Program-made: the position numbers and the translations under genes | Assembly (NCBI RefSeq): GCF_029589435.1 | Contig: NZ_JARRAG010000002.1 | Span: forward strand, 558,001 to 622,000 | Direction of reading: 5' to 3' | Length of the DNA: 64,000 nt | Source: Paludisphaera mucosa | GTDB lineage: Bacteria > Planctomycetota > Planctomycetia > Isosphaerales > Isosphaeraceae | In this document: positions 1 to 64,000 of the stretch, one piece after another | How positions within the stretch are numbered: the stretch's first letter is position 1 | Layout: each line of letters starts with the position of its first letter | Notes under the pieces: generated by a model | Databases searched by the model: none | Seen by the model: only the letters and a program-made list of their open reading frames with translations | What the model was told of the DNA's origin: nothing

Positions 1-1274
1 TCGCCCTCGTGCGGAAGGGTCGGGTCGCGGATCAGGAGCGTCGCGCGGCGGGCGTCGTAGCCGATGACCGCCTGGAGGTGCGCGCTCTGGGGCTCGACGG
101 TCGTCAGGGTGAACGGCACGCCCCGGTCGAGCAGCGCGACGGCCGCGTCCCAGGTCACGGTGAACTCGCGCGCCCGCCAGCCGTTCGCCCCGGCCCACGA
201 CCGCTCGCGATGGTCGGGCGTGCCGTCATAGCAGATCGCCTCGGCGACCTCCAGGTGGTCGGCCTCGCGGCCCCAGAACCGGGCCAGCGCCGCCAGGGTC
301 GCCGGCGCGCAGGTCTGGTGGTGCTGGCGGACGAACCGGACGCCCAGCCGGACGCGGCGGTCGTCCTCGGCGGCCTGCATTCGGTCGGCGACCTCCCGGA
401 AGAAGCCCTCGCCGGCCTCCCGCGCGTACGTCACGGCCGCCGCCACGTCCCCAAGGCGGTAGGCCGCGTCCGAGCGGCGGGCCGCCAGCCAGCGACGGGT
501 CGTCGCGTCCATCATCGGCGAGAGCGCCTCGTAGCGGTCGAGGCTCGCCATCGACTCCGCGTGGAGCCCGGCCTCGAACTGGAAGCCCGCGAGCTGCCCG
601 ACGATCACGCCCGAATTCATGCGACGGTCGGCCTCGGCCAGGAACTCCAGGGCTTCGGCCTCGCGGTCGAGCAGTTGCAGCAGGTGGGCCGTCGACTGCA
701 CGGCCGGCCGATACCAGGTCGAGAGCGCCAGGGCCTCGCGGGCGGCGGCCAGGGCCTCCTCGTAACGGTCCTCCATCTCCAGTAGGCTCGCCCGCTCGAC
801 CCGGAGCCAGGCGCGGCCGGGCGTGATCCGCTCGGCCTCGGCCAGCCGGAGTTCGGCGCGTTCGAAGTCGCGGAGCCCGCCGAGGGCCATGGCGTGCGTG
901 GCCTCCCAGTCGGCGCGGATCTCGTCCGGGGCGGCGTCCAGCGGCCCGACGCGACCCAGGAACCGCCAGGCCGCCAGCGGGCCGCGGCGGCCCAGCATCG
1001 CCCGCGCCCGGTAGTAGAGAGCCTCGGGGTCGCGGGGGTCGTCCCGCCAGGCGCGCAGGGGGAGCGCCAGCCCCAGGCGGACCGCCCCGAGCTGCCAGGC
1101 CAGGCGTCCGGCGAGCACCTTCGCCGACGCGCCCGGCCACCGCGTCATCGGGCCCAGGCCCCGGGCGACCTCGAAGGCGCCCAGGTAGTCGCCGGCCTCG
1201 TATAGCTCGCGGATCCGCCCCAGATCGGCCGGGGCCGCCGCGACGGCCCCGTGTCCCTCGATCGTCGCCGACAT
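1..1274 (-). CDS. TPR-like protein with C-terminal C39-like peptidase domain (3' end outside window)
   Basis: Reading the minus strand from an ATG at 1274 gives an uninterrupted frame that runs off the left edge. Residues about 15-310 are helical, alanine- and leucine-rich repeats of TPR type. They are followed by a papain-like C39 segment: QTCAPATLAALARFWG supplies the expected catalytic Cys after Gln, and HLQAVIGYD followed by an IRDP stretch fits the His and Asp positions. C39 domains usually cleave leader peptides in secretion ATPases; here the domain is attached to repeats and no ABC transporter segment is visible. Substrate is unknown and the protein may be a scaffold with a peptidase-like fold. 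It is the last gene before the edge, so the C-terminus cannot be judged. Confidence 0.75.
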   Translation of the reverse strand, partial: MSATIEGHGAVAAAPADLGRIRELYEAGDYLGAFEVARGLGPMTRWPGASAKVLAGRLAWQLGAVRLGLALPLRAWRDDPRDPEALYYRARAMLGRRGPLAAWRFLGRVGPLDAAPDEIRADWEATHAMALGGLRDFERAELRLAEAERITPGRAWLRVERASLLEMEDRYEEALAAAREALALSTWYRPAVQSTAHLLQLLDREAEALEFLAEADRRMNSGVIVGQLAGFQFEAGLHAESMASLDRYEALSPMMDATTRRWLAARRSDAAYRLGDVAAAVTYAREAGEGFFREVADRMQAAEDDRRVRLGVRFVRQHHQTCAPATLAALARFWGREADHLEVAEAICYDGTPDHRERSWAGANGWRAREFTVTWDAAVALLDRGVPFTLTTVEPQSAHLQAVIGYDARRATLLIRDPTLPHEG

Positions 1275-1415
1275 CGTCCCCTTCCCCCCGCCCCGGCCAG
1301 CCGCGCGGGCGTCCGTCGCCCCGAAGCATGACTATACGCCGGACACGCGAGCGTGCGACCGGGTTCTCGGGATTCGTCGGGGTTCGATTCAGGAGGGCCG
1401 GTGCGGGCGGGGCGC

Positions 1416-1895
1416 TCAGGCCAGGCCGAGCTCGGGCTTCTCGGTTTCGAGCCGGCCGAGCAGCAGGTGCGTGTACCGCTCGAGCGAGGGCTCCTTGACG
1501 CAGGAGACGATCTTCCACATCTTGAAATCGGCCATGCTGATGTAGTTTCCCGCCGATCGGCTCATGATGACCAGCTCGGCGATCTCGATCGCGCCGTTTT
1601 GCGAGATGCCGTTGCTCTGGAGGGTGTGGATCAAGGCCGAGCGGTTGTTCCGCTGCATCTCCGCCCGCTGCTTGTCGTGGTAGTCCTTGACCGCCTGGGC
1701 ACCGATGATCACCGGGGGCGCCAGGAACGTGGCCGCCCCGATCCCCATCGCCAGGCCCACGGCCCTGGGCCGGCTCGTACCGCGGTTCGTCGCCTCGTCG
1801 TAGCACCCCTTGACGGTGTTGTTCTTGAGCTGGAACTGGGCGATCTTCTTGTAGTTCTTGAAGCCCTGGGCGAGGGAATTCAGCATGCTCGGCAT
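1416..1895 (-). CDS. hypothetical protein, 159 aa, one hydrophobic segment
   Basis: The start is the ATG at 1895, preceded by GGGAGGT at good spacing; a much longer open frame upstream is only a GC-rich shadow. The product has a basic, Gln/Asn-containing N-terminus (GFKNYKKIAQFQLKNN), a hydrophobic Gly/Ala stretch around residues 45-65 that may be a membrane segment, and a helical C-terminal half. Its composition (many Lys, Asn, Ile, Ser) and lower GC stand out from neighbours rich in Ala, Arg and Gly. I do not recognise a family. It stands alone, convergent to no close gene and divergent from the DUF1559 fusion gene. Confidence 0.7.
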   Translation of the reverse strand: MPSMLNSLAQGFKNYKKIAQFQLKNNTVKGCYDEATNRGTSRPRAVGLAMGIGAATFLAPPVIIGAQAVKDYHDKQRAEMQRNNRSALIHTLQSNGISQNGAIEIAELVIMSRSAGNYISMADFKMWKIVSCVKEPSLERYTHLLLGRLETEKPELGLA

Positions 1896-2035
1896 GGTCG
1901 GGACCTCCCGAATTGCGAGGACGGGGACGGGACGCGACGGTCGCCGGGTGCGTCGCGGTCGATCCCGCGTCGTCGCCCGGCCCCATCCTGAACGCACCGG
2001 GCGTGACAGCATTTTCCGTGGCCCGGGGATTCGGC

Positions 2036-2065
2036 TTGTACCCCGCCCGCGACGGCCCGTATCCT
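2036..2065 (+). promoter_or_regulatory. possible sigma70 promoter for the DUF1559 fusion gene
   Basis: TTGTAC at 2036-2041 and TATCCT at 2060-2065 are separated by 18 bases. They lie about 60 bases upstream of the likely start in a region free of genes. The match is moderate and the background is GC-rich, so this is a suggestion only. Confidence 0.35.
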
Positions 2066-2126
2066 GCCCCTGGGTCGAGGTATGCTGCACGGGGATTGCG
2101 GCCCGATCCGGGCCGGGGGGTCGCTC

Positions 2127-4574
2127 ATGGGTCGCGAACTGGGCGTCGAGTCGGGGCGGGCGTCGCGTCGCCGCATGAAGATCGCCGCGGGCCTGGCGCT
2201 CGGGCTGGTCGCGATCGGCTCGGCCGCCGCGGAAGAGCCGGCCGCCGCGACCCGGACCTCGGCCGCGCGTTGCGTGCCGGCCGAGAAGCTGATCGCCTTC
2301 TTCGAGTTCGACGGCCTGAAGGCCCACGAGGCCGCCTGGAAGAAGACGGCCGCGTGGAAGGCGCTCCACGAGACGAAGCTCGGCGAGCTGCTGGAAGACC
2401 TGGCGGAGCAAGGGTTCGACGCGATCGCCGAGAACCAGCCGCGATTCGCCGGGGTCCGGGCGGCCGTCGAGCAGGCCCTCGCCCACGTCAAGGACGCGGG
2501 ATTCGCCGTCGGCCTCTTCGGCGACCCGGACCACCCGCGCTGGGCGGTCGTCCTGCCCGGGGCGAACCGGCCGGAGTTCGTGAAGCCCCTGGCCGATCTC
2601 GACGCGGTCGCGCCGCCCGCGACGACGAACGGGCGGACCGTCCACGCCAGCGGCGACGCGGTCTGGTGGATCGAGAAGGACGACCTGATCTTCGCCGATC
2701 CGCAGGCCGCCGACGCCGTGATGGCGACCCTGGACGGCAAGGCCCCCAGCGTGCTGGACCATCCCCGGCGGGCGGCGCTCGCCCGGCTCGACGACGGTTT
2801 CGAGCCGGCGGCCTACGGGTTCCTCGACCTGGCCGCCCTGCCGCCGATGCCGCCCGACGCGGCGAAGCTCGGCTTCGACGGCGTGAAGCGGGTCGAGGTC
2901 CGCTGGGGGTTCCAGGACGACGCGTTGGTGACCGCCGTCCGGGTGGTCGCACCGAAACCTCGTCGCGGCCTCGTCGCCCTGGTCGACCAGCCCACGTTCG
3001 ACCTCGACGCCATCCCGCCGATCCCGACCTCCCCGGACGCGTTCGGCGCCTTCTCGATCGATGCGCTCGGGACTTACGACCGGGTCGTCCGGCTCGTCAA
3101 GGAGAACGATCCCGACGGCGCACGCCAGGTCGCCGAGCTGGAGGACGCGGTCCGCGGGCGGCTGGGACTGGACCTGCGCATCGACCTGCTCAAGCTCCTC
3201 GGGCCCCGGGCCGCGGCCTCCATGCTGCCCGTCGAGCCGCCCGAAGGGGGCTTCCCCGACCTCCGCATGGCGGGCGTCTTCGCCTACGCCGGCCTGGTCG
3301 CCTCGGTGCAGACGAGCGACGAGGCGGCGCTGGCCGCACGGGTCGAGGCGTTGATGCCGATCCTCAACAAGGCGCTCGCGGCCCAGGCCCGGGGGGCCCC
3401 GCAGCCCCCCCGTTTCGAGCGCGTCAAGGGGCCGAAGTTCGAGTACGGCATGGACCTGGCGGGCCTGGGCATGCCGCCGATCTTCGAGCAGGCCTTCTCG
3501 CCGACGGTCGCCCTGGCCGACGGCTGGCTCGTCGTCGCGGCGACGCGCGACGGGGCGCGGCAGGCCGTCGCGGCGGGATCGGGGCCGGACGGCCGCTGGA
3601 AGCCGGAAGGGGCCTTCGCGCCGATGGCGAAACGGCTGCCGGCCGGGATGATCGCGCTGGCGGTCAGCGACATCCGCGAGACCATCCCGGCGATCGTCGA
3701 GGGCCTGCCCCAGCTCGCGGCGATCGCCAACGCCCAGATCGCCCAGCAGACGGGCCGCAACGAAGAGTTCATCGACGTCGACCCGGACAAGGTCCCGCCG
3801 GCCGACCAGCTCCGCCCCCTGCTCTTCCCCTCCTCGTCCGCCCTGGCCGTCGACGACGAGGGGATCCTGATCCACCAGCGCGAGTCGATCCCCAGCGTGA
3901 CCTCGCCGACCAACCTGGGCGTCCTCGTCGCGCTCACGCTCCCCGCCGTCCAGTCGGCCCGCGAGGCCGCGCGCCGGGCCCAGTGCGTCAACAACCTGAA
4001 GCAGATCGGCCTGGCCTGCCTGAACTACGAGAGCGTCGCGGGCGCCCTCCCCGCCGACATCGTCGACAAGGACGGCAAGCCGCTGCTGAGCTGGCGGGTC
4101 GCGATCCTCCCCTACATGGAAGAGCAGGCCCTCTACGGCAAGTTCAAGCTCGACGAGCCCTGGGACTCGCCCCACAACAAGCCGCTCCTGGACGAGATGC
4201 CCAGGTCCTTCCTCTGCCCGAGCCGCCCCACGACCGACAAGACGCGCAGCCCTTACCAGGGCTTCGCCGGGCCGCACGCGCTCTTCGAACCCGGCCGCAA
4301 GATCAAGCTGACCGAGATCCCCGACGGCACGTCCACGACCCTCCTGGCGGTCGAGGGGGCCGAGGACGTCCCATGGTCGAAGCCAGGCGACATCGCCTTC
4401 GACCCCGACGCCGCCCCAACCCTCAAGGGGGCCGGCTCCAAGCATCCCGGCGGCTTCAACGCCCTGTTCGCCGACGGACACGTGAAGTTCCTCAAGAACT
4501 CCATCAATCCCGTCGTACTCAAGGCCATGATCACGCGCGACCTGGGCGAGGTCGTCGACAAGGACGCGTTTTGA
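2127..4574 (+). CDS. secreted protein with C-terminal DUF1559 module
   Basis: The N-terminus contains a good signal peptide (MKIAAGLALGLVAIGSAAA), then about 560 residues of unrecognised exported domain. The last ~200 residues are a DUF1559 (SBP_bac_10) module: [20 protein letters not shown], then LSWRVAILPYMEEQALYGKF, and a closing HPGGFNALFADGHVKFLKNS. Planctomycete DUF1559 proteins normally begin with a prepilin methylation signal ([10 protein letters not shown]); here the module is internal and that helix is absent. Start choice: ATG 2127 has GGGGGG 6-7 bases upstream, while ATG 2175 begins exactly at the signal peptide; either is possible. Function is unknown, probably a cell-surface or periplasmic protein. 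Confidence 0.88.
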   Translation: MGRELGVESGRASRRRMKIAAGLALGLVAIGSAAAEEPAAATRTSAARCVPAEKLIAFFEFDGLKAHEAAWKKTAAWKALHETKLGELLEDLAEQGFDAIAENQPRFAGVRAAVEQALAHVKDAGFAVGLFGDPDHPRWAVVLPGANRPEFVKPLADLDAVAPPATTNGRTVHASGDAVWWIEKDDLIFADPQAADAVMATLDGKAPSVLDHPRRAALARLDDGFEPAAYGFLDLAALPPMPPDAAKLGFDGVKRVEVRWGFQDDALVTAVRVVAPKPRRGLVALVDQPTFDLDAIPPIPTSPDAFGAFSIDALGTYDRVVRLVKENDPDGARQVAELEDAVRGRLGLDLRIDLLKLLGPRAAASMLPVEPPEGGFPDLRMAGVFAYAGLVASVQTSDEAALAARVEALMPILNKALAAQARGAPQPPRFERVKGPKFEYGMDLAGLGMPPIFEQAFSPTVALADGWLVVAATRDGARQAVAAGSGPDGRWKPEGAFAPMAKRLPAGMIALAVSDIRETIPAIVEGLPQLAAIANAQIAQQTGRNEEFIDVDPDKVPPADQLRPLLFPSSSALAVDDEGILIHQRESIPSVTSPTNLGVLVALTLPAVQSAREAARRAQCVNNLKQIGLACLNYESVAGALPADIVDKDGKPLLSWRVAILPYMEEQALYGKFKLDEPWDSPHNKPLLDEMPRSFLCPSRPTTDKTRSPYQGFAGPHALFEPGRKIKLTEIPDGTSTTLLAVEGAEDVPWSKPGDIAFDPDAAPTLKGAGSKHPGGFNALFADGHVKFLKNSINPVVLKAMITRDLGEVVDKDAF

Positions 4575-4720
4575 GTGGGTCCCCTCGACGCTCTCCCGCC
4601 CCATGGGGTGGGGCGACCGACCGCTCGGGCGAACGGGTGCGGCAGGACCTTCGCGGCGGCGACGCCTTCTGACGACCCGGACGATTGCATCGACCTTTCC
4701 GCGAGAAACTTCGAGGGCGA

Positions 4721-4750
4721 TTGGCGAGGGCGGGGATCGGGGGGTATATT
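4721..4750 (+). promoter_or_regulatory. probable sigma70 promoter upstream of the coiled-coil gene
   Basis: TTGGCG (4721-4726) and TATATT (4745-4750) are 18 bases apart, about 100 bases before the ATG at 4853. The AT-rich TATATT stands out in this GC-rich gap of 278 bases, which otherwise holds nothing I can identify. Confidence 0.5.
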
Positions 4751-4852
4751 GAAGAGTGCCATCGACTTCCCATCCCCGCTTGCGCCTCGGCCGGTCCGCC
4801 CGGGGGCGTCGTCGGCGGTTTCCCATAAGGGCCTTGTGGCAGGAGACGTCCG

Positions 4853-5383
4853 ATGTCGACCGCGGGCAAAGTGCTCGTCGTTTTGATCCTCTTGGCCAGC
4901 CTGGGCTGGATCTTCCTGGGCGCGGGCGTCGCGCAGTTGAACCGCAACGGCAATGCGGCCCTGGCCAAGCTCCAGGCCGACTTCGAGAAGGCCGAGGCCG
5001 GCCTCCAGCAGGCCCAGGTCGACCTGGTCAAGATCAAGGACGACACGGCGCGGTTCCAGGAGAACACGGACACCCAGATCGCCGTCATCCGGGCCCGCAC
5101 CGGCGACGTCGAGGCGGCCAGCTCGCGGCTCAAGGGCGTCCTGAACAACATGCTGGCCCAGCTCCAGACGGTGGAGAACACCGTCGCGGAAGCCCGCCAC
5201 GACCTGGACGTCCGCAAGCAGGAGCGTGAGGCCGAGACCCGGCTGCTGGCCGAAGCCCGCGCCGAGGTCCAGCGCCTCCGGGGCCGGGACGCCGAGCTGA
5301 CCGACCGGCTGGCCTCGCTCCGCACCGAGTTCGACAAGACGTTCAAAGAGAACGTCGGCAAGGTCGCCAGTTCCGCCCGCTGA
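4853..5383 (+). CDS. membrane-anchored coiled-coil protein, 176 aa
   Basis: An N-terminal hydrophobic helix (LVVLILLASLGWIFLGAGVA, about residues 8-27) is followed by a long heptad-type coiled coil rich in Ala, Glu, Lys, Gln and Arg to the C-terminus. No enzymatic motif is present. The start ATG has AGGAGA upstream (gcaggagacgtccg). It is probably a single-pass inner-membrane protein with a periplasmic rod, perhaps structural. It lies just upstream of the lipid kinase gene, 43 bases apart, on the same strand, so co-transcription is likely, but no functional link is evident. Confidence 0.82.
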   Translation: MSTAGKVLVVLILLASLGWIFLGAGVAQLNRNGNAALAKLQADFEKAEAGLQQAQVDLVKIKDDTARFQENTDTQIAVIRARTGDVEAASSRLKGVLNNMLAQLQTVENTVAEARHDLDVRKQEREAETRLLAEARAEVQRLRGRDAELTDRLASLRTEFDKTFKENVGKVASSAR

Positions 5384-5426
5384 CCAGGGGCGGGGTGAGA
5401 GGGAGCGTCGCGGCCCCAGGGGATTC

Positions 5427-6494
5427 ATGACACACCTCGACGACGAGCCCCCGGATGACGCACCGTCTCCAGGCCCCCGCGGGGGCTGGGTCGGCGTGGT
5501 CGCCAACCCGGCCTCGGGCTCGGGGGCCAGCCGGCGCAAGGCCGAGCGGCTCATGACGGCGCTGCGGGACGACCACGGACTCGACGCCGAGGCCGCCTGG
5601 ACCCCCGCCGAACGCACGGCCCTGGTCGCCCGGGCCGACGCCGACCCCTCGTGCCGCTGCCTGGTCGCGGTCGGCGGCGACGGCACCGTCTCGGCCCTGA
5701 TCAACGAGAAGCCGCGCACGCCGATCTCGGTCCTCCGCGCCGGGACCGAAAACCTCGCGGCTCGCCACTTCCAGGTCGGGGTCGACGCCGAGGGCCTGGC
5801 GCGGACCATCGCCGCCGGCAAGGCCGTGCCGGTCGACGTCGGCCTCGCCAACGGCCGCCGGTTCCTGCTGATGACGGGCTTCGGCTTCGACGGCGACGTC
5901 GTCACCCGGCACCACGGCATGCGGACGGCCACGGGCGTGCTGCGGACCACCCACCGCGCCGCCTACGTCGAACCGATCCTCCGCTCCAGCTTCAGCTACC
6001 GCTTCCCCTCGATCGCCGTCCGGGTCGAGGATCCGGGGGCCGAGGAGACCCTCGTCGGCACCACGGTCTTCGTCTTCAACCTCCCCCGCTACGCGCTCAA
6101 CCTTCCCTTCGCCCCGTCCGCCCGCCAGGACGACGGCCTGCTCGACCTCGTCGTCTTCCGCGACCCCGGCCCGTTCCAGGCGCTCTATTACCTCTGGCGG
6201 GTCGTCCTGGGGACCCATTTGAAGCTCTCGGGCGTCTATCACCGCCGGGTGCGCAAGGTCTCCCTGTCCGCCCGGGGGGCCGTCCCCGTCCAGATCGACG
6301 GCGACCCCGGCGGCCGGCTGCTGCCGATCACCCCGGCGCACGCCCGCCCCGACGCGACCGCCCGCGACGCCCCCACGACGCGGGACCTCTGGTCGATCGA
6401 GGTCCTCCCCCGGGCCCTACGCGTCCTCGTCGACCCGGCGTGGTCTCCCGGCGCCCGGCCGGCTGCCCTCGCCGGGGGCGGGCTCTTCCGCTAA
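5427..6494 (+). CDS. diacylglycerol kinase family lipid kinase
   Basis: The N-terminal half is a DAGK catalytic domain: [10 protein letters not shown] near residue 30 (nucleotide-loop type) and [15 protein letters not shown] near residue 80, the GGDGT signature of the DAGK/YegS/sphingosine-kinase fold. The later [20 protein letters not shown] matches the family's second conserved block, and the C-terminal beta domain ends with VQIDGDPGG. The expected reaction is ATP-dependent phosphorylation of a lipid alcohol; the substrate cannot be told from sequence. Length (355 aa) is somewhat longer than the usual 300 because of short N- and C-terminal extensions. kdsA follows within 20 bases, suggesting an envelope-related transcription unit. 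Confidence 0.9.
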
Positions 6495-6513
6495 GATCCG
6501 GGCGTCGCGTCGC

Positions 6514-7389
6514 ATGGAGCGCCACGTCCTCGCCAACCAGGAGTCGAACACGGTGAACGTCGTCCCCAACCCGGTGACGGTCGGCCCGGTCAAGATCGGC
6601 CGCGGAGAGCCGCTGGCCCTGATCGCCGGGCCCTGCGTGATGGAGCCGGGCGACATGACCCTGCGGATCGCCTCGCGGCTCGTCGAGATCTGCGGCGAGC
6701 TGGGCGTCCCCCTGATCTTCAAGGCGTCGTTCGACAAGGCCAACCGCTCGTCGGGGTCGAGCTACCGCGGGCCGGGGCTCGCGGGGGGCATGGAGGTCTT
6801 CCGCAAGGTCAAGGCCGAGACCGGCTTGCCCGTGACGACCGACGTCCACGAGACGATCCAGGCCGGCCCCATCGCCGAGACCGTCGACCTGCTCCAGATC
6901 CCGGCCTTCCTGGCCCGCCAGACCGACCTGCTGGAGGCCGTGGCGGCCACCCGGCGGCCGGTGAACGTCAAGAAGGGGCAGTTCATGGCCCCCTGGGACA
7001 TGAAGAACGTCGTCGAGAAGCTGCAGGACTTCGGCGCGGCCGGGACGCTGCTCACCGAGCGCGGGACGACCTTCGGCTACGGCCGGCTCGTCAACGACAT
7101 GCGGGCCATCCCCCAGATGCAGGCGACCGGCGCCCCCGTCGTCTTCGACGCCACCCACTCCGTGCAGCTCCCGAGCGCCGGCGAGGGGGGCAAGACCAGT
7201 TCCGGCCAGCGCGAGATGATCCCGCCGCTCGCCAGGGCCGCGGTCGCCGCCGGCTGCGACGCCCTCTTCCTGGAAGTCCACCCCGAGCCCGAGCGGGCCC
7301 TCTCCGACGGCCCCAACTCCTTGCGCCTGGACGACTTGGCGGGCCTGTTGAAGACCCTTTTGAGAATCCGCGAGGCGATCCTGGGCTGA
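6514..7389 (+). CDS. kdsA: 3-deoxy-8-phosphooctulonate synthase (KdsA)
   Basis: KdsA condenses phosphoenolpyruvate with arabinose 5-phosphate to Kdo 8-phosphate, the first dedicated step toward the Kdo of LPS. The family pattern is clear: [81 protein letters not shown] and [16 protein letters not shown] Cys in the IAGPC motif (residue 41 here) marks the metal-dependent KdsA class; metal-independent enzymes have Asn there. ATG 6514 is used, but GTG 6553 (codon 14) has AGGAG nine bases upstream and gives the more usual family length, so it may be the true start. It indicates an LPS-bearing outer membrane. Confidence 0.96.
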
Positions 7390-7690
7390 GGCCCTCCGCG
7401 ATTTTCGCCGCGTCGAGTCGAACCGCGAGGCGTCCCACGACGTATTTCCCCCGGGGGAACCCCGGAAAGGCCTCGCGGGCCTCGCGGATCGGCGACACAA
7501 TGAGACGTTGGATCGAGCGCCGAGGGCCCTTCCCGCGGGAAGCCGGCCCCGCCCGCACGCCGGAACCGGCCCGCGACGAACGGGGGCTGGGTCTTTCGCC
7601 GGGGCCCGCCCGCATCCAGCCCGCGCCCGGATTTGATCAATCATCCCCACCAAGGCGCGGCCCGAAGCATCTCACCAGGAGCGACCGACT
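7390..7690. other. non-coding gap between kdsA and the TPR lipoprotein gene
   Basis: About 300 bases without a convincing gene. It contains separated complementary arms (CCGCGAGGC near 7415 and GCCTCGCGG near 7485) that could form a long-loop hairpin after kdsA. AGGAG at 7677-7681 serves the next gene. No strong promoter was recognised. Confidence 0.4.
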
Positions 7691-9598
7691 GTGATGGGGT
7701 CCAATCGTTGTGCAGGCGTCGCCCGGGCCGCCCTGCTCGGGTTCACGTCCGCGGCCCTCGCGATCCTCTCCGGCTGCAATTACACGCCGCCGAGCCGCAC
7801 CACGGCGAGCGTGGGCACGTTCCAGCCCGGCGAGGCCACGGCCAAGTCGAAGGCGGCCCGCGCGAAGGCGGACGCCCGCAACCGTCGCGACGACGTGGAG
7901 CGCGCTGCGATCCTGGAAAGCTCCATCCAGCTCATCAAGAGCGCCGCGCTGAAGCCCGGCGGCGACAACTTCCGGCTGGCGACCCAGAAGCTCACCCAGT
8001 ACTTCGAGGGGACGCCCCCCGTCGAGTACGTGATGAAGCCCGAAGTCCTCCGGTTCCTCGCGCGTCAGCTGCCGCGGAAGATGATGGAGGAGATCCAGGC
8101 CCAGCGGTGGTCGGAGAGCCGCGACGCCCGGCACATCGAAGACTGCATGATGTACAACGACATCGCGGGCCGCGTCGGGGGGTCGGGCGACGACCTCGCG
8201 CGCGTCCGTCGCGTCTTCGACTGGACCGTCGAGCAGGTCCAACTCGTCCCGGCCGGCAGCATGGGGACGCCCCAGCTGCCCCAGGTCTACGCCCGGCCCT
8301 ACGACCTCCTGCTGCGCGGGATGGCGGTCGAGTCGCAGGGCTTCTGGGCCGAGCGGTCGTGGATGTTCATGGCCCTCTGCCGCCAGCTCGGCGTGGACGT
8401 CGGCCTGCTGACCTACTCCCGGGGCAACACCGTCGAGCCCCTGATCCCCAAGACGGGCGACGCCCTCTCGCCTCTCGGCCGGCCGCGTTCCGAGCGGCCG
8501 CCGAACATCTGGATCTGCGCCGCATTGATCGACGGCGAGGCCTACCTGTTCGACGCCCGCGTCGGCCTGCCGGTCCCCGGGCCCGGCGGCGAGGGGGTCG
8601 CGACGCTCCGGCAGGCGCTCGCCGACCCCGCGATCCTCGAGGCCATGAGCCTCCCCGGGCTCTCGCCGTACGAGACCAGCCGGGCCACGCTGCTCGCCAG
8701 CCCGACCCGGATCGGCGTCCTGATCGACTCCAGCCAGGGCTACTACACGCCCAAGATGCGGCTGCTCCAGGGCGAGCTCGCCGGCAAGAACCGGACGATC
8801 CTCTTCCACGACCCGGCCGCGCAGGAGGCCCACTTCGCCGAGGTCCTGGGCAAGCGCCTGGGCTCGGTCGCCTTCTGGACGCTCCCCCTGGAGGTCGAGA
8901 CCCGGCTGTTCACCGACCCCAACTTCGTCGCCGCGACCCAGCAGTCGCTGCTCTTCTTCCGGGGCGAGATGCCCCTGCTCTACGCCCGGATCAAGCACCT
9001 CCGCGGCGACCTGGCCGAGGCCGTCTCCGACTACGTCTCGTTCCGGTTCTCCGACAACGTCCCCTTCGTGAACAACAAGAACATGGCCATCCCGGGCGCG
9101 ATCCAGGAGGGCCTGGACGCCTACTCCAGCTATTACCTCGCCCTCGCCCACCTGGAGCGCAAGGACCACCGCCAGGCCGAGCTGATGTTCCGCAAGGTCC
9201 TGGAGATGCTCCCCGAGCCGAGCCCGAACGACCCGCCGTACTACATGTTCCGCTGGGGCGCCCACGCCAATCTGGGCCGGATCTACGAGGCCCAGGGCGA
9301 TCCCGTCCGCGCCGTCGAGCACTACACCGCGGCCGACCCGACCATGCAGTACCACGGCAACCTGCTGCGGGCCCGCGGGCTGGTCTTCCGCGACCCGATG
9401 CAGGACGTCCCCGCCCCGCTCCCGGCGGCCCCCAAGGCCTTCACCCGCATGGCCGCGCCGGCCGCCCCCGCCGCCGAGGCCCCCGCCCCCAAGCCGGCCG
9501 AGGCGTCCAAGCCGGAAGCGGCCGCGCCCGCCCCGTCGGGAAATCCCGCGCCGCCCGCGACTTCGAATCCGCCGGCCGGGTCGGGTGTGGTAGAATGA
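7691..9598 (+). CDS. lipoprotein with transglutaminase-like and TPR segments
   Basis: The N-terminus is a lipoprotein signal (LGFTSAALAILSGC) with the lipobox Cys near residue 34. Residues about 170-310 resemble a transglutaminase-like fold (RVFDWTVEQVQLV, RSWMFMALCRQLGVDVGL, WICAALIDGEAYLFDARVG), but a convincing Cys-His-Asp triad is not visible, so this part may be non-catalytic. Residues about 470-570 contain TPR-like helices (YYLALAHLERKDHRQAELMF, ANLGRIYEAQGDPVRAVEHY). The C-terminus is Pro/Ala-rich and disordered. The start is GTG 7691 or ATG 7694, both after AGGAG. It is likely outer-membrane- or periplasm-facing with an unknown role in protein interactions. Confidence 0.88.
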   Translation: MMGSNRCAGVARAALLGFTSAALAILSGCNYTPPSRTTASVGTFQPGEATAKSKAARAKADARNRRDDVERAAILESSIQLIKSAALKPGGDNFRLATQKLTQYFEGTPPVEYVMKPEVLRFLARQLPRKMMEEIQAQRWSESRDARHIEDCMMYNDIAGRVGGSGDDLARVRRVFDWTVEQVQLVPAGSMGTPQLPQVYARPYDLLLRGMAVESQGFWAERSWMFMALCRQLGVDVGLLTYSRGNTVEPLIPKTGDALSPLGRPRSERPPNIWICAALIDGEAYLFDARVGLPVPGPGGEGVATLRQALADPAILEAMSLPGLSPYETSRATLLASPTRIGVLIDSSQGYYTPKMRLLQGELAGKNRTILFHDPAAQEAHFAEVLGKRLGSVAFWTLPLEVETRLFTDPNFVAATQQSLLFFRGEMPLLYARIKHLRGDLAEAVSDYVSFRFSDNVPFVNNKNMAIPGAIQEGLDAYSSYYLALAHLERKDHRQAELMFRKVLEMLPEPSPNDPPYYMFRWGAHANLGRIYEAQGDPVRAVEHYTAADPTMQYHGNLLRARGLVFRDPMQDVPAPLPAAPKAFTRMAAPAAPAAEAPAPKPAEASKPEAAAPAPSGNPAPPATSNPPAGSGVVE

Positions 9599-9664
9599 GG
9601 CGAAGACCTCGCGGCCCGCGATAACCTTCCCCCACGTCATCGAGACCGTCGCATCGAGAGGCCC

Positions 9665-10474
9665 ATGCCCGACGACCTCGCCGAACCAGGCCCGTATTCG
9701 AACGGCTCCTCGCGGCCCGGCGGCCGTCCCGGCGACGGGAAGGCTCCCCAGGCGGGCGTCTCGCTGGCGTCGCGCGCCGGGGCCGAGGGGGACGACCCCG
9801 GCTGGGTGGTCGAGACCATCGTCAGCCCGTTCCACTGCCTCTATCAGGACGCGCTCCACTTCCACACCCAGAGCCGCCTGGCCTACACCGAGGCCGAGGC
9901 CGCCCGGCTGGCCCGCGCGTCGTTCATGCTCTACATCGCGTCGGCCGAGGCCCTCGTCCGACAGGCGGCCGTCGAGCTGGGCCGCCCCGAGCTGCGCGGC
10001 CTCCTCGCCGACCCCAGCCGGCCGTTGCCGCCGGCCGAGGCCTGGCGGCTGCTGCCCGCGATCGTCGCCGAGCCCGGAGTCCCCACCCAGCCGTTCAACT
10101 TCGAGGCCCCCCCCTGGCCCCAGTTCGCCGAGCTGCTGATGCTCGAGACGTCCTGGGTCTACCCCGGGCCGCCCTCGACGCGCCGCGCCTTCTACCGCTC
10201 GTCCCGCCGCGACGGCGACTACGAGCCGCTGGAGCCCCATCAGGTCCCCCCCGCCCTGCGCCGGGTCGTCCGGACCGAGTCCCTGACGTTCCCGCGCACG
10301 GGCCTGCCGCGCGACCCGTACGCCCTGCGTCCCCGCCACCTCGACACCGCGCGGGGCGTGCTCGACGCCGCCATCGAGGCCCTCGACCGCCGCATGGGGG
10401 GCGTCCTCTGCCAGGACAAGCGCCACCGCCGCGAGCCCACCCGCCTGATCACGCCGCCCGGCGACGCCACCTGA
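9665..10474 (+). CDS. hypothetical protein, 269 aa
   Basis: ATG 9665 follows GAGAGG. The first ~45 residues are Gly/Pro/Ala-rich and probably disordered; the rest is helical with several Trp/Tyr/Phe-rich patches (FHCLYQDALHFHTQSRL, FAELLMLETSWVYPGPPSTR). No membrane segment or known motif is seen. The residue pattern is typical of a real coding gene, and it follows the lipoprotein gene by 66 bases on the same strand. I do not recognise a family; a soluble cytoplasmic helical protein is the most that can be said. Confidence 0.75.
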   Translation: MPDDLAEPGPYSNGSSRPGGRPGDGKAPQAGVSLASRAGAEGDDPGWVVETIVSPFHCLYQDALHFHTQSRLAYTEAEAARLARASFMLYIASAEALVRQAAVELGRPELRGLLADPSRPLPPAEAWRLLPAIVAEPGVPTQPFNFEAPPWPQFAELLMLETSWVYPGPPSTRRAFYRSSRRDGDYEPLEPHQVPPALRRVVRTESLTFPRTGLPRDPYALRPRHLDTARGVLDAAIEALDRRMGGVLCQDKRHRREPTRLITPPGDAT

Positions 10475-10578
10475 GCCCCAGGCCGGGTCGCGGCCGCTAC
10501 CGGGTTCGCGCCCGGCTCGCCAGCCACTATCCTTGAGGCCCCGGGCCGGGACGCCCGGGTCAAGGAGGAGTGGCTTCG

Positions 10579-11736
10579 ATGCGCGTTCTGATGGTGACCT
10601 CGTTCCCGATCCCGGGCCAGTACGACGGCACGGCGATGCTGCCGATCAAGATCCTCCGGGCCCTCAAGCCGCGCGGGGTGGACGTCGTGGTGGCCCACCT
10701 GCGGCTCCGCCCCCCCGGCGGATTGTCGGCGACGCGCGAGGATTTCGAGGGGACGCCCGTCTACACCTTGCCCCCCTCGGCCTGGCTGACGGGCCGCGGC
10801 CTGGAGCGGATCGCCCGCGAGCACCCGTTCGACGTCGTGCACGCCCAGCACTACGGCGGGGCCACCCGCGCCTATTTCGCCTGCCGCCGCAACCGCTGGC
10901 CGATGGTCTACGAGATCCACTCGCTCCTGGGCGACGAGGTCGAGCGCGACCGCCTGGGGCGGGGCGTCGTCTTCCGGGCGTACCAGGCGCTCGAGCGTCG
11001 GGTCGTCGAGCACGCCGCCTGGGTCATCGCCCTGGGCGAGCCCGTCAAGGACGTCGTCGTCCGCGAGAAGGGAGTGCCGGCCGACCGGGTGAGCGTCATC
11101 TACCCCGGCATCGACCTGGGCGAGTACGAACGGCCCGCCCCCGACGCGCCGATCCCGGGCGTGGGGCCCGAGCACAAGGTCGTCATGTACATCGGCAGCA
11201 TCGTGCACCCGAACCAGGGCGTGCCGATCCTGATCGACGCCCTGCCCGAGATCTTCGCCGCCCGCCCCGACGCGCGCTGCGTCCTGGTCGGCGGCCCGGC
11301 CGAGGCCGGCGAGGAGTACCGCCGACGGCTCGGCGAATACGGCGACCGCCTGGTCGTCCTGACCGGGACCACCCCCGAGCAGGTCGTGGCCCTCAGCCGC
11401 CGCGCCGACGTCCTGGTCCACCCCCGCCTCGCCTGCCGCGAGAACTACTCCGTGCAGAGCAAGCTCGCCGTCTACCTCGCCGCCCGTCGGCCGATCGTGG
11501 CGACCGACTTCGGCGACTATCAGCGCCTGCTGGGCGAGACCGGGGCCGGCGTCCTGACCGCCGTCGCCCCCGGCCCGCTGGCCGCCGGCGTCCTGAAAGT
11601 CCTCGACGATCCCGACCTCGCCGCGAGCCTCGCGGCCGCCGCGGGCCCCGTCGCCGAGGAGTACTTCGGCATGGCCCGCAACGTCGACCGCTACCTCGAC
11701 GTCTACCGCCGCGCCGTGACGCTCGGCCCGCGCTGA
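10579..11736 (+). CDS. glycosyltransferase family 4
   Basis: This is a GT-B retaining glycosyltransferase. The N-terminal Rossmann half starts MRVLMVTSFPIPGQYDGTAM and includes FDVVHAQHYGG and MVYEIHSLLGDE. The C-terminal half has VVMYIGSIVHPNQGVPILID, CVLVGGPAEAGEEY, and ADVLVHPRLACRENYSVQSK followed by LAVYLAARRPIVATDFG, which contains the E and surrounding nucleotide-sugar-binding residues of the family. It should transfer a sugar from an NDP-sugar to a glycan or lipid acceptor at the inner membrane's cytoplasmic face. The ATG at 10579 is preferred over GTG 10570 because AAGGAGGAG sits 8-9 bases before it. The acceptor is unknown. Confidence 0.92.
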   Translation: MRVLMVTSFPIPGQYDGTAMLPIKILRALKPRGVDVVVAHLRLRPPGGLSATREDFEGTPVYTLPPSAWLTGRGLERIAREHPFDVVHAQHYGGATRAYFACRRNRWPMVYEIHSLLGDEVERDRLGRGVVFRAYQALERRVVEHAAWVIALGEPVKDVVVREKGVPADRVSVIYPGIDLGEYERPAPDAPIPGVGPEHKVVMYIGSIVHPNQGVPILIDALPEIFAARPDARCVLVGGPAEAGEEYRRRLGEYGDRLVVLTGTTPEQVVALSRRADVLVHPRLACRENYSVQSKLAVYLAARRPIVATDFGDYQRLLGETGAGVLTAVAPGPLAAGVLKVLDDPDLAASLAAAAGPVAEEYFGMARNVDRYLDVYRRAVTLGPR

Positions 11737-11751
11737 GGGCGTCCGTCGATC

Positions 11752-11779
11752 TTGACAGCCGGGCCCGACCCCCGATAAT
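11752..11779 (+). promoter_or_regulatory. sigma70 promoter of the tRNA-Thr gene
   Basis: A perfect TTGACA (11752-11757) and GATAAT (11774-11779) are separated by 16 bases. Transcription would start about 35 bases before the tRNA. This is the best promoter match in the window. Confidence 0.8.
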
Positions 11780-11819
11780 CTGTGTCCTGCGTGCGGAGCC
11801 CGCGCGAGCCGCACGCCTT

Positions 11820-11892
11820 GCCACCTTAGCTCAGCTGGTAGAGCGCAGCTTTCGTAAAGCTGAAGTCCAGGGTTCGAGTCCCTGAGGTGGCT
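11820..11892 (+). tRNA. tRNA-Thr, anticodon CGT
   Basis: A full cloverleaf can be drawn: the acceptor arms GCCACCT and AGGTGGC pair over seven bases, the D arm is GCTC/GAGC, the anticodon stem is CAGCT/AGCTG with loop TTCGTAA (anticodon CGT, reading ACG), and the T arm is CAGGG TTCGAGT CCCTG. The discriminator is T and CCA is not encoded. It is a single gene with its own promoter. No integrase or att-like repeat was seen beside it. Confidence 0.97.
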
Positions 11893-12119
11893 TCCGGCAC
11901 GATCCCCTCCCCCCGCGCCATGCCATGCCCGGCCCCGCCCTTCCGCCTTCTTCTCGACGGGGTTCCTCCGCTCGGTGGAAGCTTCGAATCCCTCCGGATC
12001 CGGGCCGTTTCGATCGTCCGACGACCGTGGGTTCGTTCTGCATCTTCGCATCTTGATCCATAGTCCTCTTGGAATGACCCTGCTCGTAAGCGGGTCTTCA
12101 TCCCCAGAGGAGGCGATCC

Positions 12120-12320
12120 ATGGCGAAGCTCAGCGACAAGATGCAGCAGTTGACCGACGCGGCGGCCGCGGTCGAAATCAAGGTGCAGCAGCTCCTGATG
12201 GAGAAGGCCTCGCTCCAGGACCAGATCAACAACCTCGGGGCCGGCCCGGGGGAATTGTCGGCGGACCAGGAGTCGACGATCGACGTGCTCATCGAGCGGC
12301 TGAAGTCGCTGGCGGCCTGA
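12120..12320 (+). CDS. small coiled-coil protein, 66 aa
   Basis: The ATG at 12120 has AGGAGG nine bases upstream. The 66-residue product is an amphipathic helix with heptads (KMQQLTDAAAAVEIKVQQLL, then TIDVLIERLKSLAA) and no Cys or aromatic residues. Similar short helical proteins occur as phage or virion accessory genes and as free-standing planctomycete genes; I cannot assign it. It is the first of three small genes read in the same direction that end at the 28-residue repeat protein. Confidence 0.75.
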   Translation: MAKLSDKMQQLTDAAAAVEIKVQQLLMEKASLQDQINNLGAGPGELSADQESTIDVLIERLKSLAA

Positions 12321-12358
12321 CGACGGCCCCCGAGGTCCACCAGATCGAAGGGACGCTC

Positions 12359-12742
12359 ATGGCCGCCGAGCCCCACGTCGTCGAGGTCCCCCCCGGGGAA
12401 TATTCCGTCCCGGGCGTGGATCGCATCCTGATCATCCAGGGCGTCGCCTTCTGGCGCGCGCCCGCGGAGCCGACCGACCTCACGAGCCTCGTGCCGGCCG
12501 CGAGCCCGACCGACCTGGTCGCGCCCGAGTCCGCCGGCGCTGAAATCGGTTGGACGTCGCACGCCGACGCCCCGGGTCGGCCCTCGTTGCTCACGACCGC
12601 GATCCTGGCCCTGGCCGCCGCGGCCTGCGGGGCCTGGGTCCTGCCCGGACTCGGAAGCTGGATCGCGCCGGCCGCCCCTCCCGCCGTCGCGACTTCGGCC
12701 CCCGCGGCGACGCCGCCGACCGGGCCCGGGCCCTTTCGCTGA
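12359..12742 (+). CDS. small single-TM protein, 127 aa
   Basis: ATG 12359 follows GAAGGG and starts 38 bases after the coiled-coil gene. Residues 1-40 form a soluble segment (VVEVPPGEYSVPGVDRILII); a hydrophobic helix occupies about residues 80-103 (LLTTAILALAAAACGAWVLP), followed by a Pro/Ala-rich tail. No family is recognised. Spacing and strand suggest one transcript with the genes on either side. The product is probably an inner-membrane protein with its N-terminus in the cytoplasm. Confidence 0.65.
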   Translation: MAAEPHVVEVPPGEYSVPGVDRILIIQGVAFWRAPAEPTDLTSLVPAASPTDLVAPESAGAEIGWTSHADAPGRPSLLTTAILALAAAACGAWVLPGLGSWIAPAAPPAVATSAPAATPPTGPGPFR

Positions 12743-12952
12743 CCCCGCGGCCGCCCGTCGCCGCGAGCGGCTCGTTCGACTCGGACGCACCGGGGAGACC
12801 CGCCGCCATCCATCTCGAACGAGCCGCGTCGCGGCGGTGAGGCGTCCTGGATGCCTCCGTCCGCGACGGCCCCTCCTCTCCCCAGGCCAGGGCCCGTCAG
12901 GCCTCGTATTCCGCATCGAGCGGCCTCGGCCGTCACCCGAAAGAGATTCCTC

Positions 12953-13567
12953 GTGAGTGTTGCGAACCTACACTACGTCGTGCGAGCGGCCGCCGCCGGC
13001 CTGTGCTCCCGGCTGAAGATGTACTGGTCGGCCATCCTGGTCCTGACCTGCGTCCTCGCCTTCTACGCCCAGGGGCATACCATCGACGCGATCGCGCTGC
13101 TCTGCGGCGCCGCGGGGCTGGGCCAGGCCCTCTACCTCACCAACAGGTCGCGAGCCGCCGCCGAGACGGCCCAGCTCACCGCGATCGCGGCGGAAGACAA
13201 GGCTGGCCTGGCCCTCCACGCGACCAACCAGGCGCGAGCCGCGGCCGAGTCGGCCCAGCTCACCGCCCTCGCCGCGGAAGCCGCGGCGGGCAAGGCGCTC
13301 TGCTCGACCAACACGGCGTGCATCGCCGCCGAGATGGCCCAGCTCGCCGCCTTCGCGGCGGAAGCCAAGGCGAGCCAGGCGCTCAGCTCGACCAACAGGA
13401 CGTGCGCCGCGGCCGAGCTGGCCCAGATCGTCGCCGCCGTGGCGGAGGCCAAGGCGCGGCAGGTCGTCAACGAGGTCAAGAGGACGATCACCGAGATCGC
13501 CGGGCCGACGGTCGAAAACCACGTCGCCGCCGACGCGGACCTCATAGATCGGCGTGACGCTCCCTGA
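12953..13567 (+). CDS. membrane-anchored protein with four tandem 28-residue repeats
   Basis: The likely start is GTG 12953 with AGAGA upstream; a longer in-frame start at 12851 gives a Pro-rich leader without a better ribosome site. Two hydrophobic segments (YWSAILVLTCVLAFYAQG and AIALLCGAAGLGQ) fall within residues 22-58. From residue 59 the protein is four exact-length repeats of 28 residues, each beginning AL-x-x-TN and containing AAE-x-AQL and an AAEA-type core. Twenty-eight is four heptads, so a regular coiled-coil or helical rod is expected. The tail continues as helix. No family is recognised; a membrane-tethered rod is an inference from the pattern. Confidence 0.7.
   Translation: MSVANLHYVVRAAAAGLCSRLKMYWSAILVLTCVLAFYAQGHTIDAIALLCGAAGLGQALYLTNRSRAAAETAQLTAIAAEDKAGLALHATNQARAAAESAQLTALAAEAAAGKALCSTNTACIAAEMAQLAAFAAEAKASQALSSTNRTCAAAELAQIVAAVAEAKARQVVNEVKRTITEIAGPTVENHVAADADLIDRRDAP
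13127..13462 (+). repeat. four in-frame 84-base tandem repeats
   Basis: Units are 13127-13210, 13211-13294, 13295-13378 and 13379-13462, each 84 bases and each starting GCC/GCG CTC. All keep frame inside the membrane rod gene, and divergence is mostly substitutional, suggesting old internal duplications. Confidence 0.8.
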
Positions 13568-13783
13568 ACCGACCCTCTTCACGCGGTCGTCGCACGACCC
13601 GACGCAGGGCGTGCTTCTCGCATCTCCATGAGACTCATCGGGGACGCCGAAGTCCCCCCCGTCGCCCCGATCACGGGCGCGCCCTCGTCGTCCGGATCCA
13701 GGCCGATCCCGCGAAGCCAGACGGCCGCGGCGGCGCGTATCGACGAGATCTCGGAATGTCGGGGAATTCCGCAATCTGGGGTG

Positions 13784-13812
13784 TTGCGGCGCGCCTTATA
13801 TCGATCTAGGCT
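13784..13812 (+). promoter_or_regulatory. possible promoter for the DUF1508 gene
   Basis: TTGCGG (13784-13789) and TAGGCT (13807-13812) are 17 bases apart and lie 45 bases before the ATG, next to an AT-rich run (TTATAT). The rest of the 289-base gap upstream of this gene shows nothing recognisable. Confidence 0.4.
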
Positions 13813-13856
13813 ACTGGATGAACCATGCACGCGTCCCCCACTTGCGAGGGTCAACG

Positions 13857-14042
13857 ATGAAGTTCGTCCTGTATCGGGATAAGCGCGGCGAATATCGGTG
13901 GCGGCTGGTGGCCTCGAACGGCAAGATCATCGCCACCAGCAGCGAGGGCTACAAGGACAAGCGGGATTGCCAGGCGATGATCGACGCCATTCGCAAGAAT
14001 GGATCGGCGACGATGGTCGTGGACGAAGTCGCGGCCAAGTGA
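13857..14042 (+). CDS. DUF1508 (YegP-like) protein, 61 aa
   Basis: The 61-residue product fits a single DUF1508 unit: it begins MKFVLYRDKRGEYRWRLVAS, continues with NGKIIATSSEGYKDKRDCQ, and ends with a short beta segment. YegP-type proteins are small alpha/beta proteins with one or two such units and no established enzymatic role. The ATG at 13857 with GAGGG upstream is chosen over an upstream in-frame ATG at 13818. GC content is lower than in the surrounding genes, and a transposase remnant lies just downstream, so recent acquisition is possible. Confidence 0.88.
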   Translation: MKFVLYRDKRGEYRWRLVASNGKIIATSSEGYKDKRDCQAMIDAIRKNGSATMVVDEVAAK

Positions 14043-14135
14043 CGCTTGCGCAAGTCGGGTCGACGCCGCGATTTCGCGGCCCATTTCCGGCGATTTCGTC
14101 GAGAACCTTCGGGCCGTCGAGATCGTAGTATTCCT

Positions 14136-14483
14136 ATGAGCATCACCATCGATCGACCGACCACGAAATCGCCCGTGGCGCTGGCCAGGGCGGCCCTGAC
14201 CGTCGCGTGCGAGACGCTGCCAGCGTACTCGTCGAAGTTCTCACGCAAGGACTTCACCCAGCATCAGCTCTTCGCCATGCTGGCCGTCCGTCGTTTCCTG
14301 AAGCTCGACTACCGCGGCCTGGAAGTCCTCCTCCGCGAGTGGGCCGAGCTGCGCGAGGCCCTGGGGCTCCGCAAGGTCCCCGACCACTCGACGATCCAGA
14401 AGGCGGCCCGACGCCTGCTGGCGACCGACGCCCCCGTCCTCGGCTGGTTCGGCCCGCCGAGGTCGCCCCGCCGCGCGGCCTGA
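14136..14483 (+). pseudogene. truncated transposase (N-terminal fragment)
   Basis: The 115-residue frame from ATG 14136 resembles the N-terminal, DNA-binding part of IS4/IS5-type transposases (FSRKDFTQHQLFAMLAVRRF, LDYRGLEVLLREWAELREAL, KVPDHSTIQKAARRLL). The similarity ends around residue 100 and the frame stops after an unrelated tail. The DDE catalytic region is missing, and downstream DNA belongs to the TfoX-like gene on the other strand. No terminal inverted repeats were found. This is a dead remnant of an insertion event. Confidence 0.75.
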
Positions 14484-14510
14484 GCCGACGCGCCCCGTCC
14501 GCCGGCCTCT

Positions 14511-14882
14511 TCATCTTCGGGCCGACCGTTGAGCCGCACGGATCGCCTCGGCGGCCCAGGAGACGAGCAGCTCCGGGTCGCCGAGGACCCCTTGCGGCAC
14601 CTCGTAATACGACTTCAACGTCTGCCGCTCGCTGGGCCGGAACGGCCCCATGCCGGCCGCCAGGTACTCCGGCTCCGACTCCACGTCGACCTTGAAATAG
14701 AGCCGCTCCCGGAACGCGAGCGCGAAGATCCTCCCCCGCTGATAGATCCCGCGGCCGCCGAACATCGCCCGGCTCGTGACCTCGCCCAGCGGGGAGAGCC
14801 GCTCGAGGACGTCGACGAACCAGGCCTGGGAGGGCTTCTCGCGGCTCGCGGGTCGACCGCCGCGCCGGGATCGTTCAGGCAT
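14511..14882 (-). CDS. TfoX N-terminal domain protein
   Basis: The product of about 123 aa carries a TfoX_N domain: FVDVLERLSPLGEVTSRAMF, GGRGIYQRGRIFALAF, LYFKVDVESEPEYLAAGM and a closing SYYEVPQGVL. TfoX_N proteins outside the competence regulator TfoX are common small proteins of unclear function. The ATG at 14882 lies inside the last codons of the cupin gene (stop at 14875), an 8-base overlap indicating translational coupling. An in-frame ATG at 14897 is less likely. The N-terminus is Arg-rich. Confidence 0.85.
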   Translation of the reverse strand: MPERSRRGGRPASREKPSQAWFVDVLERLSPLGEVTSRAMFGGRGIYQRGRIFALAFRERLYFKVDVESEPEYLAAGMGPFRPSERQTLKSYYEVPQGVLGDPELLVSWAAEAIRAAQRSARR

Positions 14883-15342
14883 GGTCCAGGATCTCAAGCC
14901 CGTATCTCGGGGCGGCTTCGCGCAATCGCGCGACGTCCTCGGGAGTCGGCGGGATCGGCGGCGAGTCGGGCCCTTCCAGTTTCGCGCCGACCTCCATGAA
15001 ATAGTCGTCCAGGCCGGCGGGCGTCACGGCGATGATCAGCTTGCCGGCGTCCGGGCCGACGTTCCGGAACCGGTGCGGGACGTCGCGACGCCCGAGCAGC
15101 GAACCGCCCGCCGTGAGCCGCATCGTCGCGCCGGCGACCGTGAACTCGAACTCCCCCTCGACGACGTAGAACAACTCGTCCTCGCGGTGGTGGACGTGCG
15201 GCGGCGAGCCGTTGCCCGAGGGCACGTACGCCTCGAAGATGAAGCAGGCCCCGGCCGTCTCCGCGCCGGTGGCGAGGAACACGTAACGGTCGCCGACGAT
15301 CGAATACACCGCTCGCGCCGCGAGATCATCTCGTGCTGCCAT
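14875..15342 (-). CDS. cupin domain protein
   Basis: This is a single-domain cupin of 155 aa. The first cupin motif is seen in PPHVHHREDELFYVVEGEFE (metal-binding His residues and Glu), and the second is the later DVPHRFRNVG stretch with its His. Such proteins bind a metal and act as small dioxygenases, isomerases or binding proteins; the substrate is not predictable. GAGG lies eight bases before the ATG at 15342. It is overlapped by and probably co-translated with the downstream TfoX-like gene. Confidence 0.9.
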   Translation of the reverse strand: MAARDDLAARAVYSIVGDRYVFLATGAETAGACFIFEAYVPSGNGSPPHVHHREDELFYVVEGEFEFTVAGATMRLTAGGSLLGRRDVPHRFRNVGPDAGKLIIAVTPAGLDDYFMEVGAKLEGPDSPPIPPTPEDVARLREAAPRYGLEILDHA

Positions 15343-15446
15343 CGAAGATCCTCGTCTGGAGAGCGCCCGCCCCGGCGCGTCCTCGCGTCCGGTTCCGGGA
15401 GGCCCGAGGTGATTTTACCCGGCCTCTCGCCCCGCCGTGAGCGCCG

Positions 15447-16271
15447 TCATCGCCCCCGGATGAACTCGGGCGCGGCGTCTGGCGAGCGGAGCAGGCAGGC
15501 GGTCGGCTCGCCGTAGCCGCCGCCGGTGTCCAGCCGGATGCGGACGGCGTCGGCCTCGGGCCGGGCGACGCGCTCGTGGCCGGTGACCTGCACCTTGCCC
15601 GGGAAGGGCGAGGGCGAGGCGGAGAGGCTGCGGTCGGCCCCCAGCCAGACGGGGTACTCGTCCTCCCAGAGCATCGCCGTCACCGAGTCGGCCCGGGGCC
15701 GCATCGCCGCCCGATCCCAGCGCCGGGCCCGAAGCGCCGCGACCTGCTCGACGGCCCCCGCCTCCAGTTCGGGCGAGAGGCCGCAGTGCAGGAAGAGGTG
15801 TCCCGGCGCCTCGACGACCCAGCGCAGGCCGGTCAGGAACGCCCGGTGCGCCTCGGGCATCGCCTCCCGGAGGGCGTCGAAGGGCTCGGGGCCGGCGTCG
15901 ACGCCGAGCCGCGCGGGACGGCCCAGGTACGAGGCGAAGGTGGCCTCGCAGTCGTAGATCGCCTTGTAGCGGTCGATCCAGTACGGCGAGAGCGGGCCTC
16001 CGTCGAGCCTCGCCGAGCGGATTAGGGCCAGGTCGTGGTTGCCCATGACGGCCGAGCCCCCGGCCGGCCGCCGGAGCAGCTCCAGGACGAGGTCGATCGT
16101 CCCCCGCGAGTCGGGGCCGCGGTCGACGTAGTCGCCCAGGAAGACGAGGGCGCAGTCGGGCCACTCGGGCCGGCGTTCGAGCGCGGCGACCAGCCGCTCC
16201 AGCTCGCGCCGGCGGCCGTGCAGGTCGCCGACGGCGATGATCGGGTAGTCCACGTCGTCGGCGAGGTTCAT
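15447..16271 (-). CDS. calcineurin-like metallophosphoesterase (PPP-type)
   Basis: The metal-binding signatures are in order: VGDLHGRRRELERLV (residues ~13-27), FLGDYVDRGPDSRG (~44-57) and VMGNHDLALI (~75-84), followed by HCGLSPELE, which matches the later His block of PPP phosphatases. The enzyme should be a di-metal Ser/Thr phosphatase or Ap4A hydrolase-like phosphoesterase in the cytoplasm. Length is 274 aa, as expected. It ends about 100 bases before the cupin gene and starts 83 bases after the DUF1559 gene on the same strand; no functional link is apparent. Confidence 0.92.
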   Translation of the reverse strand: MNLADDVDYPIIAVGDLHGRRRELERLVAALERRPEWPDCALVFLGDYVDRGPDSRGTIDLVLELLRRPAGGSAVMGNHDLALIRSARLDGGPLSPYWIDRYKAIYDCEATFASYLGRPARLGVDAGPEPFDALREAMPEAHRAFLTGLRWVVEAPGHLFLHCGLSPELEAGAVEQVAALRARRWDRAAMRPRADSVTAMLWEDEYPVWLGADRSLSASPSPFPGKVQVTGHERVARPEADAVRIRLDTGGGYGEPTACLLRSPDAAPEFIRGR

Positions 16272-16353
16272 CAGAGCGGCGGACCGTCGTACCGCCCCGG
16301 CGGACGCCCGTCGCGGGACGTCCGGCCGGGGCCGGGATCGACCGTCCAGTCTA

Positions 16354-17430
16354 TCAGTAGGCGTCGGAGCTGACGATCTCGCCGCCCGCCATAGTCCCCA
16401 GGGCGCGCCAGGTTTCGCGGTCGATCGAGTTCTTGATGAACCGGACGGAGCCGTCGCAGAAGGCCGTGTTGACGCCGCCGGGGTGGAACGAGCTGGCGGA
16501 GATGAGCCAGCCCGAGTTCCAGCCGTCGGAGAACGAGCCGTCGGCCTTGCACGACTTCGAGTTGGGGGGGCTGATGTGGTGGTAGCCGCCGCCCCGGCCG
16601 ACGTCGCCCGACATCCAGTACTCGCCCTTGTAGTCCCAGGGGTTGGCGGAGTTCGTCCGCAGGCAGATCTGGTAGTCGGCCTCGTTCGACCCCGACGTCC
16701 CGATTCCGGCCGCCTGATAGTACATGAGGTTCAGGCCGGCCCTGCGGGCCCCGTCGCTCCCCTTGACCCACTCGCTGAAGATCACGGTGTTGCTCAGGCC
16801 GTCGGTGATCGAGGCGATGGTGGCCGCCGAGCCGACGTCGGCCGGCGAGTCGCTCGTGGCCGCCGAGTGGGCGCTCCCGCCGACGTAATAGGCCGGGCCG
16901 TTGATCCGGCCGCCGGTGTAGGCGCGGTTCGTGCCGACGTTGTTCGGGTAGTTCGACAGGCCGATGGGGAAGCTGATCGGGCTGCCGCTGGCCTGATTCA
17001 GCCCGGTGTTGCCCGCGTTGGCGTCGGACGGGCAGAGGAAGCTGCTGATCTGGATGGCCCCGGCCGTGCCGTTGATCAGCCGGCCGACGGCGTAGCCGGC
17101 GCCCGTGCTGGGCTTGACCGGCGAGACGTCGAAATTGATCGCGTTCATGGCCGCGGTCTGCTCCATGTAGGGCAGGATCCGCGTCTTCATCGAGTGCCGC
17201 TGCCAGACCAGGTTGGCCGCCGTATAGTAGCCGCCGGTCGGCGGCACCGCGCCGTTCGCCTGGATGTAGTTGTGGATCGCCAGGCCGAGCTGCTTCAGGT
17301 TGTTCGTGCACTGGATCTTGCGGGCCGCCTCGCGGGCGGACTGCACGGCGGGCAATAGGAGCGCGATCAGGACGGCGATGATGGCGATCACCACCAGCAG
17401 CTCGATCAGCGTAAAGGCTCGTCGCGACAC
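16354..17430 (-). CDS. DUF1559 protein with prepilin-type N-terminus
   Basis: The protein starts with a class III signal ([20 protein letters not shown]), the prepilin peptidase recognition and methylation segment, followed by [20 protein letters not shown]. The C-terminus has the family's H-x9-DG block ([20 protein letters not shown]). DUF1559 proteins are greatly expanded in planctomycetes and thought to be pseudopilin-like surface proteins. The start is GTG 17430 with GGAGGAG upstream. A small lipoprotein gene lies immediately upstream on the same strand. Confidence 0.95.
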
Positions 17431-17535
17431 GTTCTCGTTCTCCTCCGGGATGGAAATGGAATCGAGGCCCGACTTCGCAGCCGGACCTCGACCGTCAAGG
17501 CTCGAAAGCGACCCCGAGGCCGGGCGTGGGCCGGC

Positions 17536-17742
17536 TCAGCGCGGTCGCCTTTTGTACTGGATCGCCGGCGGCTCCGCCTGGGCGGCCGCCTCCTCCGACG
17601 TCTGCGGGGCGTCGCTCGTGACGATCGGCTTCTCGATCTCCGACGCGTTGGGGTTGCTCGACTCGCAGCCCGCCGTCGCGCCCAGGCCGACCCCCAGGGC
17701 CAGCATCGACAGGCCGCGAATTCCCCGGATCCTCAATCCCAT
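17536..17742 (-). CDS. small lipoprotein, 68 aa
   Basis: ATG 17742 follows GAGGAA. A basic N-terminus and hydrophobic core (LSMLALGVGLGATAGC) end in a lipobox with Cys near residue 26; the mature part is about 40 residues, Glu/Pro/Ala-rich and probably disordered, with a basic KRRPR end. Short lipoproteins next to DUF1559 genes recur in planctomycetes, and a second case lies at 49733-49960 in this window. Its place 105 bases before the DUF1559 gene suggests joint expression. Confidence 0.82.
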   Translation of the reverse strand: MGLRIRGIRGLSMLALGVGLGATAGCESSNPNASEIEKPIVTSDAPQTSEEAAAQAEPPAIQYKRRPR

Positions 17743-18049
17743 CGGCCGTTCCTCATACTTCGTCTCGATCGCGGTGAATCGCGCCCGCCTCGCAGTCGCG
17801 TCCGAACGTCTCGCGAGCGGCGCCGTCCCCGCCCCCTTCGATCGCGATCGGATCGGGGGCGAAAACGAATTCTATCGGAGTCGTCCACGCCATGTCGAGA
17901 CATGTTCTCGGCATCATGGACCATGGCGCGCCGCGACGGGGGGCGGCCTCGACGAGCCTCTGCTCGGCTCGCAGGACCGATCCTACCGCGAAGCCGTGCA
18001 GATTCCGTGAAGACTCCGAGAGAATTCGGAGTCAGGCCATCCGCGGGTA
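17743..18049. other. intergenic region with palindrome and hairpin
   Basis: This 307-base gap holds a perfect palindrome, CATGTCGAGACATG (17891-17904), which may be an operator for the lipoprotein/DUF1559 unit. It also holds the hairpin after the Rieske gene listed separately. No gene was supported. Confidence 0.5.
18012..18033 (-). terminator. hairpin downstream of the Rieske gene
   Basis: GACTCCGA (18012-18019) and TCGGAGTC (18026-18033) form a perfect 8-bp stem with a 6-base loop, 16 bases after the Rieske stop on the minus strand. Only a short TT follows, so factor-independent termination is uncertain. Confidence 0.45.
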
Positions 18050-18364
18050 TCATCCCTGGCCGATCCGCCCCCAGACCTCGCCCGACTCCACACGGCTCTC
18101 GACGACGTTCGCCGAGTGGCCGGGGATGGTGGTGCAGCGGCCGTCGCGGAGGCGGAACCGCCAGCGGTGCAGCGGGCAGAGGACCTCGTGGTCCTCGATC
18201 CAGCCCGAGCCGAGGGAGCCGCCGGCGTGCGGGCAGCGGTCGAAGAGGACCGTGACGGCGTCGCCGTCGCGGAGCACCGCCAGCCGCGCGCCGGCGGCCT
18301 CGACCGTCCGGCCGCGGCCTTCGGGGATCTCGTCGAACCGGCAGAGATAGAGCCATCCGCCCAT
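18050..18364 (-). CDS. Rieske [2Fe-2S] domain protein
   Basis: This small ferredoxin-type Rieske protein is 104 aa from ATG 18364, which has GAGGA at eight bases; the longer frame from 18439 lacks a ribosome site. The cluster ligands are complete: DRCPHAGGSL gives Cys and His, and VLCPLHRWRFRL gives the second Cys-His pair. Such single-domain proteins carry electrons to dioxygenases or resemble NirD. No oxygenase or reductase gene is adjacent, so the partner is unknown. The protein should be cytoplasmic. Confidence 0.9.
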   Translation of the reverse strand: MGGWLYLCRFDEIPEGRGRTVEAAGARLAVLRDGDAVTVLFDRCPHAGGSLGSGWIEDHEVLCPLHRWRFRLRDGRCTTIPGHSANVVESRVESGEVWGRIGQG

Positions 18365-18496
18365 CGGCGCGATCCTCACGAGCCCCGATTCCGACCCGCG
18401 GCCGCGACCTAGGACTTGCGTCCGAGGTCGCGCCGCCATTAGATTCTAGCAGGCGGGCGGCGGGTGCGGATCGGCACGGCGGGGAAGGGACGGCGC

Positions 18497-19432
18497 GTGA
18501 AGCAGGCGGGGGCCAATCCGGGATGGGTCCGGCGACTCGCGAGCCTCGCGATCGCCTGCGCGGCGGTCGGCTGCGACGGCGGCGGGGCGTCGACGGCGGA
18601 CCTCGTCTGGGGCGTCCACGGCACGAAGGCCGGCTGGCTGCACAAGCCCCGCGTCGCGGCGTTCGACGACGAGGACCACCTCTACCTCGCCGACCTCACC
18701 GACCGCATCCAGGTCTTCGACCGCGACGGCAACTACCTCCGCGGCTGGCGCACGCCCGACTTCAACGTCGACGGCCCCAGCGGCCTGACGGTCGACCGCC
18801 ACGGCCGACTGCTCGTGGCCGACACCCACTTCTACCGCGTCCTGGTGTACGACGCGAAGGGCGGGCTGCTGCTCCAGATCGGCGACGGCGTGCAGGGGAC
18901 GACCCCGGGACGCTTCGGCTACCCGACCGACGTGGTGATCGACCGGGCGGGGAACTTCTACGTGTCGGAGTACGGCGAGAACGACCGGATCCAGGTCTTC
19001 TCGCCCGAGGGCCGGTGGCTCCGCCAGTGGGGCGGCCACGGCTACGAGCCCGGCGAGTTCCTCCGCCCGCGCGCCATGGCGATCGACGCCGACGACCGGA
19101 TCTACGTCGCCGACTCCTGCAACCACCGGATCCAGGTCTTCGACGTCGACGGCAAACTGCTGAGGATGTGGGGGACGCGGGGCGCGGGGCCCGGCGAGAT
19201 GAGCTATCCTTACGACCTGTCCCTCGCCCCCGACGGCTCGCTGATCGTCTGCGAATACGGCAACAGCCGCGTCCAGAAGTTCAGCCGCGAGGGCAAGTCG
19301 CTGGCGACCTGGGGAGGACCCGGCCGCCGGCCCGGCGAGCTGTACAACCCCTGGGCCCTGGCCGTCGACTCGCGCGGCGTCGTCTCGGTGATCGACTCGA
19401 ACAACCACCGCGTGCAACGGTTCCGGCTCTGA
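18497..19432 (+). CDS. NHL-repeat lipoprotein
   Basis: The chosen start is GTG 18497, preceded by GGAAGGGA; it places a lipoprotein signal (RRLASLAIACAAVGC) at the N-terminus. The mature protein is a beta-propeller of about six NHL repeats, seen as recurring NHRIQVFD/RIQVF units such as DDRIYVADSCNHRIQVFDVD and FGYPTDVVIDRAGNFYVSEY. NHL propellers bind proteins or ligands and rarely act as enzymes. It ends about 40 bases before the VWA membrane gene on the same strand and could belong to that unit. An alternative GTG at 18464 exists. Confidence 0.9.
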   Translation: MKQAGANPGWVRRLASLAIACAAVGCDGGGASTADLVWGVHGTKAGWLHKPRVAAFDDEDHLYLADLTDRIQVFDRDGNYLRGWRTPDFNVDGPSGLTVDRHGRLLVADTHFYRVLVYDAKGGLLLQIGDGVQGTTPGRFGYPTDVVIDRAGNFYVSEYGENDRIQVFSPEGRWLRQWGGHGYEPGEFLRPRAMAIDADDRIYVADSCNHRIQVFDVDGKLLRMWGTRGAGPGEMSYPYDLSLAPDGSLIVCEYGNSRVQKFSREGKSLATWGGPGRRPGELYNPWALAVDSRGVVSVIDSNNHRVQRFRL

Positions 19433-19472
19433 ATCGACGGGCGGGCCTCGACCTTGGGAGGGCGTGGGGAGG

Positions 19473-22400
19473 ATGCTGGGAAACCTCTCGATCAGCTTCG
19501 GCCGGCCGCTCTGGCTGGTGCTGATCCCGCTGATCCTGATCCCCCTGATCGCGATGGGCCGCGGCGGCCTGTCGGGGATGGGGCGGGGCCGGCGCGCCCT
19601 GGCGATCCTCCTGCGGGCGGCGGTCGTGACGTTGATCGTGCTGGCTCTCGCCGAGATGCAGTCGGTGCGGCGGTCCGAGCGGCTGACGACCATGTTCCTG
19701 ATCGACGCCTCGCAGAGCATCCCCCGCGAGCAGGAGAAGGCGGCGCTCGACTACGCGGCCGAGGCCTCGCGAAAGCGGCGGAAGGACGACCTGGTCGGCG
19801 TCGTCGTCTTCGGCGCCAGCCCGCGCGTCGAGGTCCCGCCCGCCCCCAGCGAGCTGAACCTGATGGGGATCGAGTCGTCGATCGACGCCGAGAACACCGA
19901 CGTCGCCGCGGCGCTCAAGCTGGCCCTGGCCTCGTTCCCCGAGGACACGGCGCGGCGGGTGGTGATCCTCTCCGACGGCAACGAGAACCGCGGCAGCCTG
20001 CTGGAGCAGGCGCTCGCCGCCAAGGGCCTGAACGTCCAGGTCGACGTGGTCCCGATCGAGTATCACTACGACAAGGAAGTGCTCGTCGAGAAGGTGGCGA
20101 TCCCCCCCGACGTGAAGAAGGGGGAGACGGTCAACATCAACGTCGTCGTCCGGGCCAGCGAGCCCTCGCGCGGCTCGCTCCAGGTCTTCCAGAAGACCGA
20201 CGGCCACACGGGAGTCGCCGCCGGCAACGAGAAGCCCACGCCCGTCGAGCTGCAGCGCGGGATCAACGTCTTCACGCTCAAGCAGCTGATCACGGAATCG
20301 AACTTCTACACGTTCACCGCCGAGTTCACCCCCGAGGCCGGCGGCGGCGACAGGCGGGCGATCAACAACGTCGCCGAGGGCTTCACCCACGCCCGCGGCA
20401 AGGCGCAGGTGCTCTTGATCGAGGGGACCGCCGGCGAGCACGCCGAGCTGGTCAAGGCCCTCCGCGAGAAGGAGATCGAGGTCCGGACGCTCACGGCCCC
20501 GCGGATCGACGGCTCCGGGGGCGTCGGCGGCGACCCCCTGCCGACCGACGTCGCCCAGCTCCAGCCGTTCGACGCCGTCATCCTCGCCAACGTCCCCAAG
20601 GAGGCGTTCACCGAGGCCCAGCACCAGCTGCTGGCCTCCAACTGCCACGACCTGGGCGCGGGCCTGATCATGCTGGGGGGCCGCGACAGCTTCGGCGCCG
20701 GCGGCTGGATGAACACGCCCGTCGAGAAGGCCCTGCCGGTCGACATGCAGATCAAGGCCCTGAAGGTGCAGGGCCTGGGGGCGATGGTCCTGATCATGCA
20801 CGCCAGCGAGATCCCCGAGGGGAACTACTGGCAGAAGGTCGTCGCCAAGGCGGCCATCAACGCCCTCTCCACCTACGACTACGCCGGCATGCTCCACTGG
20901 GAGGGCCAGGAGGCCTGGCTGTTCACCCTGCGGCCGATCGGCTCGGGCCGGCCGAGCATGCTGCGGGCCGTCGACCGCATGACCCCCGGCGACATGCCCG
21001 ACTTCGACCCCTCGCTCGTCAAGGCGATGACCGGCCTGAACGCCGTGCGCGACGCCATGAGCAAGCACATCGTCATCATCAGCGACGGCGACCCCACGCC
21101 CCCCACCCCGGGCGTGCTCAGCCAGCTCGCCGCCAGCAAGATCACCGTCACGGCCGTCCTCACCGCCGCGCACGGCAGCGACCCGGGCGCGTTCTCGGTC
21201 ATGCAGAACATCGCCCGCCGCACCAAAGGCCGGTTCTACAACGTGACCAATCCCAAGGCCCTCCCCCAGATCTACCAGAAGGAGGCGAGGACGATCTCGC
21301 GCCCCCTGATCTTCGAGCAGGAGACGCCCTGGCTGGCGAAGCTGCAGAGCCCGATCACCGAGCCCGTCATGGGCCTGACCGGGGCGCTGCCGCCGATCTC
21401 GGGCCTGGTGCTGACGAGCCTGAAGGAGAACGAGCTGGTCGAGGCGCCGATCCTCTCGCCGCTGCCGGGCGGGCAGGTGAACCCGGTGCTCGCCCACTGG
21501 ACCTACGGCCTGGGCCGCTCGGTGGCGTTCACGTCCGACGCCGGACGGCGGTGGGCGCGCACCTGGCCCGACTGGGACAACTACGCCGCCTTCTGGTCGC
21601 AGGTCGTCCGCTGGGCGATGCGGCCCGCCGAGCAGGGCAACCTGACGATGAGCGTCCGCCGCGAGGACGGCCGGATCAAGATCGCGGTCGACGCGCTCGA
21701 CAAGGAGGACCAGTTCCTCAACTTCCTGCAGATCCAGGGGAACGTCGTCGACCCCGACCTGAAGGCGTCGCCCATCGTCCTCAGCCAGACCGCCCCCGGG
21801 CGCTACGAGGCGACCTTCGAGGGCGCCGACCGCCGCGGCAACTACTTCGTGAACCTGGGCTACCGCGGGCCCGACAAGGCCCAGGGGGTCGTCTCCAGCG
21901 GGATCTCGGTCCCCTACTCCGACGAGTACCGCGAGCTGCGCTCGAACCCGACGACGCTGCAGACGGCCGCCGGCCTGACCGACGGCCTGGAGGTGGCGTG
22001 GAAGACCGCGCCCGACGGCCGCATCGACCTGGCCCGCACCCTCGAAGGCGTCGACCACTTCCGGCGCGACCCGGGCCTGACGATCCCCCGGGCCTTCCGC
22101 CCGCTCTGGCCGGTCCTGCTCTGGTCGGCCGCCCTGCTCTTCCTCGGCGACGTCGCGGTGCGGCGGATCGCCGTCGACTTCGAGCGGGCCTTCCGCAAGC
22201 TGGGCGAGGCCTGGCGGCGGTTCCGCGGCGAGGAGGTCGAGGTCCGCAGCGACTACCTCGACCAGCTCAAGTCGCGCAAGGCCGAGGTCGGCGAGCAGCT
22301 CGACCGCTCCCGCTTCGCCTCGCGGTTCCAGGACGCCGACGCGCCCGAGGCCGCGACGGCAGGTGCCGCCGAGCCGCCGACCTCCGCCCCGGCCGCCGAC

Positions 22401-22550
22401 CGCCCCAAGCCCGCCCGCCCCGGCCCCGGCGAGGCCGGCGCCGGCCTCGCCCCCGAGGCCCTGAAGCCCGAGGAGGCCGGCTACACCAACCGCCTCCTCA
22501 AGGCCAAACGCCGCGTCTGGGAAGAGCGGGACAAGGGGGACGCGGAATGA
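19473..22550 (+). CDS. large membrane protein with VWA and glutamine-amidotransferase-like domains
   Basis: Two N-terminal membrane helices (LWLVLIPLILIPLIAMGRGG and LAILLRAAVVTLIVLALAEM) precede a VWA domain whose MIDAS motif is FLIDASQSIP (near residue 75). Residues about 310-430 look like a class I glutamine-amidotransferase fold (VILANVPKEAFTEAQHQLL, GAGLIMLGGRDSFGAGGW), typical of planctomycete proteins in MoxR clusters. A second alpha/beta region contains KHIVIISDGDPTPPTPG. A further helix near residue 880 (LWPVLLWSAALLFLGDVAVR) anchors a coiled, disordered tail. It heads the MoxR/DUF58 cluster, so it probably works with the ATPase in an envelope-associated, metal-dependent assembly role. 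ATG 19473 or GTG 19464 may start it. Confidence 0.9.
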   Translation: MLGNLSISFGRPLWLVLIPLILIPLIAMGRGGLSGMGRGRRALAILLRAAVVTLIVLALAEMQSVRRSERLTTMFLIDASQSIPREQEKAALDYAAEASRKRRKDDLVGVVVFGASPRVEVPPAPSELNLMGIESSIDAENTDVAAALKLALASFPEDTARRVVILSDGNENRGSLLEQALAAKGLNVQVDVVPIEYHYDKEVLVEKVAIPPDVKKGETVNINVVVRASEPSRGSLQVFQKTDGHTGVAAGNEKPTPVELQRGINVFTLKQLITESNFYTFTAEFTPEAGGGDRRAINNVAEGFTHARGKAQVLLIEGTAGEHAELVKALREKEIEVRTLTAPRIDGSGGVGGDPLPTDVAQLQPFDAVILANVPKEAFTEAQHQLLASNCHDLGAGLIMLGGRDSFGAGGWMNTPVEKALPVDMQIKALKVQGLGAMVLIMHASEIPEGNYWQKVVAKAAINALSTYDYAGMLHWEGQEAWLFTLRPIGSGRPSMLRAVDRMTPGDMPDFDPSLVKAMTGLNAVRDAMSKHIVIISDGDPTPPTPGVLSQLAASKITVTAVLTAAHGSDPGAFSVMQNIARRTKGRFYNVTNPKALPQIYQKEARTISRPLIFEQETPWLAKLQSPITEPVMGLTGALPPISGLVLTSLKENELVEAPILSPLPGGQVNPVLAHWTYGLGRSVAFTSDAGRRWARTWPDWDNYAAFWSQVVRWAMRPAEQGNLTMSVRREDGRIKIAVDALDKEDQFLNFLQIQGNVVDPDLKASPIVLSQTAPGRYEATFEGADRRGNYFVNLGYRGPDKAQGVVSSGISVPYSDEYRELRSNPTTLQTAAGLTDGLEVAWKTAPDGRIDLARTLEGVDHFRRDPGLTIPRAFRPLWPVLLWSAALLFLGDVAVRRIAVDFERAFRKLGEAWRRFRGEEVEVRSDYLDQLKSRKAEVGEQLDRSRFASRFQDADAPEAATAGAAEPPTSAPAADRPKPARPGPGEAGAGLAPEALKPEEAGYTNRLLKAKRRVWEERDKGDAE

Positions 22551-23191
22551 TTCCGCCGCGACGTTCGTTCCAGATGACGGCCGTGGGGACGATGAAGCTT
22601 GTCGCCTTCCTAGGCCTGGCCCTAGGCGCAAGTCGCCTGCTGCACGGCACGTATTACGAAGAGTACATCCGACTCCAGTCCCAGCTCGACCGCATCGACG
22701 GAATCACCGGCATCGAGATCAGGAGCGAGGATGACATCACTTACGAGGTCCATTCCGTCCGGTTCTGCATCGGCGGGCACCCCGACGCGGTGGTCATCTT
22801 CGATGAACCGGATCTCGACGCCGGATTGCTGGATCGGCCGAGGCATCTATATATCCGCAGGCTCGGTCCCTGGGAGTTTCATCAAGCCCGATACGGACGC
22901 GTAGGAGCGAGCCCCGACAGACCGGGGCCGGCGACGTTGCTCGCGGTGTCCTCCGCCATCGACGTCGGTCCCCGCGGGCCTTTCGCGGCCATGCTGCCTT
23001 GCCGGATCGAGAATGCCAAGGACGTTGTGGCGAACTATGACAGCCTTGTGAAAACCTTCGCCTCCTGGCCGGACGAGACAACCTGGGGCGTTCTGGACGA
23101 GTCGCCCGGGATTCAAACAGCCTTCTGTCGAACCTCCATCGGGACGGGCCGACCGCTTCCGAGCCCTCCGCAGTTCCCCAGATTATGGTGA
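22547..23191 (+). CDS. hypothetical protein with N-terminal hydrophobic helix, 214 aa
   Basis: The ATG overlaps the stop of the VWA gene (ATGA at 22547-22550), so it is translationally coupled. The N-terminus has a membrane or signal helix (MKLVAFLGLALGASRLL), then a soluble alpha/beta region with many acidic and aromatic residues (VHSVRFCIGGHPDAVVIFDE). Lower GC and mixed codon use distinguish it from the neighbouring MoxR cluster genes. I do not recognise a family. Because it sits between two normally adjacent cluster genes it may be an inserted gene that took over the overlap, or a lineage-specific cluster member. Confidence 0.7.
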   Translation: MIPPRRSFQMTAVGTMKLVAFLGLALGASRLLHGTYYEEYIRLQSQLDRIDGITGIEIRSEDDITYEVHSVRFCIGGHPDAVVIFDEPDLDAGLLDRPRHLYIRRLGPWEFHQARYGRVGASPDRPGPATLLAVSSAIDVGPRGPFAAMLPCRIENAKDVVANYDSLVKTFASWPDETTWGVLDESPGIQTAFCRTSIGTGRPLPSPPQFPRLW

Positions 23192-23265
23192 TCAACGCGA
23201 CGCCGAACCATACTTCGGCGTTTCAATACTTATACACATACGTTTTCGCGAAAGGAGCCTCGGCG

Positions 23266-24300
<1,035 letters not shown>

Positions 24301-24315
24301 GCCGAGGACCGACCG

Positions 24316-24717
24316 ATGCCGCTCGACCAGAAACGCGATTCCGCCATGCACGACGTCTACGACCCGCCCCCCGCGCCCGAGATCGACTGGGAGGGGCCCG
24401 GCCGCGAGCCGTTGATCGTCTCGCGCGGCGACCTCGCCTGCCTGATCGCGCTCTGCCTGCTCTTGTTCCTCGCGTCGGCGGCCTTCTGGCGGAGCGAGCC
24501 GATCGTGGCCGTGATCGCCGCCGGCGCGGGGTCGCTGATCGTCATGGAGAGCTGGCTCACGGCGCTGGGCTCGTTCCACCGCCGGCCGCCGCTGAGCCTG
24601 CGGGCCCGCTGGACGGTCTTCCTCGCGGCGCTCCTGCCCTGGATCGTGGGAGTGGCCGCCGCCGTGGCGTTCCTGCTCGCGCTCTTCTGGGCCTCGGATC
24701 GTTTCCTGTTGATTTGA
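24316..24717 (+). CDS. small membrane protein of the MoxR cluster, 133 aa
   Basis: ATG 24316 follows the MoxR stop by 15 bases. A soluble N-terminus of about 38 residues is followed by four hydrophobic segments or two helical hairpins (LACLIALCLLLFLASAAFW, IVAVIAAGAGSLIVMESW, WTVFLAALLPWIVGVAAAVA and the next stretch). No catalytic motif is seen. It is probably an inner-membrane partner of the MoxR/DUF58 system and is likely co-transcribed. Confidence 0.8.
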   Translation: MPLDQKRDSAMHDVYDPPPAPEIDWEGPGREPLIVSRGDLACLIALCLLLFLASAAFWRSEPIVAVIAAGAGSLIVMESWLTALGSFHRRPPLSLRARWTVFLAALLPWIVGVAAAVAFLLALFWASDRFLLI

Positions 24718-24754
24718 CGGCCGGGGCCGCGAGCGAGCGAGAGGGGACCGCATC

Positions 24755-25648
24755 ATGACCGCCGAGGCCGCGACGCCGCTCCTGGACCCCGAGTTCCTGC
24801 ACAAGCTCGAACAGCTCGAGCTGGTCAGCCGCAAGATCATCGTGGGCCGCATGAAGGGCGAGCGCAAGAGCCGGCGGCGGGGGACCTCGGTCGAGTTCGC
24901 CGAGCACCGCCCGTACGCGGCCGGCGACGACCTGCGGCACATCGACTGGAACGCCTACGGCCGGCTCGACCGCCTCTTCCTCAAGCTCTTTTTGGAGGAG
25001 GAGGACCTGCACGTCCACACGCTCGTCGACTCCAGCCTGTCGATGGGCTTCGGCGAGCCTTCCAAGCTGCACTACGCCAAGCAGGTGGCCGCGGCCCTGG
25101 CGTTCGTCGGCCTGGTGAACAACGACCGGATCATCCTCGAAGCGTTCGCCTCGCGGCTCCAGGCGGGGATCCCCAACATCCGGGGCCGCTCGCAAATGTG
25201 GAGGATCGTCGACTACCTGGAGCGGCTCCAGCCGTCGGGCGAGAGCGACCTCACCGCCGCCGCCCGCGACTTCGCCCTCCGCCGCGGGGGCAAAGGGGTC
25301 GTCGTCGTCATCTCCGACTTCCTCGACAAGCACGGCTACGAGGACGCCCTGCGCTACCTGCTGGCGCGCAAGATGGACGTCTTCGTCATCCACGTCTTGA
25401 GCCGCGAAGAGGTCGAGCCCGAGCTGGTCGGCGACCTCCGCCTGGTCGACTGCGAGGACGACGAGGAGGCCGACGTCACCGTCTCCGCCCCGCTCCTGAA
25501 GCGCTACAAGGAGAACCTCGACGCCTTCGTCGGCGGCCTCCGCGACTACTGCACCCGACGCGGGATCACGTACGTCTTCACCACCAACCAGTACCCCTTC
25601 GACAAGCTCGTGCTCAACTACCTGCGCGAGCGTGGGCTCCTCAAATGA
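24755..25648 (+). CDS. DUF58 domain protein
   Basis: The hallmark DUF58 region is present: GRMKGERKSRRRGTSVEFAE, then HRPYAAGDDLRHIDWNAYGR. It is followed by a VWA-like fold with a MIDAS-type LVDSSLSMGF motif near residue 95 and GVVVVISDFLDKHGYEDAL. DUF58 proteins are regular partners of MoxR ATPases and are thought to recruit clients. GAGAGGGG lies before the ATG. The stop overlaps the next small gene (ATGA), supporting operon organisation. Length is 297 aa, typical. Confidence 0.95.
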   Translation: MTAEAATPLLDPEFLHKLEQLELVSRKIIVGRMKGERKSRRRGTSVEFAEHRPYAAGDDLRHIDWNAYGRLDRLFLKLFLEEEDLHVHTLVDSSLSMGFGEPSKLHYAKQVAAALAFVGLVNNDRIILEAFASRLQAGIPNIRGRSQMWRIVDYLERLQPSGESDLTAAARDFALRRGGKGVVVVISDFLDKHGYEDALRYLLARKMDVFVIHVLSREEVEPELVGDLRLVDCEDDEEADVTVSAPLLKRYKENLDAFVGGLRDYCTRRGITYVFTTNQYPFDKLVLNYLRERGLLK

Positions 25649-25782
25649 ACCGCTTCTGGATCACCAACCCGCTCACGTTCTACACGGCCGGCGGCCTGAT
25701 CGTCGCCTACGTCCTCTACATGATGATCGCCCGCCGCAAGGGCGAACGCCCCGGCCACGCGGGGCATGAGCCGGAGCTGTAA
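25645..25782 (+). CDS. tiny single-TM protein, 45 aa
   Basis: The ATG overlaps the DUF58 stop by four bases (ATGA), the main evidence for a real gene. The product has one membrane helix (FYTAGGLIVAYVLYMMIARR) and a basic/His-rich C-terminal tail (KGERPGHAGHEPEL). It is likely an inner-membrane accessory of the cluster. Repeat copy A follows 10 bases after its stop. Confidence 0.65.
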   Translation: MNRFWITNPLTFYTAGGLIVAYVLYMMIARRKGERPGHAGHEPEL

Positions 25783-25791
25783 TTCTAAAGT

Positions 25792-25928
25792 CCTTCCCCC
25801 CTCGTCGGGGAAGGCGGCCGAAGCCCGGATGAGGGGGAGACGAGCAGGCCGAGCGTGGACTTTCGAGGCCGACCCTCCGAATCCTTCTCCCGCCGGGAGG
25901 AGCCGCCGCCCAGCGGCGGATGAGGGTC
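25792..25928. repeat. REP/BIME-like repeat, copy A (two half-units in direct orientation)
   Basis: Half-units at 25792-25834 and 25883-25928 share the pattern CCTTCTCCC-GGGAGAAGG-type hairpin, a central GGCC/GCCG hairpin and a closing GGATGAGGG. The central 60-80 bases match, in reverse complement, the region at about 28678-28746 of copy C. Confidence 0.75.
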
Positions 25929-25982
25929 GGCGGAGTTCGTCATCGTGTCGCCGAATGCATCCTGACTCAGGTGAGCCTCCCG

Positions 25983-26303
25983 ATGGACGAGCGAGGATTC
26001 ATCGTTCACTCGACGCATCGGAATCCCAAGAAGGGTGGACTCTGGCTCTTTTCACGTTTTCCGCGGGCGGGTTCGGATGGGTTTCCTGAATTCATCGCCG
26101 ATGAAGAAGTCGATCTGCTGATCGCCGACGGGGGGAGGATCAGGACCCGCGTCGTCGAATGTCACCCGATCTTCATCGACCCGGTCGACCTCCCCCATAT
26201 AACATTCGGCATGTTCGTATCTTTGACGATCGAGGACGCATCCAGGCTCCGAGGAGCTAGGGTCCAGGCCGTTTGTGAATCCAAAATGAGGGACGGCTCG
26301 TAA
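25983..26303 (+). CDS. hypothetical protein, 106 aa
   Basis: The start is probably ATG 25983 (AGGTGAG upstream); the earlier in-frame ATG at 25920 lies within repeat copy A and is unlikely. The protein is mixed alpha/beta with acidic and aromatic residues (FIADEEVDLLIADGGRIRTR) and two near-identical His-Pro/Asp-Pro patches (CHPIFIDPVDLPHI). No membrane segment or known motif is seen. GC content is clearly lower than in the flanking MoxR cluster genes, like 22547-23191, hinting at later insertion between repeats. Existence as a gene is likely but not certain. Confidence 0.55.
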   Translation: MDERGFIVHSTHRNPKKGGLWLFSRFPRAGSDGFPEFIADEEVDLLIADGGRIRTRVVECHPIFIDPVDLPHITFGMFVSLTIEDASRLRGARVQAVCESKMRDGS

Positions 26304-26337
26304 GTCCCTGTTCGCGAGCATGGAGATCGCCGACGAC

Positions 26338-26375
26338 CGGCCCTTCGGTCCACCTTCTCCCGCGATCGGGGAAGG
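26338..26375. repeat. REP-like repeat, truncated half-unit (copy B)
   Basis: A single arm in inverted orientation (GGCCCTTCGGTCC-like core, CACCTTCTCCC and GGGGAAGG) lies just before the VWA gene at 26418. It is the reverse complement of the left arm of the other copies. Confidence 0.65.
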
Positions 26376-26417
26376 ACTCGATGTTCTGGATAGGTCACTG
26401 CCTGGGAGGTCGCGGGG

Positions 26418-28541
26418 ATGCCGGGGAACCTGTTCAGCCGCCTGGGATCGCTGCAGTTCAGCTCGCCGCTCGGGTGGCCGTTCTGGGCCGCGCTGGGGAT
26501 GGTGCCGCTGGGGATCGTCGCTCTGTACTTCCTCAAGCTGCGGCGGCGGCCGGTGCGGGTCGCCAGCACGCTGCTCTGGCGCAAGAGCCTGGAGGACATC
26601 CACGTCAACAGCCTCTTCCAGCGGCTCCGGCGGAACCTGCTGCTGTTCCTGCAACTGCTGATCGCGGCGCTGGCGATGCTGGCGCTGGCCGGGCCGCAGA
26701 TGAAGGGGGCCGGCGGCCAGGGGCGGCGGTTCGTGCTGCTGGTCGACGCCTCGGCGAGCATGACGGCCGTCGACGACGCGGGCGGCCCCAGCCGGCTCGA
26801 CAAGGCCAAGGAGGAGGCCCGCAAGGTCGTCCGCGACATGCAGGGCGACGACCTGGCGATGATCGTCTCGTTCGCCGACGCGGCGAAGGTGGTCTCGAAC
26901 TACACGGGCGACCAGCGCCTGCTGCTCCAGCGGATCGACGCGATCGCGGCGACGCAGGGGACGACGTCGCTCCGCGAGGCGCTCCAGGTCGCGGCGGGGC
27001 TGGCGAACCCGTCGAAGCAGGTCGGCGAGGGCGTGGTCGCGACGACCTCGCAGATCACGCCCAAGCTGTTCATCTACACCGACGGCGGCTTCCCGGACGT
27101 CGAGGGCTTCAGCCTCGGCAACCTGGAGCCCGAGGTCGTCGTGATCGGCCCGCCGCCCCCGCCCTACACGCCCCCCTCCGAGGGCGCCGCCCCGGCCGCC
27201 GGCCCCGCGACCGCCGGCGACCCCTCGGACAACGTCGCGCTCGTCGCGCTCCAGTCCCGCCGGATCGAGGAGAAGGCCGACCTGCACCAGGTCTTCGGCC
27301 GGGTCAAGAACTACCGGGCCGAGGCGGTCACGACCGAGGCCCAGCTCGTCCGCAAGCGGCTCGACCGCCCCGGCGACGAGGGGGGGCTGGTCGACGCCGT
27401 GGCGCTCGAGATTCCCGCGCGGGGCGAGCAGGCGTTCCAGTTCGACGTGCCCGAGCCCGGCGTCGCGGCGTTCGAGGTCCGGCTGACCGTGAAGGACTCG
27501 CTGGCCGTCGACGACCGGGCGTTCGTGGTCGTCGGCGACGCCCGCAAGGCGCGGGTGCTGGTCGTCTCGGCCAACGACCGCTACCTGATCGACGCCTTCA
27601 ACACGCCCACGATCGTCGAGAAGGCCGAGGTGACGACCGTCACGCCCGACGAGGCCAAGGGCGAGGCCGTCGCCCGCGACATGAAGGGCGGGCGCTACGA
27701 CCTCGTGGTCTTCGACGGCTGGCGGCCCGACGAGCCCCCCGAGTCGAACGCCCTGTATTTCGGCGTCTTCCCCCCCGGCGCGGGATACGACGCCCCGAAG
27801 GACGTCGAGCATCCGGCGATCCTCGACTGGAACGTCGGCCACCCCCTGATGCAGTACCTGCGGGACCTCTCGCTCGTGTACGTCGCCAAAGCCCGGGTGA
27901 TCGACCCGCTGCCGACGGCGGCCGTCCCGCTGATCGAGGGCGACGCCGGGGCCCTGGCCTTCGTCGTCCCGCGCGGGGGGTTCCTCGACGCCGTGACGAC
28001 CTTCCCGCTGCTCGACGGGACGACGCCCAACACCACATGGTTCCGCTACATCAGCTTCCCGCTCTTCCTGTTCAACGCCGTCCAGTCCATGGGGGGCGCG
28101 GCGGGCGGCGAGGACGCCGCGCCGGCGAGGCCGGGCCGGCCGATCCTCATCCGCGCCGAGACCGCCGAGAAGACGATCCAGGTCGCCCCGCCCGACGGCT
28201 CGTCCCCGAAGACGATCGGGCGCAACGCGCAAGGCGCCTTCGTCGACGACGCCGCCGTCGCCACGGGCCTGTACGAGGCCCGCTGGACCGGCGGCGCGGC
28301 CCCGTTCGCCGTCAACCTGTTCGACCCCCGCGAGAGCGACCTCGCCACCCGCGGCCTCGTCCCCGCCGGCGCCCCCGAGAGCCGCGCCGAATCGTACAAG
28401 ATCAAGATCGGCTACACCCCCGTCGAGGGCGCCCGCATCGTCCCCGACGTCCGCCGCGACTGGTGGAAGCTCGCCGCCCTGGCGGCCCTGGGCGTGCTGG
28501 TCCTGGAGTGGTACATCTACAATCGACGCGTGTATGTATAA
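26418..28541 (+). CDS. BatA-like membrane protein with VWA domain
   Basis: The N-terminus has the BatA-type double helix (PFWAALGMVPLGIVALYFLK and LLLFLQLLIAALAMLALAGP), followed by a VWA domain with MIDAS motif LLVDASASMT near residue 110 and a second conserved Thr/Asp region. The rest is a long beta-rich, probably periplasmic part, ending in a third helix (KLAALAALGVLVLEWYIYNR). It completes the MoxR-DUF58-VWA set that elsewhere forms envelope-associated metal-dependent assemblies. GGGAGGT lies seven bases before the ATG. It is flanked by inverted copies (A and C) of the dispersed repeat. Confidence 0.92.
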   Translation: MPGNLFSRLGSLQFSSPLGWPFWAALGMVPLGIVALYFLKLRRRPVRVASTLLWRKSLEDIHVNSLFQRLRRNLLLFLQLLIAALAMLALAGPQMKGAGGQGRRFVLLVDASASMTAVDDAGGPSRLDKAKEEARKVVRDMQGDDLAMIVSFADAAKVVSNYTGDQRLLLQRIDAIAATQGTTSLREALQVAAGLANPSKQVGEGVVATTSQITPKLFIYTDGGFPDVEGFSLGNLEPEVVVIGPPPPPYTPPSEGAAPAAGPATAGDPSDNVALVALQSRRIEEKADLHQVFGRVKNYRAEAVTTEAQLVRKRLDRPGDEGGLVDAVALEIPARGEQAFQFDVPEPGVAAFEVRLTVKDSLAVDDRAFVVVGDARKARVLVVSANDRYLIDAFNTPTIVEKAEVTTVTPDEAKGEAVARDMKGGRYDLVVFDGWRPDEPPESNALYFGVFPPGAGYDAPKDVEHPAILDWNVGHPLMQYLRDLSLVYVAKARVIDPLPTAAVPLIEGDAGALAFVVPRGGFLDAVTTFPLLDGTTPNTTWFRYISFPLFLFNAVQSMGGAAGGEDAAPARPGRPILIRAETAEKTIQVAPPDGSSPKTIGRNAQGAFVDDAAVATGLYEARWTGGAAPFAVNLFDPRESDLATRGLVPAGAPESRAESYKIKIGYTPVEGARIVPDVRRDWWKLAALAALGVLVLEWYIYNRRVYV

Positions 28542-28546
28542 AAATT

Positions 28547-28746
28547 CCTTTTCCCCCCGGGAGAAGGTGGCCCGAAGGGCCGGATGAGGGTCATGGCGCT
28601 TCGAGAAAGCCTCCGTGATCCCTCACTCATTCCCGACTCCCACGACCCTCATCCGCCGCTGCGAGGCGCCTCCTCCCGGCGGGAGAAGGATTCGGAGGGC
28701 CGGCCTCGGAAGCCCACGCTCGGGCTGCTCCCCGCGAGGGGGAAGG
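28547..28746. repeat. REP/BIME-like repeat, copy C
   Basis: Two 46-base arms face each other: 28547-28592 (CCTT...GAGGGTC) and 28644-28689 (GACCC...AGAAGG), with a 51-base spacer; each arm has its own small hairpin. A further half-unit-like stretch runs to 28746. The gap between the VWA gene and the receiver gene is filled by this element. Confidence 0.85.
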
Positions 28747-28761
28747 ACGTGATGGGCTCGT

Positions 28762-30531
28762 TCAGCCGGGCGACGGCGCACCGTCGGTCGGGGCGGCGGG
28801 GGCCTCGGCGGCGGGCTTGGGGGGGGCGGCGTCCTCGGCGCGGGGGGCCTGGATGTGGAGGGCCTGTTCGACGGCCTCCATCAGGCGGTCGGAGCGGAAG
28901 GGCTTGTAGAGGACGGTTTGCAGGCCCTCCTGACGGGCCTTGACGATGGAGTGGGTGGGGTCGTAGCCGAAGCCCGTCATGAGGATGACGGGGGTGTCGG
29001 GCTGGACCTCGCGGAGCCGCTTGAAGATGGCGTAGCCGTCCATGTCGGGCAGGCGGATGTCGGCGAGGGCCGCCGAGTAGGCCTCCTGGCGGGCGAGGGC
29101 GACGGCCTCGCGGGCGTCGCGCGCGGTCTCGACGACGGCGCCCTGCATGCCCAGAAGCTGGTGGGCCGAGCGGCGGATGGCCTCGTCGGCGTCGACCACC
29201 AGCAGCCGGGCGCCGGCCAGCCGCGCGGCGGGCGCGGGGGGGAGGCGGCTGGTGGAGGGGGTCGGCGCGAGGGTCGAGCCCACCTTCTGGATGATGCCGC
29301 GGATCTCGCGGGCCCGGTACAGCAGGTGGCGGAGGCGGGCGATCACGTCCTCGTCGTGGCCGGCGTAGCGGTCGAGGACCGTGACGGCGTCGGTGATCAC
29401 GTCGTCGAGCGGCAGGGCGACCTCGCGGCTGATGGCCTGGATCGAGGCGTTGGCGGTGCTCGCCTTCTCGGCCTGCAGCAGCTCCAGCGTGTTCAGGGCC
29501 GAGGCCACGTTGCGGCCGTAGATCTCCAGGAACTGGCGGTCGCGCTCGTCGAACGAGTCGGGCTGGGGGCTCTCGACGTTGAGCGTGCCGATCACGGTGC
29601 CGTGGTAGATCAACGGGACGGTCAGCGAGCTGCGGGCGTTCTCGGCCCCTTCGAGGTAGTACGGGTCCTTGGTCGTGTCCGGGCACAGGTAGCTCTGGCC
29701 GGTCGCCGCCACCAGGCCGGTCACACCCTGGCCCTGCTTCGAGGCCGACAGCTCGCGCATGGCGGCCAGAGGCGTCATCCCCTCGGTCAACAGCGGGATC
29801 AGCCGGCCGTTGGTGCGGTCGAGCAGGCGGATCTCGATGAAGTCCAGCCCCATCAGGTCCTTCATGTGCCGCGCGATGTTGTACTTGAGCAGGTCGGTCC
29901 GCTCCTCGACGCCCATCTGCGACAGCTCGTCGGGCGTGAGGTCGGCCAGCTCGTCGCCGGCCTGGGCGATGGCGTTGACCTTGAGCTGCTGCTGGGTCTC
30001 GTCGGTGATCTCGCGGGTCAGGGCGATCAGGTGCGTCAGGACGTGCTTGGAGTCGAAGACCGGCGTGACCGTCACCCGCAGGTAGCGGTTGTTGCGGATC
30101 TTCACGACCGTGTTCGAGGGCGCCCGCGAGGCGACCGCCGTGGTGAACGGGCAGGGCTCGGGGCCGAGGATGTCGGCCTCCACGAGCGCCTGGTAGAACC
30201 GCGAGCCCACCACGCGGTCGGGGTCGGCCGTGAACGAGAGGAATTCGGGGTTGGCCCAGATGATCCGCAGGTCGGGGTCGACCACGGCCACGCCGTCGGC
30301 GATCGCGTCGAGGATCTCCTCGGCCTGGATGATCATCCCCACCCAGCGCGCCGCGGCGAGCTGCGAGGCGTCGACGTAGACCCCCTCGAACCGGCCGTCG
30401 CGCAGCAGCGAGAGCGCCTTCGAGATCGACCGGACCGACACGACGTCGACGGAGTCCGCCAGCTTGTCGAGGATCGCCTCGCCGTGCGACGCTTCGCGCT
30501 CGATGACAAGGATGCGAGGCTTCTCGGCCAC
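28762..30531 (-). CDS. PAS-GAF-receiver signalling protein
   Basis: Domains in order: a receiver-like N-terminus (RILVIEREASHGEAILDKLA) lacking a clear phosphoacceptor; a PAS domain (~75-185; ILDAIADGVAVVDPDLRIIW); a GAF domain (~215-375; VPLIYHGTVIGTLNVESPQP); a helical linker resembling a DHp without its His; and a C-terminal receiver (~425-545) with ALADIRLPDMDG (phosphoacceptor Asp) and VLYKPF (Lys). There is no ATPase domain, so it cannot phosphorylate itself and must receive phosphate from another kinase or work as a sensor-adaptor. The start is GTG 30531. The tail is Pro/Ala-rich. Copy C of the repeat follows its stop. Confidence 0.9.
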   Translation of the reverse strand: MAEKPRILVIEREASHGEAILDKLADSVDVVSVRSISKALSLLRDGRFEGVYVDASQLAAARWVGMIIQAEEILDAIADGVAVVDPDLRIIWANPEFLSFTADPDRVVGSRFYQALVEADILGPEPCPFTTAVASRAPSNTVVKIRNNRYLRVTVTPVFDSKHVLTHLIALTREITDETQQQLKVNAIAQAGDELADLTPDELSQMGVEERTDLLKYNIARHMKDLMGLDFIEIRLLDRTNGRLIPLLTEGMTPLAAMRELSASKQGQGVTGLVAATGQSYLCPDTTKDPYYLEGAENARSSLTVPLIYHGTVIGTLNVESPQPDSFDERDRQFLEIYGRNVASALNTLELLQAEKASTANASIQAISREVALPLDDVITDAVTVLDRYAGHDEDVIARLRHLLYRAREIRGIIQKVGSTLAPTPSTSRLPPAPAARLAGARLLVVDADEAIRRSAHQLLGMQGAVVETARDAREAVALARQEAYSAALADIRLPDMDGYAIFKRLREVQPDTPVILMTGFGYDPTHSIVKARQEGLQTVLYKPFRSDRLMEAVEQALHIQAPRAEDAAPPKPAAEAPAAPTDGAPSPG

Positions 30532-30721
30532 GTGGTCAACCCAGTGCTTCTAGACGAACGAAACGGAGGCGGCGATCGGCGGTCGATCCGCGACGGGATC
30601 GGGGAGAGGGCGTCCATGCGGGCGATCCCCAGCCATCCTAATGCCGCACGCCCCCCCCGGGCAAGGATCCGCTAGACTGGAGCGTGATGACCGACGAACC
30701 CGCCCCGGAAGGACCGATTCC

Positions 30722-31279
30722 ATGCGCTCCACCCAACGCCTGACCGCCCACCAGGGCGCCCTGCTCGTGATCGACGTCCAGGAGAAGCTCGTCGCCGCCG
30801 TCGCCGACGGGCCCAGGGTCGTCGCCGCCGTCCTCCGGCTGGTCCGCGGCGCGCGGCTCCTGCACGTCCCGGTCCAGGCCACCGAGCAGTACCCCAAGGG
30901 GCTCGGCGCGACCGTCGGGCCGCTCGCCGAGCTGATCCCCGAACGCGCCTCCAAGCTGACGTTCGCCTGCTGCTCCGCCCCGCAGGTCCTGGAGCAGTTC
31001 TACGGCCGCCTGACCCGCCACGTGACGCTCGCCGGCCTGGAAGCCCACGTCTGCGTCGCCCAGACCGCGCTCGACCTGCTCGACCTGGGCTTCCGCGTCC
31101 AGGTCCCCGCCGACGCCGTCGCCTCGCGCAACCCCTTCGACCGCGACGTCGCCCTCCGCCGCCTGGAGGCCGCCGGCGCCACCATCTCCACCACCGAAGC
31201 CGTCCTCTTCGAATGGTGCGCGACCGCCGACCGCCCCGAGTTCAAGGCGATCAGCGGCCTGGTGAAGGAACCTGTTTGA
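30722..31279 (+). CDS. isochorismatase-family cysteine hydrolase
   Basis: The start is ATG 30722, preceded by GGAAGGA. The catalytic set of the isochorismatase superfamily is present: LLVIDVQEKL (Asp), ASKLTFACC (Lys) and GLEAHVCVAQTALDL (Cys at the expected place after a glycine-rich turn). Length (185 aa) is normal for YcaC/nicotinamidase-like small members. The substrate is not predictable from sequence. It is divergent from the receiver gene (190-base gap) and followed by repeat copy D. Confidence 0.93.
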   Translation: MRSTQRLTAHQGALLVIDVQEKLVAAVADGPRVVAAVLRLVRGARLLHVPVQATEQYPKGLGATVGPLAELIPERASKLTFACCSAPQVLEQFYGRLTRHVTLAGLEAHVCVAQTALDLLDLGFRVQVPADAVASRNPFDRDVALRRLEAAGATISTTEAVLFEWCATADRPEFKAISGLVKEPV

Positions 31280-31291
31280 GCGGAGCCCTCT

Positions 31292-31522
31292 CCTTCTCCC
31301 CTCGGGAGAAGGTGGCCCGAAGGGCCGGATGAGGGTCATGGCGCTTCGCGGACGCCTCCGTGGACCGACATGCCCTCCGAATTCCGACGACCCTCATCCG
31401 CCGCTGCGCGGCACCTTCTCCCGGGGGGAGAAGGGAAGACGATCGCATGAAAGCGCGAAAGCTTTTTGGCTCGTCACCCTCTCTTCCGGCCTTCGGCCAC
31501 CTTCCGCCGCGAGGGGGGAAGG
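31292..31522. repeat. REP/BIME-like repeat, copy D
   Basis: Arms 31292-31337 and 31389-31434 are each 46 bases, inverted relative to each other with a 51-base spacer; the left arm shares the run GGCCCGAAGGGCCGGATGAG with copy C. A third half-unit follows at about 31473-31522. The 279-base gap after the isochorismatase gene is essentially this element. Confidence 0.85.
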
Positions 31523-31558
31523 CCTTGATGGATGATCCAGACGAGGAGCGGCTTCCCC

Positions 31559-33310
31559 TCACTTCGCGACGGGGGCGGCGTCGTCGATCGTGAGCATAAC
31601 GTCCTGGAAATGCTCCTGCGCCCAGGTGAGCAACCTGCGGACGGCCGTGATCCGCTCTTGTCTATATTTGAGGCCTGTCTCCGCGGCGTTGCTCTCCCGC
31701 TCGGCCGAGTTCAGCGCCTCCGTTGCGTCCTTGAATCGAAGCTCGGACTTCTCAAGGGCTCGATCAACAGTACGACGGTCCATCCGCTTTCCAAGCTCCT
31801 CCGGACGTTCTACAAACTTCGCCTCCAGTTCCCTGTTTTGCTGGTGCTGTGCTTCCTCCCGCTGGAGTAATTTGCGTGCCTCGGCGACGTGCCCCGCCCG
31901 GTCCTTGAGGGTATTCCGGCTCTCCGCCTCTTCCACCAATGCCTGATCCTCCAGCTCCCGAAGCCGGGCCAGCAGCACGCGGGCCGGGGCGACGGCGTCC
32001 TCGCGGAGGCTCTGCGCCTGGAGTTCGGAGAGGAAGTCGTTGGTCTTGCCCAGGTAGCTCTCGGTGATCTTGTACTTCCGGTAGGCGCTCACGAGCTGCG
32101 CCTCGATCTCGCGGAGGCTGCGGGCGTCGGAGGGCGACAGGGCGGCCGGCTTCAGGCCGATGGCCTCGCCGACGTCCTTGATCGACGAGGTCGAGGGGGC
32201 GATCGCGAGTGATCGGCTGGCGACGGGCGGGGGGACTGCCGGCGGAGGCGCGTCGGTCGGCTTCGCCATCAGGCCGATGAGACGGTCGAGCTTCTCCTCC
32301 ACCTGGGAGAGCCGGTCCTCGGCCGACCTGGTTCCGGACGGCTGTCCCGCCGCCTTGTCGACGGGTTTCTCGACGACCGGCGGGGCCGGAGGACGGGGCG
32401 GGTCTTCTTGAAGGCCGGCGTCGAGCGTGCCGGCGGCGACAGCGAAGGCGCCGGCGGTCAGGCCGACGGAGGCGAAGGCGAATCCGAGCAGCTTCCAGGG
32501 CGGGGTCGACATGGTCGAGAGCACTCCTTGGGCCAGGGCCGCGGCGGGCCACGAGGACGACGGGGGAGAGGCCGACAGCAGGCCGACGAGGCCCGCGGAG
32601 AGGCCGACGAATCGGCCGACGGCGGCCACGGTCGTCGCGACGAGCGACGACGGGACGATCGACGAGCCGGCGAGGTCGGCCCGCAGCATCGCCAGGCTTG
32701 CGGAGGCGTCCACGCCCTGGCGCATCAGGCGCTGGTGGAGCACCGTCCGGGCCCTGGCCATCCGGCTGCGCACCGTGCCGACGGGCCAGCCCAACTCGGC
32801 CGCGGCCTGGTCGTGCGTCCGGCCTTTCAGGTAGCAGAGCACCAGCGGGGCGCGGTACTTCTCGGGCAGCCGCGACAGCTCACGGTCCAGGGTCTCCAGC
32901 GAGTCGTCGGGCGCGGGCTCGGGGTCGGCGAGGGCCTCGCGGACGGCCTCACGCTTGCCCTCTCGGGCCTGGCGCCGGAAGGCTTCGGAGCGGGCCCGGA
33001 CGGCGACGCGGTAGGCCACGCCGTAAAGCCAGCTCGACAGCGCGTCGCCGTCGCGCAGGTTTCGGCCCTTGCGGACCAGGATCAGGAAGGTCGCCTGGAA
33101 CGCATCCTCGACGTCGGCCGGGTCGCGCAGGTAGCGGCGGCAGAGGGCCAGCACCGACGGGCCGTGGCGGTCGACGATCGCCTCGAAGGCGGCCTCGTCG
33201 CGCTCGGCCAGGTATCTGTGCAGGAGCCGCGCGTCCCCACCGGGCGGGTCGACCCCGTCGCGAAGCAGCCGCTCGACCTCCCTCCCCGTCCGCCGGCTCG
33301 ACCTCAGCAT
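31559..33310 (-). CDS. ECF sigma factor fused to membrane anchor and coiled coil
   Basis: The start is ATG 33310. Residues ~33-105 are sigma region 2 (FEAIVDRHGPSVLALCRRYL, ADVEDAFQATFLILVRKG); ~130-190 are region 4 with the HTH (LGWPVGTVRSRMARARTVLH). After a linker, a hydrophobic helix (LLGFAFASVGLTAGAFAVAA, about residue 280) is followed by a Pro-rich stretch and a long Glu/Arg/Lys coiled coil to residue 583. The layout means a cytoplasmic sigma factor tethered to the membrane, with its sensory part on the other side. No separate anti-sigma gene is adjacent, so the tail may do that job. Planctomycetes are rich in such fused ECF proteins. Confidence 0.88.
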   Translation of the reverse strand: MLRSSRRTGREVERLLRDGVDPPGGDARLLHRYLAERDEAAFEAIVDRHGPSVLALCRRYLRDPADVEDAFQATFLILVRKGRNLRDGDALSSWLYGVAYRVAVRARSEAFRRQAREGKREAVREALADPEPAPDDSLETLDRELSRLPEKYRAPLVLCYLKGRTHDQAAAELGWPVGTVRSRMARARTVLHQRLMRQGVDASASLAMLRADLAGSSIVPSSLVATTVAAVGRFVGLSAGLVGLLSASPPSSSWPAAALAQGVLSTMSTPPWKLLGFAFASVGLTAGAFAVAAGTLDAGLQEDPPRPPAPPVVEKPVDKAAGQPSGTRSAEDRLSQVEEKLDRLIGLMAKPTDAPPPAVPPPVASRSLAIAPSTSSIKDVGEAIGLKPAALSPSDARSLREIEAQLVSAYRKYKITESYLGKTNDFLSELQAQSLREDAVAPARVLLARLRELEDQALVEEAESRNTLKDRAGHVAEARKLLQREEAQHQQNRELEAKFVERPEELGKRMDRRTVDRALEKSELRFKDATEALNSAERESNAAETGLKYRQERITAVRRLLTWAQEHFQDVMLTIDDAAPVAK

Positions 33311-33786
33311 GACCCCGTCCCTCCCCTTTCCCGAGGTTACTGCAGCGAGCCGGCCCCTCAATCTCGGATTCTTCGCGCCGGCCCCGTTTTTCTCCGCGAG
33401 CCGGCGTCCGCGATCGACGTTCCGGGCGCATAGTCTCTTGAAAGCTCCGCACGCCCGGTCGGACGGCCGCGGATCGAAAGAATGGCCGGAAATCGCATCG
33501 AAATGAACGAGCGAAGCCAATTTTCAAAACGGCAAATTCGACCCAAGCCATTTCCTGTATCAACTTATGTCTCATGATAGCGCAGCTCGATGCGCAGGGA
33601 CGAACCCAAAAGGAAGCCGACGGGCCGGCCTGGCGTCGCGAAGGCCGTCGGCCGGGGTCGGGCATTCGCCGCAGTCCGACTTTCCCGCTTGCGATCGGGC
33701 CGTCCCGCGCCTAGACTGACTCGGTACGACGTTCGTCGGAGAACCGCTCGGTTCGGATCCACGTCCAGGGTTGGGGGGACGGGCAC
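33311..33786. other. divergent intergenic region between sigma factor and coiled-coil genes
   Basis: About 476 bases, with a less GC-rich middle (33480-33590). An inverted pair GCCGACGG (33616-33623) / CCGTCGGC (33645-33652) could form a hairpin or binding site. Promoters for both flanking genes must lie here, but no strong hexamers were seen. Confidence 0.4.
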
Positions 33787-35427
33787 ATGGTCGGCTTGCG
33801 GGAGTTGGAGAGGCCGGTCGGGCGGGTCTTCCGGCGGCTGCGGTTCCAGCGCTTCCTGGGGGCGACGGTCTGGGCGTGGGCCGGGGCCTTCCTGGCGGCG
33901 GCGGCGGCGATCGCCGCGTTCAAGGTCCTGAACCGGCCCCTCCCCTGCCCCGACTGGGTCCCGTTCGCCGCGGCGGCGGGCGCGGGGCTGCTGATCGCGG
34001 CCCTGGTCGCGATCCTGACCGGCCCCAGCCGGCTCGACGCGGCGACGGCCCTCGACCGGGCGTTCCACCTCCACGAGCGGGTCAGCTCGGCCCTGACCCT
34101 GCCCGACGACTTCCGCGACACCCCCGCCGGCCGGGCCCTCGTGGCCGACGCCATCCGCCGGGTCGAGGCGCTCGACGTGGCCTCGGCGTTCGGCTTCAAG
34201 CTGCCGAGGCGCGCCTGGGTGGCCGCGGCCCCGGCCCTGCTCGCCTTCGGCCTGCTCTTCGTGCCGGGCTGGGCCCCGGGCTCGGTCCGCGCGGCGTCGC
34301 CGTCGAAGGCCGTCGACCCCAAGGCCGTCGCCAGGCAGAGCGAAACGCTGGCCAAGAAGGTCGCCGCCAAGCGCGAGGCGATCGACAAGGAGAAGTTCCC
34401 CGAGGCCGAGAACATCCTGGCCGAGATCGAGAAGAAGTCGAACGAGCTGGGCAAGGCCCCGCCGGCGCAGAAGGACAAGCTGCTGGTCGAGATGAACAAG
34501 CTCAGCGACGCCCTCAAGGACCGCCAGAAGCAGCTCGGCACGCCCGAGCAGATCGCCAAGCAGCTCCAGCAGCTCAAGGACATGGGCGAGAAGGGCCCGA
34601 TGGATCAGCTCGCCAAGGATCTGGCCCGCGGCGATTTCGCCAAGGCCATGGAGCAGGTCAAGGAGCTGCAGGAGAAGCTCAAGTCCGACAAGCTCACCGC
34701 GGCCGAGAAGAAGGCGCTCGAGAAGCAGCTCGGCGAGGCCGCCAAGAAGCTCTCGGAGGTCGCCAACATGGCCGACCGCAAGAAGCAGCTCGACGAGGCC
34801 CGCAAGAACGGCGGCCTGAACCAGGAGCAGTACGAGCGCGAGGTCGAGAAGCTCAAGCAGCAGGCCAAGAACCTCCAGCAGCTCCAGAAGCTCGCCGAGA
34901 AGCTGGGCCAGGCCCAGCAGGCCATGCAGAAGGGCGAGTCCAAGCAGGCCGCCGAGGCCATGGGCGAGGCCCGGCAGCAGCTCGCCGACATGGCCAAGAA
35001 CGCCGAGGAGATGCAGGCGCTCGACGACGCCCTGGCCGAGGTCATGGACGCCAAGAACGGCATGGCCGAGGGCCTGAACCAGCTCGGCGAGGGCCTGCCC
35101 GGCATGAACGACATGTTCTCGAACCGCCGGAGCAACAACAACAACGGGTCCGGCCGGGGCCGCGGCGCCGGCGACCGCGCCGAGGCGGCCGACGACACGG
35201 CCACGTTCAAGACCAAGACCGACCAGCAGATCCAGAAGGGCAAGGCCGTCTTCCAGGGCTTCGGCGAGCCCGGCAAGGCCGTCAAGGGCGAGGCCCGCAT
35301 CAACATCCAGGCCGAGCTCGAGGCCGCCTCCGGCGGCGCGGCCGACGCCCTCTCGAACCAGCGGATCCCCAAGAGCCTGGAGAAGCACGTCCGGTCTTAT
35401 TACGATCAGCTCAACAAGGGGCGGTGA
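33787..35427 (+). CDS. membrane protein with long coiled coil (DUF4175-like N-terminus)
   Basis: Two or three N-terminal hydrophobic segments (FLGATVWAWAGAFLAAAAAI, FAAAAGAGLLIAALVAILTG) are followed by LDAATALDRAFHLHERVSSA and another helix near residue 145, an arrangement resembling DUF4175-type proteins that accompany MoxR clusters. Residues ~175-430 are an unbroken Lys/Gln/Glu/Ala coiled coil, then an Asn/Gly linker and a short C-terminal domain. The cluster proper ends at 28541, five kilobases away, so the link is by analogy. The ATG at 33787 has GGGG upstream. It is likely an envelope scaffold. Confidence 0.85.
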   Translation: MVGLRELERPVGRVFRRLRFQRFLGATVWAWAGAFLAAAAAIAAFKVLNRPLPCPDWVPFAAAAGAGLLIAALVAILTGPSRLDAATALDRAFHLHERVSSALTLPDDFRDTPAGRALVADAIRRVEALDVASAFGFKLPRRAWVAAAPALLAFGLLFVPGWAPGSVRAASPSKAVDPKAVARQSETLAKKVAAKREAIDKEKFPEAENILAEIEKKSNELGKAPPAQKDKLLVEMNKLSDALKDRQKQLGTPEQIAKQLQQLKDMGEKGPMDQLAKDLARGDFAKAMEQVKELQEKLKSDKLTAAEKKALEKQLGEAAKKLSEVANMADRKKQLDEARKNGGLNQEQYEREVEKLKQQAKNLQQLQKLAEKLGQAQQAMQKGESKQAAEAMGEARQQLADMAKNAEEMQALDDALAEVMDAKNGMAEGLNQLGEGLPGMNDMFSNRRSNNNNGSGRGRGAGDRAEAADDTATFKTKTDQQIQKGKAVFQGFGEPGKAVKGEARINIQAELEAASGGAADALSNQRIPKSLEKHVRSYYDQLNKGR

Positions 35428-35452
35428 GGGACGGCCGGCCGGGGGGTTCCGG

Positions 35453-35746
35453 ATGGACGCGGGGACGGCCGGGGCGATCGCAGGGAGCGTCGTCGGGCTC
35501 ATGGGCGGGGTCGTCGGCACCTGGTTCGGCGTCGCCAACACGTCGAGGCCTCGGGAGCGGGGCGTGGCGATCCGGCTCGCCGCCCTGACGTGGGCCTGGC
35601 TGGCGGTCGTGGTCGCCTGGATGCTCCTCGCCCCGCGCCCGTGGAACCAGGCTGCGCAGCTCATGACCCTGCCGGCCCTGCTCGCGATCCCCCGGATGAA
35701 CCGCCGCCTGGCCCGAGCACGCTTCGAAGACCAGGCCGGGTCGTGA
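35453..35746 (+). CDS. small membrane protein, 97 aa
   Basis: ATG 35453 lies 26 bases after the coiled-coil gene. Two hydrophobic helices are visible (AIAGSVVGLMGGVVGTWFGV near the N-terminus and LTWAWLAVVVAWMLLAPRPW), with a basic C-terminus. No family is recognised. The tight spacing suggests co-transcription with the upstream gene. The following ~280 bases hold no supported gene. Confidence 0.72.
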   Translation: MDAGTAGAIAGSVVGLMGGVVGTWFGVANTSRPRERGVAIRLAALTWAWLAVVVAWMLLAPRPWNQAAQLMTLPALLAIPRMNRRLARARFEDQAGS

Positions 35747-36016
35747 CGAAGGCGAATCGACGAACAAGAAGAGGCTTGTGCTTTCATGCGCCGCGGGCTT
35801 CCTCGCGGACGCCGCCGGCCTCGGCGTGCGGGCGTGGGAGCGCCGCCGAGGGGGCGTGTGGATGCACCGGAACCGGGCGACGGTCGATCTTGCGGGTCGA
35901 AGCCGAGAGCCTCCGGAGAGCCTCCCGGGGGTCCGCAAAGCGCACGGGATCGCGGCGACGCCGCGGGCTCGTCGGCGATCCCCGGCGGCCGTGGAGTTTT
36001 TCGGCGCTTGATTTGC

Positions 36017-36033
36017 TCATGTCAATGACATGA
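36017..36033. promoter_or_regulatory. 17-base perfect palindrome overlapping a start codon
   Basis: TCATGTCAATGACATGA is a perfect palindrome around a central A and includes the ATG (36030-36032) of the stress-protein gene. A bound dimeric repressor would block translation or transcription start. Half-sites CATGTC/GACATG recur at 17891-17904 with a two-base spacer. Confidence 0.5.
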
Positions 36034-36551
36034 ATACGACATCCCCCACCATCGTCGGCGTCTTCGAAGACCGCCGCCATGCCAACCAGGCCATCACCGA
36101 GCTCGCCGAGGCCGGATTCACCGATCAGCAGATCGGCGTCGCCACCCGGCATACCGCCGATGCGGCCACCGGGGTCGCGGAGACGGCGGGAGGCTCGGCC
36201 GTCGAGTCGGGGGCCCTCACGGGTGCCCTGGCGGGACTCGGGCTGGGCGCCCTCGCCGGGCTCGGGGTGCTCTCGGGCGTCATCCCCATCATCGGCCCGG
36301 CCATCATGGCCGGCACCCTGGGGGTCGTGCTCTCCAACGCCGCCGCCGGGGCCGGCGTCGCCGGGCTCGTCGGGGCGCTGGTGGGCTCCGGCATCCCCGA
36401 GGAGGAGGCCACCTACTACCAGAGCGAGTTCGAGGCGGGCCGCACGGTCGTGACCGTCGCCGCGGGCGAACGCGCCGCCGAGGCGAGCGCGATCTTCCGC
36501 AAGTACGGGGCCTACGACATGCAGAATCGCGTCGGCTCGCTCTCGACCTGA
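36030..36551 (+). CDS. general stress protein-like (YflT domain), 173 aa
   Basis: The N-terminus (TIVGVFEDRRHANQAITELA, DQQIGVATRHT) matches the YflT/general stress protein 17M fold. It is followed by a long Gly/Ala hydrophobic stretch (ALAGLGLGALAGLGVLSGVI and on to VAGLVGALVGSG) like glycine-zipper segments, and ends with a beta-alpha region (YQSEFEAGRTVVTVAAGERA). Proteins of this type are induced by stress and may associate with membranes. No ribosome site precedes the ATG, which sits in a palindrome, so the start and control are unusual. A strong hairpin terminator follows. Confidence 0.88.
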   Translation: MNTTSPTIVGVFEDRRHANQAITELAEAGFTDQQIGVATRHTADAATGVAETAGGSAVESGALTGALAGLGLGALAGLGVLSGVIPIIGPAIMAGTLGVVLSNAAAGAGVAGLVGALVGSGIPEEEATYYQSEFEAGRTVVTVAAGERAAEASAIFRKYGAYDMQNRVGSLST

Positions 36552-36590
36552 GCGGCCCTCGCCGCTCCCGGATCGTCGCCGAACGTCGAA

Positions 36591-36616
36591 GGGGCGGGGC
36601 GCTGGTGCGCCCCGCC
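36591..36616 (+). terminator. GC-rich hairpin terminator after the stress-protein gene
   Basis: GGGCGGGGCGC (36591-36601) and GCGCCCCGCCC (36606-36616) form a perfect 11-bp stem with loop TGGT. There is no T-run, as often in GC-rich genomes, so strength is uncertain. Confidence 0.6.
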
Positions 36617-36693
36617 CGCTCCGTTCCGCAGGCATGCGGCCCGGTCCGTCGCCCGCGAGGGCCGCCGAACGCGATCGCCGGTGATGGTGCGTC

Positions 36694-36721
36694 TTGACCT
36701 GGTCGACGGCCGTGATAGCCT
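36694..36721 (+). promoter_or_regulatory. possible promoter for the SUKH-domain gene
   Basis: TTGACC (36694-36699) and TAGCCT (36716-36721) are 16 bases apart within the 332-base gap after the stress-protein gene. The leader would be about 155 bases. Apart from this and the terminator the gap holds nothing recognisable. Confidence 0.35.
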
Positions 36722-36883
36722 GGATGTCGCCGGCTCGGCTTCCGGGACCACGAGGCCGCCGCTCATGGCCCCGCGAGTCCCGCCGTCCGTCGCCCGGATG
36801 AGCCGCCGCGCGGTCGGGGGGCGAGGACGCTTCCGGGGCGCGACGCGCCCGCCGCCGTCCCCCACCTATCGCGAGGCCGACAG

Positions 36884-37384
36884 ATGGAAGCGATCGACAA
36901 GTACATCGAGCGGCTGGACGACCCCGCCGTCCGCGCCTGGCACCGCAAACTGAACCACGTCGGCGAGGCCGGCCCGATGACCGACGACGGGACGCGGGCC
37001 ACCGAGAAGCTCGTCGCCGCCGCCGAGCAGGCGCTGGGCGTCCCCCTGCCGCCGAGCTACAAGAAGCTGGTCACGACCACCGAGCCTTACGACAACTTCC
37101 CGATCTACTGGGTCCTCGGCCCGGACGTCTTCGGCGGCGACATCGTCTCGATCAACGACCCGGCGCTGAAGGCTTCCCCGCCGTTCCTGATCCAGCTCGT
37201 CGACCCCGGCGACGGGGACGAGTACTGCTTCGACACCCGCAGCCCCGACGGCCGGGGCGAGTATCCGATCGTCCGCTTCGACCACGAGGTCCACGACGAG
37301 GAGAGCACCGACTTCGAGGCGGTGGCGAAGGACCTGGGCGAGTTCCTCCTGGGGTCGCTCCCGGGGCCGGGGTCGGCCGCCTGA
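36884..37384 (+). CDS. SMI1/KNR4 (SUKH) family protein, 166 aa
   Basis: The SUKH-type pattern is visible: TEKLVAAAEQALGVPLPPSY followed by KKLVTTT near residues 40-65, then DVFGGDIVSIND and a late GEYPIVRFDHEVHDEE. SUKH proteins are often immunity proteins for secreted toxins, but many stand alone in planctomycetes. No toxin gene is adjacent; the downstream neighbour is convergent and encodes a diadenylate-cyclase-domain protein. GAGG lies before the ATG. An immunity role is not supported here. Confidence 0.85.
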   Translation: MEAIDKYIERLDDPAVRAWHRKLNHVGEAGPMTDDGTRATEKLVAAAEQALGVPLPPSYKKLVTTTEPYDNFPIYWVLGPDVFGGDIVSINDPALKASPPFLIQLVDPGDGDEYCFDTRSPDGRGEYPIVRFDHEVHDEESTDFEAVAKDLGEFLLGSLPGPGSAA

Positions 37385-37406
37385 AGCGACGCGGGCCCGC
37401 CGTCCG

Positions 37407-38306
37407 TCAGAGCCCGTCGGCGTGGCGGCCGCGGGGCTTCTGGATGTCGAGGATCATCCGGCCCCGCTTGAAGATCGAGACCGTGCCGGTGGACTGCGAG
37501 ACGCAGACCGAGATCGCCTCGGTGGTCACGGTGATCGCCGCGCCGGCCTCGTGGCGGGCCCCCAGGCCCTGGGGGAGCGGCTCCTCGAGCTTGCCGCGGG
37601 GGGCCAGGTACCGCGCGGCGCAGAGGACCACGCCGTCGCCCCGGATGATGTAGGCGCCGTCCACGGCCGAGAACTCCTTGATCGTCTCCTCGAGCCGGGG
37701 GTCGAGGATGTTCCGCTCCTCCTCGGGGTAGCCGTGGAAGGGGTTGAACACCAGTTGATGGCTCTGGGAGAGGACCCGCTCGCAGTCGCCCACGACGAAG
37801 AGCGCGCCGACGGGGCGGCCCTCGCGGCCCTCGACCCCCAGCTCGCTGGCGACGTTGAGGATCCGCTCGAAGACCGCCGGGCTGACGTCGGGGGGCAGCG
37901 GGTCGGCCGCGCCGGCGGAGAAGAGCTCGATCTCGGTCCCCATGTCCAGGACCATGATCGTGTCCAGCGACCCCGAGCGGTCGACGCCGGTCAGGCAGAG
38001 GATCCGGTCGCCGGCGTGCACCAGGTCCTCGGCGGCGGCGACGAGGGTGGCCACCTTCACCTGCCCGGCGCGGGTCATGGCGATGTCGGGGAGCTGGACG
38101 ACGCGGCAGACGTCGCGCAGCTCCTCGGGCAGGGTGAAGTCGCACCGCCGCGAGACCAGGATGATCCGGAAGTTGACGTCCTCGATCAGGGCGTTGAGGT
38201 CCGCGTCCTCCTCGATGACGTCGGCGTGGAGCAGCACGACCCGCGCGCCGACCTCGCGGGCGATCGCGTGGGCGTGTCGGACCATGCTGCGCGTGAGCAT
38301 CTTCAT
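37407..38306 (-). CDS. DisA_N-type diadenylate cyclase domain protein (DacZ-like)
   Basis: Residues ~205-299 match the DAC (DisA_N) domain: AVDGAYIIRGDGVVLCAARY carries the DGA motif, and GLGARHEAGAAIT corresponds to the G-(T/A)-RH-R motif, with Glu in place of the usual second Arg. Then come VCVSQSTGTVSIFKRGRMI residues. The N-terminal ~150 residues resemble a pyruvate-kinase C-terminal-like Rossmann domain (ARVVLLHADVIEED, FRIILVSRRCDF), the layout of archaeal DacZ enzymes. It would make c-di-AMP from two ATP if active; the RHE substitution leaves this open. The start is ATG 38306 without a strong ribosome site. Confidence 0.82.
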   Translation of the reverse strand: MKMLTRSMVRHAHAIAREVGARVVLLHADVIEEDADLNALIEDVNFRIILVSRRCDFTLPEELRDVCRVVQLPDIAMTRAGQVKVATLVAAAEDLVHAGDRILCLTGVDRSGSLDTIMVLDMGTEIELFSAGAADPLPPDVSPAVFERILNVASELGVEGREGRPVGALFVVGDCERVLSQSHQLVFNPFHGYPEEERNILDPRLEETIKEFSAVDGAYIIRGDGVVLCAARYLAPRGKLEEPLPQGLGARHEAGAAITVTTEAISVCVSQSTGTVSIFKRGRMILDIQKPRGRHADGL

Positions 38307-38365
38307 GGGCGCGCCGTCGATTCGTCGATGTCGGAGGACGGGGTCGGATCGGGGTCGGAGTCGGG

Positions 38366-40240
38366 TCAGGGCCGAGGGGGTGCCGGCGCGGCCGCGGGGC
38401 CGGCGTCGGCCCGGGGGGCGCCCGCCGCGGCGAATTCGATCGCCACGCCCAGGATCCCCATGTCGTCGTACTCGGTCGGGCTCGCCGCCAGCCCCGTCTG
38501 CTCGATGCGCAGGACGTGGGGCCCGGGGCGCAGGGCGTCGGCCGGGATCGGCACGCGGATCCGCTCGGGCGACTCGTTGGAGCCGGCGACGTGGCGGTTG
38601 AGGTAGTCGACCCGCCGGCCGTCGATCGCGACGTAGGTCTTCAGCTCGCCGCGGCGGATGTTCTCCGAGAACGCCAGGCCCGTCGCCTCGCCGACGACCC
38701 CGAGCACGTCGAGGACGACGAACGCCGGGCCCGCGCCGGCGTCGGCCGGGACGACGAACGGCCGCTCGAGCACGCCCCCCTCGGGCATCGGCGGGTCGAG
38801 CAGCGGGGGCTTGGAGAAGAACTCGTTCCCCAGGTGGTGGGCGCAGGGGTCGACGACCAGGCGGAGGCCGGGCTCCGCGACGCGGATCCGGACGAGGCGG
38901 TCGCGCGGGATCGTCAGGGTCCCGGCGAAGGGGGTCGCCAGGGTGAGGGCGGCGTCGGTGAGGGCCGTGACGGCGCCCTCGGCGAAGTCGGCGGCGCGGC
39001 CCGGCTCGTCGCCGCCGGCCCGCCACTCGACCCGCGCCAGGGCCCCGGCGACGGGGGCGCCCGCGGCCGGGGCGCGGCGGAAGAAGAGGCCGGCGAGGTC
39101 CTTCCAGTCGAGCGCGAGCGGGCGGTCGTCGACGAGCATCTCGACGCGGTCGCGATCGCCGCGGCGGACCGTGCCGTAGAACTGGTCGCCGACCACCAGG
39201 CGGGCCTCGTCCTGGGTCGGGTCGATCTCCAGGCTGGAGGCGACCGGCGCGAACCGGGCCGCCTGGATCGCGCCGACGTAGCCGCCCGGCCCGGCGTCCT
39301 TCGTCGGCTCGCCGACCGTGGCGACCCGGATCGATTCCAGCGGGCCGGCCGGCCCCCGGCCGTGGGCGAGGTCCTTGCCGTCGACCGAGACCTCGGTGCG
39401 GTCGCCGCCGAACCGGATCGACAGCCGCCGCCAGCCGTCGGTGCGCGCGAGCCGCTGGACGGGGAGCGCCGGGCCGTCGGGGGCCTCGACCGCCAGGCTC
39501 TCCTCGGCCCAGCCCAGCAGCACGCGGAGGTCCGCCGGCCCCCCCGGCGCGCGGAAGGTCAGCGTGAGCGTCCAGCGCTGGCCGGGGCGGACGACGCCGT
39601 CGTCGCGGAAGGTCAGGTCGACCCGCCCGGACTCGATCGGCTCTTCGAACCGGCGCTCGATCGACGACCCCCCGGGCGGCAGGAGCACGGCGGTCTCGCC
39701 CCCCTCGGCCACCGCGCGGGGCTGGCCGACGACGCCCCAGGCGGCCGCGTCGAGCGCGTCGAAGCCGTCGGCGAGGACCCGCGCCTCGCCCAGCCGCTGC
39801 ACCAGCGACTGGACGCCCGGCCGCCGCACGACGACGTCGACGGCCTGCCAGGGGACGGCCAGCGTCACGGCGTCCTCGGCGATCGCCCGCAGCGTCCCGG
39901 AGATCCGCCCGGACTCGCCCAGGCCGGCCTGGAACAGCGGCGGGACCGTCGTCGCCGGCGGCGGGCCGGGCGCGAAGCCGACCACCCCGCCGGGGCCGAC
40001 CGCCCGCACCTGCGCCGGGGCGCCCGACTCGCCGGCCGATTGGAACCGGAAACCGGCCTGGGGGTCGAACAGCAGCCGGCCCTCGACGGTGGGCCCGCCG
40101 GGACGTTCGAGGCGGTCGGGGCCGGGCCCGTCGGCCCGCGCGCGCAGGGGCGCGGCGGCGGCCGCCCCGCAGGCCGCCAGGGCGACGACGAGGGGCCGGA
40201 GGGGCGCGAGTCCGGGCCGGGCTGCCGGGTGGAGTCTCAT
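38366..40240 (-). CDS. secreted hypothetical protein, 624 aa
   Basis: An N-terminal signal peptide (LRPLVVALAACGAAAAAPLR) is followed by beta-rich domains. Residues ~165-310 resemble a concanavalin-like sugar- or protein-binding fold (GFDALDAAAWGVVGQPRAVA, RWTLTLTFRAPGG). Residues ~470-600 look like an NPCBM-type carbohydrate-binding module (LGNEFFSKPPLLDPPMPEGG, VFVVPAD-like core, ELKTYVAIDGRRVDYLNRHV). No catalytic motif is seen. It is probably a periplasmic or surface polysaccharide-binding protein. It is divergent from the PIG-L gene and precedes the DAC gene on the same strand by 59 bases. Confidence 0.8.
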   Translation of the reverse strand: MRLHPAARPGLAPLRPLVVALAACGAAAAAPLRARADGPGPDRLERPGGPTVEGRLLFDPQAGFRFQSAGESGAPAQVRAVGPGGVVGFAPGPPPATTVPPLFQAGLGESGRISGTLRAIAEDAVTLAVPWQAVDVVVRRPGVQSLVQRLGEARVLADGFDALDAAAWGVVGQPRAVAEGGETAVLLPPGGSSIERRFEEPIESGRVDLTFRDDGVVRPGQRWTLTLTFRAPGGPADLRVLLGWAEESLAVEAPDGPALPVQRLARTDGWRRLSIRFGGDRTEVSVDGKDLAHGRGPAGPLESIRVATVGEPTKDAGPGGYVGAIQAARFAPVASSLEIDPTQDEARLVVGDQFYGTVRRGDRDRVEMLVDDRPLALDWKDLAGLFFRRAPAAGAPVAGALARVEWRAGGDEPGRAADFAEGAVTALTDAALTLATPFAGTLTIPRDRLVRIRVAEPGLRLVVDPCAHHLGNEFFSKPPLLDPPMPEGGVLERPFVVPADAGAGPAFVVLDVLGVVGEATGLAFSENIRRGELKTYVAIDGRRVDYLNRHVAGSNESPERIRVPIPADALRPGPHVLRIEQTGLAASPTEYDDMGILGVAIEFAAAGAPRADAGPAAAPAPPRP

Positions 40241-40386
40241 GGCCTTGATTGTACGGATCGGCTTTCGCGCCCGACAAGCGGACGCCGGCGCCCCGTCGCC
40301 TCTCCGGCCGGACGTGGTACGCTGGCGTTCCCGGCGGCCCCGCCCGGGCCGCCCGCGGCCGACCCATCCCCCAAGGAGCTTCCTCG

Positions 40387-41346
40387 ATGAACCACCCCCC
40401 CGGCGGCCGGAGGCCGACCGCCCTGGCCCCCGCCCTGACCCTCGCCCTGGCCTGCCTGCTTCTTACGGACGCGCGGGGCCCCTCGGCCCGCGGCGGAGAG
40501 ACCGCGATGGAATCGAAGAAGACCTACCGGATCATCGTCTTCGGCGCCCACCCCGACGACTGCGAGCTGACCACCGGCGGCACCGCCGCGCGCTGGGTCG
40601 ACGCCGGCCACGCGGTCAAGTTCGTGAGCCTGACCAACGGCGACGCCGGCCACCACGAGATCTCGGGCGGCCCGCTCGCCCGCCGCCGCCGCGAGGAGTC
40701 GGTCCGGGCGTCGAAGATCCTGGGCGTCGAGTCGCAGACGCTCGACAACCACGACGCCGAGCTGCTGCCGACCCTGGAGAACCGCAAGGCCGTCGCCCGC
40801 GCCATCCGCGAGTGGAAGGCCGACCTGGTCCTCGCCCCCCGGCCCAACGACTACCACCCCGACCACCGCTACACGGGCATCCTCGTGCAGGACACGGCCT
40901 ACATGGTGGCCGTCCCCAACTTCTGCCCGGACACGCCGGCGTTGAAGACCAACCCGGTCTTCCTCTACGTCGCCGACCGCTTCCAGCAGCCCAACCCGTT
41001 CCGCCCCGACGTCGTCGTCCCGATCGACCCGGTGTTCGACCGCAAGGTCGCCGCCCTGGCCGAGATGGACAGCCAGTTCTTCGAGTGGCTCCCCTGGATC
41101 GACGGCTACCTCGACCAGGTCCCGAAGGACGCCGCCGCGCGCAAGACCTGGTTCAAGGAGCAGGTCCTGAAGCGCTACGGCGCCTCGGCCGACCGCTTCC
41201 GCGACAAGCTCGTCGACCTCCTCGGCCCCGAGCGCGGCAAGGCCGTCCAGACCGCCGAGGCCTTCCAGGTCTGCGAATACGGCCGCCAGCCCAACCGGGC
41301 CGAACTCCTGGAGTTCTTCCCGTTCTTCGGCGAGGCGGCGAAGTGA
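40387..41346 (+). CDS. PIG-L family deacetylase (secreted)
   Basis: The zinc site is evident: FGAHPDDCELTTGG near residue 55 (His, Asp, Asp) and PNDYHPDHRYTG near residue 155 (His-x-x-His). A signal peptide (TALAPALTLALACLLLTDAR) precedes the domain, so the enzyme acts outside the cytoplasm. PIG-L enzymes remove N-acetyl groups from GlcNAc-type sugars. Many planctomycete homologues occur beside carbohydrate-binding proteins, and one lies divergently upstream here. AAGGAG lies ten bases before the ATG. The true substrate is unknown. Confidence 0.92.
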   Translation: MNHPPGGRRPTALAPALTLALACLLLTDARGPSARGGETAMESKKTYRIIVFGAHPDDCELTTGGTAARWVDAGHAVKFVSLTNGDAGHHEISGGPLARRRREESVRASKILGVESQTLDNHDAELLPTLENRKAVARAIREWKADLVLAPRPNDYHPDHRYTGILVQDTAYMVAVPNFCPDTPALKTNPVFLYVADRFQQPNPFRPDVVVPIDPVFDRKVAALAEMDSQFFEWLPWIDGYLDQVPKDAAARKTWFKEQVLKRYGASADRFRDKLVDLLGPERGKAVQTAEAFQVCEYGRQPNRAELLEFFPFFGEAAK

Positions 41347-41377
41347 CACGGACGGTCGCGCCTATCCTCCCTCGCTG

Positions 41378-43186
41378 CTAAGGGGCCGCATCGCGGGAGC
41401 CCGCCGGCTCGGCCGGCAGCCCGCGGCGGCCGACGTCCCATCCCGTCGCGCCGACGTCGTCATTCGGCGCGATCCCTCGCCATCGCAACTGCCAGCTCTT
41501 ATAGATGTCAACGCCGTGCTCGTCCAGCCGGTTCGGGCCGACCGAGTAGACGCGCAGGCCGCCGTCGAACCGCTCCATCCTGAGGGGCTGACCGGTGCAG
41601 GGGTCGGTCGGGGGCTCGGGGAGGATCGACGCAGGAATCTCGGCGAGCGACGCCGGCCATGCGCCGGTCGCCAGGCGATGCCGCTCGGCGGCGATCACGA
41701 CCGCCAGCGACCGCAACTCGGCCCGGCGCTGGAGCTGCTGGAAGACGAAGCTCGGCATGAGCCGAAACGTGCCGGCGAGCAGCTTCATCGGGTCGAGAAA
41801 TCGCCACCGACTTGACTCCCGAGCGCTCCGCGTCTCCCAGTCCATCACGGCCGCGAGCCAATCCCGCTCGGGCTGATCGAGGATCGCCAGCAGCTCGTTG
41901 GACCATTCGAGAAGCGACGCCCGCAAGTGGCCCCAATAGAGTGGAAAGATGGGCACCCAGGCCGCAAAGTGGTCGACGACCCCTCCCGACGACCCGTACA
42001 TCATCGAGTCGAGCGAGGGAACGCCGGACTCCAGGCGACGGTAGACCTCGTAGTCCATCGCCCGCAACGCCAGCACCGCGTCGCGGGCGATGGGGCGTCC
42101 GGCCTCGGCGAGGAGGGCTGCCTGGACCTTGGCCAGCGCCGCATCCGAGGGCTCGCCCTGACCGAGCGTGCAGCGGATGGACCGGGCGGCCAAGGCGTCG
42201 ATCGACAGGCGGCAGGCCTGGGGGCCCACGCGCGACGCGTCGCCAAACGACCGGGCGACCCCGAGCATCGCGAGGGAGGACCGCAGCGCGGCGTCCGCGT
42301 CGCCGACATGGGCTGCGAGCGCGACGTCCCGCTTCAGCAGTCCGGCGACCCGCTGCGCCGTCCGGACGTCGGGCGAGTCGGTGGCCCAGAGCAATGTCGC
42401 CAGACGAATCTCGTACCGGCCGCGGTCACGTTCGGCGAGCCGCCTCGCCGCGGACAGCGCCTCCGGGACGGCCCCGAGGGCGTCGCGGAGGATCGCCACG
42501 TCGGCGAGGTCGAGCCGGCCGTGCTCGGGGACGGCGTCCAGGACTCGGTCGAACTCGGGCGAGCCGCCGGCGGTCGTCACCCAGCCCGACGGGGTCTTGG
42601 CGACGGCCTCGGCGGCGACGAGCGCCCCGTTCTCCGCGTCGGGGACGCGTTCGCGGACAGCCTCCAGATGATCCAGCCGCCATCCCGGAGCGATCCGGTC
42701 GGCCTCGGCGACGGCCGCGTCGATCCGGGCCGCGATCCTCCAGGCCGGGATGAAGAACAGGAGGAAAAAGAAAGCCAGGGCGGCGGGCCACTCCAGCCTT
42801 CGCCACCCCCTGCGGACGATCCCCGTCGGCGCCGTCCTGGGCTGCCGCGACCGCCCCCAGGCCGTAACTTCGTATGCCGCCCAAGCGAACAGCGCCCCCG
42901 CCGGCAGGGCCGCGAGAAAGACGCCCGGTTGCCTCTCGAAATCGAAGGCCAGCGTCCGGACGAAATCGACGATCCTCCCGATCGGACGTTCCAGGGGCCA
43001 GGTCGAGAGGACGCAGACGACCACCACGATCACGAAGGACGCCAACAGGGCGGCCTCGATGACTAGCCCCCGCCAGGCCCCGCGAGCCATCCGGCGCAGG
43101 CCCGCCCGCCACTGTGACGGTTTGGGCGTCTCATCGTCCGGGGGCTCGTCCGTCGGGAGTTCGTGGGCGGATCCGGGCTCGTTCAC
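41378..43186 (-). CDS. membrane protein paralogue 2 of an S9-peptidase operon, 602 aa
   Basis: The start is GTG 43186, overlapping the previous gene's stop (GTGA). Three N-terminal hydrophobic segments (VIEAALLASFVIVVVVCVLS, FLAALPAGALFAWAAYEVTA, WPAALAFFFLLFFIPAWRIA) are followed by a long helical region (AVAEADRIAPGWRLDHLEAV). The C-terminal block LATGAWPASLAEIPASILPE, DPCTGQPLRMERFDGGLRVY and SVGPNRLDEHG is shared with the upstream paralogue and with planctomycete pseudopilin-like tails. The role is unknown. It is probably exported-domain-bearing and co-translated with its neighbour. Confidence 0.85.
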   Translation of the reverse strand: MNEPGSAHELPTDEPPDDETPKPSQWRAGLRRMARGAWRGLVIEAALLASFVIVVVVCVLSTWPLERPIGRIVDFVRTLAFDFERQPGVFLAALPAGALFAWAAYEVTAWGRSRQPRTAPTGIVRRGWRRLEWPAALAFFFLLFFIPAWRIAARIDAAVAEADRIAPGWRLDHLEAVRERVPDAENGALVAAEAVAKTPSGWVTTAGGSPEFDRVLDAVPEHGRLDLADVAILRDALGAVPEALSAARRLAERDRGRYEIRLATLLWATDSPDVRTAQRVAGLLKRDVALAAHVGDADAALRSSLAMLGVARSFGDASRVGPQACRLSIDALAARSIRCTLGQGEPSDAALAKVQAALLAEAGRPIARDAVLALRAMDYEVYRRLESGVPSLDSMMYGSSGGVVDHFAAWVPIFPLYWGHLRASLLEWSNELLAILDQPERDWLAAVMDWETRSARESSRWRFLDPMKLLAGTFRLMPSFVFQQLQRRAELRSLAVVIAAERHRLATGAWPASLAEIPASILPEPPTDPCTGQPLRMERFDGGLRVYSVGPNRLDEHGVDIYKSWQLRWRGIAPNDDVGATGWDVGRRGLPAEPAGSRDAAP

Positions 43187-44654
43187 GGCGACGCGGCCTT
43201 CGGCGGTCGGCCGCGAAGCTCGGGGTCGTAGCCGACCGCGCCGACGTCGTCGTCGGTCGGGCTCCGCCCCCACTTCTTCTCGTCGTAAAGGCCTCGCTCG
43301 TCGATCAGGTTCGGGCCGATCGAATAGACGCGCAACATCCTTTCGGTGCGGATAAGGCGGTAAGGGCCGCCGGTGTAGGGATCGACGGGGGGCCCGGGGA
43401 GGATCTCCCCGGGGATCTCGGCGACCGACGCAGGCCACGCGCCGGTCGCGCGGCGATTGCGCTCGGCGGCCAGGAGGATCGCGACGGCCCCCAGCTCGGC
43501 CCGCGACCGCAGGAGCGAGGGGAGGAACGATTCCGTTCCGGGCACGAGGAGGAGCGGGAAAATGGCCCTGAGTCTCGCGATGCGTGAACCTTCGACCTCG
43601 GCGATCCGGGCCCTCCACGCCTTCAGGGCCGCCGGCCACTCGGGGGTCGGTCGATCGGCGATCGTCCTCAGCTCGTTCATCCATTCGAGCAGGAGGGCCC
43701 GCCCGCCGAAGGCGAGGAACCCGGCCCCATTGAGGCCGAACGGGGCCGAGCCCCCGCTTACGGGGCCACCGGGGGTCCGGTTCTGGGCGAGCCGGTCGAG
43801 CAGCTCGAAGTGGATCGCGCGCTCGCCTCGGAGAGCGTAGCGGGCGAGGGGCTGTTCGCGCTCGGCGAGGAGGTCGCGTTGGAAGGCGGCGAGGGCCCCG
43901 GCGGACGGCTCGCCCAGCGCGAGGACCCGGCGGGCCGTCCGCGCCGCCGCGACGTCGATTCCCAGCCGGACCAGTTGCGAGACGATGAACGGCTCATCGC
44001 CGATCGAGCGAGCCACGCCGAGCTGGGCCCGGCAGGCCTCGATCGCGTCGTCGAGCCTGCCGTCGTGGGCCGCGAGCATGGCGTCGGCCTGAAGCATGCG
44101 GGCGACCCTCCGAGCGTCCTGCGTCTCCTCCAGGTTCGTGTCGATGAGCGCCGGCCCCAGTGCCACCTCGTGCCGGCCCCGGGCGTACCCGACGACCTTG
44201 CGGGCGATCTCCAGGGGTTCCCGGCGCTCCGCCAGCTCGGCGCGCAGGCTCCCGGCCGCCTCGTCGTCCAGGCGGCGGGAGTCCTCGATGGCGCTCGCAC
44301 GCTCGAAGGCCGTCCCAACATCGAGCGAATCGGCGGCGGGCCCCGCCTCGGCCGCGGTCGAGGCGGGTGCGCGCGGGGATGACGGCGGCCAGGGTTTCGG
44401 CAGCCGCGACGCCGCGTCGGCGACCACGAGGGCCGCGTTCTCCGCGTCGGGCACCAGGTCGCGCGCCGCCAGCAGTTCGTCCAGACGCCAGGCCGGGTCG
44501 AGCCGGGCGGCCTCGTCGACCGCGGCCTGGAGCCGGAATCCGCTTAGACGGAACGCGTAGACGATCACGCCGCCGACGACCAGCACCGCCGTGAGCGCGA
44601 GGAGGGCTTCCCAGCCCCGGGCGCCGACACGCCGGCCGCTCGCCGCCCGTTCGG

Positions 44655-44658
<4 letters not shown>
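43183..44658 (-). CDS. membrane protein paralogue 1 of an S9-peptidase operon, 491 aa
   Basis: The start is GTG 44658, overlapping the peptidase stop (GTGA at 44655-44658). One N-terminal helix (LLALTAVLVVGGVIVYAFRL) is followed by PAWRLDELLAARDLVPDAEN, the same helical frame as the downstream paralogue, and the same C-terminal block (RRATGAWPASVAEIPGEILP, VDPYTGGPYRLIRTERMLRV, YSIGPNLIDERG). The two proteins are clear duplicates with extra helices in the second. The family is not named. Tight coupling to a secreted peptidase suggests function in the periplasm or its membrane. Confidence 0.86.
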
Positions 44659-46802
<2,144 letters not shown>

Positions 46803-46891
46803 AAATGGACAGGTCCTTTCTGTTGAGGATCGGATGGGAATAAGGCGATGCGACATGCCTCCGCGCGGCGGCGAAGGCGAGCCCGACTTCC

Positions 46892-47040
46892 CCCTCTCCC
46901 GCCGGGAGAGCGCGGCCCGGAGGGCCGGGTGAGGGTCGCGGCGCTTCGAAAAGGCCGAAGGAATCTGTCAACCCCGCTCCCGCCGAACTCCGGCGACCCT
47001 CATCCGCCGCTGCGCGGCGCCTTCTCCCGGCGGGAGAAGG
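46892..47040. repeat. REP/BIME-like repeat, copy E
   Basis: Arms 46892-46937 and 46995-47040, each 46 bases, face each other; the right arm keeps CCTTCTCCC...GGGAGAAGG exactly. The spacer is 57 bases. The element sits between the S9 peptidase start and the end of the acyl-CoA-dehydrogenase-like gene. Confidence 0.85.
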
Positions 47041-47074
47041 GCTCTCGAAAATCGGCGATCCCGGCATGGCGTCC

Positions 47075-48238
47075 TCAGCTCCTGGGGTGCTTGAGGAGGA
47101 GCGTCCGGCCGGCGGCGACGGCCTCGCGGTCCGGGTCGCGGGCGAGGGCGCGGAGGGCCGCGTCGAAGCGGCGGCCGCTGTCGCGGAGGTACAGCTCGGC
47201 GATCGCATGCTCCTCGGCCGGGGCCGTCCCCGAGGCGGCGGAGGCGTCGAGGCGTGCGAGCACGCAGGCCGAGGAGGCCAGCTCGACGACCGCCCCGTCG
47301 ACGTGCCCGAGCAGGCCGTCCCGCGCGAGGATCGAGCCGCCGAAGGCCGCCCAGGCGCGCTCGACGGCCCGGCCGAAGGCGGCCGTGCGGCGGCAGAGGG
47401 CCTCGCCGAGCGGCCGCAGCATCGGGGTCGCGACCGGCGCGAGCGGAGGGGCCGCGGAGCGGGCGAGGCGGCGGCCGACGAACGACCAGAAACCGCCGAG
47501 CGACTTCGGCAACGACCGACCGACCGCCGCCAGCCCCCAGCCCGCCGGCGAGGCGTCGACCCGGCGCCGGCCCAGGATCGCGCGGCCGAACGGCTCGTGG
47601 AGTTGGAGGGCGTCGAGGGCCGCGGGCGTCGCCACTCGGTCGCAGAGCGTCTCCAGGAACGACGTCTCCACGCCGATGTGCGAGACGCGCGGGTCGACCG
47701 CGGAGGCCCGCGCCGCCGTGCGGAAGTCGACGACGCCGCGGTCGAGCCACCCGGCCGCCTCGAACGCCGAGGCTTCCAGCGCGTAGGCGGCCCCGGCCAG
47801 CCTCGCCAGGACGGCTGCGGCGCTCTCCGATCCGAGGAGCCAGGTCTCGCCCCGCACCCGCGCGACGGCCCCCCCGAGCTGGGCCCTCGCCAGGAGCCCG
47901 AGGCGGGCGGTGCGGAGGACGTGGTCGAAGCTCGCGGCGTCGCCGACGGGCACCAATCCGCATCCCCAGGCCTCGAGGCCCTCCGCGGCGGCCGCCGGGC
48001 CGTCCTTCACCAGCTCCGCGAACCGTTCCCCCATATTTCGACAGTAACCGACCGCCGCCCCGTCGCGCCTCGGGAAATCCCCGGGCGCGGCCGCGAGGGG
48101 CGGACCGGGGTAGGGGAAGACGAGGTCGCCGCGGAACTCGCCGAAGAACAGGCCCAGCACGAAGCCCGGGCCGACGCCCGCCGCGGCGTCCCCCCCCGCC
48201 CCGGCCTCGGCTCCCCGCGCATCCGTCTCGATCGCCAT
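47075..48238 (-). CDS. short acyl-CoA dehydrogenase-like protein
   Basis: The N-terminus (LGLFFGEFRGDLVFPYPGPP) and the C-terminal half (GRAVERAWAAFGGSILARDG, VVELASSACVLARLDASAAS) recall the ends of planctomycete long-chain acyl-CoA dehydrogenases of about 600 aa. At 387 aa, the middle flavin- and substrate-binding beta domain seems missing or badly worn and no FAD motif can be pointed to. The frame has normal codon use without stops. It may be a divergent partner subunit or a decaying gene. The enoyl-CoA hydratase gene nearby, on the other strand, is consistent with a fatty-acid context. Confidence 0.55.
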   Translation of the reverse strand: MAIETDARGAEAGAGGDAAAGVGPGFVLGLFFGEFRGDLVFPYPGPPLAAAPGDFPRRDGAAVGYCRNMGERFAELVKDGPAAAAEGLEAWGCGLVPVGDAASFDHVLRTARLGLLARAQLGGAVARVRGETWLLGSESAAAVLARLAGAAYALEASAFEAAGWLDRGVVDFRTAARASAVDPRVSHIGVETSFLETLCDRVATPAALDALQLHEPFGRAILGRRRVDASPAGWGLAAVGRSLPKSLGGFWSFVGRRLARSAAPPLAPVATPMLRPLGEALCRRTAAFGRAVERAWAAFGGSILARDGLLGHVDGAVVELASSACVLARLDASAASGTAPAEEHAIAELYLRDSGRRFDAALRALARDPDREAVAAGRTLLLKHPRS

Positions 48239-48299
48239 CAGGCCGGACCCTTTTCGATGGAGGCCGGCCCGCCGCGGGGCCGAAAGCCAGGGAGTGGGC

Positions 48300-48704
48300 T
48301 CATCGCACGGGCGGCGCGGCGGCGCGGAATCGGCCCGCGGAGCCGTCCCGGCCGAGCCAGTACCCGAAGCCCGCGCCGGCGGCGATCATCAGGATCGTCA
48401 CGCCCTTCAGCTCGGCGACGTGGGCGAGGAAGTACCGGAAGCTCGGGTCGGCGTTGAACGGGAAGAACTTCCACTCGACGAACAGGCCCAGCGCCAGGGC
48501 CGCGACGCCGCAGGCGACGCCCCGGGCCTGCGAGGGCCGGCGGGCCGCCAGGCCGCAGCCCAGGCCGAGCAGGGCGCCGGGGATCATCATCCCGTAGAAT
48601 CCCCGTTGGTACAGCCACTGGAACGTGTAATATCCTAGGGTCGCGCCGAGCAGGGCTCCCAGCGCCCCCGCGAGGTCTTCGGCGATCCGGTTCGGCGCGG
48701 TCAT
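48300..48704 (-). CDS. small membrane protein, 134 aa
   Basis: ATG 48704 follows AGAGGAG. Four hydrophobic segments are visible (LAGALGALLGATLGYYTFQW, MMIPGALLGLGCGLAARR, VACGVAALALGLFVEW, VTILMIAAGAGFGYWLGR). No family motif is seen. It precedes the acyl-CoA-dehydrogenase-like gene by 61 bases on the same strand and is divergent from the enoyl-CoA hydratase gene. Confidence 0.78.
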   Translation of the reverse strand: MTAPNRIAEDLAGALGALLGATLGYYTFQWLYQRGFYGMMIPGALLGLGCGLAARRPSQARGVACGVAALALGLFVEWKFFPFNADPSFRYFLAHVAELKGVTILMIAAGAGFGYWLGRDGSAGRFRAAAPPVR

Positions 48705-48784
48705 CGGTCGGTCGCTCCTCTAGAGGCCGCGGTCCCTGGGGAAAAGCCCTGGAACGATCCTAACTCTCCGGCGAGGCGAAAACC

Positions 48785-49657
48785 ATGACCGACGATGCGC
48801 GTGGGACGGCCTGGCGGTGGGAGCGCGGCGACGGCGGCGTCTGGACCCTCTGGTTCGACCAGCCCGGCCGCCCCCAGAACGTGCTCGACGGGCCGGCCCT
48901 CGACGAGCTGGACGAGCGGCTCGCCGAGGTCGAGGGCGACTCCTCGGTGCTCGGGGTCCTGATCCGCAGCGGCAAGCCCGCCGGCTTCTGCGCCGGGTCC
49001 GACCTGCGGCTCTTCCAGAAGGCCGGGACGGCGGCCGAGGTCGAGGCCTACGTCCGCCGCGGCCTGGACGTGCTCGACCGCCTGATGCGGCTGGGTCCGG
49101 CGACGACGGCCGTGCTCCACGGCGCCTGCCTGGGCGGGGGGCTGGAGCTGGCCCTGGCCTGCCGCCACCGCGCGGCCCTGGCGTCGAGCGTGCCGCTCCA
49201 GATCGGCGTGCCCGAGGCCCGGCTGGGCCTGATCCCCGGCTGGGGCGCGATCGAGCACCTGCCCCGCCTGCTCGCCCCCAAGGACGCGTTCGACCTGCTG
49301 CTCTACGGCCACCCGATCGGCTTCCTGCAGTCGCGCTCGCAGGGGGTCGTCTCGCGCCTGATCTCGGCCGACGAGCCCGATCGGCTCGTCGAGACCCTCT
49401 CCGCCGAGGCCCCCGCCGAGCGGCCCTTCCTCGCCGAGGCCTGGGCCGACGAGCTGGCCTTCGCGCGGGCCAAGCTCGAACAGCAGGCCGTCGACTTCCC
49501 CGAGGCCCAGGCCGCCATCTTCGAGGTCATCGAGATCGACCTGGCCCAGGGCCCCGAGGCCGCCCGAGAGGCCACCGTCGCCCGCCTCGTCCACCTCGCC
49601 ATGGCCGACGCCTCTCGCGACGCCGTCGCCGACTTCTTCGACCGCACCCGGGGCTGA
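48785..49657 (+). CDS. enoyl-CoA hydratase/isomerase family protein
   Basis: The crotonase fold is clear: VLIRSGKPAGFCAGSDLRLF (oxyanion hole), LHGACLGGGLELALACRHRA (first catalytic Glu) and GVPEARLGLIPGWGAIEHLP (second Glu). The substrate may be an enoyl-CoA in beta-oxidation, or the enzyme may be a related isomerase; the GWGAIE stretch differs from the usual GGTQRL, so the exact reaction is uncertain. Length is 290 aa. GAGGCG lies before the ATG. A very strong hairpin begins at its stop codon. Confidence 0.9.
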   Translation: MTDDARGTAWRWERGDGGVWTLWFDQPGRPQNVLDGPALDELDERLAEVEGDSSVLGVLIRSGKPAGFCAGSDLRLFQKAGTAAEVEAYVRRGLDVLDRLMRLGPATTAVLHGACLGGGLELALACRHRAALASSVPLQIGVPEARLGLIPGWGAIEHLPRLLAPKDAFDLLLYGHPIGFLQSRSQGVVSRLISADEPDRLVETLSAEAPAERPFLAEAWADELAFARAKLEQQAVDFPEAQAAIFEVIEIDLAQGPEAAREATVARLVHLAMADASRDAVADFFDRTRG

Positions 49658-49713
49658 CGCCCCCCCGCGAGGCGGCCCCGTCCCTGGACGGCGGCCGCCT
49701 CGCGGGGGGGCGT
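49657..49713. terminator. very strong bidirectional hairpin terminator
   Basis: A 21-base perfect inverted repeat, 49657-49677 and 49693-49713 (ACGCCCCCCCGCGAGGCGG-type arm), encloses a 15-base loop that itself can pair (CCGTC/GACGG). It starts at the last base of the hydratase stop and lies 20 bases before the end of the convergent lipoprotein gene, so it probably ends both transcripts. There is no T-run. Confidence 0.75.
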
Positions 49714-49732
49714 CGAGAGACGGGCGCGAGCG

Positions 49733-49960
49733 TCAGGGCTTCCTGGCCGCCTTACCCTTCGTCGCCTTGTCCTTGGCCGCCGCCTTGGCGATGTTGTCGT
49801 CCATCTTCTTTTGGAACGCGGCCTGCTCCGCGATCTCTTCTTCGGTCATGGTGGACATGTCCCCCGGGGCCGAGGGCGGGGGCAGGGACTCGCCGCAGCC
49901 GCCCTGGAGCAGGAGCAGCGCGGCGCACAGGAACAGGGGCATCGCTTTTTTCGCGGGCAT
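49733..49960 (-). CDS. small lipoprotein, 75 aa
   Basis: The signal AMPLFLCAALLLLQGGC ends in a lipobox with Cys near residue 22. The mature part is acidic then strongly basic (DDNIAKAAAKDKATKGKAAR), probably disordered. It lies 90 bases downstream of the DUF1559 gene on the same strand, the reverse order of the pair at 16354-17742. The ribosome site before ATG 49960 is weak. It may be co-transcribed with the DUF1559 gene. Confidence 0.8.
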   Translation of the reverse strand: MPAKKAMPLFLCAALLLLQGGCGESLPPPSAPGDMSTMTEEEIAEQAAFQKKMDDNIAKAAAKDKATKGKAARKP

Positions 49961-50050
49961 GGATGTTCTCGGAGCGATATGTGAGGCGGCCCGCCCCGGA
50001 CGGATTCAGCCGGGGCGGGCCGCGGAACGATCGGGATTCCTATCGAGGGA

Positions 50051-51169
50051 TCAATACGCGTCGGAACTGACGACCTCGCCGCCGTTGCGGGTGCCGATCG
50101 CCCACCAGGCTTGCGGGCTGACGGCGTCCTTGACGAAGTGGACCGAGCCGTCGGAGAACGAGATGTTCACCCCGCCCGGGTGGTTGCTGCTCGGGGGCGC
50201 GCTCCCCATGCCGCCGACGTAGTAGCCGACCCAGGTGACGCTGCCGCCGTCCACCGTCCCGACGTCCGAGTTGTTGGAGCAGCTGACCTGATTGGGCGTG
50301 CCGAAGTGGTTGTAAGAGCTGATGGCCAGCCAGACCGGGAAGCTCGCGATCCACATCTGGCCGTTCAGCCGCGCCGAGCGGGCGGTGTCCGTCGCGGGGA
50401 CGGAATTGCAGGCCTGCAAGAAGGTCAGGGCGTCCGCCGGATTGCCCGTGAGCCCGATGCCGGTCGGGCTGCGGAAGACGCCGCGGCGGGCCATGGGGCT
50501 GCTCCGGGTGATCGTCGCGTTGACGCCCACGAGCCGCTCGCTGAACATCGCGGTGTTCGAGGTGCCGTCCGTGATCGAAGCGATCGTGACCGGACCGAAC
50601 GAGGCGCTGGGGTATGACGAGACCAGCGGGCTCTTGACCGGGACGATCGTGCCCGTGGCCACCTGCAGCACGCCGGGGCCGCCGTAATTGCCCACGTAGC
50701 TGGTCATGCCGTAGTAGTACGTCTGGCCGTTGGTCCCCGTCCCCCACGTCCGCAGGGGCTGCCAGTTGCTGTCCGACGGGCAGGTCAGCATCGCCATGTT
50801 CGTCGTCGACGCCGTCGTGTTCGCCCAGCCCCCGAGGGCGGTGCCCATCGGCTCGACCAGGAAATTGCAGGCGTTGAAGAGGGCGTTCTGCTCGGTGTAC
50901 TGGAGCAGCGCGGGCGTCCAGTTCCAGGGGAGCCCGGCGGCCGATTTGTCGGAAGCCGCCATCGAGTGGGCGGGGAGGATCCCGTTCGCGCTCTCGTAAT
51001 TCATGGCGGCGAGGGCGAGCTGCTTCAGGTTGTTGGTGCACTGGATGCGCCGGGCCGCCTCCCGGGCCGACTGCACGGCCGGGAGCAGCAGCGCGATCAG
51101 GACCGCGATGATCGCGATCACGACGAGAAGCTCAATCAGGGTGAAACCGCGATCGGATCGACGTTTCAT
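50051..51169 (-). CDS. DUF1559 protein with prepilin-type N-terminus
   Basis: From ATG 51169, with AGAGGA upstream, the protein begins [20 protein letters not shown], then [20 protein letters not shown]. It ends with [20 protein letters not shown] and GEVVSSDAY, typical of the family. Longer open frame upstream is not coding. It should be processed by a prepilin peptidase and retained in the envelope. The mature region has many Asn, Thr, Tyr and Gly residues, suited to an extracellular beta fold. It is followed by a small lipoprotein gene. Confidence 0.95.
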
Positions 51170-51724
51170 GAGAGGCGAATCCTCTTCTACTCGGAGAGAG
51201 AAAACCGGAATAACGCATAACAAGGCAAATCGCCGACACCGCGATCCCGGGGGGGACGCGGCGACGTCGGCGATGCCGGGGCGTCTTGATTCCTCGCAAG
51301 GCGGCCTTACAGGCGACTCGTCCTGGGGACGTCCGGCGCACTCCAACCGCCCTTGCGTGAATGCGCCGAAACCTCCATGGAAGGATTCGAAATCGACGGG
51401 CGCATCGGCCGCCGACTCCTCGATGTCCCTTCGACGCAAGGGGTTGTCGCAAGGATCGAGGACTAAGGAATTCGTGCAAATCGGGTGCCAGTCGATCCGG
51501 ACGCGAGATCGACTCGCTCTAACGATCGAATTCTTAAGAACTTAAAATCTGAAGGTCGCCGGTCGACCTCATGGGAGCCGTCCGAACATGTCTTCACGAG
51601 CGGGCGGAGTTGTCGCGCCTGCTGGCAGATCTGCTTCCAAAGGCGTCATCGCAGGACGTCCGAGGGATGAGTCCGGGAACCCGCCGTGGGGCGCCGAGGA
51701 TGGCTGGCGGGCTGGACCTGACGG
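51170..51724. other. 555-base non-coding region upstream of the DUF1559 gene
   Basis: No supported gene. The stretch 51520-51560 is AT-rich (AATTCTTAAGAACTTAAAAT includes TTAAG/CTTAA palindromic character) and could hold a promoter for the DUF1559 gene or a regulator site. No repeat of the REP-like family is present. Confidence 0.4.
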
Positions 51725-54352
51725 TCATTTCGGGGGCGCGGCGGGCTGGGACGGGGGCTTGGCCTCGGACGCGCGGTGGACCTCGGGGTCGGCGGCGGCG
51801 ACGGCCCGGGGAGCTTCGAGCTGGGGGGGGCCGACCTCGACGGCGGCGGTCCGGGGGGCGGGTGCGGGCGGGGGCGGGACCTTCGAGGGCTCGGCCGCTT
51901 GCGGGCGCATGCGGATGAGCAGGTGGTTCGACGCCCCGTTGGGGGTGGCGACGCTGATCTCCAAAAGCGGGACGCCCTGGTCGTTGGGGGTGGGGCGGGC
52001 GTCCTTGGCGATGGTGACCTGCATCAGGTTGCGGCTGACCAGGACCGACTCGGCCGTCTTGCCGCCGGCGATGACGTGGGTGTCGTGGACGCTGAAGTTC
52101 TTGCCTTCGAGGAAGATGGTCGACTCCTCGCCGGGCTCGGGGGGCTTGCCGTGCCAGGCCAGGAGCGCGGGCCGGAGCTGGCCCCCGCGCGAGCAGAAGA
52201 CCCGCGAGTCGTTGTTGTCGGCCGAGAAGGGCACCCGGACGACCAGGCGCTGGGTGGGCATCAGGCTCTTGAGCTGGTTGAGCCGTTCGAGGGCGATCTG
52301 CAGCTCCTCGGGCCGGTTGTCGTCGACGGAGCGGACGTTGTTGATCGCCTTCTCGGCCTCGACGAGCCGGGCGGCGAGGTCGGACGCCTTCTCGATGACG
52401 GCGGTCCGGCCGTCGTTCAGCTCGCTGGTCTTGAACCAGTTGGCGACGGTGATGAACTCGATCTTGGGGATGAAGTTGGGCATCACGATGAGCGCCGTGC
52501 ACTCGCGCTGGCCGGGCTCGATGCTCTGCACCTTGTCCTCGCGCCCCAGGCCGGCCTGGACCATGTGCGAGACGGAGGCCAGCCCGGAGAGGCCGGTGCG
52601 GGCGGTCTGCAGCCGGGGGTAGAAGATCCAGCCGAACGTGCTCTCGCCGGCGCCGAAGCCGACCATGGTCGGGTTGAGGCGGATGGCGGCCTCCTCCTCG
52701 GCGAGCGCCGCCTCGTTCGAGAAGACCCCCGCGGCGCGGAACGGCCCGAGGGGGACGCCGCCGATCAGGTCCAGCCCCGAGGTGGACCGCCGGGCGACCG
52801 AGTCGGCCACGTTCTGCTGGGCGATCACCGGCTCGATGGCGTAGACCCGCAGCGGCCACTTCACGTTGGTGTACTTCTGGAAGACGGCGAAGGCCTCGTC
52901 GGACGAATCGGCGCGGAAGAAGTTGACGTGACGGAGGTCCTCGCGGCGGATCTCGGGCACCTGGTCGACGATGTCCTGCTTGAGCCGGGCGTTGAGCGCC
53001 GCGGCCTGGATGCGGAGGACGAAGCCCAGCGCGTCGAGGGTCCGCCGGCGGTTGGACGCCGCCTCGTCGGGCGGATCGTTCGCGCCCGAGGCGAGCATCA
53101 CCGACGAGTCGTCGGCGCGGGGCCGCATCGCCGCGAGCTTCGGGAAGTCGCGGCGGGCGATCATCGTCCCGAGCGATTCCAGCGGGTCGACCTCCGAGGC
53201 GGCCTGGTTCTGGCCCTGGCCCTGCCCCGTGGCGGCGGCCTGGCCCGACGCCGCCGGCGCGGCGGCCTGCTCCAGCAGGGCGTACGAGGCCTCGAACTCG
53301 CCGCGGAGCCAATCGGCGATCCGCGCGCCGCGGTGGTACGGCTCGTCGGACAGCTCGCGCGAGAGCTGACGCTGGGACTCCTTGCGGAGGAAGGCGATGT
53401 TGTCGACGCCGTAGAAGACCTCGGAGTCGGCGTAGGCGACGAGCGAGAGCGGGCCGAGGCCCGGCCCGGGGCTGGGGTCGTCGTCCTTGCCGGGCTCGTT
53501 GCAGATCGCCTGCGTCAGGCTGCCGACCGCCTCGTTGATGACCGCGTTGCGGAGCGTGTACCGCATCGTGTCGCGGTCCATCAGCGACTTGGCCGAGACC
53601 GTGATGCTCGCCCCCCTGCCCCTGCGGTTCTTCGGGCCGGGCGAGAGCGTCACCGGGATCCGCACCAGGTACAGCCCGTACCCCGGCCGGTCGGTGAGGT
53701 CGTCGCCGGCGTTGATCCGCCGCAGCTGGTTCAGGTGGTTCAGGTAGTGCGAGTGCTCGTCGAGCACGACCGTCGGCTCCAGCATCCCGCCGGCCGAGGG
53801 ATCCGCCGTGACGGGCGACGCCCCGGCCTTGGCGGCGGCGGCCGTCGCCGCGGCGGCCGTGGAGGACGTCGCGTTCTGGGCGGCGATCAGGGCCAGGAGC
53901 GCCTTCGTCTGGTCCTCGTCGGTCGTCGTGGTCGTGGTGGTCGAGGTCGCCGCCCCGGCCGGGGCCTTCGGGTCGCCCAGGCCGGCGGCCGCCTGCAGGC
54001 GCTGGGCCTTGGCCTCGTTGCGGTTGATGGAGGCGTTGATGACCCCCTTGAACCCGACCTTGAGCCACTGCGCCATCTGGAGCTCGTACTCGGACCGGAA
54101 CTTGGCGAGCCGGTCCTGCCCCCAGACGTCGGGCGACTTGACGCCGATCGTCCCCTGCTGGGTCATGCTGCGGTCGAGGTCGTCGATCATCTGCTCGACG
54201 CGCAGGAGCGACGGCTGGGCGTCGGGCCGCGCCAGGCTCGTCGGGACCATCCAGGACCTCGGGACCGTCGAGCAGCCGCCGGCCGTCGCCAGCATCGCCC
54301 CCAGGACGAGACGCTTCGCAGCCCACCGTCGACGCGACCGAAATCGTGCCAT
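51725..54352 (-). CDS. large lipoprotein with low-complexity segments, 875 aa
   Basis: The start is ATG 54352, preceded by GAGGGGG. A basic N-terminus and a short hydrophobic run (LVLGAMLATAGGC) give a lipobox Cys. Residues ~105-160 contain a poly-Thr run (STTTTTTTDED) and an Ala-rich stretch. The central region is mixed alpha/beta (YGLYLVRIPVTLSPGPK, DTMRYTLRNAVINEAVGSLT). Near residue 750 a beta domain (GKNFSVHDTHVIAGGKTAES) resembles an IPT/TIG-like fold, before a Pro/Ala-rich tail. No enzymatic motif is seen. It is likely an outer-membrane-associated protein unique to planctomycetes. Confidence 0.85.
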   Translation of the reverse strand: MARFRSRRRWAAKRLVLGAMLATAGGCSTVPRSWMVPTSLARPDAQPSLLRVEQMIDDLDRSMTQQGTIGVKSPDVWGQDRLAKFRSEYELQMAQWLKVGFKGVINASINRNEAKAQRLQAAAGLGDPKAPAGAATSTTTTTTTDEDQTKALLALIAAQNATSSTAAAATAAAAKAGASPVTADPSAGGMLEPTVVLDEHSHYLNHLNQLRRINAGDDLTDRPGYGLYLVRIPVTLSPGPKNRRGRGASITVSAKSLMDRDTMRYTLRNAVINEAVGSLTQAICNEPGKDDDPSPGPGLGPLSLVAYADSEVFYGVDNIAFLRKESQRQLSRELSDEPYHRGARIADWLRGEFEASYALLEQAAAPAASGQAAATGQGQGQNQAASEVDPLESLGTMIARRDFPKLAAMRPRADDSSVMLASGANDPPDEAASNRRRTLDALGFVLRIQAAALNARLKQDIVDQVPEIRREDLRHVNFFRADSSDEAFAVFQKYTNVKWPLRVYAIEPVIAQQNVADSVARRSTSGLDLIGGVPLGPFRAAGVFSNEAALAEEEAAIRLNPTMVGFGAGESTFGWIFYPRLQTARTGLSGLASVSHMVQAGLGREDKVQSIEPGQRECTALIVMPNFIPKIEFITVANWFKTSELNDGRTAVIEKASDLAARLVEAEKAINNVRSVDDNRPEELQIALERLNQLKSLMPTQRLVVRVPFSADNNDSRVFCSRGGQLRPALLAWHGKPPEPGEESTIFLEGKNFSVHDTHVIAGGKTAESVLVSRNLMQVTIAKDARPTPNDQGVPLLEISVATPNGASNHLLIRMRPQAAEPSKVPPPPAPAPRTAAVEVGPPQLEAPRAVAAADPEVHRASEAKPPSQPAAPPK

Positions 54353-54609
54353 GGCCCCCTCGGCTCGGAAAACCCGCCCGGATCGGGTCGAGGCGGCGCG
54401 GACGGCCGCCCTCCCGATGCACCATGCGGGAGTCTGCCCATTTCCGGACATACGCCAAGGCGGTTTCGCGCGGTTTGTAAAAAACGCCTCGATCGGGCGA
54501 GGTGGGAAACGAGCCTCCCCCGTCGCGTCCATCTTCCCAAGCCTGCGCCGGCCGCTAAGATGAGACCGATCCCGGGGGGACGGACGCCGAGGGCGGGGGT
54601 GAGTCGTTG

Positions 54610-55863
54610 ATGATCGATCGGGCCGATACGCTGCTCGTGATGTGCTGCGCGGCGCTCGCGCTGTTGATGACGCCCGCGATGGGCCTGTTCTTCGCGGGGA
54701 TGGTCCGGCGCAAGAACGTGCTTTCGGTGTTCCAGGGCTGCCTGATGCCGCTGGGCGTCGTGACGATCCAGTGGCTGGTCGTGGGCCAGGGCCTGGCGTT
54801 CGGACGCGACCTGTTCGGCGGCCTCATCGGCGTCCCCGACGGGGCGATGTTCCGGCTCCGGTTCGAACCCCGCGGCGACCTGGCGACGACCGTCCCGGAG
54901 CCACTCTTCCTGGCGTTCGAGCTGCTGGCGGCGGCCTTCGCGGCGGCCCTGGTCTCGAGCGCGGGGGCCGAGCGGGCGAAGTTCGCGTCGACGGCCGCCT
55001 TCGTCTTCCTGTGGACGACGCTGGTGTACGACCCGGTGGCGCACTGGGTCTGGTCGCCCGAGGGCTGGCTGAACCGGTTCGGCGCGCGCGATTTCGCCGG
55101 CGGCCTGGTCGTGCACGCCGCGGCCGGCGCGGCGGCGCTCTGCGTCGCGGTGGCCGTGGGCCAGAGACGCGGGGCCGACGTCGAGAGCCTGCGCCCGCAC
55201 AACCTGCCGCTCACGGCGATGGGGACCGCCCTGCTCTGGTTCGCCTGGCTCGGGTTCAACACCGGGCACGCATGGGGCGTCTCGGCGGGGGCCGCGGCGG
55301 CGTTCGTCGCGACGATCGTCGCGGGGGCGTCGGGCATGGTGGCCTGGTCGATCCTCGAATATGCGACGACGGGCAAGGCGACGTTCCTGGGCGCCTGCAC
55401 CGGGGTCGTCGCCGGCCTGGTCGGCGTCTCGGCCGGGGCCGGCTACGTCGCCCCGCCCGCCGCGGCCGCGCTGGGGGCGACGGTCGCCCTCGTCTGCCAC
55501 GGCGCGATCCTGGTCAAGGGCCGGGTCGGCTACGACGACTCGCTCGACGTCTTCGGCGTCCACGGCGTCGGCGGGATCGCCGGCGCGCTCGGCCTGGGCC
55601 TGCTCGCCGACTCCGCGCTCGACCCGGGCGTCGTCGGCCTGTTCGAGGGCCGCATCGAGCTGATCGTCGCCCAGCTCGCCGCCGTCGCGGCCGTCGTCGC
55701 CTACACCGTCGCCGCGACCGCCGCCATCCTCTTCATCGTGGACCGCACGATGGGCCTCCGCGTCAGCCCCGAAGACGAGGAGCTGGGCCTCGACGTCACC
55801 CAGCACGGCCAGCGCGGCTACGTCCTGGGCGAGGGCGAGCGGATCGGCATGTACGACGGCTGA
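54610..55863 (+). CDS. amt: ammonium transporter (Amt family)
   Basis: Eleven hydrophobic helices are expected over 417 aa. Key family residues are present: LVYDPVAHWVWSPEGW, DFAGGLVVHAAAGAAAL (conserved Asp and first pore His), LLWFAWLGFNTG, and DVFGVHGVGGIAGALGLGLL (second pore His). The protein conducts NH3/NH4+ across the inner membrane. ATG 54610 has GGGGGTGAG upstream; TTG 54607 is a less likely start. No GlnK/PII gene is adjacent, unlike many amt loci. It stands divergent to the large lipoprotein gene. Confidence 0.95.
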   Translation: MIDRADTLLVMCCAALALLMTPAMGLFFAGMVRRKNVLSVFQGCLMPLGVVTIQWLVVGQGLAFGRDLFGGLIGVPDGAMFRLRFEPRGDLATTVPEPLFLAFELLAAAFAAALVSSAGAERAKFASTAAFVFLWTTLVYDPVAHWVWSPEGWLNRFGARDFAGGLVVHAAAGAAALCVAVAVGQRRGADVESLRPHNLPLTAMGTALLWFAWLGFNTGHAWGVSAGAAAAFVATIVAGASGMVAWSILEYATTGKATFLGACTGVVAGLVGVSAGAGYVAPPAAAALGATVALVCHGAILVKGRVGYDDSLDVFGVHGVGGIAGALGLGLLADSALDPGVVGLFEGRIELIVAQLAAVAAVVAYTVAATAAILFIVDRTMGLRVSPEDEELGLDVTQHGQRGYVLGEGERIGMYDG

Positions 55864-56049
55864 GGCGAACTCACATCGCAGTGCAGCGCTCGGCGGCCGC
55901 GGAACGTTGCTTCCGACGCGACTGTGGACCCAACCGCCGCCGCGTGATTCAATAAGCATCGATTCGTCCAAATGAAACGCCTCGCCATCGGAGCGAGCCG
56001 CGATTCGCATGATGAATCGAGATTTGGCATTCCTGTCACGGAGGATGAC

Positions 56050-56994
56050 ATGCGGGAAATCGATCGACGAGGCTTCACCCTCATCGAGCTCCTGGTGGTC
56101 GTCGCGATCATCGGCCTGCTGATCGGGCTCCTGCTCCCTGCGGTCCAGTCCGCCCGAGAGGCCGCCCGCCGGGTCAATTGCCTGAACAATCTCAAGCAGC
56201 TTGGCCTGGCCATCCACGGCTATCACTCGGTGCATGAGACCTTTCCGGGCCTGAACACGGGCCGGGGATTCTCCTTCCTCGTGGGGCTTCTTCCCTTCCT
56301 GGAGTCGTCGGCCCTGTACGCGGCCATCAACATGGACATCGGCCCTCTTGAAGACCCGGACTCGCCGAACCGCACGTTCGTCACGCTGAACCTGTCGATC
56401 CTCCTCTGCCCGTCGGACGACCCTTCGGGCAAGGGGCTGGGATGCACTTCCTACGCTGGATGCGTCGGGCACGGGTTGCAGTCGACCTCGCCGAAGAACG
56501 GCGTCTTCAACTTCAGGCCCGCCACCTCGCTGGCGAGCGTCTCGGACGGGGCCGGCCAGACCGTCGCCTTTTCGGAATGGGTCCTCGGGCCGACGATGAT
56601 CGACAAATCGACGTCCCACGACCGGAGGGCCTACACGTTCAACACGGAGCCCTTCTGGGGCAAGGGGGACTACGACCGCTTCGTCGACGCCTGCCGCCGC
56701 GCCGAGCCAGGGCGAGCGAAATTCGGATCCAGGTCGAAGGGGATCGGTTGGATGGACGTCAGCGAAGGGAAGTGCCTCTACAATCACGACCTCGTCGTCA
56801 ACGAGACGACCTGCCAGAACGCGAACGGGGTGCCGAATGGGGCCTGGACGGCCGGGAGTTATCATCCCAACGGCGCGCAGGCGGTTTTCGCAGACGGGCA
56901 TGCTCGCTTCATACGAGGCGCCGTCGAACTGAACGTCTGGCGGGCGCTCTCGACGCGCTCGGGCGGCGAGGTCACGGACGCGGGAAGCTACTGA
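56050..56994 (+). CDS. DUF1559 protein with prepilin-type N-terminus
   Basis: The start is ATG 56050, with GGAGG five bases upstream; an earlier in-frame ATG at 55972 is probably not used. It begins [20 protein letters not shown], then [20 protein letters not shown]. The C-terminus has [20 protein letters not shown] and GEVTDAGSY. Composition is less GC-rich than neighbouring genes. It is a stand-alone member with no lipoprotein beside it. Function as for other DUF1559 proteins is unknown, probably surface or pseudopilin-like. Confidence 0.93.
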
Positions 56995-57099
56995 CCCGAA
57001 CGCCCTCTTCACCGTCTCCGCATGCGGCCAGGATGAGCCTCGCCTGGAAGATGCCGGGAACCGCACGAACGGCGGCCGGTCGGATCGCGTCCCTCGGCG

Positions 57100-57963
57100 T
57101 CAGCCCTTCTTCGGCCTCGCACCAGGTCGTCGCAGGGGCTGGCACTTCGGGCAGAGGTACGTGGGGCGGCCGATCAGGCCGGCGATCTTGGTCTTCTCGA
57201 CCGGGGCGCCGCAGCCCTTGCAGGGCTGGCCGGCGCGGCCGTACATCGAGTTGACGGCGAGGAAGCCGCCTTCGAGGCCCAGGACCGTGCGATAGCCGGC
57301 GTCGAAGCTCGACCCCTCGGCGGCGATCGCCTTCGACAGGATCGGGACGATCGCCGCGTGCAGGCGGTCGACCTCGCGCGGGGTCAGGTCGGCCGCGACC
57401 TTCAGGGGGTGCAGGCGGGCCTCGAAGAGGATCTCGTCGGCGTAGATGTTGCCGATCCCGGCGAGCACCTTCTGGTCCATGAGCGTCGGCTTGACCGCGC
57501 GCCGCGTGCGTTTGAGCCTCGCGGCGAGGTCGTCGCGCGCGATCGCCAGGGCGTCGGGGCCGTGGGCGCGGGCGAAGGCGGCGGCGGCCGCGTCGGGGCC
57601 GTCGAACCAGAGGATCCGGCCCAGCCTGCGGGCGTCGCAGAACCAGACCGACGCCTCCGGGTTCGCCAGCCGGAACGTCAGGCGGACGTGCTCGGGACGG
57701 GGCGGTTCGACGAGCCAAAAGCCTCCAGTCATCCGGGGCTGAATGACGATCATCCCCCTGTCGTCGGTCAGCTCGACGACGACCCACTTGCCCCGGCGCC
57801 CCACCCCCGCGACCCGCACCCCGACGCCCCGCGCCGCGAACTCCGCCGCCGTGCACCCCAGGAGCATCGTCGGGTCGTGCAGCTCGATGCGATCGACCGC
57901 GCGCCCCGTCAACGCGGGACGGAGCCCGCGCACCATCGTCTCGACCTCGGGAAGCTCCGGCAT
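57100..57963 (-). CDS. mutM: formamidopyrimidine-DNA glycosylase (MutM/Fpg)
   Basis: The N-terminal MPELPEVETMVRGL includes the catalytic Pro (residue 2 of the gene product) and Glu 3. The conserved Lys lies in VGRRGKWVVVEL, and the H2TH region contains QKVLAGIGNIYADEILFEAR. The C-terminal zinc finger is intact (CKGCGAPVEKTKIAGL, then TYLCPKC, four Cys). The enzyme removes 8-oxoguanine and nicks the strand in base excision repair. Length is 287 aa. The region upstream (58 kb) is divergent to the BMC operon. Confidence 0.96.
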   Translation of the reverse strand: MPELPEVETMVRGLRPALTGRAVDRIELHDPTMLLGCTAAEFAARGVGVRVAGVGRRGKWVVVELTDDRGMIVIQPRMTGGFWLVEPPRPEHVRLTFRLANPEASVWFCDARRLGRILWFDGPDAAAAAFARAHGPDALAIARDDLAARLKRTRRAVKPTLMDQKVLAGIGNIYADEILFEARLHPLKVAADLTPREVDRLHAAIVPILSKAIAAEGSSFDAGYRTVLGLEGGFLAVNSMYGRAGQPCKGCGAPVEKTKIAGLIGRPTYLCPKCQPLRRPGARPKKG

Positions 57964-58117
57964 CGACGCCTCGTGCGGCTTAGTTAAAAAGGAAACGAGC
58001 AGGACGCGAACGACACCGAAGATTATACGGATGAAACCGCCTCGCGAGGAAGCGGGCAGGATTTCGTGAAGATTCGACGCAGACGCCATCAGAATCCGTC
58101 ACGATCGACGAAAGTTC

Positions 58118-58146
58118 TTGACAGGCCTCACGCCACGATGGAAACT
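58118..58146 (+). promoter_or_regulatory. probable promoter of the BMC operon
   Basis: A perfect TTGACA (58118-58123) is followed after 17 bases by a weak GAAACT (58141-58146). Transcription would begin near 58153, which favours translation of the regulator from ATG 58191 rather than GTG 58155. The weak -10 would suit a regulated promoter. Confidence 0.5.
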
Positions 58147-58190
58147 AACCTCCGGTGATCGTGCAAGAAACCTTCCAGAGCGGGTCGCCC

Positions 58191-59042
58191 ATGCTGCCAG
58201 AGACCCGTCGCCGCCGGCTCCGCGAGCTGATCTCGAAGCAGGGCTACGCGACGCTCGACGAGCTGGTGCGGGCGCTCAACGTCTCCGAGAGCACGGTGCG
58301 TCGCGACCTCGAGGCGCTCGACCTCTCCGGGGCGGTGCGGCGGACGCACGGCGGGGCGGTCTACTCAGGGGAGGCCCGAGGGATGCCGGCCTTCGACGAG
58401 CGGACGCACACGGCGATGGCCGAGAAGCGGGCGATCGGCGAGGCGACGGCGGACCTGATCGAGGACGGCGACACCGTCCTCCTGGACGGCGGCACGACGA
58501 CCCTGGAGGTGGCCCGGGCGCTCCTGGCCCGGGAGATCCACGTCCAGGTGGTGACCAACAGCCTGCCGATCGCCCAGCTCGTGGCGTCGAGCCCCCAGAC
58601 GGACCTGATCCTGATCGGGGGCTACGTCTACCCGAGGACCGGGGTCGCCCTGGGGCCCCTGGCGATCGCGATGATGCAGGGGATCCGGGTGCGGAAGTCG
58701 ATCCTGGGGGCGGGCGGGATCATGGCCGACGGGGTGTACAACTCGAACCTGCTCCTGGTCGAGACCGAGCGGCGGATGATGGCCTGCGGCCAGGAGGTCG
58801 TGATCGCGGCCGACCACTCGAAGTTCGGCCGGATGGCGCTGGCGAGGCTCTGCGGGCTGGACGAGGTCACGCGGCTGGTCTGCGACGCCCGGACCCCCGA
58901 AAACCAGCGGAAGATGATCGAGGCGGCCGGGGTGATCGTGCACACGGCCGGGCTCGAGGGCCGCAACGGCCACGCCGGGCCCGAAGGCAAGGCGGCGGCG
59001 GAATCCACACGCAACGCGACCGACGAGAGGACCGAGGCATGA
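58191..59042 (+). CDS. DeoR-family transcriptional regulator of the BMC operon
   Basis: The N-terminal winged HTH reads [34 protein letters not shown], then a sugar-phosphate isomerase-like sensor domain ([53 protein letters not shown]). DeoR repressors usually respond to a phosphorylated sugar. It is the first gene of the BMC operon and overlaps pduL by four bases, so it is likely autoregulated. In planctomycete BMC loci a DeoR regulator fits control by fucose/rhamnose breakdown products. The C-terminus has a 30-residue Gly/Ala/Glu tail not usual in the family. GTG 58155 and GTG 58161 are alternative starts. Confidence 0.93.
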
Positions 59043-59734
59043 GCGCGACGGCGACCGCGACGACCCGCGACCAGATCGAGAGCCTGGTGCGGTCGATCAT
59101 CCTCAAGAGCATGGGCGCCCCGGCCCCGGCCAACGGCGCCGGTGCCGGCGCGGCCGGGCCGCCGAAGGTGATCGTCAACATCTCGGCCCGGCACTGCCAC
59201 CTGACGCAGGACGACGTCGACGTCCTCTTCGGCAAGGGCCACCAGCTCACGCCGATGAAGCGGCTGTACCAGGACACCGACTTCGCCGCCGAGGAGACCG
59301 TGGCGGTCGTCGGCCCCCGCCAGCGGATGATCCCGGGCGTGCGGATCCTGGGGCCCTGCCGCAAGTTCAGCCAGGTCGAGCTGGCGTTCACCGACGCCAT
59401 CAGCCTGGGGATCGACGTGCCGGTTCGGCTCTCGGGCGACGTCGAGGGCACGCCCGGCTGCCTGCTGATCGGCCCCAAGGGGTCGCTGGTGATGCCCAAG
59501 GGGGTCATCCGGGCCGAGCGGCACGTGCACATGGGCCCGCGCGACGCCGAGTACTACGGCGTCAAGCACCTGGACCGGATGAACATGCGGGTCGAGAGCC
59601 CCTGCCCCAGCACCCTGGAGGGCCTGCTCGTGCGGACCCACCCGGACTGGAAGCTGGAGGTCCACATCGACACCGACGAGGCCAACGCGTGCGACCTGAC
59701 GCACGCGGCCGACGTGATCCTGAGCAAGGCCTGA
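59039..59734 (+). CDS. pduL: PduL-type phosphotransacylase
   Basis: The stop/start overlap ATGA links it to the regulator. A short helix at residues ~9-27 ([18 protein letters not shown]) followed by a Pro/Ala/Gly linker is an encapsulation peptide, directing the enzyme into the shell. The PduL beta-barrels follow, with metal ligands in [20 protein letters not shown] (His 52, His 54) and [16 protein letters not shown] (His 162, His 164). It converts acyl-CoA to acyl-phosphate and releases CoA for the aldehyde dehydrogenase. Length is 231 aa. It is the second gene of the BMC operon. Confidence 0.95.
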
Positions 59735-59792
59735 TCGAACCGGACCGGTCGGAAGTTTCTCTCTCGAACCCACCCGCGGAAGGAGGGCCCCA

Positions 59793-60101
59793 GTGGCCTC
59801 TGCATCCCTCGAAGCGCTCGGAATGATCGAAACCAAGGGGTTCGTCGCGCTCGTCGAAGCCAGCGACGCGATGTTGAAGGCGGCCAACGTGGAGCTGGTC
59901 GGCTGGGACAAGGTCGGCAGCGGCCTGGTGACGGCGTTCGTCGCCGGCGACGTGGCGGCGGTGAAGGCGGCGGTCGACGCCGGGGCCGCGGCGGCCAGCC
60001 GGATCGGCGAGGTCGTCAGCGTGCAGGTCATCCCCCGTCCCCACGAAGACCTCGCGGGCATCCTCTCGTTCACCAAGGTCACGGCCCCCAAGGCCTCCTG
60101 A
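59793..60101 (+). CDS. BMC-H shell protein 1
   Basis: This is a single BMC domain (Pfam BMC) of 102 aa: [20 protein letters not shown], then [20 protein letters not shown] and [24 protein letters not shown] proteins form hexamers that tile the flat faces of the shell. GTG 59793 has GAAGGAGG upstream, a strong ribosome site. It is the most divergent of the three and has a 15-residue tail ([10 protein letters not shown] end). It opens a run of three tandem shell genes. Confidence 0.95.
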
Positions 60102-60114
60102 GGAGCCCCCAGCC

Positions 60115-60441
60115 ATGGCCACGACGACACAGAAGCCCGCGACCCGCGGGAGCAACGGGAGCCTGGGGATGAACGGCGAGGCGCTGGGACTGATCGAGAC
60201 CAAGGGGCTCGTGGGCGTCATCGAGGCGACCGACGCGATGCTCAAGGCGGCGAACGTCACCCTGGCCGGCAAGGTCTCGGTGGGCGGCTCGTTCATCACG
60301 ACGCTGGTCCGGGGCGACGTCGGCAGCGTCCGCGCGGCCGTCGAGGCCGGGGCCGAGGCGGCCAGCCGCGTCGGCGAGCTGGTCAGCGCCCACGTCATCC
60401 CGCGGCCCGACGCGGCGGTCCTCCGCACGTTCCTGGGCTGA
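60115..60441 (+). CDS. BMC-H shell protein 2 (N-terminal extension, possible second start)
   Basis: The BMC domain begins EALGLIETKGLVGVIEATDA, then [20 protein letters not shown] and RPDAAVLRTFLG. ATG 60115 follows GAGGAG; an 18-residue Gly/Ser/Asn extension precedes the domain. An internal in-frame ATG at 60169 has GGGAG before it and would give a 90-residue protein of normal BMC-H length. Hexamer faces should be like those of protein 3, to which it is more similar than to protein 1. Confidence 0.94.
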   Translation: MATTTQKPATRGSNGSLGMNGEALGLIETKGLVGVIEATDAMLKAANVTLAGKVSVGGSFITTLVRGDVGSVRAAVEAGAEAASRVGELVSAHVIPRPDAAVLRTFLG

Positions 60442-60490
60442 GCCCGGGCTCCTTCCTTACGAACCACACAAACGACAGGGAGCCTCGAAC

Positions 60491-60775
60491 ATGAACGGCA
60501 ACGCGCTGGGCCTCATCGAGACGATGGGCCTGGTCTGCCTCATCAACGCGATCGACGCCATGCTCAAGGCGGCGACCGTGGAGCTGGCCAGCCCGATCAT
60601 CAAGCTCGACGGCGGCGTCGTCAGCGTGATGGTCCGCGGCGACGTCAGCAGCGTCCGCGCCGCCGTCGAGGCGGGGGCCGAGGCGGCCTCCAAGGCCGGC
60701 GAGCTGCGTGCGGCGCACGTCATCCCGCGTCCGGGGGCCGCCGTCCTCCGCGCCTATCTGGGAGCCTCGCGTTGA
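60491..60775 (+). CDS. BMC-H shell protein 3
   Basis: The 94-residue protein is a plain [44 protein letters not shown], then [26 protein letters not shown] lies before the ATG. It shares the [20 protein letters not shown] and [12 protein letters not shown] blocks with protein 2. Its stop overlaps the kinase start (TTGA). The three tandem hexamer genes may set different pore types. Confidence 0.95.
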
Positions 60776-61977
60776 AGATCCTCGTCGCCAACCTGGGCAG
60801 CACCAGCTTCAAGTACCGCCTGTTCGACCTGGGCGACCCGGCCGAGCCGGTCCTGGCCCGGGGGGCGATCGAGCGCATCGGCTCGCCCTCGTCCAAGGTC
60901 GTCGTCAAGACGGCCAAGGGCGGAAGCGAGACGAGCCGCCCGGTCGCCGACCACGGCGACGCGGTGCAGCTCTGCCTGGACCAGCTCACCGACCCCGAGA
61001 CCGGCGTCCTGGCCGACGCCTCCGAGGTCTCGGCGATCGGCTTCAAGGCGGTCCACGCTCGCAACCTGACCGGCGTCCACCTGGTCGACGACGCCGTACT
61101 CGAGGCGATGGAGGCCTTCTCCGACGTCGCCCCCGCGCACAACCCGCCGTACGTGAAGGCCATGCGGATGCTCCGCGACCGGTTCCCGGGCCTCCCCCTG
61201 GTCGCCGCCTTCGAGACCGGCTTCCACCGCACCATCCCCGAGGCCTCGCAGCGCTACGCCATCCCCGAAGAGTGGGCCACCGCGCTGGGCGTGCGGCGCT
61301 GGGGGTTCCACGGGGCGAGCCACCGCTACATCTCGTGGCGGACGGCCGAACTGCTGGGGCGGACCGACCTCAAGGTGATCTCGTGCCACCTCGGCGGCAG
61401 CTCGTCGCTGGCGGCGATCCGCGACGGCGCCTCGGTCGGCTCCAGCCTGGGGATGAGCCCGCAGTCGGGCCTGCCGCACAACAACCGGGTCGGCGAGTTC
61501 GACGTCTTCGCCCTCCCCGTCCTGCTCCGCGAGACGGGCAAGAGCCTCGAGGAGATCCTCCAGATCCTGGCCTGCAAGTCGGGCCTGGAGGGGATCTGCG
61601 GGGCCAACGACGTCCGCGACGTCGAGGCCGCCGCCGGCGAGGGCGACATCCGCTCGCAGCTCGCGCTCGACGTCTTCGTCGCCTCGATCCGCCACTACCT
61701 GGGGGCCTTCCTCCTGGAGCTGGGCGGGGCCGACGCGATCGTCTTCACGGGCGGGATCGGCGAGAACTCGTCGCGGATCCGCTCGATGACCTGCCGCGAC
61801 CTGGGCTGGTTCGGGATCGAGCTCGACCCCGCGCTCAACGCCGGGGGCCCCGCCGAGCGGCGGATCTCGGCCGAGGGCTCGCGGGTGCAGGTCTGGACCG
61901 TGCCGACCAACGAGGAGATCGTGGTCGCCCGGCAGTCGCAGGAACTCCTGAAGTCGGGCCGCTCGGCCATCGCCTGA
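60772..61977 (+). CDS. acetate/propionate kinase of the BMC operon
   Basis: The start is TTG 60772, overlapping the shell gene stop (TTGA), with GGGAG upstream; no other start fits. ASKHA fold motifs: [16 protein letters not shown] (phosphate-1-like), [17 protein letters not shown] (the HG(T/A)SH block), [15 protein letters not shown], and [16 protein letters not shown] (Glu-Asn adenosine motif). The usual GTRSGD(I/L)D segment reads NNRVGEFD here, though Arg remains. It would transfer phosphate from acyl-phosphate to ADP outside the compartment. Length is 401 aa. It marks substrate-level ATP recovery for the pathway. Confidence 0.93.
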
Positions 61978-62028
61978 GCCCCGGCCGACGGACGCCGCCC
62001 CCCAACAGCCCCACAGGACCCCTCGCCG

Positions 62029-62346
62029 ATGTTCCTGGCCCGCGTGACGGGAAGCCTGGTGGCGACCCAGAAGGTCGCCTCGATGACCGGCCACAAGCTC
62101 CTCCTCGTCGAGCCCTATCGGGTCGACGAGAAGGGGGGCGACCGCCTGGTCCCGACCGGCCGCACGTTCGTGGTCGTCGACTCCCTGGGCGCGGGGGTCG
62201 ACGAGATGGTCCTCGTCTGCCAGGGGTCGAGCGCCCGCCTGACCCCCGAGACCGAGAAGCTCCCCATCGACGCCGTGGTGATCGGCCTGGTCGACTCGGT
62301 CGACGTCCGGGGCCGCGTCGTCTTCTCGAACAAGCCCGGCTCGTGA
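62029..62346 (+). CDS. BMC-P (EutN/CcmL) shell vertex protein
   Basis: The 105-residue protein is a pentamer-forming BMC-P: MFLARVTGSLVATQKVASMT, HKLLLVEPYRVDEKGGD, VVVDSLGAGVDEMVLVCQGS and the final IDAVVIGLVDSVDV. BMC-P pentamers cap the twelve vertices of the icosahedral shell. It starts about 50 bases after the kinase gene. The strongly conserved GAGVGD-like turn reads GAGVDE. A second BMC-P gene starts at 63898. Confidence 0.95.
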   Translation: MFLARVTGSLVATQKVASMTGHKLLLVEPYRVDEKGGDRLVPTGRTFVVVDSLGAGVDEMVLVCQGSSARLTPETEKLPIDAVVIGLVDSVDVRGRVVFSNKPGS

Positions 62347-62437
62347 GCCGATCACGACTCGAACCGACGCGGGGCCGCCCCGCCCGCCTCGAACCGCACA
62401 ATCGACGCATGGACTTCGCCCCAGCCCAGGAACCCCG

Positions 62438-63871
62438 GTGCCCGTCATGCAAACGACCGAAGATCTGATCCGCAACGTGGTCCACCAGGTCCTCTCCCAG
62501 ATGGGGAACGGGGCCTCCCCGACCAACGGCCACGCGAACGGCAAGGCGACGGCCGGCGACCTCGGGGTCTTCCCGACCGTCGAGGCGGCGACGTCGGCGG
62601 CCGAGTCCGCGTACCAGGCCTTCCGCAACCGGCCCCTCCTCGACCGCAAGAAGGCGATCGCCGAGATCCGCAAGATCTGCGTCGGCCAGGCCGAGGAGCT
62701 GGGCCGGCTGGAGCTGGAAGAGACCCAGATCGGCCGCCTCGACCACAAGATCGCCAAGCTCCGCGACTCGATCCCGCTGATCCCGGGCGTCGAGTACCTG
62801 CGGACGGAGAACGCCAGCGGCGACGCCGGCGTGACCTTCACCGACTACACGCCGTTCGGCGTGATCGGCTCCATCACGCCGGTCACCCACAGCCTGCCGA
62901 CGCTGGCCGCCAACGCGATCAACATGCTGGCGGCGGGCAACACGGTCGTCTTCAACGCCCACCCCTCGGGCCGGGCGATCGCGGCCCTGGGCGTCCAGAA
63001 GTTCAACAAGGCCATCGCCCAGGCGACCGGCCTGGAGAACCTGCTGACGATCATCGACCCGCCGACCATCGAGACGGCCAACGGCCTCTTCGCCAGCCCC
63101 AAGGTCAAGCTCCTGGTGGTCACCGGCGGCCCGGCCGTCGCCCGCGCGGCCCTGGGGAGCAAGCGTCGCGCGATCGTCGCCGGCCCCGGCAACCCGCCGG
63201 TCGTCGTCGACGCCACGGCCGACCTCGACCTGGCGTGCAAGTCGATCGTCGAGGGCGGGGCGTTCGACAACAACCTGCTCTGCATCGGCGAGAAGCAGGT
63301 CTTCGCCGTCGCCCCCATCTTCGACAAGCTGATGGAGACGATGCCCAAGTACCAGGCCTTCCGCCTGACCGCCCCGCAGGTCGAGTCGCTCACCCGGGCG
63401 GCGTTCGAGAACGGGTCGGACGGCAAGCCCCATGTCCGCAAGGAGCTGGTCGGGAAGGACCCGGCCATCCTGGCGGCCCACGCCGGGGTCAAGATCCCCG
63501 CCTCCACGCAGCTCCTCTACGGCGAGACCGGGGCCGACCACCCGTTCGTCCAGGAAGAGCAGATGATGCCGTTCATCCCGTTCGTGAGGGTGCCCGACGT
63601 CGACCGCGCCCTGACGCTGGCTCACGCCAGCGAGCACGGCTACGGCCACACGGCGATCCTGCACTCGCGCGACGTGGCGGTGATGGCCAAGATGGGCAAG
63701 CTCATGGACTGCACCATCTTCGTCGTCAACGGCTCCAGCCTGGCCGGGCTGGGGGGCGAGGCCGTGCCGTCGTTCTCCATCGCCGGCCCGACCGGCGAGG
63801 GCGTGACCACCCCGCTGACGTTCACCCGCCAGCGCCGGACGGCCATCGCCGGCGGCTTCCGGTTCTCCTGA
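62438..63871 (+). CDS. CoA-acylating aldehyde dehydrogenase of the BMC (PduP-like)
   Basis: The N-terminal helix TTEDLIRNVVHQVLSQMG (residues ~6-23) and an Asn/Gly/Ala linker form an encapsulation peptide. The ALDH fold follows, with TPFGVIGSITPVTHSLPTLA, FNAHPSGRAIAALGVQKFNK, LLVVTGGPAVARAALG and the catalytic Cys 282 in FDNNLLCIGEKQ. It oxidises the aldehyde (expected lactaldehyde/propionaldehyde type) with NAD+ and CoA to acyl-CoA, feeding PduL. GTG 62438 has AGGAA five bases before it; ATG 62447 is alternative. Length is 477 aa. With PduL it forms the encapsulated core. Confidence 0.95.
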   Translation: MPVMQTTEDLIRNVVHQVLSQMGNGASPTNGHANGKATAGDLGVFPTVEAATSAAESAYQAFRNRPLLDRKKAIAEIRKICVGQAEELGRLELEETQIGRLDHKIAKLRDSIPLIPGVEYLRTENASGDAGVTFTDYTPFGVIGSITPVTHSLPTLAANAINMLAAGNTVVFNAHPSGRAIAALGVQKFNKAIAQATGLENLLTIIDPPTIETANGLFASPKVKLLVVTGGPAVARAALGSKRRAIVAGPGNPPVVVDATADLDLACKSIVEGGAFDNNLLCIGEKQVFAVAPIFDKLMETMPKYQAFRLTAPQVESLTRAAFENGSDGKPHVRKELVGKDPAILAAHAGVKIPASTQLLYGETGADHPFVQEEQMMPFIPFVRVPDVDRALTLAHASEHGYGHTAILHSRDVAVMAKMGKLMDCTIFVVNGSSLAGLGGEAVPSFSIAGPTGEGVTTPLTFTRQRRTAIAGGFRFS

Positions 63872-63897
63872 CCCGTTCGATCGAGGAGGCCGCCCCG

Positions 63898-64000
63898 ATG
63901 CAGATCGGCCGCGTGGTCGCCACGGCGACCTCCACGGTGAAGCACCCGTCGTTCGAGAAGGAGCGGCTTTTGGTCGTCCAGCTCGAAGGCGTCGACGGCC
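63898..64000 (+). CDS. second BMC-P (EutN/CcmL) vertex protein (3' end outside window)
   Basis: The ATG at 63898 has CGAGGAGG upstream. The visible N-terminus (MQIGRVVATATSTVKHPSFE, then RLLVVQLEGVDG) is a standard EutN/CcmL start. It continues the BMC operon past the window edge, where more vertex genes and the aldolase are expected. Confidence 0.92.
   Translation, partial: MQIGRVVATATSTVKHPSFEKERLLVVQLEGVDG

Follow-up and report, generated by a model that had tools for sequence, protein, structure and literature searches.

A DacZ-class protein carrying an RHE motif in Isosphaeraceae planctomycetes is probably an active c-di-AMP synthase

Introduction

The diadenylate cyclases DacZ of Haloferax volcanii and CdaZ of Methanocaldococcus jannaschii have both been shown to be active. 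In each, a pyruvate-kinase-C-like N-terminal domain is followed by a DAC domain with a DGA motif, an architecture described by Braun et al. 2019 (PMC6741144). The available part of that paper also reports that H. volcanii DacZ makes c-di-AMP with manganese only, and its tree of the DacZ/CdaZ group included proteins of Isosphaera pallida, Planctomicrobium and Rhodopirellula.

A description of the ATP site exists for CdaA of Listeria monocytogenes. According to the accessible text of PMC7288161, it comprises ten residues altogether: Leu31, Asp71, Thr102, Arg103, His104, Ser122 and Glu124 make contacts through their side chains, and Leu88, Gly101 and Glu123 through their main chains. Within the GxRHRxA motif, the phosphate ligands listed there include Thr102, Arg103 and His104, and the Arg in third position of RHR is absent from the list. 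For Staphylococcus aureus DacA, PMC6368335 names Asp176, Gly177, Tyr192 and the Thr preceding RHR as contacts. In Mycobacterium tuberculosis DisA, the DGA and RHR residues touch base and ribose, and the excerpt of PMC3900455 does not separate the three RHR residues, so that the third Arg may have a role in this enzyme. As far as the retrieved sections go, the RHR mutants reported (PMC3328451, PMC4568413, PMC13022847) had all three residues changed together to AAA, and therefore say nothing on the third residue alone.

Here we describe a planctomycete protein in which this third residue is Glu. Our literature search for RHE together with diadenylate cyclase returned no paper and no assayed RHE protein. 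A second search, combining planctomycete with c-di-AMP or diadenylate cyclase, gave none about planctomycete DACs, as judged by titles and the beginnings of abstracts.

Results

Domains and fold of the RHE protein

The window, that is the whole stretch of 64,000 nucleotides analysed, corresponds to G000:C2:558001-622000 in the numbering of its own genome, Paludisphaera mucosa. The gene of interest and its parts are as follows.

37407..38306, (-): dacZ-type gene, RHE form, 299 aa (ATG at 38306, stop at 37407)
37923..38294, (-): DacZ_P domain, residues 5-128 (Pfam PF21755, E=2e-22)
37458..37838, (-): DAC catalytic domain, residues 157-283 (Pfam PF02457, E=7e-20)
37653..37661, (-): DGA, D216-G217-A218; D216 aligns with the ribose-binding Asp71 of L. 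monocytogenes CdaA
37548..37559, (-): A250-R251-H252-E253, the RHE motif
37491..37499, (-): S270-Q271-S272, counterpart of CdaA SEE, by alignment to CdaA

Numbered from Met, the full motif reads G249-A250-R251-H252-E253-A254-G255, and the E253 codon is GAG (37548-37550). The ORF, the DGA and the GARHEAG motif thus stand as the preliminary description had them. Its two domain assignments, a DAC-type C-terminal part and a Rossmann-like N-terminal half resembling DacZ, were likewise borne out, both by the Pfam matches and by structure comparison (VIA-align) of a predicted model with a mean pLDDT of 86. Model residues 1-128 adopt the fold of the pyruvate kinase C-terminal domain (Z 15.2 to 5ws9 residues 347-472, rmsd 2.4, 120 aligned), and the C-terminal part, about 132-291, matches CdaA 8c4n (Z 15.5) and DisA 9y4s (Z 15.0).

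Among NCBIfam models the best for this protein is DacZ (NF041371, a haloarchaeal equivalog), at 138.4 bits against a curated cut-off of 430. It further differs from the archaeal proteins in its third motif residue, and in its N-domain, which is DacZ_P whereas that of a haloarchaeal DacZ is Pfam DACZ_N. The features that define DacZ/CdaZ are nevertheless all present: the pyruvate-kinase-C-fold N-domain, the DAC domain, DGA and Arg-His. RHR-type DACs (DisA, CdaA, CdaS) have Arg third in the motif; here Glu253 is found instead.

A total of 71 relatives were found in other genomes, at 37-94% identity over the best segment, the closest named one being from Paludisphaera soli (94%). Within the family Isosphaeraceae (group f1, 45 genomes, hereafter the family), 32/45 genomes, the window's own counted, have an RHE ortholog, one of them (G017) cut by a contig end. 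Because of these relatives and orthologs we regard the gene as real. Its sequence makes it very probably a soluble diadenylate cyclase of the DacZ/CdaZ class, with predicted activity.

Residues of the ATP site

CdaA (L. monocytogenes, B. subtilis) and DisA share with the RHE protein the DAC fold, the DGA, the Arg-His pair and the Ser. CdaA has RHR and SEE where the RHE protein has RHE and SQS, and the N-terminal half of the RHE protein is DacZ_P rather than a transmembrane part. Nine of the ten CdaA ATP-site residues fall inside the alignment. Six are kept (in CdaA numbering D71, L88, G101, R103, H104 and S122, corresponding to D216, L234, G249, R251, H252 and S270), and three differ: T102, the main-chain contact E123, and E124. 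The tenth, L31, lies outside the alignment and could be matched by motif only, GALI in CdaA and GALF in the RHE protein.

At the T102 position the window protein has A250, and the 56 RHE rows divide into 42 with Thr and 14 with Ala. The metal-binding Glu124 is replaced by S272, and Ser occupies this position in 131/131 aligned rows, as do D216, G217, R251, H252 and S270 their own, while residue 253 varies between clades; this alignment dropped rows shorter than 240 aa (L029, L066, L068, L070-L074, L147), and four RHW copies, read by eye after the pattern had missed them, are outside it. In the 56 RHE rows, near-copies included, D216, G217, R251, H252 and S270 are invariant. Judged by these alignments, A250 and S272 are larger departures from CdaA than E253, yet each recurs widely across the class.

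The third motif residue in the DacZ class

Across 165 distinct DacZ-class sequences Trp is the commonest third residue (80), ahead of Glu (32), Ile (16), Ala (10) and Gln (9); Arg occurs in 7, and Val, Thr, His, Leu or Ser make up the other 11. Distinct sequences were used, 165 out of 195 rows, because family rows L077-L108 and L147 repeat rows among L004-L029. These sequences, like the family RHE and RHW rows, had been selected by a pattern demanding R-H, so the invariance of R-H in that count is partly built in. R-H was present in every readable copy, namely 70 of the 71 relatives (L074 is cut short) and 60/60 sequences from other families of the class. In 26 of the 70 relatives (L004-L029, some from the same genomes as the family copies) the third residue is E, and the remaining 44 show I, L, V, A, T or R. 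The 60 sequences, hand-picked among the matches listed, with the weakest matches outside, gave W in 45, Q in 9, A in 3, E in 2, S in 1 and R in none.

Besides the window's own copy, E was found in all 31 family copies fetched (32/32 Isosphaeraceae copies read in total), which rules out a sequencing error or an isolated mutation. The two copies fetched from family f4 have RHE as well. A quick tree computed from 91 rows showed at least 13 changes of the third letter, in a clustered manner, and placed the 32 family RHE rows in a single group (SH-aLRT 97%); it included 18/35 RHW rows and 7 RHE rows from the family, excluded the third-residue column, and came with a long-branch warning.

The preliminary description had taken GARHEAG as the replacement of a phosphate-binding Arg by Glu. 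Judged by the available evidence, this does not hold: the third Arg is not among the CdaA ligands listed in the available text of PMC7288161, both R251 and H252 are kept, and Arg is rare at the position in the DacZ class (7/165). E253 would rather be a variant fixed within this lineage, at a place where the class as a whole is variable, and it would not point to a lost function.

Other letters were observed elsewhere in the class. Two plasmid-borne Haladaptatus DacZ proteins, scoring 449.8 and 441.8 against the cut-off of 430 bits, have RHH. In family f2, ten long-frame DacZ proteins (L156-L165, open frames of 456-485 aa) have RHQ in nine cases and RHS in one, and the RHQ protein is the only PF02457 match in a single-contig genome of that family (G089).

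Two DacZ paralogs in Isosphaeraceae

A second DacZ is encoded elsewhere in the same genome.

C2:2687276-2688121: RHW DacZ paralog, DacZ_P and DAC domains

This RHW paralog of Planctomycetia resembles the RHE protein in its DacZ_P and DAC domains, its DGA and the conserved R-H. It differs by Trp in place of Glu, by Asp in place of Asn188, and by its position in a separate clade. All 39 family copies of the second DacZ that were fetched have Trp at the third position. Both paralogs are found in 26/45 family genomes, own genome included, RHE without an intact RHW in 6/45, RHW without RHE in 13/45, and neither in 0/45. Independence would predict about 1.7 genomes lacking both, a weak deviation that we do not count as proof. 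The mildly new finding is this pairing in 26/45 Isosphaeraceae genomes, the one paralog being invariably RHE and the other invariably RHW.

Genomes with a single DAC protein

A PF02457 match exists in 45/45 family genomes. The RHE protein is the only such match in six genomes, four from the family, G005 (99% complete), G024 (92%), G025 (68%) and G027 (77%), and two from family f4, G047 (94%, single contig) and G052 (92%). Two further RHE genomes without an intact RHW hold a second match, a weak DAC-like protein in G006 and a short fragment in G026. RHW, in the same way, is the only DAC match in G012. The 45-genome PF02457 search missed weak matches (a third DAC-like protein in the own genome, and second ones in G022 and G006); the claim of a single DAC rests on smaller PF02457 searches, which exclude G006.

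The product of such an enzyme would be degraded by a PgpH-type phosphodiesterase. The preliminary description had proposed looking for a phosphodiesterase gene in the genome, and one was found: the PgpH-like protein of the own genome has its extracellular, 7TM and HD domains all present. A 7TM-7TMR_HD match occurs in 44/45 family genomes, a count that may also miss weak matches given the behaviour of the 45-genome searches, and in G047 and G052 as well. Five of the six genomes with RHE as only DAC match have one, the exception being G027. Where a genome encodes a single DAC-domain protein beside a c-di-AMP phosphodiesterase, that protein is most likely the source of the c-di-AMP, and in these five genomes it is the RHE protein.

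As to receptors, the own genome gave no match to the ydaO riboswitch, TrkA_C or CdAMP_rec PF06153, those looked for. TrkA_C was found in 36/45 family genomes, a count open to the same loss of weak matches.

Gene neighbourhood

Three genes around dacZ were considered.

38366..40240, (-): partner gene upstream of dacZ; its 624-aa product is beta-rich and predicted to be secreted
33787..35427, (+): convergent flanking gene, 546 aa, conserved, no Pfam match; marks the locus in RHE-lacking genomes
36884..37384, (+): SMI1/KNR4 (SUKH) family member, immediately downstream of dacZ

The partner protein matched no family in the Pfam search and had no confident sequence match. Its N-terminus resembles a signal peptide by eye. 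Its model (pLDDT 84) consists almost entirely of beta structure and contains a GH16/concanavalin-like jelly roll at residues about 150-332 (Z up to 17.4). In all 23 loci whose DNA reaches that far (L005-L027; L004 and L029 are too short), the partner directly precedes dacZ on the same strand; the gap between them ranges from -4 to 159 bases, and in 7/23 the two overlap by 4 bases. In L028, whose RHE protein falls outside the family group on the tree, the partner gene was not matched. Counted by family genomes, the partner adjoins the RHE gene in 30/32, and in the two exceptions, G017 and G030, dacZ is at a contig end.

Of the 13 family genomes without the RHE gene, 12 carry the partner gene too, some copies being diverged or partial. 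In three of the five loci read among these (G022, G039, G041) it adjoins the convergent flanking gene, the open frames of the two lying about 36-58 bases apart. Since the two are neighbours in RHE-lacking loci, dacZ came or went cleanly at this site. In G040 partner and flanking gene are about 880 bases apart, with no DacZ match between them, and the stretch examined in G012 gave no match to the flanking gene.

The SMI1/KNR4 neighbour was matched only in L004 among the 71 loci searched. Members of this family are often linked to toxin immunity. L028 comes from a planctomycete that falls outside the family group; there the RHE DacZ gene is followed, as next gene downstream, by one for a tandem universal stress protein with two Usp stretches (L028:6948-7730). 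A domain of the Usp type binds c-di-AMP in S. aureus KdpD, according to PMC4686210.

Discussion

Taken on its sequence, the RHE protein is most probably an ordinary, active c-di-AMP synthase rather than a degenerate sensor. By analogy with the DAC family, two protomers would sit face to face, each with one ATP bound, and a divalent-metal-dependent reaction would couple the two nucleotides to c-di-AMP. The ribose would be held by D216 and the phosphates by R251, H252 and S270; these positions are given by alignment, and the roles are carried over from CdaA. For the pyruvate-kinase-like N-domain, sensing of a cellular signal is the probable role. In 26/45 family genomes, own included, the RHW protein would act as a parallel synthase. 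Counted against activity are A250 in place of the phosphate-binding Thr, Ser in place of the metal-binding Glu124, the lack of a receptor match among those looked for in the own genome, and the second PF02457 match of G006 and G026. Of the "atypical c-di-AMP synthase" envisaged in the preliminary description, we would keep the synthase and drop the atypical, as the third residue appears to vary by lineage across the whole class.

The protein might be an active cyclase with a changed preference for substrate, product or metal, of which the third residue would be a part. The fixed and differing residues of coexisting RHE and RHW paralogs suggest a functional separation, and the Ser at the metal-binding Glu position in 131/131 rows would also fit a changed preference. 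However, the DGA that contacts the ribose and the GAL motif look conserved, and H. volcanii DacZ does make c-di-AMP, with manganese only (PMC6741144, available part). We hold this for quite unlikely.

Loss of catalysis, the protein serving as a sensor of c-di-AMP or ATP, had been the other suggestion of the preliminary description. Both A250 and the third-position Glu depart from CdaA, and the RHW paralog of the own genome could supply the c-di-AMP. Yet D216, G217, R251, H252 and S270 are invariant in the 56 RHE rows (near-copies included), and the sensor is disfavoured because in six genomes no other PF02457 match accompanies RHE, five of these genomes having a PgpH-type phosphodiesterase; it seems very improbable to us. 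That the RHE protein is a regulatory partner in heteromers with RHW, as their joint presence in 26/45 genomes could suggest, is hardly credible, for each occurs alone (RHE without intact RHW in 6/45, RHW without RHE in 13/45).

One could imagine, as a long shot, that the third motif residue is a clade-locked switch which holds coexisting DacZ paralogs apart, RHE and RHW only self-pairing head-to-head and feeding separate signals into c-di-AMP, one of them tied to the secreted glycan-binding-like protein. Were this true, the "RHR" rule of the literature would cover only some DAC classes. The variation seen here also suggests that papers which, in their accessible parts, give RHR as a general DAC motif (such as PMC4568413 and PMC7288161) cover only some classes. 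A non-Arg third residue should not serve to call DacZ-class proteins inactive, and two differently marked DacZ paralogs in one lineage offer a natural test of the position.

A third DAC-like protein of about 500 aa is encoded in the own genome (G000:C2:282218-282652, L003), with relatives L222 and L224-L233. It keeps the DGA, and has GART[LV]A for GxRHxA, the His being changed to Thr in 12/13 sequences (for the 13th, the reading frame used was wrong). On its motifs, it appears a better candidate than the RHE protein for a degenerate, sensing DAC.
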